A stretch of 31,984 bases of DNA from a virus. The notes beneath the pieces were generated by a model that was given only the letters and a program-made list of their open reading frames with translations, was not told where the DNA came from and did no database searches. Positions 1 to 31,984 of this stretch are shown here, piece by piece. A program made the position numbers and the translations under genes. Positions within the stretch are counted from its first letter, which is position 1. The number at the start of each line of letters is the position of its first letter. Location: positions 1 through 31,984 of the IMG/VR virus record IMGVR_UViG_3300042364_000603; one strand, 5' to 3'.

Positions 1-200
1 GGACCAAAGCGCATGGTAACGTGGATTATGGACGGCGAAACCAAAGCGGTTTTCGAGCCCATCCCGGAGCGGGAAGAACTGACTTTTGCGGAGGTCACCA
101 AACGGTTTTTTGATTTGGACTGGTGCGCAGCAAATCCAAACCACCCGATTTCCTACCTCCGAGCGTATCACGACAATTTGACGCACCTTCTCCGATTTGT
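1..200. repeat. terminal repeat, copy 1 (pairs with 31785-31984)
   Basis: The first 200 bases recur as the last 200 bases of the window. Positions 76-200 are identical in both copies. Positions 1-75 differ at eight sites (12, 18, 21, 45, 57, 63, 69, 75), all third codon positions of the gene that crosses the junction, and all synonymous. This is the overlap expected when a circular or terminally redundant phage genome is assembled as a linear contig; the differences look like natural strain variation. Confidence 0.93.
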
Positions 201-306
201 GAAGGCGTCGGCTCCCTCGGTACTGATTCGCCGGGGGAACAAAACCGTCGTGATCCCCGCAGACTGTCCCGCAGAAACGAAATCGAAATTCCTTCGGATG
301 CTATGA
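1..306 (+). CDS. 3' part of 150-aa tail-region protein crossing the contig ends
   Basis: This is the C-terminal 101 codons of a gene whose start lies at 31638. The reading frame enters at base 1 and ends at TGA 304-306. Joined through the terminal repeat it gives a 150-residue protein. The ATG at 13 is internal, because the other end copy shows the frame open upstream. The gene sits between two tail-tube candidates and the tail assembly chaperone and overlaps the chaperone start by ATGA at 303. I recognise no domain. The composition is soluble and mixed, without membrane segments. Its position suggests a tail or head-tail morphogenesis role, but that is inference from context only. Confidence 0.85.
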   Translation, partial: GPKRMVTWIMDGETKAVFEPIPEREELTFAEVTKRFFDLDWCAANPNHPISYLRAYHDNLTHLLRFVKASAPSVLIRRGNKTVVIPADCPAETKSKFLRML

Positions 307-689
307 CCACAGAAGAGGCTTTTCTTGAAACCAAACGAGCGGTCGGAAGCTTGACGCTCCGGCCATTTACCATCGGTTCGATGACCGCGTGTCGAAAGCT
401 CGGGCTTACGCTGTTTACCGGCGAAAACACGAAGCTCTCGACGGAAGAAACGCAACGGCAGGTTGTCGCTTTTGCTTGGCTGCAATCCACCCCTGTGCCC
501 GAGGTGCTCCAAGCGATTCAGCGGGGCATTGCGGAGGCTGAGATTGACGCGTTCGAGTGGATGCTTGAACCCACGGACCTTCCGCTTTTGGAGCGGGAAA
601 TTAACCGGCTTTCGGAAGGGATTTCCGTCGCATCGGTCGATGTGATTCAGCGGGACGCACCGAAGGACCCGAACGAACCGGGAAACTAA
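303..689 (+). CDS. tail assembly chaperone, short form (gpG-like)
   Basis: This 128-residue acidic protein lies directly upstream of the tape-measure region, where long-tailed phages encode the tail assembly chaperone that binds the tape measure while tube subunits polymerise around it. The start is ATG 303, overlapping the previous stop by ATGA. The frame is open further upstream to 123, but that stretch lies inside the previous gene. The last codons before the stop contain the slippery heptamer GGGAAAC (680-686), immediately followed by TAA, so this is the unshifted product of a gpG/gpGT pair. Sequence similarity to lambda gpG is not obvious; the call rests on order, size and the frameshift signal. 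Confidence 0.85.
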   Translation: MTTEEAFLETKRAVGSLTLRPFTIGSMTACRKLGLTLFTGENTKLSTEETQRQVVAFAWLQSTPVPEVLQAIQRGIAEAEIDAFEWMLEPTDLPLLEREINRLSEGISVASVDVIQRDAPKDPNEPGN

Positions 690-940
690 TTGCGCCGGGG
701 TGGGCGGCCTCAATGGTGTTCGCCTTGGCGCAAAACACGGGATGGACCGAAGAACACATTCTTTGGGAGGTGCCACTTTCCCGGGCGCTTCAGTATTGGC
801 ACGCGTGGCTCTACGCGTCGGGAATCTGGACCGTTCCGAAATCGGCACCGCTCGAACAAACGGTCGAAAAGCTCACCGCTTTTGCTGCCGGACTTGACGA
901 AGAGGAGGTTGACGATGGCGAAGGCTTTTCGAATCAATAA
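303..940 (+). CDS. tail assembly chaperone, -1 frameshift fusion (gpGT-like)
   Basis: A -1 slip at GGGAAAC (680-686) moves ribosomes into a frame that reads from CTA 686 to TAA 938-940 and adds 84 residues to the 128-residue short form, giving about 212 residues. The added part begins LIAPGWAASMV and has the compact, Trp-rich, acidic-ended character of gpT-like extensions, with 'EEHILWEVPL' near its middle. Its only in-frame ATG (713) has no ribosome-binding site and lies after the region that continues the fusion frame, which argues that this part is made by frameshifting. Its end overlaps the next gene (915) by 26 bases. Confidence 0.85.
680..733 (+). promoter_or_regulatory. programmed -1 ribosomal frameshift signal
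   Basis: The heptamer GGGAAAC at 680-686 is phased G GGA AAC in the zero frame, matching the X XXY YYZ rule; lambda G/T uses GGGAAAG. The zero-frame stop TAA follows at once (687-689). Three bases after the heptamer a perfect 7-bp inverted repeat begins: TTGCGCC (690-696) with GGCGCAA (727-733). Its loop holds a further GGCG/CGCC pairing (703-706 with 721-724), so a long stimulatory stem is possible. Confidence 0.88.
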
Positions 941-1670
941 GGCACAATTTGCTGCAAGCCTCCGGGCAACAGGTCGTTTGATGCACGGTCGGGTGATGGA
1001 CGCCGGGCGGAGGGAGGGGACGGAAATTCTCCGGGACATCTTCGGGACGACACCTCCGCCCAAAGGCAAAATCGCCCTCGCGAAACTTGGAGCAAAGGCG
1101 CATCGATTCGGCTTCCTTCGTTTTCTGAAACAGAAAGGGCGGGAACTTCGAAACCGAACCGGGACGGCGCTTCGGCGCGCGGGAAACCGAATTGCAGCGG
1201 CGCTTGAGACTCGCAAACTTTCCCGGGCTTACCACCAGTTGATCGTGATGGACCAAAAGAAGACGATGAAGGAAGACCTCCGACAATTCGTCTCCGATCG
1301 CTGGTGGATCCCGCAGGAATTTGCCGTCACCCATCACCACGGGCTTGGCTCATACATTTACCTGGTCTCGATAAATATCGGCGTCTCCGCCGCTCAATTC
1401 TTTCTTGGTGCAAAGGCGCTCTCCTACGCAAATAAGGCGCGGAAAATTATGGTACTTAGAAAGGCCCGAGTCGCCTTGTTACGCGGGCGCAAACTCCGTC
1501 GGGCGGCGTACGTCGCGGGGCGGCTTGCGACAACGGCGGCGAAGCAAACCGTGCAAGAAAGTGACATCTTTGAGAAAATAGACCGAGCGGTTCAAGACAC
1601 CGTCGAATCCCACGCGATGAAGCTTTTCGACACGGTCGGGAACATCTTCAACAAAACCATCAGAGTGTAG
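915..1670 (+). CDS. basic tail-region protein of unknown function, 251 aa
   Basis: The start at ATG 915 is set by GAGGAGG (903-909); the frame is open upstream, but that stretch overlaps the chaperone extension. The protein is strongly basic with many Arg and Lys, particularly residues 50-110 and 165-205. A hydrophobic stretch at about residues 146-169 could cross a membrane or be buried. The gene lies between the chaperone pair and the tape measure, two bases before the latter. In lambda these two genes are adjacent, so this is an extra protein at that site. It could be a tape-measure-associated or minor tail protein. I recognise no family. Confidence 0.75.
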   Translation: MAKAFRINKAQFAASLRATGRLMHGRVMDAGRREGTEILRDIFGTTPPPKGKIALAKLGAKAHRFGFLRFLKQKGRELRNRTGTALRRAGNRIAAALETRKLSRAYHQLIVMDQKKTMKEDLRQFVSDRWWIPQEFAVTHHHGLGSYIYLVSINIGVSAAQFFLGAKALSYANKARKIMVLRKARVALLRGRKLRRAAYVAGRLATTAAKQTVQESDIFEKIDRAVQDTVESHAMKLFDTVGNIFNKTIRV

Positions 1671-1672
1671 CT

Positions 1673-3424
1673 ATGGCCATTGTCTCCGCCGTTTCTCTCG
1701 ACATCTCCGGTTTCATTAATGGGCTGCAAAAAATGCAGAGCGCCATTCAGTCGGAAAGCGTTCTCTCGGCTCCGATGGAAGCGAAGATGTCGACGCTGCG
1801 AAAAGCTCTCCTCGCCGGTGCGGTAGCGTTTGGGGTCGCCGTGCAACGGACCTATGCGGCAATGGTGGAAGGCGGGAATCTCGCAAAGCTCAGTCGGGAA
1901 TCTGGGATTGCGGTTTCGGAGTTGATGCGGCTCCGCATTGCTATGCAGACGGTCGGGGGTTCCGCGGAGGATGCCCAAAGCACCGTGAATAAACTCCAAA
2001 GCGCGGTAGCGGCGGCGGGGGCAGGCTCTGCGAGCGCTACGGCCGACCTAGCGGCCCTCGGGCTGGCAGCGCGGGACTTCACCGGGCTCAACATGGAAGG
2101 GGGCATTAGAAAGGTCGCCAACGCGCTTCGCGGGATGCGGGACCCGGTTCAACAGAATCGGCTTTCGCTCGCTTTGCTTGGGAAAGACGCGGAAGCGATG
2201 GTCGACGCTTTTGGTGCGGGCGGACATATTGAAGCGGTCGGGCAAGCGCTCGGCTCACAGGCGGCGGTGATGCAATCGAGCGCGGGAATCTTCCGGGAGA
2301 TTCAAAAAGCGTTCACGCAGGGGCTCGGGTTTTTCGACGCGATCAAAATCCGGGTGCAAGGGTTCTTTGTGGGGCTGGCGAGCCAAGTTGGGCCCCAGGT
2401 GCTTCAGATTCTCAATTCATTTAAAGCGACCGCGAGCGGGAATCTTTTCGACGAAACCGCCTTCGGGGCGAAGATAGGGGAGGCGGTCGCGCTGATGGTC
2501 CAAGCGTTCCGCACGGGAAACCTGACGGAGTTGATCCTCGGGGCGCTCAAAGTCGGCTTCCTTCGGGCGACTGATTATTTTCAGGAACAATTCTCCGCGG
2601 CGGTTCTTTTCTTCCAACAAGAGCTTGCCGGAGGGGACCTTTTGAAAGGCGTGGAAACCGTGTTTGCCCGCATCCGGGCTGAAGTCGGATTCATCCTCGC
2701 AGGGTTTGCAAAGCTTCCGGGAATCTTTGAGGGGTTACAGGGACCACTTCAGACTTTCGGGAACATCCTCCGAGGAATCCTCAAAAGCGCGGTTGCAGAG
2801 ATGGCACTCGAGTTGTCGAAGGTTGTCTCGAAACTCGACATCCCTTTCCTCGGCGCTCAGGCCGCGCAGCGACTCGCGCAAGCAGGAGTCGACATGAAGG
2901 AAAGCGCCAAGGACTCGTTTGCGGAAGCAAACACGAGCGCGGAGCAATTGCAACGGAGACTCGGAGAACTTGGCAAAATGTACTTTGACCCCTCGACGTG
3001 GCCGACGTCCGGGGACATTGACCGGTTAATCGGTGACCCTCTTTATAGGGTCCTGAAAAACGCATGGGACCGCACTATGGGCGGAGCACAAGGCGGCGGG
3101 GCGGAAAGAAATTTTCCAAACCTTGTCGCCCAGCTACGGGCAAAAAATGCCGAGGAATTGCGAGTTCTACAGGCCGGACTGACTCCGCTCGGAGGGTCGA
3201 CGTTCGCAGCGCCTCAGGCAGCGGCTCCCGAAGCGCCGAGGCTTTCCCGAGCGCAACAGGTCTTCGGGATGTTCGGCACGCTTGGAGGCGGAACGGTCCG
3301 CGGGACGTTCCAAACCTTCGACCCGATCGTCAACCAACAGAAGATCAGCAACCAGCTTTTGAAAACGATCGTCGACAACACCAAAGGGAAAGCAGTCACC
3401 GTGACGGCTCCCATTTACCAATAG
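1673..3424 (+). CDS. tape measure protein
   Basis: This 583-residue protein follows the chaperone region and has the make-up of a tail tape measure: a long Ala/Leu/Gln-rich helical stretch in the first 220 residues ('SRESGIAVSELMRLR', 'VNKLQSAVAAAGAG'), hydrophobic segments around residues 205-330, and a Pro/Ala-rich C-terminal part. Tape measures set tail length in siphophages, at roughly 0.15 nm per residue, so a short tail of about 90 nm is expected if all of it is extended. The start ATG 1673 has a CTATG context and no Shine-Dalgarno site. I see no lytic enzyme domain in it. Confidence 0.88.
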   Translation: MAIVSAVSLDISGFINGLQKMQSAIQSESVLSAPMEAKMSTLRKALLAGAVAFGVAVQRTYAAMVEGGNLAKLSRESGIAVSELMRLRIAMQTVGGSAEDAQSTVNKLQSAVAAAGAGSASATADLAALGLAARDFTGLNMEGGIRKVANALRGMRDPVQQNRLSLALLGKDAEAMVDAFGAGGHIEAVGQALGSQAAVMQSSAGIFREIQKAFTQGLGFFDAIKIRVQGFFVGLASQVGPQVLQILNSFKATASGNLFDETAFGAKIGEAVALMVQAFRTGNLTELILGALKVGFLRATDYFQEQFSAAVLFFQQELAGGDLLKGVETVFARIRAEVGFILAGFAKLPGIFEGLQGPLQTFGNILRGILKSAVAEMALELSKVVSKLDIPFLGAQAAQRLAQAGVDMKESAKDSFAEANTSAEQLQRRLGELGKMYFDPSTWPTSGDIDRLIGDPLYRVLKNAWDRTMGGAQGGGAERNFPNLVAQLRAKNAEELRVLQAGLTPLGGSTFAAPQAAAPEAPRLSRAQQVFGMFGTLGGGTVRGTFQTFDPIVNQQKISNQLLKTIVDNTKGKAVTVTAPIYQ

Positions 3425-3428
3425 AAAT

Positions 3429-4145
3429 ATGGGCACACTCATTTCGGAGGAATGGCTCTACAATTCCGAGGCAGCGACGAAGACCTTTCGGCGCTCATTC
3501 CAAAGTCTTTCCGGGTTCGGCTCGGAGGTGGAGGGGATGGCAAATCAGACCTACAAGGCGCAGGACGGGGTCTATGAATACTCTGGCGAGGACGTGTACT
3601 ACTACGCTGGAATTTCCGGGGGCGGCCCGAGCGGCGGAGGCGGCGGGGGAACCGGACCAGATAGCATCCTTCTCACAGTCTCCGCGGCGGCTTCCACCGA
3701 ACCGATCGAGGCGCACCCGCGGTTTGACGGGCTTCTCACAAATTCCGGGTGGGACACTTGGAACAGGTGGAAAGCAAACCCGGAGGACCCAAAGAATTTC
3801 GGGGTCGGATTAACCAACGCGCAAGGCTACTTCGACCCCTCGCTTTACACGGCAACGGACGCCTACGGGGTGCTCTACGTCTTATACATGCGCGGCATCC
3901 GAGAGTACTACGAACCGAAAGTCGTCGTCCGGCAAACACGGTTTGAAGCGGGCGCTCCGACGCTTTCCGCGGTCGGCAAAATCGACTCTCCTCCGATCAA
4001 CCCGGCAGGCAGCGGCATGACCAACTACATTTTGAACTCCGCGGACGGGCGCTACAACGCCAGCAACGCGGTCTGGGAGAATGTGTATGAATGGGTCGGA
4101 AGTCGCAAAGGGTGGGACGTGAACCTTTACGGAGCGGGAACCTAA
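3429..4145 (+). CDS. distal tail protein candidate, 238 aa
   Basis: The gene starts at ATG 3429, four bases after the tape measure stop, so it belongs to the same late transcript. The protein splits into a short N-terminal part, a Gly/Ser linker at about residues 62-76 and a C-terminal part rich in Tyr, Trp and Asn ('WENVYEWVGSRKGWDVNL' close to the end). Such aromatic-rich beta proteins just after the tape measure are usually distal-tail or baseplate-hub components. I cannot place it in a named family. Its stop overlaps the next start in TAATG. Confidence 0.7.
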   Translation: MGTLISEEWLYNSEAATKTFRRSFQSLSGFGSEVEGMANQTYKAQDGVYEYSGEDVYYYAGISGGGPSGGGGGGTGPDSILLTVSAAASTEPIEAHPRFDGLLTNSGWDTWNRWKANPEDPKNFGVGLTNAQGYFDPSLYTATDAYGVLYVLYMRGIREYYEPKVVVRQTRFEAGAPTLSAVGKIDSPPINPAGSGMTNYILNSADGRYNASNAVWENVYEWVGSRKGWDVNLYGAGT

Positions 4146-4903
4146 TGGCGCTCCCTCGAATCAAAGTTGGCGACACGGTACGGGCGCAGCACCTCCAGCA
4201 GATTTGCTCGGAGATCGAACAGAACCGCATTCGCCCTGGGAAGGGCGTTCGAATCGTCGTCACCTCCGCAGGGACCACGGTTTCGACCGAGGACCTCACA
4301 AGGCGGACAAGCACCTCGTCGGACAATCCCTTGGACCCGACTTGGGTTGCCGCTCAACCGTTCTACGTTACGACCGGTTACCCGGCGGACCCCGCTTTTC
4401 CTGTGCTTCGAATACAAGGGGAGAGCTACGTTTCGGGCGTAGAGACAGGAGGGCTTTTCGAGGTCGCCGGGCTTGGGGCGATTCTCGGTTCCGCGGAAGA
4501 CAACGCCGACGACCCCGGGCAATTCCCTTGCCCCGAAATCGGGGAAAGCGTTTGGATCGAAGGCACGGTCGACGGATATTCGATCACTTCGCTTTCGATT
4601 TGGATCGGACAAGCAGGGACGGAAGGACTTTGGGAGAATTACCCGGACCCGGTGGAAACGTCCGAGCCCACGGAAGAAGACCCGTTGCCGGTGGTCGTAA
4701 AAACCCGGTGCCTCATTGCTCATTGCGTCGACGGTACCGACCCGCGGCACGGGGACGTTTATATCGTCGGAACGGGCGAGGCAGCGGAATACCGAAAGAT
4801 TCTCCAGCAACTTCGCACGAACCTCGGCGTGCAGGTCCTAATGATGCGCGGAATACCGGCTCCCGTGCTGGTCCCGTGGCACGGGCCGTTTATCATCGCG
4901 TGA
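4145..4903 (+). CDS. tail or baseplate protein candidate, 252 aa
   Basis: ATG 4145 overlaps the preceding stop (TAATG); the frame is open a little further upstream, but that would overlap the previous gene. The N-terminus (MALPRIKVGDTVRAQHLQQI) has a form common in phage virion proteins. The rest is predicted beta-rich, with acidic, Pro-rich loops around residues 115-125 and 165-185 and no membrane segment. It lies third after the tape measure, in the distal-tail cluster. The function is inferred from position; no catalytic motif is visible. Confidence 0.7.
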   Translation: MALPRIKVGDTVRAQHLQQICSEIEQNRIRPGKGVRIVVTSAGTTVSTEDLTRRTSTSSDNPLDPTWVAAQPFYVTTGYPADPAFPVLRIQGESYVSGVETGGLFEVAGLGAILGSAEDNADDPGQFPCPEIGESVWIEGTVDGYSITSLSIWIGQAGTEGLWENYPDPVETSEPTEEDPLPVVVKTRCLIAHCVDGTDPRHGDVYIVGTGEAAEYRKILQQLRTNLGVQVLMMRGIPAPVLVPWHGPFIIA

Positions 4904-6633
4904 ATACCTACGGACACCCGCACGCAATCCCGTTCTTTGAGCAGGCAATCGGCACCGCTCAAATCGGGCCGCTTGGCAATTCTCCTTTACCCGTGGCGCT
5001 GGTGGACATGCCGATTTCCGCGGCGTCATACCTGTACTACAAGGCCCAAGAAATTCAAAAGACGGTAGTCTGGACCCCGCTCGAGGAAGGTCCCGGGACG
5101 CGCGTCGATTACACCGGGGCGGATGGCTGGGATGAAGAGACGGGACAATTTACGACCACTTCTTCTATTCAGGTGCTCGACCCGCTCTTGATTCAATACA
5201 CGGCGCAGACGCCGGTGCCGGATCAGGAAAAGCGGGACGAGATTCGCGGATATGCTTTGAGTTCCGCGCAGCTCGACCCGTGGCCCGGGAAGTGGATCGG
5301 CATCCGAGCCTACGCTGAAAACCTAAGCGGTCCCTACGGTGTCCAACAAAGCGAAGTTGCCAACACGATGCGGTATGACCTCGCGCCGATCCCGTTTGAG
5401 TCGGCTCAAGTGGAGTTCATCGAAGCGAACTCCGCGGCTTTGCTCGCGTGGAAAACCCGTTTGGAAGACTGGCTTGCATCCGAGGAAGAAAAGGTTCCTC
5501 CGAACGAGGAACTCATCGCGGACATCGAACGGCAGCAGGAAGCGCAACTTCTCATTGAAACCCAAGTCGGGGAACAACAAACCGAGGTCATTTCGTGGCT
5601 CGCCCAGGTTCGAACGGACTTCGAGGAAATGTTCGGCTACACGGAAACCGAGCTTAATCGGCTTTGCCGGAACTCCCTCGCCATCGAGCAGGAAGCTTTT
5701 GCCCGCTGGATTGCGGCAGAGGAAAAGCTCGAAGCGTACGCAGCGACACAAGGGAACCTTTGGCGGCTTCGGATTCCGTTTCGGAATTGGGTCACCTTCG
5801 AGCTTCAACGGACTTTCGCGGGATGGTATCGAACGAGCAACCCGCTTGCGCCGGCGGATCAAACAACCTACGGGCTCGCCGGAGCTTTTCAGCCAGCGCT
5901 TGCATCCGCGGATGTCCCGGCGCTTTCTTCCGCGCAGCTTGTCTTCCGGTTCGAAGCGCTTCCTCCCGTGCTCTCGGAAGGGGACTTGAAAAACGCAGGC
6001 ACCGCGGCTTGTGCGACGATTTTCGAAACGTACTCCGAGGAATATCCTTACCCGGACACGTTAGAAGGAGGGATGGGGGACCCTTTGAGCACCGAGCAAA
6101 TTCAGAGCATTGCCCGGGTTGCGATCGGCCCCAGGCTTATCGGCACAAGCCCAGAAATGTGCAGCGCTTCGAGGCTTAAAGGCGACCTACCGAACACGGA
6201 CCCTTTGCTCGGGATTCTTAGTTGCTCGCTTCTCTCGGGGGTCTATTCGCTATCCGACCCCCCGGTGTATTTTTTCATCAATTTTCAGGACATTTTCGAT
6301 TTGGAAACGGGTGCACCGAAGGAACTCGACCTTGCATCCGTGCTTCCCTTCGAGGGCTCGAAAGCGTGGGCGTTTCAAAGTCCGTACGCAACATATGAAG
6401 AGGGGCCGCCGGAATCCGCGGACGTCAGCCCGCTTCACGAACTATGGCAGGCGATCGGGCTCGCTTACGCGGAGTTCAACACGGGAACAGCGCTCGGACC
6501 GGGAATTCCGGTCGGTACGTTTCGAATTGTGACTCCCGGGGACGTGACGATCTACCAAACTCCGCTCTATGCGGCGGAGAACACGGTTCTCGGGCTTTCC
6601 ATCACGTTGCAGGTAATCACGGAGCGGACTTAA
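4900..6633 (+). CDS. large distal tail protein candidate, 577 aa
   Basis: The start is taken as GTG 4900, which overlaps the previous stop as GTGA; no in-frame ATG exists near it upstream. The protein has a helical, Glu-rich middle (residues about 180-290, with 'EEKVPPNEELIADIERQQEA') flanked by beta-rich, Pro- and Trp-containing regions. It is the last plus-strand gene of the late module and ends at TAA 6631-6633, sharing bases with the stop of the convergent lysozyme gene. A hub, baseplate or fibre-attachment role fits the position. I recognise no family. Confidence 0.7.
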   Translation: MNTYGHPHAIPFFEQAIGTAQIGPLGNSPLPVALVDMPISAASYLYYKAQEIQKTVVWTPLEEGPGTRVDYTGADGWDEETGQFTTTSSIQVLDPLLIQYTAQTPVPDQEKRDEIRGYALSSAQLDPWPGKWIGIRAYAENLSGPYGVQQSEVANTMRYDLAPIPFESAQVEFIEANSAALLAWKTRLEDWLASEEEKVPPNEELIADIERQQEAQLLIETQVGEQQTEVISWLAQVRTDFEEMFGYTETELNRLCRNSLAIEQEAFARWIAAEEKLEAYAATQGNLWRLRIPFRNWVTFELQRTFAGWYRTSNPLAPADQTTYGLAGAFQPALASADVPALSSAQLVFRFEALPPVLSEGDLKNAGTAACATIFETYSEEYPYPDTLEGGMGDPLSTEQIQSIARVAIGPRLIGTSPEMCSASRLKGDLPNTDPLLGILSCSLLSGVYSLSDPPVYFFINFQDIFDLETGAPKELDLASVLPFEGSKAWAFQSPYATYEEGPPESADVSPLHELWQAIGLAYAEFNTGTALGPGIPVGTFRIVTPGDVTIYQTPLYAAENTVLGLSITLQVITERT

Positions 6634-7232
6634 GCGGACGCCCGCAAACCGGCTTCGAAAAGCTTCGCCTCGGCTTCCCGGCGCTTCACGAGTCCGCTTC
6701 CCTCGGGCCAGAGGCGCTTCATGGACCGAATGAGTCCCGGGACGGCTTCGGGTTTCGAGTTTGCCAGGGCGTCTTTCATTCCACGCATTTCGCTGCGGCG
6801 CTCGCCGGTGAGACTCATCCCGCGGTTGAACACGATCGAAAAGAGAACCGAGGCGCAATCCTCCGGGAGGCTGACAGCTTGCGGGAACACTCGAAGCGTT
6901 CGGAGCCAATGCGTCGGAACGGTACGTTCGAGGAACACATTGAGCGCCATTTCCCACGGCACCCGGATATCCGTCACCGTGGCGCAGAATTGACGAGCAG
7001 CGGCTTGCTTGAGTCCGACCGCACCTCTTAGGCGAAGCGCTTCTTTGAGGCCCCCCCAGCAGGCGTCAAACTCCGGCAAATTCGTGTAGCCTAGGTCGAA
7101 TCCGATTCCTACGGTGACTCCGCTTTCAAATCCCGGGACGGTCGGGAACGAAAGGAAGCGGTCGTAATACGCACGACCTCCGCCCACCTCGTGGTCCAAC
7201 ACCAACTGCAATCCGGCTTCACTCAGGACCAT
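6630..7232 (-). CDS. endolysin, pesticin-like or GH24-like muramidase
   Basis: This 200-residue protein should cleave peptidoglycan glycan strands for host lysis. Near the N-terminus it carries 'DHEVGGGRAYYDRF' with a candidate catalytic Glu15, and then 'SGVTVGIGFDLGY' (residues 37-49) with Thr40; the second motif is typical of lysozyme-like phage endolysins including the pesticin type. No signal peptide or anchor is visible, so it would need a holin, and two small membrane proteins are encoded just upstream. Its start overlaps the neighbouring gene by 14 bases. Its stop interlocks with that of the convergent late operon (CTTAAG). The exact glycosidase family is uncertain. Confidence 0.85.
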   Translation of the reverse strand: MVLSEAGLQLVLDHEVGGGRAYYDRFLSFPTVPGFESGVTVGIGFDLGYTNLPEFDACWGGLKEALRLRGAVGLKQAAARQFCATVTDIRVPWEMALNVFLERTVPTHWLRTLRVFPQAVSLPEDCASVLFSIVFNRGMSLTGERRSEMRGMKDALANSKPEAVPGLIRSMKRLWPEGSGLVKRREAEAKLFEAGLRASA

Positions 7233-7392
7233 TGGTTTTTTCGTTTCTCAGCACGTCGACGAAACCGAAGATGCCAATGATGAGTTGAGCGGCGGCACCT
7301 CCGATTCCGGTCGACCAAAGACCGATCGAAACTCCGAGTTTAGCGAGACCCAACCAAGTGGAGGGCTGGCGAGCGTAGTCTTTTATCTTCAT
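7219..7392 (-). CDS. small membrane protein, holin candidate, 57 aa
   Basis: The start at ATG 7392 is supported by an AAGGAG site a few bases upstream on the minus strand and by ATGA overlap with the preceding stop. The protein begins [20 protein letters not shown] and has a hydrophobic central stretch of about 30 residues (LGLAKLGV through IIGIFGFVDVL), enough for one or two short membrane helices, then a polar tail. Encoded directly before the lysozyme, it is a likely holin or holin partner. The frame extends upstream to 7446, but that start lacks a ribosome-binding site. Confidence 0.72.
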   Translation of the reverse strand: MKIKDYARQPSTWLGLAKLGVSIGLWSTGIGGAAAQLIIGIFGFVDVLRNEKTNGPE

Positions 7393-7607
7393 GCGTTCTC
7401 CTTTTGTGCGATGCGTTCCCAAAGGTGCTTTCGATCCTGTTCGCATTTGGCGATTGCGTCTTCCAGTTGGTCTAAGCGGTGAGTTCTTTCCGCGTGGAGT
7501 CGGGAAATCAAATCGGCGTTCGTGCGGTTCATCGCGTACACAGCAAGCAACAGGATGAACACGACAAACGGTTGCCCTTGAGTGATTTTCAAAACTTCAT
7601 CGATCAT
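7389..7607 (-). CDS. membrane-anchored coiled-coil protein, lysis-associated, 72 aa
   Basis: The first 27 residues hold one clear membrane helix ('[13 protein letters not shown]'), followed by a charged heptad-like helix ('[20 protein letters not shown]') to the C-terminus. Small proteins with an N-terminal anchor and a helical tail, next to holin and lysin, are commonly holin-like or inner-membrane spanin-like. No outer-membrane lipoprotein partner with a lipobox is evident, so a spanin role is not established. Both ends overlap neighbours by ATGA (7604-7607 and 7389-7392). Confidence 0.75.
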
Positions 7608-8185
7608 AAAAGAGACACGGTTGGTTTTCTCACCACAATCTGGACGCCCGAGGGAGGAGCGGATGCAAAGGCGATTGCGTTTGAGGCGATGACGAACGCT
7701 CCGTTAGTCGGGTCGGGGTCCTGTTCGATTCCATCAAGAGCGACTTGGAATTGAGCGTTGGCATCACCGGATTGCCAGCCTGTCAAAGGACCGAAGGAGA
7801 GCGTTGAACCGTCTCCGACGAACCGGGACGTCTGAAACGCAACGGACGCCTGCGAAGGCATCGGGCCCGTAGCTCCCGTCGCCCCGACGACGGACAAACC
7901 GCTTGCGCCCGTAGCGCCCACGCTCCCGGGAGTCCCACTCGGACCAGTCGCCCCAACGACCGAAACTCCGCTCGGTCCGGTTGCTCCGACGGCCCCAGGC
8001 TCGCCTTGAATCCCTTGGATGCCTTGGATTCCCTGCGGCCCGGTCGGGCCCGTGGCTCCCGGGACAGTCGACGGCGCACCGCTCGGACCCGTGGCACCCT
8101 GCAAACCGGCGTAGAGGTCAACGCTAACGGTTTTCATCCCGTCAACGCATCCGTCGACCTCGACTTTGTAAGTGGTGCAGCTCAT
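7604..8185 (-). CDS. short collagen-like fibre protein, 193 aa
   Basis: Start ATG 8185 overlaps the upstream stop by ATGA and gives an N-terminus [13 protein letters not shown] resembling that of the 826-aa fibre (MSCNDSCEIVVCE). Residues about 22-115 are Gly-X-Y triplets rich in GATGPSG and GIQGIQG, expected to form a collagen-like trimeric rod. Residues about 118-193 form a globular beta domain starting [12 protein letters not shown], related to a domain in the larger fibre. It is likely a trimeric tail fibre or head spike. Triplets are regular except around the 'MPSQAS' border. Confidence 0.85.
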
Positions 8186-8349
8186 TCGGCAGGCGGCACA
8201 AATTGCGTGCCGTCGTACGTCCACCCAATGTCACACGGGCGGCCATTCAGGGGCACCAGCGTCATCCCGTCGCCGGGGTTGTACGGGCTCACGCCATCCC
8301 AGAGGATGAGGTTGATGACGATCGATTGAGAAACGATTGCGTAGGTCAT
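8182..8349 (-). CDS. small fibre-module protein, 55 aa
   Basis: A short frame from ATG 8349 to TGA 8182-8184 encodes 55 residues beginning [20 protein letters not shown] and ending [14 protein letters not shown]. The end pattern (C-IGW-YDG--F-PP) is typical of small phage proteins and C-terminal segments near tail fibres. It starts 3 bases after the glycine-rich gene and its stop overlaps the next start as ATGA, so it sits cleanly in the operon. It is probably a fibre-associated or fibre-assembly accessory protein; that role is inferred. Confidence 0.75.
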
Positions 8350-8352
8350 GGG

Positions 8353-9330
8353 TTAGAAATAGGTGACCACCACTACAATACCGTTCGCTCCTGGACCTCC
8401 TGCGCCGCTGCTGCCGATCCCGTCAAGGCAAGCTCCCCCGGCTCCGCCTCCACCTCCGTACAATCCTCCGGCCCCTCCTGCGCCGCTATCTGCTGTCGTC
8501 AGGGCTGCCCCTCCTCCACCTCCTCCACCAGCGAAAGGTTGATTGAGAATTACGTTTCCACCTGGTCCCCCATTTCGTGCAGGGATTGATTGAATGCCGT
8601 TCGTCCCGCCTCCTCCCGTTAGGAATGAAGCCAAAGACGTGCCACCAACACCGCCCACGCTGCTGCTCGGTGTCGCAGTAAATCCCCCACCACCCCCGCC
8701 ACCACCCGCGCCGACTTGAGCGTTGGTCGGTGTGCCGCCTGACCCCTGCCCTCCGGCCCCTCCTGCGCCGCCGAGGAAAAATGTGCGTTGTGCCGTCACG
8801 CTGCCCGCAGTTCCCGCTGTCATGCTTCCGCCACCTCCACCGCCTCCGCCTCCCGCAAAAACGTAGGTGCCGAATGACGTTGTCCCTCCAGAAACTCCAA
8901 GTTGGCCGTTGGTGCTGTTTTGCGAAACCCCCGCACCGCCTCCGCCGCCTGCGCCGATTGTTACCGTCTCCGTTGAACTTAGCAACGAGGCGTCGATTAG
9001 CCGTTGCGTGAATCCTCCGCCAGCACCTCCGCCGCCTCCGTTACCGGTCGTGCCACTCGCCGTCTTGCGCCCGGATCCTCCGCCTCCACCGCCTCCGATG
9101 GCCACCACATCGCAGATTTTCGCCCCCACCGGTTTTGTCCAGGTGCCCGATGACGTGAAAACCTGGATGTCCGTGCTCGAAAGCGCCGATATTGCCGCCG
9201 TGCTGAGCGCGGTGACACGTCCCGCCGCGTCGACGGTGATTTGTGGGACGGCGGTCGCACCTCCGTACGCACCAGGCGTGACGCCGGTGGTCTTCATCAT
9301 GTCGGATCCGACTTTCGTTAGCTGCGGCAT
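8353..9330 (-). CDS. glycine-rich tail fibre or adhesin, 325 aa
   Basis: Residues 1-60 resemble the end of a fibre shaft ('PQITVDAAGRVTALSTAAIS'). A domain beginning 'VFTSSGTWTKPVGAKI' opens the glycine-rich region, and residues about 76-320 contain repeated runs of 4 to 9 glycines between short polar strands. This is the glycine-rich domain found at tail-fibre tips; T4-type gp38 adhesins present comparable polyglycine ridges with receptor-specific loops between them. It likely binds a host surface receptor. It starts 20 bases after the BNR-like gene. Confidence 0.85.
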   Translation of the reverse strand: MPQLTKVGSDMMKTTGVTPGAYGGATAVPQITVDAAGRVTALSTAAISALSSTDIQVFTSSGTWTKPVGAKICDVVAIGGGGGGGSGRKTASGTTGNGGGGGAGGGFTQRLIDASLLSSTETVTIGAGGGGGAGVSQNSTNGQLGVSGGTTSFGTYVFAGGGGGGGGGSMTAGTAGSVTAQRTFFLGGAGGAGGQGSGGTPTNAQVGAGGGGGGGGFTATPSSSVGGVGGTSLASFLTGGGGTNGIQSIPARNGGPGGNVILNQPFAGGGGGGGAALTTADSGAGGAGGLYGGGGGAGGACLDGIGSSGAGGPGANGIVVVVTYF

Positions 9331-9350
9331 ATCAGAAAAGGGATGTCAAA

Positions 9351-10304
9351 CTATGGGGAGAAATAGGCGGTCTGCGGGTTAAATCCGGCTGCAGCCCGCA
9401 AAAACGGCCCGTTGAACGAAACTTCAACGATTGCCGGATTTGTGCCCGAGACGTCCTGAAACACATTCCCTGTGCTTGAAATCATCGCGCCCGTGGTGCT
9501 CGGAGCACTTTGTTTTGCGTATGCGTAAAACCACAGTCCGGCGGCGTACCCCATTCCGTAAACGGGGTTGCTGTCGTTTTGAAAAGCCGGAGGCACAGTC
9601 GCTTGAAACCAATTCGAGCCATCCGTTGACCACCACAACTGCCGTGCGACATCGAGAGTCGTCGCCCAAAATCGACCACCGGCGAACGAGACATTGCCAA
9701 TGCTTTTACCCGCCAACGCCGAAACACTCGACCACGTCAGGCCGTCCGTCGAGTTTGCCAGCAGCCCGGCATCCATCCCGACAAAAATGTTATTGGCGCC
9801 AGCCACGTTCGTGACTGTGCTCGACACGGTTGCCCACGTCGCAAAATCAGTTGAGCGGCGCAAGCCATTGCCTGAGCTAGAGGCAAGAAAAACATCATTT
9901 TCAAACGCCACAGAATTAATTTGCGAAGCGGCTGCTGTGGCCGCTCCGTTCCAGTTCACGCCATCTTGAGACAGCGCAACATATCCTTGCGACAATCCAG
10001 CACGCCCACCGAACATGATTGTGCCATCGTTAAACGTCGCCGCAAAATTTTCAGGCACCGTGGCCGCGGTAAAAACATCCGCGACAAACTCCCACGCAAT
10101 TCCATCGGCAGACCGAACGATGCGCAGGTAATTGTTGCCCCCGGTGCTGTAGTTAATCGCACCGAACCAATAGCCGAACGCATACACAGGGAATGGGCGA
10201 GGGGCTCGGAAATAGCCAGTCTGCAACCCAGTCAACGGCACCTCGCGCCAACTCTCGCCAATCTGGCCACTCCGGCTTTTGATTAGAGCGCGTAAAACCC
10301 TCAT
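9351..10304 (-). CDS. beta-propeller (BNR/Asp-box-like) fibre protein, 317 aa
   Basis: The start ATG 10304 overlaps the upstream stop as ATGA; a longer frame upstream lies within the previous gene. The protein has five or six repeats with an S-x-D-G-x-x-W core: SADGIAWEF, SQDGVNWNG, STDFATWAT, STDGLTWSS and STDGSNWFQ. Repeats of this kind build sialidase-like or photosystem-assembly-like beta-propellers. Placed among the fibre genes, it is probably a receptor-binding or carbohydrate-binding head. I see no evidence that it is an active glycosidase. GC is slightly lower than in the late genes. Confidence 0.8.
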   Translation of the reverse strand: MRVLRALIKSRSGQIGESWREVPLTGLQTGYFRAPRPFPVYAFGYWFGAINYSTGGNNYLRIVRSADGIAWEFVADVFTAATVPENFAATFNDGTIMFGGRAGLSQGYVALSQDGVNWNGAATAAASQINSVAFENDVFLASSSGNGLRRSTDFATWATVSSTVTNVAGANNIFVGMDAGLLANSTDGLTWSSVSALAGKSIGNVSFAGGRFWATTLDVARQLWWSTDGSNWFQATVPPAFQNDSNPVYGMGYAAGLWFYAYAKQSAPSTTGAMISSTGNVFQDVSGTNPAIVEVSFNGPFLRAAAGFNPQTAYFSP

Positions 10305-12781
10305 GCGGTCAGGTCCCCCACAACGCGCCATGTGTCAGCGGCACATTTAACCGCGCAGACGGTAATGTCTTGGCCCACGGTGCGAAATGCCGACCCGTAA
10401 CTTTTCACGGTCGCACCGACACCAGCGGCGAACAACAAAACCCCCGGTGCACCCTGCACGAACAGGATTTGCGCACCGACCGGAAAAGCCATTGTGGAGT
10501 CGCTCGGCAGCGTCACCGTGCAGGTCTGCGAGAGGTTGTAGATCTCGACCTGTTTGCCGTTGTCGCTCAACGCAGGCGCATACCCGCTGACCGTGTTTGT
10601 GCCGGGGGCTCCCGTGGTCGCAATGGTCAGCGTCGTAAACTCCGGCCCTGTCGGCCCCGTGGCCCCCGTGGGCCCTCCTCCGGGTCCTGTCGCGCCTACT
10701 TCTCCGCGCACGATCCGAACGGCAAGCAGGGCTCCCGAGGCAGGCGCGGAGGCGAACGACACCGTCCCTCCGTTTGCGGCGGAAATCGAATATCCACCGT
10801 TCACCGCTCCCGGGTGCTGGATTGCGGCATCGATCGTGACCAAGTAGGAAGCGGCATCGGTTCCGAGGAATCCCGAAATCGGGAAGAAATCCGCGGTCGT
10901 CCCATCGCCGACAAACTCGGTGAGAACTCCGATCCCGGCGGCTCCCGGCCCCGTCGCGCCCGTGCTTCCGGGGGGGCCGCTTGGTCCCTGGCTTCCGCTT
11001 GGCCCTTGGGGCCCGCTCGGGCCCGAGGCTCCCGGAATTCCGCTGACTCCTTGAATCCCACTCGCACCCGTAGCTCCCACGGTCCCGGGCTGCCCGCTCG
11101 CTCCTTGGAGCCCGCTTGCGCCGGTTGCTCCGACGCTCCCGGGTTCTCCGCTCGGCCCTGTAGCTCCCTGCTGGCCCTGCTGCGTGTACATCACCTGCAC
11201 CGCGGTGAGGATTACCGACGGAATTGCAGGGGCGGGAGCGACAGCGGGAAGCGCTTGGAGCGAAATGTCCGTCGCATCCGTTTGCCAATAAAGTTCGACG
11301 TAATCTCCTCCGATAAGCTTTAGAACGAAATTCACCGTCCCGATCGCGTGGCCGTCAGTACCTCCGTGCGACTCAACAACGCTCCACTTGGAATCTGTAT
11401 CGGGAAGCGCGGTTCCGTTCTTTTGCAGCCAAATGTTCGCGTCGTGGATTTGATTTCCAGCGTTAACCCATTGAACGCTAAACGTGATGGAATAGACCCC
11501 CGGGTTTGCGAACGTGATGCGCGAACCGGAGACGACGGAAACCCCGGTTCCCTCGGCGTCGAAATTATTGAATGTAACCGCGTAGCCGGTGTTCGGGGCG
11601 CTCGCAACTTGGTCTTGAGTAGACCAGAAAGAACCCCAGTAACCCTGCGCCCCTCCGACTCCCGCGGGCCCTGTCGCTCCGGTCGATCCTACGGTCCCGG
11701 GGGTCCCGCTAACCCCCTGTAACCCGCTCGCGCCCGTGGCCCCAGGCTCTCCCGCTTGCCCGCTTGCGCCGGTTGCTCCGACGGTTCCGGGGGTGCCAGA
11801 AACTCCAGCAAGACCGCTTGGCCCGGTCGCGCCGGTAGCGCCGTTTTGCCCGTCTGATCCTGCGGGCCCCGTTGAGCCAGTTGCGCCGACGCTTCCGGGA
11901 CTTCCTGAAGCGCCGGGGGCACCTGAACTTCCCGAGGGCCCGGCGGGTCCGGTTGCTCCTGTGGAGCCGACACTTCCGGGAGTGCCCGAGGGCCCAACGC
12001 TTCCGCTCGGGCCGCTGCTGCCCGTGGCTCCCGCGGGTCCCGGGACGGTCGATGCGGGTCCCGTGCTCCCGGTCGCCCCTTGGTCACCTTTTTCCCCGCG
12101 CAATCCCGAGGGGCCGATGATGCTTTGCCCCGTCGCGCCCGTGGCCCCTTGTTCACCGGAGGGCCCTGAAGCTCCAACATTTCCGGCAACACCGGTTGCG
12201 CCCGTGCTCCCGGCAGGCCCGGGAGTTGTCGACGCTGGACCCGTGCTGCCCGTGGCTCCGACTTCCCCCGCGATCCCGGATGGCCCGGTCGCGCCGGTGA
12301 CGGATGCGCCACTCGGTCCCGTGCTCCCAGTCGCCCCGACGGGCCCAGGGACGGTCGATGTGGGCCCGGTTGCGCCGGTAGATCCCACATCTCCTTTTTC
12401 TCCGCGCAATCCCGAGGGGCCAATGATGCTTTGACCGCTCGGCCCCGTGCTCCCACGTTCACCGCTCGGCCCGGTCGCGCCGCTAGCTCCAACGGGCCCT
12501 GCATTTCCAGCGCTCCCGCTTGGCCCTGTGCTCCCGGTCGCTCCGACTTCTCCGGCAACACCCGAGGGTCCTGTCGCTCCGAGGCCGGTCGCTCCGGTCG
12601 CTCCGACCAACCCAGACGCCCCGGGAACTCCGCTTACACCCTGAATCCCTGAACTCCCGGTCGCCCCGGCTTGCCCGGTTGCGCCCGCGGGCCCTGAGGG
12701 TCCCTGGGGCCCTCCCGGCGCTCCGGGGGCTCCAGTCTGAATCTCACAAACGACAATCTCGCAGGAATCGTTGCAGCTCAT
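10301..12781 (-). CDS. large collagen-like tail fibre with C1q/TNF-like globular domain, 826 aa
   Basis: Residues about 17-378 are long Gly-X-Y arrays (GATGPSG, GSTGPAG, GLRGEKGD), expected to form a trimeric collagen-like shaft. Residues about 380-525 are a beta-rich domain with 'GSRITFANPGVYSITFSVQW' that looks like a C1q/TNF jelly-roll. A second collagen stretch follows (about 530-615), then an FVGDGTT domain (about 620-697) shared with the 193-aa fibre, and a C-terminal domain containing 'LSQTCTVTLPSDS'. The N-terminus has four Cys in 13 residues. Start ATG 12781 overlaps the upstream stop. It is probably the main fibre. Collagen repeat DNA is recombination-prone, so length may vary among relatives. 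Confidence 0.88.
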   Translation of the reverse strand: MSCNDSCEIVVCEIQTGAPGAPGGPQGPSGPAGATGQAGATGSSGIQGVSGVPGASGLVGATGATGLGATGPSGVAGEVGATGSTGPSGSAGNAGPVGASGATGPSGERGSTGPSGQSIIGPSGLRGEKGDVGSTGATGPTSTVPGPVGATGSTGPSGASVTGATGPSGIAGEVGATGSTGPASTTPGPAGSTGATGVAGNVGASGPSGEQGATGATGQSIIGPSGLRGEKGDQGATGSTGPASTVPGPAGATGSSGPSGSVGPSGTPGSVGSTGATGPAGPSGSSGAPGASGSPGSVGATGSTGPAGSDGQNGATGATGPSGLAGVSGTPGTVGATGASGQAGEPGATGASGLQGVSGTPGTVGSTGATGPAGVGGAQGYWGSFWSTQDQVASAPNTGYAVTFNNFDAEGTGVSVVSGSRITFANPGVYSITFSVQWVNAGNQIHDANIWLQKNGTALPDTDSKWSVVESHGGTDGHAIGTVNFVLKLIGGDYVELYWQTDATDISLQALPAVAPAPAIPSVILTAVQVMYTQQGQQGATGPSGEPGSVGATGASGLQGASGQPGTVGATGASGIQGVSGIPGASGPSGPQGPSGSQGPSGPPGSTGATGPGAAGIGVLTEFVGDGTTADFFPISGFLGTDAASYLVTIDAAIQHPGAVNGGYSISAANGGTVSFASAPASGALLAVRIVRGEVGATGPGGGPTGATGPTGPEFTTLTIATTGAPGTNTVSGYAPALSDNGKQVEIYNLSQTCTVTLPSDSTMAFPVGAQILFVQGAPGVLLFAAGVGATVKSYGSAFRTVGQDITVCAVKCAADTWRVVGDLTA

Positions 12782-13110
12782 AATTCGGTAACACTCCCGG
12801 ATATCGTGACCTTACCTTCGAGCAAACGCAGCTTCCGCGCGTCGGGAAGCGTGGCGAGCAGATCCCACCGAGCGTTCTGGGCTTGGAGGTTGTCGGTCGT
12901 CGCGGCATCGAGACCGATCCGAAGCGTTTGAGTGTCCGAATCAAGGGACACATCGAAATCCGCCAAAAGGGTTCCATCGACCGTGGTGCGGAGTTGAGCG
13001 GCGAAGGACCACTCGCTCAGGTCCTGGACCTCCTCGTTAATTTTTACCCGGAGGCCAAGCGCGAAGTCCGCTCCCTCCTCGATCGTGAAGTTATAAAGAC
13101 CCGCGGGCAT
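12778..13110 (-). CDS. small fibre-base structural protein, 110 aa
   Basis: This first gene of the leftward module starts MPAGLYNFTIEEGADFALGL and continues as a beta-rich protein with 'DLSEWSFAAQLRTTVDG'. Proteins of this size and N-terminal form, M-A-G-Y-x-I-x-x-G-A-x-F followed by a D-L-x-x-(Y/W) strand, are common beside tail fibres, and I take it as a fibre attachment or baseplate-periphery subunit. No clear Shine-Dalgarno site precedes ATG 13110. Its stop overlaps the fibre start by ATGA. Confidence 0.75.
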   Translation of the reverse strand: MPAGLYNFTIEEGADFALGLRVKINEEVQDLSEWSFAAQLRTTVDGTLLADFDVSLDSDTQTLRIGLDAATTDNLQAQNARWDLLATLPDARKLRLLEGKVTISGSVTEL

Positions 13111-13170
13111 ACGGTCGCAGGCTTGTCAAATCCTGCAAAAAAGGTTGCGCGCGGTCCTGTCGGAGTCTAA

Positions 13171-13194
13171 GAAGAGAGTTGCAACACACTCTTC
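13171..13194. promoter_or_regulatory. inverted repeat, possible operator
   Basis: GAAGAG (13171-13176) and CTCTTC (13189-13194) are inverted around an inner perfect palindrome GTTGCAAC (13178-13185). It lies 60-85 bases upstream of the first leftward gene, a fitting place for a regulator site. The binding protein is unknown. Confidence 0.35.
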
Positions 13195-13240
13195 GCCCTC
13201 TCGGGATTGCGGCAACGCCCTCGAGAGGGCGGTTTGTTTT
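13195..13240 (+). terminator. rightward terminator-like hairpin
   Basis: GCCCTCTCG (13195-13203) and CGAGAGGGC (13222-13230) form a perfect 9-bp stem with an 18-base loop, followed by GGTTTGTTTT. The T-tract is interrupted, so efficiency is uncertain. No plus-strand gene precedes it within 6 kb. Confidence 0.5.
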
Positions 13241-13400
13241 GAGGGCTGGCGTGGATTGACTTTGGGGGCCGAGCGGCGCGGATCTGGCGAGACACAACCG
13301 GCTGTGTGGATGCCACTCGGCAACTTCAGAGCCGAAACGCATTGACGCCCACGGAATTTCCGGCCACTTTCTCAGAGTCAACTTGTCGTTCATTGTTTGC

Positions 13401-13432
13401 CCGTGGCTCCGGTGTGGGCCACGGGTTTTTTC
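13401..13432 (+). terminator. rho-independent terminator, rightward
   Basis: CCCGTGGC (13401-13408) pairs with GCCACGGG (13419-13426) across a 10-base loop and is followed by TTTTTT (13427-13432). It stands 12 bases before the glycosyltransferase start, on the same strand, so it would stop rightward transcripts arriving from the antisense of the fibre module, or attenuate the early transcript. Confidence 0.75.
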
Positions 13433-13444
13433 TTCCTCCGAAAT

Positions 13445-14596
13445 ATGAAATTCCACTGCCCTGGGCTACCTCACACGGTAACGTCGCCCGAGTACAACGC
13501 TTGTGCATTCACGCAAAAGGTGCTCAAGCTTTGCAAAGGCCTCACGCGTGCGGGACATGAGGTTATTCACTACGGCCACGAAGACTCCGCGGTTGAATGT
13601 ACGCGACATGTTTCGGTGAGTTTCAATCGAGACCTCGAAGCGGCTTACGGTTCGTACAACTGGCGGAAGGAATTCTTTCGGCACGACACGAATGACGTGG
13701 CCTACCGAAACTTCTCCGACCGCTGCAATGCGGAATTGCGGCTTTCCAAGGCTCCCGGGGACTTCCTTTTGATTCCGTTCGGGTTCGGTCACGAACGGAT
13801 TGCAAAGGCAAATCAGGATCTTTTCGTCGTCGAATCTGGGATCGGGTATCCGTGGGTTCTCCCGCGGGAAGTCGCTCGGTGGAAGGTTTTCGAGTCTTAC
13901 GCGGTCAGAAACGCGGTACACGGTGGCGACCGGGTTTCCCGGGCGAACAATGATGATTATGAGGTCGTAATTCCGAACTATTTTGAGGCGGACGACTTCG
14001 GCCCCGTGTCACCCTCGAGAGGGTATGTGCTCTACCTTGGACGCATCACCAGGGCGAAAGGAATCCACATTGTGATTGAGGCGTGCCAGAGGGCCGGGAA
14101 GCGCCTTCTAATTGCGGGGCAGGGTGATTTATCGAAAGAATACTCCGGGGGCTTGGAAGGGGTGGAAGTACTCGGCTATGCGGACAAAGCGACGAGACAG
14201 AAGCTCATGCGGGAAGCGGAGTGCCTTATGATCCCGAGCCAGTACATCGAACCCTTCGGCGGAGTCGCCGTGGAGGCAATGATGAGCGGAACGCCGGTCG
14301 TCACTTCGGACACGGGCGCTTTCACCGAGTGGGTCGTTCAAGGCCGCAACGGGTACCGATGCCGCACAATGGGGCAGTACGTTTGGGCCCTCAACAACGT
14401 GCAGCTCCTAGACCGATGGCTGATTCGGTTGTTTGCGATTCGAAACTTCTCACTCGAAGCGGTCATCCCGCAATTCATCGAATATTTTCAAACCATCGCA
14501 GACACCCGGGAGGGGGCGGGGTGGTACGAACCGCACAAAGCCGGGAGGCTAGCAATCGGCAGCTTGAGCTTTTCAGCACTCTATGAGAACGACTGA
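13445..14596 (+). CDS. glycosyltransferase, GT-B fold, GT4-like
   Basis: This 383-residue protein has the C-terminal nucleotide-sugar half of GT4 enzymes: 'YVLYLGRITRAKGIHIVIEA' (residues 194-213, with the Gly-Arg and Lys phosphate contacts) and an E-x7-E motif (Glu269 and Glu277, 'EPFGGVAVE') followed by 'GTPVVTSDTGAF'. The N-terminal acceptor half begins MKFHCPGLPHTVTSPEYNAC. Start ATG 13445 comes right after a terminator; the frame is open to 13397 but that would run through the hairpin. The acceptor is unknown: host envelope glycan, virion protein or modified DNA are possible. It heads the early module and overlaps the next gene. Confidence 0.88.
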   Translation: MKFHCPGLPHTVTSPEYNACAFTQKVLKLCKGLTRAGHEVIHYGHEDSAVECTRHVSVSFNRDLEAAYGSYNWRKEFFRHDTNDVAYRNFSDRCNAELRLSKAPGDFLLIPFGFGHERIAKANQDLFVVESGIGYPWVLPREVARWKVFESYAVRNAVHGGDRVSRANNDDYEVVIPNYFEADDFGPVSPSRGYVLYLGRITRAKGIHIVIEACQRAGKRLLIAGQGDLSKEYSGGLEGVEVLGYADKATRQKLMREAECLMIPSQYIEPFGGVAVEAMMSGTPVVTSDTGAFTEWVVQGRNGYRCRTMGQYVWALNNVQLLDRWLIRLFAIRNFSLEAVIPQFIEYFQTIADTREGAGWYEPHKAGRLAIGSLSFSALYEND

Positions 14597-15035
14597 ACCG
14601 TCGTACCGCTGGAATCCCGCGGAGATTGATCGCCCGGAGGAGTTGCTAGCGGAGTCTCTCGGGTTGTCGGTGGAACAGGCGCTCCGGGTGATTGCGTGGG
14701 AACAGTCGCTCAGGCAGGGGGAGCAAATCACCGCGGGGTCGGAAACGCTTCTCGCGGTTATTCGGCTTTTCTGGCGGTACGGGCAGAATTCCCGGATGCT
14801 TGCGCTCGCTCTCGCTTTTGCGGCGGGGCTTGATAGGCAACTCCCCTTCCGGTCGATGAGGGAAGCGGCCGCGGCGAACGGGTACACGGTCGCGCAGCTC
14901 TCAAAACTTGTCCGAACGGTACAGGACACTCTGAACCTTCCGCGAACCGCCCATAACAAAACCGACGAGGCGGTCGAACAGTACGCGGCCGTGCAAAAGG
15001 CAAATCACCACACCCGGAGGAAATTTCGACTGTGA
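14583..15035 (+). CDS. unknown early protein, 150 aa
   Basis: ATG 14583 lies 14 bases inside the end of the glycosyltransferase gene. The protein is mostly helical: 'LLAESLGLSVEQALRVIAWEQ' early, a central hydrophobic helix ('RMLALALAFAAGLDRQL') and 'AAAANGYTVAQLSKLVRTVQD', which resembles a helix-turn-helix. It ends with basic residues. A DNA-binding regulatory role is possible but not shown. It is followed by a GTGA-coupled gene. Confidence 0.7.
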   Translation: MRTTEPSYRWNPAEIDRPEELLAESLGLSVEQALRVIAWEQSLRQGEQITAGSETLLAVIRLFWRYGQNSRMLALALAFAAGLDRQLPFRSMREAAAANGYTVAQLSKLVRTVQDTLNLPRTAHNKTDEAVEQYAAVQKANHHTRRKFRL

Positions 15036-15622
15036 ACGCAAACGAACTTATCACCACCCACGGGCTGAACCTGGACCACATCCGCTCGGAGGATCAGGCC
15101 CGAGAAGTGTTCAAGCTCCTCCAATGGGCGAACGACGACCTTTTGTTTGCTCTCGGGGACTGGATCAAAATTTCCGCGGAGCGCTTTGGTCGCGAGTTCG
15201 TGAACAGCCAACTGGAGTTTGCGTCGTTCTCATTCTCCGATTGCGCAAAAGCTTTTGACGTGGCGTCCCGGATTCCCTGGCACAAACGGAACCGGGAACT
15301 CAGCTTCCAACATCACGCGGTAGCAGCGCGCGCGGAACAGCCTGAGCTAGCGCTGGAATGGGCCGCTAAGGAGGCTCTGACTCCGGGGGAACTTGCTCAC
15401 GCGGTACGGGCCAAGGTAAGGCTTACAAAGGCAGAAATCGCAGCGCAGCGGGAGACAGCGGGATTCGTGTCTCCGTCGTTCATCGCGCAGCGGTTTCGCG
15501 TTTGGCTCGAACGGGTTCCGCGGTCGGAATGGACCCCGGAGGATAAGCGGGCTATTTTCGACGAACTCCGGGAACTCAGGGACTTTTTGCGCGGGTTGGA
15601 GCGGGACTTGGAACTTTTGTAA
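15032..15622 (+). CDS. DNA-binding-like early protein, 196 aa
   Basis: GTG 15032 overlaps the previous stop as GTGA and follows a GGAGGA site. Residues 28-90 contain 'LLFALGDWIKISAERFGREF', then 'SFSDCAKAFDVASRIPWHKR' and 'LSFQHHAVAARAEQPE'. This series is typical of a family of small phage proteins in which a helix-turn-helix precedes an S-x-x-H-H helix; they are usually annotated as DNA-binding or replication-associated of unknown detail. The C-terminal part is a charged helix ending ERDLELL. Function not established. Confidence 0.75.
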   Translation: MNANELITTHGLNLDHIRSEDQAREVFKLLQWANDDLLFALGDWIKISAERFGREFVNSQLEFASFSFSDCAKAFDVASRIPWHKRNRELSFQHHAVAARAEQPELALEWAAKEALTPGELAHAVRAKVRLTKAEIAAQRETAGFVSPSFIAQRFRVWLERVPRSEWTPEDKRAIFDELRELRDFLRGLERDLELL

Positions 15623-15774
15623 AAATATTTTTGCAATGTAACCCACTAGAACCAAAGCGGTTTTCGTGGGCGCAAAATCTTTTTGTAAAAAAAGTGTAGA
15701 CCGCGGAGCGGGGTCGGATAGGTTGCGAATCGTCAGCACGGCGCTGGCAAAACAAACAACTGACTCGAACGACA
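15623..15774 (+). other. AT-rich intergenic gap with hairpin
   Basis: This 152-bp gap is much richer in A and T than the surroundings in its first 80 bases. A hairpin spans 15642-15670 (CCCAC/GTGGG with inner GAACC/GGTTT), followed after ten bases by a short T-run and then an A-run. It may be a weak terminator, a promoter region for the next gene, or both. Confidence 0.45.
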
Positions 15775-16194
15775 ATGAAAACGGAATACAGACACCCAAA
15801 CCTCGGCAACTCACTTATTTGGCCCATTAGCGAACATAGTTTTCGTTGGTCTAACTCAGCGGGGAGCGGTCACTACGAAGGCCACTTTGAATCGTGCGTC
15901 CTTGTGGCTCAGAAAGCTTTGATGAATAAACGGGCAAAGGAAAAGCTTGAGAGCTTGCTTGAGTTGATCCCGAACGAAATGCTCGCTTACGCGGCAGTCT
16001 GCGAATTCTCCTCTGACGATAATACGACGACGCTTCATGTCGACTTGGAAACCGGGTACAAATTCTCCGATCTTCCAAAGGAAATTCAAACTTTGGACGT
16101 GGTATTGAAAGGAACATGGCACAACGGAAAATCCTTTTCATTTCAATTTGATTTTGATTTGGACGCTTTGATGAGGAGCAAGGCAAACCGTTAA
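15775..16194 (+). CDS. unknown protein, 139 aa, low GC
   Basis: ATG 15775 opens a 139-residue protein with no recognised domain. It contains a helical segment 'KRAKEKLESLLELIPNEML' and several beta-like stretches ending in Phe- and Asp-rich 'SFSFQFDFDLDALM'. By eye its GC is about 40-47%, against about 60% in neighbours, and it is set off by an AT-rich gap on its left. This suggests recent acquisition, as with morons or anti-defence genes, but there is no direct sign of function. Confidence 0.7.
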   Translation: MKTEYRHPNLGNSLIWPISEHSFRWSNSAGSGHYEGHFESCVLVAQKALMNKRAKEKLESLLELIPNEMLAYAAVCEFSSDDNTTTLHVDLETGYKFSDLPKEIQTLDVVLKGTWHNGKSFSFQFDFDLDALMRSKANR

Positions 16195-16214
16195 CCCGTA
16201 TTGACTTGGAAACT

Positions 16215-16424
16215 ATGCGACAAACCATTCTCTCTCGGGATGCTCGGGTGTATACCCGGGAAGGCTACCTTCAATCAGCGGGGCACGAACTTGCGGACGT
16301 TACGTTCAGCGACGGTGGTCGGTACCTTCGGCTTGGATCGTCTCTCCTTTTCTGGGGCGATTTGCAACAACTCACGGACGGCGGTTTCCGTTGTCTCCTG
16401 TCGGGAATGACGATTCGTTTTTGA
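16215..16424 (+). CDS. unknown small protein, 69 aa
   Basis: ATG 16215 has a CTATG context; an in-frame TTG at 16206 is a less likely start. The protein (MRQTILSRDARVYTREGYLQ) is beta-rich, contains 'YLRLGSSLLFWGDLQQLTDG', and has no membrane helix or metal site. It is followed four bases later by a small membrane protein. No function can be assigned. Confidence 0.6.
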   Translation: MRQTILSRDARVYTREGYLQSAGHELADVTFSDGGRYLRLGSSLLFWGDLQQLTDGGFRCLLSGMTIRF

Positions 16425-16428
16425 TCCT

Positions 16429-16593
16429 ATGACTCCAACGACAATTCTTTGCGGGTCCCTGGCACTTGCGTACGCGGACATCTTTGCGACGGTCTATTTC
16501 CAGCACACCTGGGCGGCTGGCGTCTTCGGGGTGCTCGGGGCGCTCTCGGTTGGGCTAATGCTGGCGACAGTTACGGAAGGGGGGGCGGAATGA
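16429..16593 (+). CDS. small membrane protein, 54 aa
   Basis: The frame ATG 16429 to TGA 16591-16593 encodes 54 residues: two hydrophobic segments ('ILCGSLALAYADIFATVYF' and 'AAGVFGVLGALSVGLML') joined by QHTW, giving a probable helical hairpin in the inner membrane. The start has a CTATG context, and the stop overlaps the next start by ATGA. Small two-helix proteins in early regions often act in membrane modification or exclusion, but this one is unassigned. Confidence 0.65.
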   Translation: MTPTTILCGSLALAYADIFATVYFQHTWAAGVFGVLGALSVGLMLATVTEGGAE

Positions 16594-16736
16594 CCTTCCC
16601 GGCTTGGTATGATCCTGCGGACCAAATCCGCGACCCGGACAACTGTCGAACGTGCGGGCAAATGCAGTCCGTCGACGACAAGGGCGAACAGTACTGTCCC
16701 GAGTGCAGCGCTCAGGAAGAAAAGGAGGGTGAATGA
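16590..16736 (+). CDS. zinc-ribbon small protein, 48 aa
   Basis: ATG 16590 (ATGA overlap) gives MTFPAWYDPADQIRDPDNC and two CxxC knuckles, CRTC and CPEC, 16 residues apart, a classic zinc ribbon. The tail is acidic. Its 3' end carries the strong AAGGAGG site for the exonuclease gene, whose ATG overlaps its stop. It probably binds nucleic acid or a protein partner. Confidence 0.7.
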   Translation: MTFPAWYDPADQIRDPDNCRTCGQMQSVDDKGEQYCPECSAQEEKEGE

Positions 16737-17359
16737 AAACCCTGGTGTTTTTCGATATTGAAACCGGACCGAGCCCAACCGCGGAAACATTCAAACCCGT
16801 GTTTGAGGCTCCTCGGAACCTTAAAGACCCGGCAAAGATTGCCGCTGCCGTGGAAGAAAAGGAAATCGAGTGGAGGGAAAAGTTGGCGCTCTCCGCGGTA
16901 ACAGGAAGGGTGCTCGCGATCGGCTACGCGGTCGGGGAGGAAGAAATTCAAATTCTCCACGGAGACGAACGCGAAACCCTCACAAGCTTCTGGAATGTCC
17001 TTCGGGAACTTCTTTTCCGGGGGGACCATCGGCTTTGCGGGTGGAATATCTGCGGCTTCGACCTTCCGTTTCTCCTCCGGCGTTCCTGGGCGCTCGGGAT
17101 CATCCCGACGGACTGGGTTTACCATTCGGGGAAGCTCTCGTTTTTCCACATCGACTTGATGAAAGTGTGGTGCGGGGAAAACCCGCTCGACCGTGTCTCA
17201 CTCGACACGGCGGCGAAGTTCTTTGGGTTTCCCGGGAAGCGCGGGAACGGAGCGGACTTCGCTCGCTTGTACACCGAGGACCTTCACGCGGCCCTCTGGT
17301 ACCTCTACGGGGATGTCTCGCTTTCGCGGGACATCGCGAAAAAAATGAACCTATTGTGA
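16733..17359 (+). CDS. 3'-5' exonuclease, DnaQ/PolB-exo-like
   Basis: This 208-residue protein has the order of RNase-H-fold DEDD exonucleases: motif I 'VFFDIETG' (Asp8, Glu10), motif II 'CGWNICGFDLPFLLRR' (about residues 102-117, Asp110), and a C-terminal 'YLYGDVSLSRDI' with the motif III Asp. The spacing fits a stand-alone proofreading-type exonuclease similar to the predicted PolB-like 3'-5' exonuclease family. It has no polymerase domain. With SSB and resolvase nearby it probably acts in phage DNA replication or recombination. Start ATG 16733 is coupled (ATGA) and preceded by AAGGAGG. Confidence 0.85.
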   Translation: MKTLVFFDIETGPSPTAETFKPVFEAPRNLKDPAKIAAAVEEKEIEWREKLALSAVTGRVLAIGYAVGEEEIQILHGDERETLTSFWNVLRELLFRGDHRLCGWNICGFDLPFLLRRSWALGIIPTDWVYHSGKLSFFHIDLMKVWCGENPLDRVSLDTAAKFFGFPGKRGNGADFARLYTEDLHAALWYLYGDVSLSRDIAKKMNLL

Positions 17360-17442
17360 AACCAAGCATCCTTTTGCTCACTTTTTCTATCACCGTCGGA
17401 GTGATCCTTTGGTGGATGGATGACGGCGGGAAAGACCGCTAA
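17356..17442 (+). CDS. 28-aa single-pass membrane peptide
   Basis: GTG 17356 overlaps the exonuclease stop as GTGA and encodes 28 residues with one hydrophobic helix (ILLLTFSITVGVILWW) and an acidic-basic tail ending GGKDR. The overlap and the complete membrane helix argue that it is real, but the size makes this tentative. Confidence 0.45.
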   Translation: MKPSILLLTFSITVGVILWWMDDGGKDR

Positions 17443-17465
17443 CCCTACAAAAAAAACATCGAAAT

Positions 17466-18065
17466 ATGGCAATGATCGAACCAATGCAGGCTCGGGCTTC
17501 CGGGCGAATCAACAAACAGGACACCCCTCCAAAAGGCAGATTCTACGGGCGCTGCGTGTACGTTGAAGACCTCGAAAATTACGAAATGAGCTTCGAGGGA
17601 AAGACCTCCTTTGAGGCCGTCACGCAGCTTTTCTTTGGATTCCGTTCAAAGGAAGGCGTGCCCTACGTTGTTCGGACGTGGCCGATGCCGCGACGGATTA
17701 CCGAAAAAAGCAAACTCGGAAAGTTCCTCCGACTCTGGGGACAATGTCCCGCGGGGCTGCCGTGGGACACTCAGTCGCTCCTCGGGAAAGAAGCGGAATT
17801 GCGGATCATTCATTCCCTCGGGGCGAAAGGGAACAGCATCTTCGCAAACATCGAAATCTGCCTCCCGGTCGATGAAGAGGACCTCGGGAAGGTTCCTCCT
17901 TTGAGTTTCTTCCAAGGAACCATCCTCGGGGACGACGGCGAACCGTGGAAGCTCGGGACCCCGAGCGAACCACGCCAGGCAACCCCGCGGACTCCGGCAC
18001 CCGGGCCCCAGGCTCAGGCGCAAACAAAGCCGGAGGCCGAGGACGACGACAGCATTCCGTTCTAA
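17466..18065 (+). CDS. single-stranded DNA-binding protein
   Basis: The 199-residue protein ends in an acidic tip, EAEDDDSIPF, nearly the same as bacterial SSB tips (DDDIPF), which dock SSB-partner proteins. Before it lies a Pro/Gln/Ala-rich linker (residues about 160-190), and the first 150 residues form a beta-rich body with aromatic residues ('FYGRCVYVEDLENYEMSF'). The fold is inferred to be OB-like; sequence similarity to host SSB is weak outside the tail. It should coat ssDNA and, through its tip, could recruit host replication proteins. ATG 17466 is used without a clear Shine-Dalgarno site. Confidence 0.82.
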   Translation: MAMIEPMQARASGRINKQDTPPKGRFYGRCVYVEDLENYEMSFEGKTSFEAVTQLFFGFRSKEGVPYVVRTWPMPRRITEKSKLGKFLRLWGQCPAGLPWDTQSLLGKEAELRIIHSLGAKGNSIFANIEICLPVDEEDLGKVPPLSFFQGTILGDDGEPWKLGTPSEPRQATPRTPAPGPQAQAQTKPEAEDDDSIPF

Positions 18066-18124
18066 TCATCGAGCAGACTTCCGGGGGCCGCGCATCCGGG
18101 CGCAAATCACGCGGACCACTTTCT

Positions 18125-18427
18125 ATGAACAGATTAATCTTCCGACGAATTCTCTCCGAGCGCTTGGGGCTCCCGCTCCTGTCGTTTCGGGCTTGTAGGA
18201 TTCTCGAGAACAGCAAAATCACCGAACCTCACCAGGTGCGGCCGTGGCTCCTGAAGCAAACGACTCGAAACATCCGGGGACTTGGGATTCGGACGCTGAA
18301 TGAGATTTTCGAAGCTTGCGGGATGGCAATTCCAAAGAACGCTCCGAAGACGCTCGGGAACCAACTCAAAGCGGCGGAGGCTCGAATCCGAGAGCTTGAG
18401 GCGCAAATTGAAGGGAGGGGGGAATGA
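18125..18427 (+). CDS. RNA polymerase alpha-CTD-like HhH protein with coiled coil, 100 aa
   Basis: Residues 17-66 follow the pattern of the bacterial RNA polymerase alpha C-terminal domain: 'LPLLSFRACRILENSKI', then after a spacer 'NIRGLGIRTLNEIFEACGM'. In RpoA the matching segments are the 'VRSANCLK' helix and the 'NLGKKSLTEI' helix-hairpin-helix that touches UP-element DNA and activators. Residues 75-97 form a short coiled coil ('LKAAEARIRELEAQIEG'). It could act on host transcription or bind DNA structure through the HhH. The start ATG 18125 has a CTATG context. Its stop overlaps the next start. Confidence 0.78.
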   Translation: MNRLIFRRILSERLGLPLLSFRACRILENSKITEPHQVRPWLLKQTTRNIRGLGIRTLNEIFEACGMAIPKNAPKTLGNQLKAAEARIRELEAQIEGRGE

Positions 18428-18660
18428 GTATTAGGGGGCGCGAAATGACCGACGACCCGACCAGTACAGCAAGCCCCGAGGAATCCTCGTTAGTTGCAGA
18501 ATCTTGCCCGATGTGTGGAAGTAAAAATGGCGCAGAATTGAATCAACCTAACGGCGGATGGACCGACATTGATTGTGATGACTGTGGAGGTGGAACTTTT
18601 TACCTTTGGGCTCGAAGTGAAAAACCGTGCACAGCTTCACTTAAAATTTTACACAAATGA
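18424..18660 (+). CDS. zinc-ribbon protein, 78 aa
   Basis: ATG 18424 overlaps the previous stop (ATGA) and follows a G-rich ribosome-binding site. CPMC at about residues 29-32 and CDDC at about 51-54 make a zinc ribbon, with 'GGGTFYLWARS' after it. The second half of the gene has lower GC than its neighbours. An internal ATG at 18445 is an alternative start. The function is unknown; nucleic-acid or protein binding is likely. Confidence 0.7.
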   Translation: MSIRGREMTDDPTSTASPEESSLVAESCPMCGSKNGAELNQPNGGWTDIDCDDCGGGTFYLWARSEKPCTASLKILHK

Positions 18661-18968
18661 CTGACGACCAAATTGACGAGCGCATTGCCGAGGCGTGCGG
18701 GTGGACCGAGGTGGGCGAATGTGAGAATGGTGGTTTCCGGCTGCGAGGGTTTCCGCCGAACCGGCATGAGGCGCACAGAAAGCCGATTCCTGAGTTTTGC
18801 ACAGATCTTAATGCCATGCACGAGGCGGAGAAAACCCTTCGAGGCGGCGAGTGGGATACCTATGTGGATTTGCTGGCCGACACATGGACACAAGTGGCAC
18901 ACGCCAGCGCACGCCAACGCGCAGAGGCATTCCTGAGGACGCTGGGGAAGTGGGAGGATGGGGAATGA
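18657..18968 (+). CDS. Phage_ABA_S (ABA sandwich) domain protein, 103 aa
   Basis: Residues 5-60 fit the small phage family Phage_ABA_S: 'IDERIAEACGW' at the start and 'FCTDLNAMHEAEKTL' in the centre, followed by 'ARQRAEAFLRTLG' near the end. The role of this family is not known; members occur in early or replication regions of many phages. It is coupled on both sides by ATGA overlaps. Confidence 0.8.
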   Translation: MTDDQIDERIAEACGWTEVGECENGGFRLRGFPPNRHEAHRKPIPEFCTDLNAMHEAEKTLRGGEWDTYVDLLADTWTQVAHASARQRAEAFLRTLGKWEDGE

Positions 18969-19270
18969 ATTCACGCCAAAAAGGAGCCCGGGGAGAGCGT
19001 GAATGGGCGGAGGTGCTGCGTTCCAACGGATTCGAAGCGCGGAGGGGGCAGCAATTCTCCGGGGGGACGGATTCCCCGGACGTGGTATGCACCGAACTGC
19101 CGTTTCACTTTGAGGTGAAGCGAGTGGAGTCTTTGAATCTTCAATCGGCTTGCGAACAGGCTTCCCGGGACTCCGGGGGGAAACCGTGGGTCGTCGCTCA
19201 CAAGAAAAACCGAACTCCGTGGCTGATTACAATCTCCGCAGAGACTTTCTTCCAGTTGCTCGGGCGATGA
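18965..19270 (+). CDS. Holliday-junction resolvase-like nuclease, PD-(D/E)XK, Hjc-type
   Basis: This 101-residue protein starts MNSRQKGARGEREWAEVLRS, with the Arg-Gly-x-Arg-Glu helix of Hjc-like nucleases (Glu11 and Glu13), then 'SPDVV' (Asp39) and 'HFEVKRVES' (Glu50, Lys52). Together these make the PD-(D/E)XK metal site. Such proteins cleave four-way junctions or branched DNA before packaging. Start ATG 18965 overlaps the previous stop and follows GGGAGGA. Its length is close to the minimal Hjc fold. Confidence 0.85.
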   Translation: MNSRQKGARGEREWAEVLRSNGFEARRGQQFSGGTDSPDVVCTELPFHFEVKRVESLNLQSACEQASRDSGGKPWVVAHKKNRTPWLITISAETFFQLLGR

Positions 19271-19464
19271 GGAAAACCTTCCCAATGACCGCGGCGACCG
19301 TAGCGGAACGGAACTCGACGGCGTATCAATCCGGGCGGCTTCTTTACCTACAAAAGCGCGTCGTCGAATTGCGAGCGGCGGGAATGACCTACAAACGACT
19401 TCGAGCGCTTTTTAATGTGTCGACAGCGACCCTTTGCAAATGGGTTCGAGCGGCGCAGCGTTGA
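19267..19464 (+). CDS. small helix-turn-helix protein, 65 aa
   Basis: ATG 19267 overlaps the resolvase stop (ATGA). Residues 30-62 ('RVVELRAAGMTYKRLRALFN' then 'VSTATLCKWVRAAQR') form a homeodomain-like helix-turn-helix, as in transposase or Sin-recombinase DNA-binding heads, but with no catalytic part attached. It is a candidate transcription regulator of the early operon. Confidence 0.75.
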   Translation: MRKTFPMTAATVAERNSTAYQSGRLLYLQKRVVELRAAGMTYKRLRALFNVSTATLCKWVRAAQR

Positions 19465-19478
19465 ATTTCAAACTAGCA

Positions 19479-19542
19479 GGGGCGCGACTGTGGCAACGCG
19501 CATTAAATGACAAACCAAGAGGGGCGCGGCTCAGGAACGCGC
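19479..19542 (+). repeat. pair of repeated GC hairpins
   Basis: Two similar blocks, GGGGCGCG..AACGCGC at 19479-19501 and 19521-19542, start 42 bases apart. Each folds as GCGCG/CGCGC (19482-19486 with 19497-19501; 19524-19528 with 19538-19542) over a 9- or 10-base loop. They stand in the gap between the HTH gene and the next gene and may be RNA elements that control expression or stability. Confidence 0.45.
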
Positions 19543-19548
19543 GAAACA

Positions 19549-19776
19549 ATGAACGCAGAACAATTTATCGAAAACTACACGAAGGTGATGACCGCGCTTA
19601 CCCGGGAAATCCGGGCGAACCGACTCCGGGAGGCTCGACTCCTCTCCCGGGCGATCGAAGCGGAGACGAGGCTAGAAACGCTTTCAAAAGAGTATGACAA
19701 CGCGGTCGACCGCATAGTCGAGTTGCTTAGGGAGATTGCGGAACTCAAGCAACGGGAGGGGTGGACCAGGAATTAA
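19549..19776 (+). CDS. coiled-coil protein, 75 aa
   Basis: The protein (MNAEQFIENYTKVMTALTRE) is almost entirely a charged amphipathic helix, with 'AETRLETLSKEYDNAVDRIV' giving a probable coiled coil. ATG 19507 in the same frame would add 14 polar residues. I prefer 19549 because the longer form would translate through a repeated hairpin, but neither start has a good Shine-Dalgarno site. The function is unknown; a replication or regulatory partner is possible from context. Confidence 0.55.
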   Translation: MNAEQFIENYTKVMTALTREIRANRLREARLLSRAIEAETRLETLSKEYDNAVDRIVELLREIAELKQREGWTRN

Positions 19777-20007
19777 ATGAGTGACCCGTTAGTGCCGCGG
19801 TACAAACGAGGGGAAGACGAGTACATCGAGGCGCTCCGAATCTCAAAGGAGATGGCCAAAGTCGCACGGGCGACAGGTGCTCTGACCCGCCTTGAACAGG
19901 TACGGCTTGCCGTGCTTCTAGCGGCATTCTCGGGTTCCATCGAAACGGACCATGAATTTACCCACGAAATTCCTTCGAGGCCCAGAATGGGCCAAAGCGC
20001 CCCTTGA
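19777..20007 (+). CDS. unknown small protein, 76 aa
   Basis: ATG 19777 follows the previous TAA directly. Residues 1-55 look helical ('YIEALRISKEMAKVARATGA' then 'LTRLEQVRLAVLLAAFSG'); the last 20 residues overlap the initiator gene by 56 bases and are Pro- and Arg-rich. No domain is recognised. It precedes the initiator, so a replication accessory role is possible. Confidence 0.55.
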   Translation: MSDPLVPRYKRGEDEYIEALRISKEMAKVARATGALTRLEQVRLAVLLAAFSGSIETDHEFTHEIPSRPRMGQSAP

Positions 20008-20884
20008 AGCCCGGTCGGCTTGGGCGCTCATACAGATTACCGAACAACTCAGCGGAAACCCGGACGGTTGGATCGCGAAAACCGAACTTATCCTCCGAAC
20101 GAACCTCCGACTGAAAACCGCGGAGGCCTCCGGCCTGTTCGAGTTCCGGGGGGAACTGCTACGCCCCCGGGGATACCCGGTCGGCTTGGTTGCTCGGGAT
20201 CGGGCACTCTCGGAATCCGCAAAAAGACGGAACTCCCAATTATTGGAAAGGCGTCGAAAAAAGCGATCGAAAGCAACTCACTCCGAACGGGTTAACACGG
20301 GGTCCCAATTATTGGTAGCCGCGGAACTCCAATTATTGGAAGCGACGTCGAAAAACGGCGCGGAACACATTCGCTCTGAGGAAGATAACGCTAGGCTCCA
20401 ATTATTGGAAGGCGTGGAAAATCAAATTTGCTCGACACAAGAGAAAGTATCTATATATACTAAGGATCTACAAGGAACCGAGGATCTAAAGGACTCTGAG
20501 AGTACCTTAAGAAATTCTCCTTCTTGGAGAGATAGGGGATTGAAAGGGGGAAGAGAGGAAAGGAGCAAAATTCTCCCGGGTTGGGTTCAAGCTTTGAGCT
20601 TCCCGACTTCCGAGGGATCGGAAGCGGAAATCACCCCTGAGGAGTGGGAGAATCTTCGTTCGTGTTTTTCCGAGGGACTACTTCACACCGAACTTCCCCT
20701 CGCGGCTTTTTGGCTCCGAACGAATCCAAAGCGCCGGAAAACCCGTGGAGGGCTGCTAAGGTTCCTTGGCGGGTGGATACAGCGCTCTAAGCTCAGACAG
20801 GCCCAGAACGACCAGCAAACGCCGGGAACGGGGAAGAAAAAGAGGCGCGATGAGTGGGAAGGCGTTTGGAGGGTCGGAAAATGA
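19952..20884 (+). CDS. replication initiator-like protein (lambda O-like organisation), 310 aa
   Basis: The protein begins MNLPTKFLRGPEWAKAPLEA, with a wHTH-like N-terminal part ('WALIQITEQLSGNPDGWIAK', 'TELILRTNLRLKTAEASGLF'), a low-complexity polar middle encoded by the iteron DNA (residues 95-153), and a C-terminal helical part ('FWLRTNPKRRKTRGGLLRFL') with a basic tail. It lies directly before a DnaB helicase gene, as O lies before P in lambda, and as in lambda O the middle of the gene contains the probable origin. It should bind the iterons and load helicase. Residue similarity to O is not obvious. Confidence 0.72.
   Translation: MNLPTKFLRGPEWAKAPLEARSAWALIQITEQLSGNPDGWIAKTELILRTNLRLKTAEASGLFEFRGELLRPRGYPVGLVARDRALSESAKRRNSQLLERRRKKRSKATHSERVNTGSQLLVAAELQLLEATSKNGAEHIRSEEDNARLQLLEGVENQICSTQEKVSIYTKDLQGTEDLKDSESTLRNSPSWRDRGLKGGREERSKILPGWVQALSFPTSEGSEAEITPEEWENLRSCFSEGLLHTELPLAAFWLRTNPKRRKTRGGLLRFLGGWIQRSKLRQAQNDQQTPGTGKKKRRDEWEGVWRVGK
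20236..20408. repeat. four iterons, CCAATTATTGG
   Basis: The 11-mer CCAATTATTGG, a perfect inverted repeat around its central T, occurs exactly at 20236-20246, 20305-20315, 20329-20339 and 20398-20408. Start-to-start spacings are 69, 24 and 69 bases, a mirror-symmetric and in-frame arrangement. Copies 1 and 3 also share a flanking CGTCGAAAAA on their right. They are the expected binding sites of the initiator. Confidence 0.85.
20236..20530. other. probable phage replication origin
   Basis: The iteron array is followed by an AT-rich stretch: 20421-20520 is about 37% GC by count in a genome near 60%, with ATCTATATATAC at 20450-20461 and a doubled AGGATCTA (20463-20470 and 20481-20488). Iterons plus an unwinding element inside the initiator gene, upstream of a helicase gene, is the lambda plan. 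The element ends about where the GC returns to normal. Confidence 0.78.
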
Positions 20885-22218
20885 CGGATTCTTCCTCCCT
20901 ACTCACCGCCACGGAAGCCGAAAGGGCCCTAGCAGGTGCGGCGCTGGTGTACCCCGAGAGAACCACGGCGCTCCTTGATTCCGCGGGGTTCGATCATTCG
21001 CAAATGGTCGTCGACTTCTTCCGGTTCCTTGTCGCCCATATCCGCGGGGCGGTCGGGAGGCGGGAACCCGTAGACTTCGTTTCGGTAGCGACCGCGGCGA
21101 ACATGGCGTTCCCGGGACTTTCCACCGGCAAACTCACGGACACCACGGAGCACGTCGGCGATGGCTCCAGGGTTCCGGTTTGGGCTCAGGCGGTCAAAGA
21201 CTGCTACCTTCGGAGGGAAGCGATCCACGCAACATCCTCGCACCTGGACGCGCTCAGGACCCCCGCGGACCTTGGAGGAACGCTCGGGGCCATGCGATCC
21301 TGGCTCGACGGACAACAGGCGCTCATGGCTCCCGCGAAGTCCTTTCAGCTTCGGGACATCATCGACGGCGCTCTAGAATCCCTCGGCTCGGATGAACCTC
21401 ACGATGCGCGAATTCTCCGAACGGGACTCAGAGAACTGGATGAAAAGATGACGCTGGAACAAACCGACCTCCTCGTGATCGGAGGGGCGACAGGAAGCGG
21501 GAAGTCGATGCTCGGGCTCAACATTGCGATGAACATTCTCACCGACCCCAAAGGCAAAGGCTCGGGCTTGTTCGTGTCGCTCGAAATGAGCGTGAAACAA
21601 GTGGGAGAACGCATCCTTTCCCGCTACTCACACACTCCGGGAATCCGACTCAAGAAACGAATGGTGACCGAAGGCGACCTTCTCCGAATCTCCCGGGCGG
21701 CCCTCGAGGTTGCCAAGGTCCCGCTTATCGTGCGGGACGATTGCCACGAGCTTCACAAGATCCTTGCGGCCGCTCGGGCGCTTCATTCCTCCTCGGGGCT
21801 TCGGGTGCTCGTGGTAGATTACTTGCAGCTAGTGCGAGGGCCCGAGGCGGAACTGAGGGAGCAACAGGTCGCCCAGGTCTCCCGGGAACTCCGTCTCCTT
21901 GCGTTAGAGACGGGGGCCCTCGTGATCGCCCTCGCCCAGCTAAACCGACAAGGGGAGGCTCGGGAGTCTCAGGCAATAATGATGGACGCCACCCAGTTCG
22001 TTACCGTTCGGGCAGTCGACACCGAGGGGAGAATCTTCTCCGCGGCTGAAGAGGAGTCGGAACTTGATGAAACTCGAAGACGAATCGACATCGGGAAGCA
22101 GCGGGACGGGGGTCCCGGGAACGTCCTAGTCGGCTTCGAGGGGGCAGAAAGTCGGTTCTATGACCTTCCAGAGAACGACAAAAGCCTTGCAAAGCACCAG
22201 CGACGAGGGCCAGATTGA
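20881..22218 (+). CDS. replicative DNA helicase, DnaB family
   Basis: This 445-residue protein has an N-terminal helical domain and a RecA-like C-terminal domain with Walker A 'GATGSGKS' (residues 202-209), Walker B 'VLVVDYLQL' (about 309-317), the 'LAQLNRQ' H4 segment (about 351-357) and a 'KQRDGGPG' arginine-finger region (about 406-413). It unwinds DNA ahead of the replisome, 5'-3' in this family, and should be loaded by the preceding initiator. Start ATG 20881 overlaps the initiator stop as ATGA and follows GGAGGG. The gene is followed by a terminator. Encoding its own helicase but no polymerase implies use of host DNA polymerase III. Confidence 0.93.
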   Translation: MTDSSSLLTATEAERALAGAALVYPERTTALLDSAGFDHSQMVVDFFRFLVAHIRGAVGRREPVDFVSVATAANMAFPGLSTGKLTDTTEHVGDGSRVPVWAQAVKDCYLRREAIHATSSHLDALRTPADLGGTLGAMRSWLDGQQALMAPAKSFQLRDIIDGALESLGSDEPHDARILRTGLRELDEKMTLEQTDLLVIGGATGSGKSMLGLNIAMNILTDPKGKGSGLFVSLEMSVKQVGERILSRYSHTPGIRLKKRMVTEGDLLRISRAALEVAKVPLIVRDDCHELHKILAAARALHSSSGLRVLVVDYLQLVRGPEAELREQQVAQVSRELRLLALETGALVIALAQLNRQGEARESQAIMMDATQFVTVRAVDTEGRIFSAAEEESELDETRRRIDIGKQRDGGPGNVLVGFEGAESRFYDLPENDKSLAKHQRRGPD

Positions 22219-22265
22219 AACTCTAACAACCAACCAAACGCGTGTTGGCTGAGGAAGAGAAAGGG

Positions 22266-22297
22266 GCCCCTTTTCCGAGTGGAAGAGGGGCTTTTCC
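22266..22297 (+). terminator. rho-independent terminator after helicase
   Basis: GCCCCTTTTCC (22266-22276) pairs with GGAAGAGGGGC (22281-22291), 11 bp with one G-U, over a GAGT loop, followed by TTTTCCTT. It closes the early operon. The gap to the next gene (22298-22377) also holds a CCCCCCCGGGGG run. Confidence 0.8.
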
Positions 22298-22377
22298 TTG
22301 GTGGAATCCCCCCCGGGGGAAGGAATCTCTTTGGCCTCAGCGAATTGCCGGACCCCGATTCAGCGCAGACAGAGGCT

Positions 22378-23070
22378 ATGAGCGAACCAAAAAGTTACCG
22401 GTTGCAAGCCCGGAGCATTGAAAACGTCAAAACGACGGCCCTTTTAGGCTTTGAAAAGAACGCTAGAAGGCATTCCGAGGAGCAACTAGAGCAAATTGCG
22501 GCTTCGATTCGGGAATTCGGGTTCACAAACCCCATCTTGATCGATTCGCGAAACGGAATTGTCGCCGGACACGGAAGGGTTGCCGCTGCTCAAAAACTTG
22601 GGCTTGAGGAGGTACCTTGCATTCGGCTCGGGGAATTATCCGAGCGTCAAAAACGAGCCTACATTCTGGCCGATAACAAAATCGCCCTTAACTCCGACTG
22701 GAACGAAACGCTCTTGGCGATGGAACTTCAGAAACTCCGGGACGAGGAATTCGACATTGCCCTCACCGGCTTTTCGGATGCAGAACTGGACGCGCTTTTG
22801 AGTGACCTTGCGCCTCAAGCGGAAGACGACGACGAGGAGGGCGAAGTGCCCCAGGCTATTCAACTCGAACCTCCGCGGGAATACGCGGTTGTGATGTGCG
22901 ACAACTCGGAAGAGTGGGAGGCGCTTAAGGTTGCTCTGAACCTTGTGCCCGTTCGGCGTGGAGGCTACAAAAAAGGCTCGCCGTTCGAATCAGTCGGCAC
23001 ACAACGAGTTGTAAAAGCGGCGGACGTTCTCAAGAAATTCTCAGACAATGCTCATAGCAATTCCCTCTAA
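22378..23070 (+). CDS. ParB-like N-terminal domain protein, 230 aa
   Basis: Residues 10-115 are a ParB/Srx-type domain: 'KNARRHSEEQLEQIAASIRE', 'NPILIDSRNGIVAGHGR' (the GHGR box at 64-67) and 'RAYILADNKIALNSDWNE'. An acidic linker (147-156) leads to a small C-terminal domain ('YAVVMCDNSEEWEALK', 'RRGGYKKGSPFESVGTQRVV'). Phage proteins with this domain often act in DNA-modification clusters rather than segregation, and in ParB-methylase fusions the C-terminal part is a methyltransferase; here it is not. The start ATG 22378 has a CTATG context. It overlaps the TAGT-like gene by 23 bases, tying the two together. Confidence 0.85.
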   Translation: MSEPKSYRLQARSIENVKTTALLGFEKNARRHSEEQLEQIAASIREFGFTNPILIDSRNGIVAGHGRVAAAQKLGLEEVPCIRLGELSERQKRAYILADNKIALNSDWNETLLAMELQKLRDEEFDIALTGFSDAELDALLSDLAPQAEDDDEEGEVPQAIQLEPPREYAVVMCDNSEEWEALKVALNLVPVRRGGYKKGSPFESVGTQRVVKAADVLKKFSDNAHSNSL

Positions 23071-23764
23071 GGGCCGGGCCGGACGGGTAAAAAGCCAGAA
23101 GCTTCTTCGGGCTTCCGTGGTCTACGTTCCAGAGCTTGAGGTGGAAGCGTACCAAACCGCTGGCACAAAAAACGTAGTTGGAGTGCCAAACGAAATTCGC
23201 GGAATCACTGCCACGCGGAATTGGATTTTAAGGAATTGCGGGGACGAACGGGTTGTGATGGTCGACGACGACCTCAAAAACCAAGGGTTCGTAAAACTTT
23301 TTGCCAGAGAAACAAAACACAAAAAAATGTCCGAGGATGAATGGCTCGGCGAATTCACAAAACTTTTCGAACTCACCGAGGGACTTCGGTACCGCATCTG
23401 GGGAGTTTCGACTGAATCCGCTGCGCGGTCGGTGTATCCCTACAAACCGTTTTTCTGGAAGAGCTACATCACCGCTTCATGCATGGGGATTGTGAACGAC
23501 GGGCGGACCTACTTCGATGAATCGTTCCGGGTAAAAGAAGACTACGAACTGAACCTCCGGTGCATTAAGGAGGACGGGGGAATCGTGGCGGCGCGGTATC
23601 TGTACTGGGAAAACGAGCATTGGGAAACGGAAGGGGGATGCAAAGACTACCGGACCCAAGCGATGGAACGGGACGCGATTAAGCGGCTTCAAAAAATGTA
23701 CCCCGGCATGATTCGCGTAACGAAGCGGGCGAACTCGGAATTCTGCGTACAGATTGAAAACTGA
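23048..23764 (+). CDS. TET-associated glycosyltransferase-like (TAGT) GT-A enzyme
   Basis: This 238-residue protein starts with 'IPSKGRAG' (residues 5-12), then 'TATRNWIL', a DDD metal motif 'VVMVDDDL' (Asp73-75), and 'KEDYELNLRCI' (about 163-173) in the place of the catalytic acidic residue of GT-A enzymes. IPSKGRA and DDD are hallmarks of the TAGT family, proposed and partly shown to add sugars to hydroxymethylated bases in phage DNA. It is coupled to the ParB-like gene and precedes the terminase. I find no TET/JBP oxygenase or hydroxymethylase here, so the acceptor is open: a host-made base, another modification or a protein. The family assignment is from motifs and memory, not from a search. 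Confidence 0.75.
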   Translation: MLIAIPSKGRAGRVKSQKLLRASVVYVPELEVEAYQTAGTKNVVGVPNEIRGITATRNWILRNCGDERVVMVDDDLKNQGFVKLFARETKHKKMSEDEWLGEFTKLFELTEGLRYRIWGVSTESAARSVYPYKPFFWKSYITASCMGIVNDGRTYFDESFRVKEDYELNLRCIKEDGGIVAARYLYWENEHWETEGGCKDYRTQAMERDAIKRLQKMYPGMIRVTKRANSEFCVQIEN

Positions 23765-24359
23765 CCTCGCAAAACAACTCCGGGACCAAGAGTTTCGGAA
23801 CATCGTCACCAAGCTCAAAAGTGGGCGGACGTTGACCGCTCGGGAGTCTGACCTTGCGAACTCCTACGCCGCGGAAATGAGCGGGGGGAAGCGATACCTG
23901 ACGGGAGCGGAAATCGGAAAGCTCCTCGGAATTTCCCGGCAAGCGGGGGATAAAAAAATCAAACTCGGCTGCCTCGTCCGATCGTTTGAAGAGCTTGTTG
24001 CATGGGAGGCGGAGCGAAACGAGGAAGGGCGAGGAGGAAAGGGGCTCAACGCGATCCGGCAAAAGAAGCTTGAGATTGAAACCAAGCGCTTGGAGTTTCA
24101 TTTCGCGATCGACCGCGGAGAATACATCTCCAAAGCAGCGGTGGAGGAGGGGGGGCTGGCAGCAGGGGCAGCGCTGGCCGCGGAGTTGAACGCCATGGCA
24201 AACGACCTTCCTGGGCAACTTATCGGCTTGGATGAGCGACAGATTCGGACCCGGTTGCTTGCTCGGTTGAATGAGGTGTTGGACGGATTCAGAAATCGGA
24301 TGGAGGAACTCGAAAATGCAGGCAGGAAACGAAATCGACCCGCTGTTTCGGAAACTTAG
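23754..24359 (+). CDS. terminase small subunit (Nu1-like)
   Basis: The 201-residue protein has a helical N-terminus ('TARESDLANSYAAEMSGG'), then a winged-HTH-like segment 'LTGAEIGKLLGISRQAGDKK' and a long basic helix, and a C-terminal 'GQLIGLDERQIRTRLLARLN' helix typical of small terminase subunits that bind the packaging site and the large subunit. TTG 23754 is the only candidate start at the N-terminus and overlaps the TAGT gene by 11 bases. The next gene starts inside its 3' end (24316). Together with a GpA-like large subunit, cos-type packaging is likely. Confidence 0.8.
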   Translation: MKTDLAKQLRDQEFRNIVTKLKSGRTLTARESDLANSYAAEMSGGKRYLTGAEIGKLLGISRQAGDKKIKLGCLVRSFEELVAWEAERNEEGRGGKGLNAIRQKKLEIETKRLEFHFAIDRGEYISKAAVEEGGLAAGAALAAELNAMANDLPGQLIGLDERQIRTRLLARLNEVLDGFRNRMEELENAGRKRNRPAVSET

Positions 24360-26055
24360 GGCGGCGGCGAACGGGCGGTTCACCGGGTGCCCGTTGGATT
24401 GGATGGAGCGGAACATTGTCCTGCCGCACTCTGCTCGGGCGACACGGTTTGACCGGGAAGTTGCTCCGCAGCTGAACGACATCATTCGCACCTTCGCCTC
24501 GGGAGAATTCCGGCAAATCGCGATCCGGGCCCCGGTCGGCGGCGGGAAGACAACGCTCCTCGAACTTCTGGTGCCCTACGTTGTCGCCGAGGACCCCGGG
24601 GGGATGCTGTTAGTCGGACAGTCGGACGACATGGCGAAAGACTTTGCCGAAACTCGGTTGCTTCCAATTCTCAAAGGCTGCGAAAAGACCGCTCGGCTTT
24701 TCCCGTCCGATCGGCACCAGAAACGAAAAACGAGCATCCTTTTTCCTCACATGCCTTTGTTTATCGCAGGGGCAAACTTAAGTTCTCTTCAGGAAAAATC
24801 GATGCGCTACGTCTGGATGGATGAACTTTGGAGGTGGAAAGCGGGAATGATCGGGGAGGCGCAGCGGAGAACGCATGATCGCTGGAATTCGGTCATCATT
24901 GGAGTTTCGCAGGGGTGGGACGATACGCACGACGCGGAAGCGTTTTTCAACGCGGGCGAGCAACACCAATGGGGCGTGGCTTGTCCCGGGTGCGGGGAGT
25001 GGCACCGCATGATTTGGAGCAACGTGAAATGGGATAACGTGTACCGAGGAACACAGCCAGACTGGGAGGCGATCGGGAATTCGGTTCGGTACCAATGCCC
25101 AAAATGCAAGCACGAGAGCCCGGACACGTCGAACGCCCGGCGGGAACTCGCAAACCGGGGGCGATGGCAGAAGGCCCCCTCAAACTCAATCGCCGGGTGC
25201 CGCTCCTTTCATTATTCGGCGCTCGCCGTGTACTGGATACCGTGGAGAGACTTGGTCGTCGAATGGATCAAGGCGGACATCCTTCGGAAAGCGGGGGACC
25301 TTTCAGCGCTTCGGCAGTTCCTTCAAAAGCGGCTTGCGGAGGTTTGGAAAGAGGAGATTAACCAAGCACCCGTCGACCTCCGGGGGGCAAATTACAACAA
25401 GGCGGACTACACCGAGGGACAGAAGATTGAAGATGAGGTTTGGCGCTTCCTGACGATCGATCGCCAGCAGGATCATTGGTGGGCCCTGTGCCGTGCGTGG
25501 AGGGCGGACGGAACAAGCCGCTTGATTTGGGAGGGGATGGTCCTCACGCTGGAAACGATTCGACACCTTCAAGAGACCCTCGGGGTGCGGGATGTGTGCG
25601 TTTTTCAGGACTCGGGCTATTCCGCGGGAACCGTATACGACGAGTGCGGAGCGAATAATTGGAACGCGATGAAAGGCTCCGGGATGGGCGGCTTTTGGGT
25701 CGGAGGCGCAAAGCGACGGTACCAGCGACCGTTTTCGGAACCCGGGGTCGTTCGCGGACCTAAAGGGCACGTTTGCAAGCTCATCGTTTGGTCGAATGAG
25801 GTGATCAAAGATGAGCTTGTGAAACTAAGGGCAAAGGGAGCACCGACTTGGGAGCACCCGAAGGACGTTTCGCAGGACTGGCTCGCCCACATGACCTCCG
25901 AAATCAAACGGGACACGATCGACTCCAAAACCAAGCAGGTGAAACAGCGCTACGTTCAAGTGAAGGGCGAGAACCACCTCTGGGATTGCGAGGCAATGCA
26001 GGTTGTCGCGGCGGCGCACTTCGGGGTGCTCGGCAAAATCGAGGCAAAAGATTGA
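24316..26055 (+). CDS. terminase large subunit, GpA (lambda) family
   Basis: The 579-residue packaging motor has a Walker A-like 'APVGGGKTT' (residues 72-80), Walker B 'YVWMDE' (165-170), 'VIIGVSQGWDD' as the coupling motif, a zinc site of two CxxC (223-226 and 261-264), and a C-terminal nuclease part with 'LTIDRQQDHWW' and later acidic residues. This layout belongs to GpA-like terminases, which cut at cos and pump DNA into the prohead. Start ATG 24316 is preceded by GGAGGA; the frame is open upstream to 24271 but lies in the small subunit. No cos site could be recognised. Confidence 0.93.
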   Translation: MQAGNEIDPLFRKLRAAANGRFTGCPLDWMERNIVLPHSARATRFDREVAPQLNDIIRTFASGEFRQIAIRAPVGGGKTTLLELLVPYVVAEDPGGMLLVGQSDDMAKDFAETRLLPILKGCEKTARLFPSDRHQKRKTSILFPHMPLFIAGANLSSLQEKSMRYVWMDELWRWKAGMIGEAQRRTHDRWNSVIIGVSQGWDDTHDAEAFFNAGEQHQWGVACPGCGEWHRMIWSNVKWDNVYRGTQPDWEAIGNSVRYQCPKCKHESPDTSNARRELANRGRWQKAPSNSIAGCRSFHYSALAVYWIPWRDLVVEWIKADILRKAGDLSALRQFLQKRLAEVWKEEINQAPVDLRGANYNKADYTEGQKIEDEVWRFLTIDRQQDHWWALCRAWRADGTSRLIWEGMVLTLETIRHLQETLGVRDVCVFQDSGYSAGTVYDECGANNWNAMKGSGMGGFWVGGAKRRYQRPFSEPGVVRGPKGHVCKLIVWSNEVIKDELVKLRAKGAPTWEHPKDVSQDWLAHMTSEIKRDTIDSKTKQVKQRYVQVKGENHLWDCEAMQVVAAAHFGVLGKIEAKD

Positions 26056-26071
26056 CATCGAGCGGGGAACT

Positions 26072-26338
26072 ATGGACGCACCGATGGCCGTTCTCCTCAA
26101 CGTGTTTTTGCAACAGGACATCGCGCTTTTGCGGAACCTCCGGGACGCGGCTTTTGATGCGGTTTCCGCGGGCGAGGGGACGCTGGTTTCTTCGAGCGTG
26201 AACGGTTCGAGCTTTTCTTTTTCAGTCCCGAGCTTTCTGTCGAAAATGCAAATAATGACGCTCGCACAAACGGCCCTCGACTACCGGGCCCGGGGAATTT
26301 GTCGCCCCGTGACACGGACGCAAGCGCTTTTCAACTAA
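26072..26338 (+). CDS. gpW-like head-tail joining protein, 88 aa
   Basis: It sits between terminase and portal, where lambda has W. The protein is short, helical at the start ('LNVFLQQDIALLRNLRDAAF'), then 'AVSAGEGTLVSSSVNGSSFS', which resembles the strand pair after the helix in gpW-like proteins, and ends 'IMTLAQTALDYRARG'. The family call is by order and outline. It would stabilise DNA in filled heads and give a docking site for the tail. Start ATG 26072 has a CTATG context. Confidence 0.65.
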   Translation: MDAPMAVLLNVFLQQDIALLRNLRDAAFDAVSAGEGTLVSSSVNGSSFSFSVPSFLSKMQIMTLAQTALDYRARGICRPVTRTQALFN

Positions 26339-26343
26339 CCTCT

Positions 26344-27816
26344 ATGCTCGGGAAACTCTTCAAAAAGCTTCAGTCTTCCCTCGGGTTCGGAGGACTTGGC
26401 GGGAATCAGTTGCGACTCGTCAACGCGGGGAACGTGTACCGGCCTTACCTCGGGAACTACGCAACGACCTTCGACAAAGCAATCACCGTCGCCGAGTGGA
26501 GAACGATCGTGAACGCTTCGCAAAAGCTTTTTTGGAACTTCGGCCCGTGCCAGGGAGCCTTGCAGGAAAAAAGCACTTACGTTGTCGGGCGCTCGTGGCT
26601 CCCGCGGTTTGAAGGAGAAGACAAGGAGTGGGGGAAACTCGCCACGGACTGGCTGATTTCTCAATTCTACGCGGTTTCGCACGTCAACGGCGTCGACTTT
26701 CAAACGGCGCTTTACCTCGATTCCCTTTCGGTGGATCGGGACGGGGACGTTTTCACCCTGTACACCGAGAGCCGCGACGGGTACCCGCAATTCCAACAAA
26801 TCCCGTGGCACGCGGTTGGCAATCGGGAAAACCGGGACGTTGTGGAAGGTGGTCCCTTCCGCGGATTGCGAATCCAAAACGGAATCATTCTGAATCAATA
26901 CGGGCGGCCGGTGGGCTTCCGCGTGCTTGGAAGGGAGGCTTCCGAGGACCGAGATATTTCCGCCCGGAACATGGATTTCCTCCGGGAACCCGTGGCCCCG
27001 GATCAAACTCGGGGGCTCCCGGCGTTCACTTCGGCAATCCTCGACCTCCGGGACCTCATGACCGTGCAAGATTACGTTCGGCAGGCGGCGAAGTTGGCGG
27101 CGGCAATCGGACTGATCGAGCATAACGAAATGGGAGTCGCGGACATGATGGACCCCGCAATGCAGCTTCAGAAAAACGGGCCGACGAACACCGGGCTTGT
27201 AGGCGAGGAAGTCTTCGGCGGGACCGTTCGGTATTTTCGCGCCAACTCCGGCAGCAAACTTGAGCAGCTCAAAAGCGAAGTGCCCTCCGAGGCGACCAAT
27301 AGCCTCATGGAACGACTCCTCCGCAACGCTCTCCACGGGGCGGGGCTTCCGTATGAGTTTTTCTGGGATGCTTCGAAACTCGGAGGCGCTTCGGTTCGTG
27401 CGATGGTTTCCAAAGTCAATCGGACGGTCGCGGATCGACAGGACCTCATGCGACCGCTTGCACGGCGGCGGGTCGGGTACGCGGTTTCGAAAGCGATCAA
27501 ACTCGGGCTTCTCCCGGCGTACCGTGGAACCGACTTGGGCGGTTCCCTTCGGTGGAGTTTCACCACACCCCCGCAAATCACCGTTGACGCGGGATATGCC
27601 AACTCAGACGCCCGGGAGGCGTACAAACTAGGGATGCGGACGCTCACCGAAATTCTCGCCGAGGGCGGGCGGACGCTCACCGATCACCTGGACGAACGGG
27701 AGCGGGAAGAAATCGAAATCCGCACGCGAATGGAACGCTCGGGGCTCCCGGAATCCGCTTTCCGAAACATTCCGGGGGTCCAACCACAACCCGCGCCAGA
27801 AACAACCAACCCCTAG
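26344..27816 (+). CDS. portal protein (lambda gpB family)
   Basis: The 490-residue protein follows the terminase and joiner and has the features of gpB-like portals: 'AEWRTIVNASQKLFWNFGPC' early, 'QFYAVSHVNGVDFQTALYLD', 'SLSVDRDGDVFTLYTESRDG' and a C-terminal 'EAYKLGMRTLTEILAEGGRT'. It forms the dodecameric channel in one capsid vertex and the tail socket. Start ATG 26344 (CTATG) comes six bases after the joiner stop; the frame is open to 26299 but that stretch is in the joiner gene. The C-terminal Pro/Gln tail is disordered. Confidence 0.9.
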   Translation: MLGKLFKKLQSSLGFGGLGGNQLRLVNAGNVYRPYLGNYATTFDKAITVAEWRTIVNASQKLFWNFGPCQGALQEKSTYVVGRSWLPRFEGEDKEWGKLATDWLISQFYAVSHVNGVDFQTALYLDSLSVDRDGDVFTLYTESRDGYPQFQQIPWHAVGNRENRDVVEGGPFRGLRIQNGIILNQYGRPVGFRVLGREASEDRDISARNMDFLREPVAPDQTRGLPAFTSAILDLRDLMTVQDYVRQAAKLAAAIGLIEHNEMGVADMMDPAMQLQKNGPTNTGLVGEEVFGGTVRYFRANSGSKLEQLKSEVPSEATNSLMERLLRNALHGAGLPYEFFWDASKLGGASVRAMVSKVNRTVADRQDLMRPLARRRVGYAVSKAIKLGLLPAYRGTDLGGSLRWSFTTPPQITVDAGYANSDAREAYKLGMRTLTEILAEGGRTLTDHLDEREREEIEIRTRMERSGLPESAFRNIPGVQPQPAPETTNP

Positions 27817-27818
27817 CC

Positions 27819-28631
27819 ATGCGTTTTCAAAAGGTCTTCGAACAGGTTTTTCATCGCCCTTGGTTCATCACCGCGGAGGGGCACGCTTCGGTCGTTCGGG
27901 TTGTGCAAGCCGCTCTGGTGCGGGAGAACGGGCCGGATTTGTCGATGTTCGTCAACCCTCGGGAAGAAATGGAAATCCTTCCTTCAGGGATCGCAAAGAT
28001 TCACGTCTGCGGCGTGCTTGGGAAGGGGCTTTCCAGAATAGAGCAGAGTTGCGGGAATACAGACTACGACCAGATAGCGGAGGAAATCGAAGAGGCGCAG
28101 GAACTCGGGGCCCGAGGAATCTTCCTCGAAATCAGCAGTCCCGGGGGAACCGTCGTCGGGAACGCGGAAATCGCCGAGGCGGTCGCGGCTTGCGAGGTGC
28201 CCGTCTTGGCGTACTCCGAGGACATGGCTTGCTCGGCAGCCTACAACATCGCGGTTTCCGCGGGGTGGTGCATGGGCTCGCCTTCGTCGACGTGGGGGAG
28301 CATTGGGACAATCATCCCTTGGATTGATGAGAGCGCTTCGTGGTCGATGCAAGGTATTGACTGGCAGCCGATAACAAACGCAGAGGGCGACTTGAAAGCG
28401 GCCATGCACGGACCTAGCCTGACGCCGGAGCAAAGGGCTTCCCTTGAGCAGTATGTGCAAGATGCTTTCGACCAGTTCCGCGGCAATGTGTTGCGGCGGA
28501 GGCTTGTGAGCGCGGACGCAATGCGGGGCCAGGCGTTCTTTGCTCCTCGGGCGCTCCAGAACAATCTGATCGACCGCATTTGTTCGGAGGATGAGGCGAT
28601 GGCGTTTTTGGAAGCGACGATCGGGAGTTGA
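27819..28631 (+). CDS. prohead protease, S49/SppA-like (lambda gpC family)
   Basis: The 270-residue protein has an S49 peptidase core: 'SSPGGTVVG' (oxyanion loop, residues 106-114), 'DMACSAAYNIA' with nucleophile Ser139, and 'EGDLKAAM' with candidate general-base Lys193. It would cleave scaffold and capsid proteins during maturation. It lies directly after the portal, as C does in lambda. A scaffold is usually fused to or nested in this gene; here a separate coiled-coil gene follows 15 bases later. Confidence 0.9.
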   Translation: MRFQKVFEQVFHRPWFITAEGHASVVRVVQAALVRENGPDLSMFVNPREEMEILPSGIAKIHVCGVLGKGLSRIEQSCGNTDYDQIAEEIEEAQELGARGIFLEISSPGGTVVGNAEIAEAVAACEVPVLAYSEDMACSAAYNIAVSAGWCMGSPSSTWGSIGTIIPWIDESASWSMQGIDWQPITNAEGDLKAAMHGPSLTPEQRASLEQYVQDAFDQFRGNVLRRRLVSADAMRGQAFFAPRALQNNLIDRICSEDEAMAFLEATIGS

Positions 28632-28646
28632 CACCTCAAAAGAGGC

Positions 28647-29048
28647 ATGTCCGAACCGAAGACGATTACCGAGGCACTCTCGGCGCTTAAGGCTTCGCAG
28701 GAACAGGTGACGGCGCTTCAAGCTGACCTTGCTTCCGCGAACGAACTTCTCACCGAGGCGCAAAACGCTTCAAAGCAAATCACCGACTTGCAGGCGCTCA
28801 ACGCCGAGCTTGCAGCAGAAAAAGTCATCCTTGAGGCCCGCTTGCAGGAACTCACGGTCGCCGCTCAGGCATCCGAAGCGCGGGTCACCGAAGCGGTCGC
28901 CTCGCTCGGGGTGCCCCCGGTTGCGATCGCGTTCGACGGAGCGGTCGCCAAAACGAAAGAGGAACTCTGGGCGGAATACCGCCAACTCCCGGTCGAAGCG
29001 CGGAACGATTTCTACCGTGCAAACCGTGCCACTCTCAAATCCAACTAA
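28647..29048 (+). CDS. capsid scaffold candidate, 133 aa
   Basis: Residues 1-85 form one long coiled coil ('LQADLASANELLTEAQNASK', 'LNAELAAEKVILEARLQELT'), followed by a short hinge (GVPPVAIAF) and a helical, basic C-terminal end ('FYRANRATLKSN') of the type that docks on capsid protein. Between protease and capsid genes, this is the place of a scaffolding protein or gpNu3-like factor. It starts after AGAGG at ATG 28647. Confidence 0.75.
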   Translation: MSEPKTITEALSALKASQEQVTALQADLASANELLTEAQNASKQITDLQALNAELAAEKVILEARLQELTVAAQASEARVTEAVASLGVPPVAIAFDGAVAKTKEELWAEYRQLPVEARNDFYRANRATLKSN

Positions 29049-29067
29049 CCCACAAAACCACTAACGT

Positions 29068-29952
29068 ATGGCCACCAACACGATCGCAAATTGTTCGCTC
29101 GCGGAGATTGCTCAGGAATCTCTGGACTTCGCCTCCAGCGTCTTCGCTCCATTATCTCAGTTCCTGACGGACTTTGATTCCGCCCCAGGGTCGGGATCGG
29201 TCCTGACCCGTATTCCCACCCGCCCGACGGCGGTCGACCTTTCCAGCGGCTACACGACGCAGGACACGGCCATGGTCGGGCGCACGATTACGCTCAACCA
29301 GTTCCCAGGCTTCGTTTGGGGGTTCTCCGATTTGGAGCGTTCCAAGTCGACCATCAGCCTGAACGACCTGTTCATTCAACCCGCTCTCCAAGCGGTCGGC
29401 GCTCAGGTTTTCGGGTACATCTGGAATCTGGTGACTTCCTCGGCGTTCACCCAAGCGGTGGACGTGGCCGCGGCTGATTTCGATCGCGACACGCTCGCGG
29501 ACATCTCCGCCACGCTCACCGGCACGCTGAAAGCCCCGAAAATGAACCGGGCGCTTCTCATCAACCCGACCTACTACGCTTCCCTCGTGAAGACCTTGAA
29601 CAGCGCTGAAATTCCCGGCATCACCGCGGATAAGGCGGAAGGCGTCGTTCCTCGCTGCGCCGGATTCAATGTGTACGAAAGCGACCTTTGCGACAGCAAC
29701 TCTCAGGACCTCGCTGGGTTCGCTTGCCACAAATCCTCGATTATCCTCGCCGCTCGCGGAGTGGATTCGACCGGATTCACCCTCGGCGCTCGGGATGCAG
29801 CTTTGGAAGACGTTGTCGTTCCCGGGTTGGGACTCCCGCTGCAATGGCGTCGGTGGTACGACCCGAATGCTGGACAGCTCATTTACTCGCTGAGCTGCCT
29901 CTTCGGGGCGTCCGTGGGGACTGACTACGGCGTGCGCATTACCACTCCTTAA
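29068..29952 (+). CDS. major capsid protein
   Basis: The 294-residue product is placed exactly as a major capsid protein: after the protease and scaffold, before a strong terminator. Fold-like landmarks include 'VLTRIPTRPTAVDLSSGY' near the N-terminus, 'FGYIWNLVTSS', 'ALLINPTYYASLVKTL' and 'PLQWRRWYDPNAGQLIYSLS' near the end, with 'GASVGTDYGVRITTP' as the C-terminal strand. The length agrees with a mature HK97-type subunit without a long delta domain. The start ATG 29068 lacks a clear Shine-Dalgarno site. I did not see a decoration protein gene next to it. Confidence 0.88.
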   Translation: MATNTIANCSLAEIAQESLDFASSVFAPLSQFLTDFDSAPGSGSVLTRIPTRPTAVDLSSGYTTQDTAMVGRTITLNQFPGFVWGFSDLERSKSTISLNDLFIQPALQAVGAQVFGYIWNLVTSSAFTQAVDVAAADFDRDTLADISATLTGTLKAPKMNRALLINPTYYASLVKTLNSAEIPGITADKAEGVVPRCAGFNVYESDLCDSNSQDLAGFACHKSSIILAARGVDSTGFTLGARDAALEDVVVPGLGLPLQWRRWYDPNAGQLIYSLSCLFGASVGTDYGVRITTP

Positions 29953-29970
29953 CCGATTTGTGAGTGTGCC

Positions 29971-30003
29971 AAGGTCGGGGGGGAAACCCCCCGGCCTTTT
30001 TTT
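29971..30003 (+). terminator. strong rho-independent terminator after capsid gene
   Basis: AAGGTCGGGGGG (29971-29982) pairs with CCCCCCGGCCTT (29987-29998), with one G-U, over a GAAA tetraloop, followed by a T run to 30003. It separates the capsid block from the connector and tail genes, a usual place for lowering expression of the downstream genes. Confidence 0.9.
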
Positions 30004-30042
30004 GTACCGCAATTTTCGCGGCGGCAGTAGGATGCGAGCGAC

Positions 30043-30261
30043 ATGACCAAAATCTCAATCGTGACACATCGGACCGGACTTTCTGCGGACGTGGTTTTCC
30101 ACGGCACAGCGGACCAAGCGCTCAAATTCTACAAGGCTTTCGATCAACCTGGGGAAACGTGCCTGTTCATCTGTCGGGCGGCGGATCGAACGAAGAAAAT
30201 CAAAGCGACTGAACCAGAACCCGAAGTCACCGCATCACCTAAGCGCCGGAAGCTTCTCTGA
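30043..30261 (+). CDS. small unknown protein, 72 aa
   Basis: ATG 30043 opens the block after the capsid terminator. The first 48 residues appear alpha/beta ('ISIVTHRTGLSADVVFHGTA', 'ALKFYKAFDQPGETCLFICR'); the rest is a charged Glu/Pro/Lys tail. It ends two bases before the next gene. It could be a connector-associated or head-completion protein. No family is recognised. Confidence 0.65.
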   Translation: MTKISIVTHRTGLSADVVFHGTADQALKFYKAFDQPGETCLFICRAADRTKKIKATEPEPEVTASPKRRKLL

Positions 30262-30263
30262 TT

Positions 30264-30563
30264 ATGGGATTTTTTGAAGTCAACACGACCGCGGCGGGAC
30301 AAGCGATCGCCTACATGGGGAGGACGTTCACTTTTCGAGCGGTGAACTACAAAGGGATCATCAACGAGCTTGAATCCAACCCGGACCTCCAAATCGGCGG
30401 GAATATGCCGAACCTCACGCTTGCCGTCTACGTTCGGAAGACGGGCTTCCCGACCCCGACCGTGGGAGAGCTTTTGCAGTTCGACGGAAAAACCTACCGG
30501 ATCGCATCGATCCTTTCGGACGTGATTTCGTACACTCTGAATCTTGAGGACCCCGCGCAATGA
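30264..30563 (+). CDS. head-tail joining protein (gpFII-like), 99 aa
   Basis: The 99-residue beta protein has the outline of FII-like connector subunits: 'GRTFTFRAVNYKGIINELES', then 'LTLAVYVRKTGFPTPTVGEL', the 'DGKTYRIASILSD' turn and a final strand 'YTLNLEDP'. It would sit at the head-tail interface. Position and strand pattern support this; residue identity is low. It is coupled to the next gene by ATGA. Confidence 0.72.
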   Translation: MGFFEVNTTAAGQAIAYMGRTFTFRAVNYKGIINELESNPDLQIGGNMPNLTLAVYVRKTGFPTPTVGELLQFDGKTYRIASILSDVISYTLNLEDPAQ

Positions 30564-30943
30564 TCGACCAACTCCTAGTCGATGAAATCGGGAACGCTTT
30601 GGAGGTCAGTCTCCCGGGAGTGTTCATCGGGCGGATGCACAACAACGAGGAAGTGACCCTCCCCGCGGTGATGCTGCAAATTGAGGGCGAAGCGCTTCTC
30701 GGAAGCGGGTGCTACAGGGGCACCTTGCAAGCGACCGCTGTCTCTGCCTCGGCGGACAGCTCCTCGGCCGATCATGCGGCTTTGTGCTCCAGCGTGGACC
30801 AGTTAATTCGAGCGCTCTCGATTTCCGTCCCTCCAGACGTGGCGCTCTACGGAATCGTGGCAACATCGACCGCGGCGGACGTGGACCAAAACCAATTCCG
30901 CACCACGCTTTCATACACGGTCGGCTATGGACCGACGAGTTGA
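30560..30943 (+). CDS. tail terminator or completion protein candidate, 127 aa
   Basis: ATG 30560 overlaps the previous stop by ATGA. The protein ('MIDQLLVDEIGNALEVSLPG', 'EEVTLPAVMLQIEGEALLGS', 'FRTTLSYTVGYGPTS') resembles small tail-completion proteins (gpU or DUF3168-like outline) that cap the tail tube and dock to the neck. It follows the FII-like gene and precedes the tube candidates, which is the usual order. Confidence 0.7.
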   Translation: MIDQLLVDEIGNALEVSLPGVFIGRMHNNEEVTLPAVMLQIEGEALLGSGCYRGTLQATAVSASADSSSADHAALCSSVDQLIRALSISVPPDVALYGIVATSTAADVDQNQFRTTLSYTVGYGPTS

Positions 30944-30958
30944 CACATTTCCGATTTT

Positions 30959-31273
30959 ATGCCTGCCACATTTGGAGTCGTTGACGATTTCGGAGGGACG
31001 GCCCCGACTGGGGGCTGGATGCAAGAGAGTTCCTCCGAGCAAACAGTTGAGGTTGCCACCATTCGAGACGAGGCAGGCGTGACCGTCGTCGCCCAGCCGA
31101 AAGGGATGGTGACGACAACCGTTACAATCAAAAGCAAAGGGGCGGTATCGATCGGGACTCTCCCAAGCGTCGGGGATTTTTCCGGCTTCAAGGTGACGAG
31201 CGCCAAAATCAGCGAATCAAACGACGACTTCCGCACCGCTGAAATCACCGCGGTGCAGTACGAGAGCCTCTAA
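30959..31273 (+). CDS. tail tube protein candidate, paralogue A, 104 aa
   Basis: The beta-rich 104-residue protein starts MPATFGVVDDFGGTAPTGGW and ends with 'GFKVTSAKISESNDDFRTAE'. The end pattern, a V-T-S-x-K strand, a polar N-(D/E)-D turn and another strand, also occurs in the next gene, so these two are tandem paralogues. Positioned between neck and chaperone genes, one or both should be the tail tube subunit. ATG 30959 follows an AT-rich spacer without a clear Shine-Dalgarno site. Confidence 0.72.
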   Translation: MPATFGVVDDFGGTAPTGGWMQESSSEQTVEVATIRDEAGVTVVAQPKGMVTTTVTIKSKGAVSIGTLPSVGDFSGFKVTSAKISESNDDFRTAEITAVQYESL

Positions 31274-31284
31274 TTTTTTACACT

Positions 31285-31599
31285 ATGCCCAGCGCAAACG
31301 GATTCGGGATTCAGGCCCTAACGGGAACCCTGGTGGAGAGCGTGGAAATTTCCTACGACTCCGAAACCAAAACTTTGATGGACCGGGAAGGAAACTTCTC
31401 CGAGGCAAAGCTCATGGACACTTCCATCGGGTTCACCGTTCGCGGCGCGGGAACTTCCGCGGTCGCGATCGGCGGCACAACCGGCGCTCCCTCGGGAGTC
31501 TCTGGAAAGGTTGTTGTGACCAGCGTCAAACGGACGCAGACGAATGAGGATTACGAGCGTTTCGAGTACTCCGGCACGGCGTACCCGAACGCTTCCTAA
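31285..31599 (+). CDS. tail tube protein candidate, paralogue B, 104 aa
   Basis: Same length as its upstream neighbour, with a similar end 'GKVVVTSVKRTQTNEDYERF' and then 'YSGTAYPNAS'. The 'TNxDYxRFxxxxTAYP' ending is seen in small virion proteins of other uncultured siphophages as far as I recall. It starts at ATG 31285 (CTATG) 11 bases after paralogue A. It may form the tube together with A or replace it in part of the tail. Confidence 0.72.
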   Translation: MPSANGFGIQALTGTLVESVEISYDSETKTLMDREGNFSEAKLMDTSIGFTVRGAGTSAVAIGGTTGAPSGVSGKVVVTSVKRTQTNEDYERFEYSGTAYPNAS

Positions 31600-31637
31600 A
31601 CCGTCCCCCCAACCTCAAATGAAATCGAAATTCACAA

Positions 31638-31984
31638 ATGAAGCCAGGCACGACGATCGAATTCCTCCGCGATGAGGAACCCCCGCTGAAAAGCATCAAC
31701 ACGCGGGCAGTAGCGGCAGCGCTCTCATGCGGCTGCAAACCAGCAGAGCAAGCGTATTCCTACACGGTCGAAGATACGCTCCACGGACCAAAGCGGATGG
31801 TCACATGGATTATGGACGGCGAAACCAAGGCGGTTTTCGAACCCATACCGGAACGGGAGGAACTGACTTTTGCGGAGGTCACCAAACGGTTTTTTGATTT
31901 GGACTGGTGCGCAGCAAATCCAAACCACCCGATTTCCTACCTCCGAGCGTATCACGACAATTTGACGCACCTTCTCCGATTTGT
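31638..31984 (+). CDS. 5' part of 150-aa tail-region protein crossing the contig ends
   Basis: ATG 31638 begins MKPGTTIEFLRDEEPPLKSI; the frame runs off the end and continues at base 1 to stop at 306, giving 150 residues (residues 50-115 are covered by both end copies). It is rich in charged residues, with a Cys pair 'SCGCKPAEQAYSY'. No domain is recognised. It lies between the tube candidates and the chaperone pair. Confidence 0.85.
   Translation, partial: MKPGTTIEFLRDEEPPLKSINTRAVAAALSCGCKPAEQAYSYTVEDTLHGPKRMVTWIMDGETKAVFEPIPEREELTFAEVTKRFFDLDWCAANPNHPISYLRAYHDNLTHLLRF
31785..31984. repeat. terminal repeat, copy 2 (pairs with 1-200)
   Basis: These 200 bases repeat the start of the window with eight synonymous differences in the first 75 bases and none in the last 125. 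Collapsing the repeat gives a genome of 31,784 bp. Confidence 0.93.

Follow-up and report, generated by a model that had tools for sequence, protein, structure and literature searches.

A well-supported candidate replication origin inside the initiator gene of a tailed phage, with an iteron array that probably stems from an in-frame duplication

Why should a phage gene that runs into the gene for a replicative helicase carry, in the middle of its coding sequence, four identical copies of the palindromic 11-mer CCAATTATTGG? The copies lie in a virus record from IMG/VR that is 31,984 bp long and was analysed in full (here called the window), and an earlier note made from the sequence had read them as a lambda-like replication origin set within the initiator gene, with a mirror-symmetric spacing attributed to two initiator dimers of dimers. 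The features discussed below are collected in Table 1.

Table 1. Features of the replication locus, the encoded initiator and the repeat arrays of its relatives
Feature	Position	Strand	Basis or remark
Initiator gene, 310 aa	19952..20884	+	ORF, AlphaFold models, VIA-align, C-terminal motif
Predicted N-terminal winged helix	residues ~7-92		AlphaFold (moderate confidence), VIA-align
Predicted disordered linker	residues ~110-205		AlphaFold (low confidence)
Predicted helical C-terminal domain	residues ~208-287		AlphaFold
Iteron 1, CCAATTATTGG	20236..20246	+	Exact-copy search
Iteron 2, CCAATTATTGG	20305..20315	+	Exact-copy search
Iteron 3, CCAATTATTGG	20329..20339	+	Exact-copy search
Iteron 4, CCAATTATTGG	20398..20408	+	Exact-copy search
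Duplication unit A, 93 bp, two iterons 69 bp apart	20236..20328	+	Unit A/B interior comparison, self-shift scan
Duplication unit B, 93 bp	20329..20421	+	Unit A/B interior comparison, self-shift scan
Putative DNA unwinding element	20418..20517	+	Nearest-neighbour stability scan; contains TATATATA at 20452-20459
TTGCTCGACACAAGA, 15-nt exact match to L021 initiator gene	20428..20442	+	Left edge of the melting element
Sigma70-like hexamer pair TCGACA-18-TATACT	20432-20461	+	Overlaps TTGCTCGACACAAGA; recurs in L021/L095
DnaB-like replicative helicase gene, 445 aa	20881..22218	+	PF03796 E 2.7e-41; phrog_19 E 1.5e-51
ParB-like protein (ParB-N domain) gene	22279-23070
Array in L021 and L095			CCAATGCT x5, 8-bp period, ending in palindrome CCAATGCATTGG
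Array in L045 and L097			GAGACRTCTC-type x5, 11-bp period
Array in L102			AASACGTCTT-type x5, 11-bp period

The window encodes a GpA-type terminase, portal, head protease and major head protein, as well as tape measure and tail fibre genes, and therefore derives from a tailed phage. The nearest annotated phages are all distant, the best by terminase being Verrucomicrobia phage P8625 at 25% identity, and a scan of genome contigs revealed no close prophage, the best match being a partial one to the helicase (25%). Searches of the window for an exact terminal repeat of 11-200 bp and for tRNA or Rfam matches found none. Beyond the helicase gene, the ParB-like gene is followed by a gene encoding a TAGT-type glycosyltransferase (22279-23764 for the two), a possible DNA base modification cluster.

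An exact-copy search confirmed the four iterons as the earlier note had described them, with start-to-start spacings of 69, 24 and 69 that spread the sites over 173 bp (20236-20408). The 11-mer is palindromic save for its central base, and the ORF reading places all four copies in one frame of the initiator gene, each read as CAA TTA TTG (Q-L-L). No other exact copy is present in the window, the nearest further match being a site with one mismatch at 25652. TTA makes up only 3.4% of the leucine codons in the other genes of the record, and the probability of finding CAA TTA TTG, given Q-L-L, is ~0.0024 per copy. That the same rare codons recur at all four sites indicates that the constraint acts on the DNA and that the repeat is not a by-product of the protein. 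As a separate observation, a similar CGT-GAAAA stretch containing an A-tract comes after iterons 1, 3 and 4 (20244-20261, 20337-20355 and 20405-20422), possibly a site of bending. When IMG/VR was searched for pairs of CCAATTATTGG, other contigs with at least two copies were found (L004-L015), two of which were read; in L015 the copies belong to a duplication inside an apparent coding repeat and in L010 to a 13-bp tandem, neither contig aligns to the window, and both were set aside.

The DNA that adjoins the array is readily melted. Nearest-neighbour energies calculated across the whole record place the stability minimum, at both the 60- and 100-bp scales, at the putative unwinding element, which begins 10 bp after iteron 4; the 30-, 40- and 80-bp minima of the record lie inside the same element or end 1 bp past it. 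The lowest-GC 60-bp window of the record (30% GC) also starts at 20418. The AT-rich element that the earlier note had put after the array, at about 37% GC, is borne out at 38.5% over 20409-20530, and 20530 is a reasonable place to end it. The helicase gene expected downstream is also there, identified by matches to PF03796 and phrog_19. It shares 4 nt with the end of the initiator gene, and an initiator gene followed by a DnaB-like gene is the order of a P22-type replication module. The cumulative GC skew has its minimum at 12,836, near the switch in gene direction, and was on that account discarded as a test of the origin; it shows no minimum at the iteron array.

The protein encoded around the array has the architecture to be expected of an initiator that carries its own origin, insofar as this can be predicted. 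Structural comparison of residues 11-78 by VIA-align returned mostly winged-helix domains, with modest Z scores (up to 7.0), suggesting a DNA-binding N-terminus. In the full-length AlphaFold model, which was built on an alignment of six sequences, residues 111-150 have mean pLDDT values of ~39-46 per ten residues, whilst the C-terminal domain modelled alone exceeds 90 across most of its core. It is the presumably flexible linker between the two predicted domains that the array and melting element are predicted to encode. The C-terminal domain carries a motif, WL..N..RRKT..G..RF...WL, in common with gp42 of Ruminococcus phage phiRgIBDN1 (MT980840), annotated as a ‘replisome organizer’ (BLASTP 1e-6, hhalign 1e-6), and with a Vibrio phage protein. 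Neither Pfam nor NCBIfam gave a match to the 310-aa protein, PHROG gave none that was significant and no replisome-organizer model recognises it, although the initiator of its relative L021 gives a weak match to phrog_3926, ‘replication initiation protein’ (E 0.0015). The O-like PHROGs (phrog_277 and relatives), many of which are matched by lambda O, do not match it either, leaving the ‘replication initiation O-like’ family without support from sequence similarity, and the hhalign probabilities against lambda O and P22 gp18 are 0.2% and 0.1%, figures from a shallow profile (Neff 2) with which remote homology is compatible. Foldseek searches of the PDB with the whole model or the C-terminal domain gave no significant match, which has no bearing on fold novelty. 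The function suggested for the protein rests on the layout of the locus, the predicted fold and the C-terminal motif.

Related phages arrange their initiator genes in the same way. Terminase and helicase scans of IMG/VR yielded five related initiator genes (in L021, L095, L045, L097 and L102), the products of which are 22-38% identical to the 310-aa protein over the alignment; a near-identical contig, L001, contributes nothing as evidence of conservation. All five genes contain a repeat array, at 31-49% of the gene, with repeats that differ from CCAATTATTGG, so the evidence for conservation covers the layout and not the 11-mer itself. In each, the gene's least stable 40-mer lies 3′ of the array and ranks lowest, or close to lowest, in stability across the locus. 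The repeats of L021 and of L045/L097 were found only at those arrays when the records of the five relatives were searched. L097 and L102 are 83% identical overall, and their arrays keep five units and the 11-bp period whilst the unit sequence has changed. CCAAT half-sites are common to the window and L021 (CCAATGCT x5, CCAATGCATTGG), a suggestive likeness, although a 5-bp match is too short alone. TTGCTCGACACAAGA is the longest stretch that the initiator genes of the window and L021 have in common without a mismatch, and a scan of IMG/VR for it found an array alongside only in relatives already known, the other matches looking like chance.

Other phages with similar genes differ in this region. 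In L055, whose DnaB gene is 42% identical, there is no recognisable initiator or repeat array upstream of DnaB (5141-5675). L030 has a terminase ~70% identical to that of the window and no match to its initiator or DnaB helicase. By eye, an 889-aa ORF in L030 (4056-6725) looks like a primase/helicase, and GC-rich ACGCACGC repeats lie 3′ of it. Replication modules appear to be exchanged among phages such as L030 and that of the window.

The locus can also be set against systems that are already described. In P22 (NC_002371), the ori lies inside the initiator gene 18 (annotated 32840-32984), as proposed here; the DnaB-like gene 12 follows with the same 4-nt overlap, the two helicases are homologous (28% over 285 alignment columns) and A/T-rich DNA is found 3′ of the repeats. 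P22 differs in that its iterons are ~20 bp long and spaced at 20, 24 and 23, against 11 bp and 69, 24 and 69 here, and its initiator shows no detectable similarity. Lambda has four iterons, each bound by an O dimer, and a linker between the DNA-binding and P-binding domains of O, and its O-some makes the AT-rich DNA alongside less stable (PMC6022878). Its four palindromic iterons (NC_001416) lie at 39-48% of the O gene, with the least stable DNA directly 3′, but they are 18 bp long and spaced at 20, 24 and 23, the phage encodes the loader P and uses the host DnaB where the present phage has a DnaB-like helicase of its own, and no sequence similarity to O was detected. The phiRgIBDN1 gp42 gene (L118) carries TGTCAACC four times at 42-47% of its length; in both this gene and that for lambda O (L119) the 40-mer after the array ranks lowest, or nearly so, in stability within its locus. 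The N-terminus of gp42 is, however, dissimilar by BLASTP, the repeats are different and no annotated DnaB gene directly adjoins it. At 2357-2420 of L118, the TGTCAACC repeats and the AT-rich DNA after them are apparently that phage's own internal origin. The sites of the present array are spaced much more loosely than those of lambda, P22 or the relatives. ‘Lambda-like’ is apt for the layout, which resembles that of both lambda and P22, but nothing detected in the sequence places the initiator in the O protein family.

A first alternative is that the 11-mers are operators, bound by the initiator or another phage repressor to control transcription of the helicase gene from an internal promoter, with the origin elsewhere. 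Palindromes would suit a dimeric repressor, and 3′ of site 4 there is a sigma70-like hexamer pair that recurs in L021 and that may be an internal rightward promoter, whether for transcriptional activation of the origin or for helicase expression. Some 0.4 promoter-like matches are, however, expected by chance in the region scanned; the L097 and L118 genes, both with arrays, contain none, and the sole match in L102 and in L045 is close to the start of the gene and not by the melting element. An origin accounts better for four to five sites that lie in coding DNA next to both the helicase gene and the least stable stretch of the record, and we regard the operator reading as improbable.

More improbable still is that the 69-24-69 layout was selected as mirror-symmetric for two initiator assemblies, as the earlier note had suggested. 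The symmetry is exact, and sites 1 and 3, like sites 2 and 4, are 93 bp apart (~8.9 helical turns) and roughly in phase. Within a unit, however, 6.57 turns separate the two sites, leaving them out of phase by about half a turn, and no comparable mirror layout is seen in the relatives. A tandem unit of length p with two sites d apart must give spacings of d, p-d and d, here with d = 69 and p = 93, and the sequence between the sites bears the marks of such a unit. The unit interiors (20247-20304 and 20340-20397) are identical at 29 of 58 positions without gaps; their gapped score of 7 is attained by none of 5,174 control coding segments matched for codon phase, which have a mean score of -15.8 (sd 4.6). 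With the sites masked, the best of all shifts from 20 to 399 of the initiator gene against itself is again 93, at which 60% of 57 positions agree (mean 25.5%, sd 5.7). Since the homology of units A and B extends to the DNA between the sites, the symmetry follows automatically and needs no protein explanation. The simplest account of the layout is that a 93-bp unit holding two sites was long ago duplicated in tandem and in frame, as the sequence comparison supports. That the four sites are identical when the unit interiors have diverged to about 50% identity speaks in its own right for a function of the sites. Nor does the in-frame spacing, taken by the earlier note for a kept feature, amount to a design rule, the relatives' arrays having periods of 8 and 11 bp. 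A change in array size inside an initiator gene has a parallel in Stx phages, where two extra iterons in the O gene add 13 residues (PMC7466680); there the added iterons are of lambda type, whereas here a two-site unit of 93 bp would have been doubled.

The two remaining alternatives can be dismissed briefly. That selection acted on Q-L-L for its place in a coiled coil or linker, with the DNA repeat a by-product, would suit four in-frame QLL copies and the low-confidence helix modelled there, but is hardly credible given the identical rare codons, the low pLDDT over residues 111-150 and the relatives' 8- or 11-bp periods, which shift the frame between units so that no peptide is repeated. Equally remote is a parS-like partition site for the nearby ParB-like protein, which would account for palindromic repeats close to a ParB-N domain gene, since L045 has an array and no ParB-like match in its 17.7-kb locus (E 1e-3), the ParB-like protein of L021 is similar (49%) yet its array is different, and the neighbouring glycosyltransferase suggests a role in DNA modification instead.

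We therefore return to the earlier note's reading of an origin whose iterons lie inside the initiator gene, with a melting element beside them and the helicase gene downstream. It is now well supported, since six lines of evidence point the same way: clustered sites found nowhere else in the record, biased codon use, the record-wide stability minimum, the like layout of relatives with different repeats, the protein architecture and the 4-nt overlap shared with P22. By analogy with lambda and P22, initiation might proceed as follows. The N-terminal winged helix would bind each CCAATTATTGG, probably as a dimer; the bound initiators would assemble on the four sites, bend or loop the DNA and open up the AT-rich element beside them; and the C-terminal domain would load the helicase encoded by the next gene on the opened strands. 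Array and melting element would be tolerated within the gene because they are predicted to encode the flexible interdomain linker. The duplication of the two-site unit would have given the four-site mirror layout, after which the sites stayed identical whilst the remainder of the unit diverged. Taken as a whole, from initiator binding, melting and helicase loading to the duplication-born array, we consider this explanation very likely to be correct. Rather doubtful, by comparison, is the further proposal of an initiator family, unnamed in the libraries searched, in which the iterons change fast in sequence, period and number whilst array position, melting element and helicase stay fixed, and of initiation that, with the sites here spread over two duplicated units, may use looping between distant sites and not a compact O-some.

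The evidence for the origin is clear and the locus is ordinary in kind, origins within their own initiator genes being known already from lambda and P22, although the initiator family is unnamed in the libraries searched. What it adds is that iteron arrays are able to grow through duplication within a gene and that symmetric iteron spacing does not have to imply a symmetric protein assembly. Together with L021/L095, L045/L097 and L102, the phage of the window forms a small natural series in which related initiators are paired with different iterons at a like position in the gene, a series in which it can be tested how an initiator co-evolves with the sequence that encodes it.
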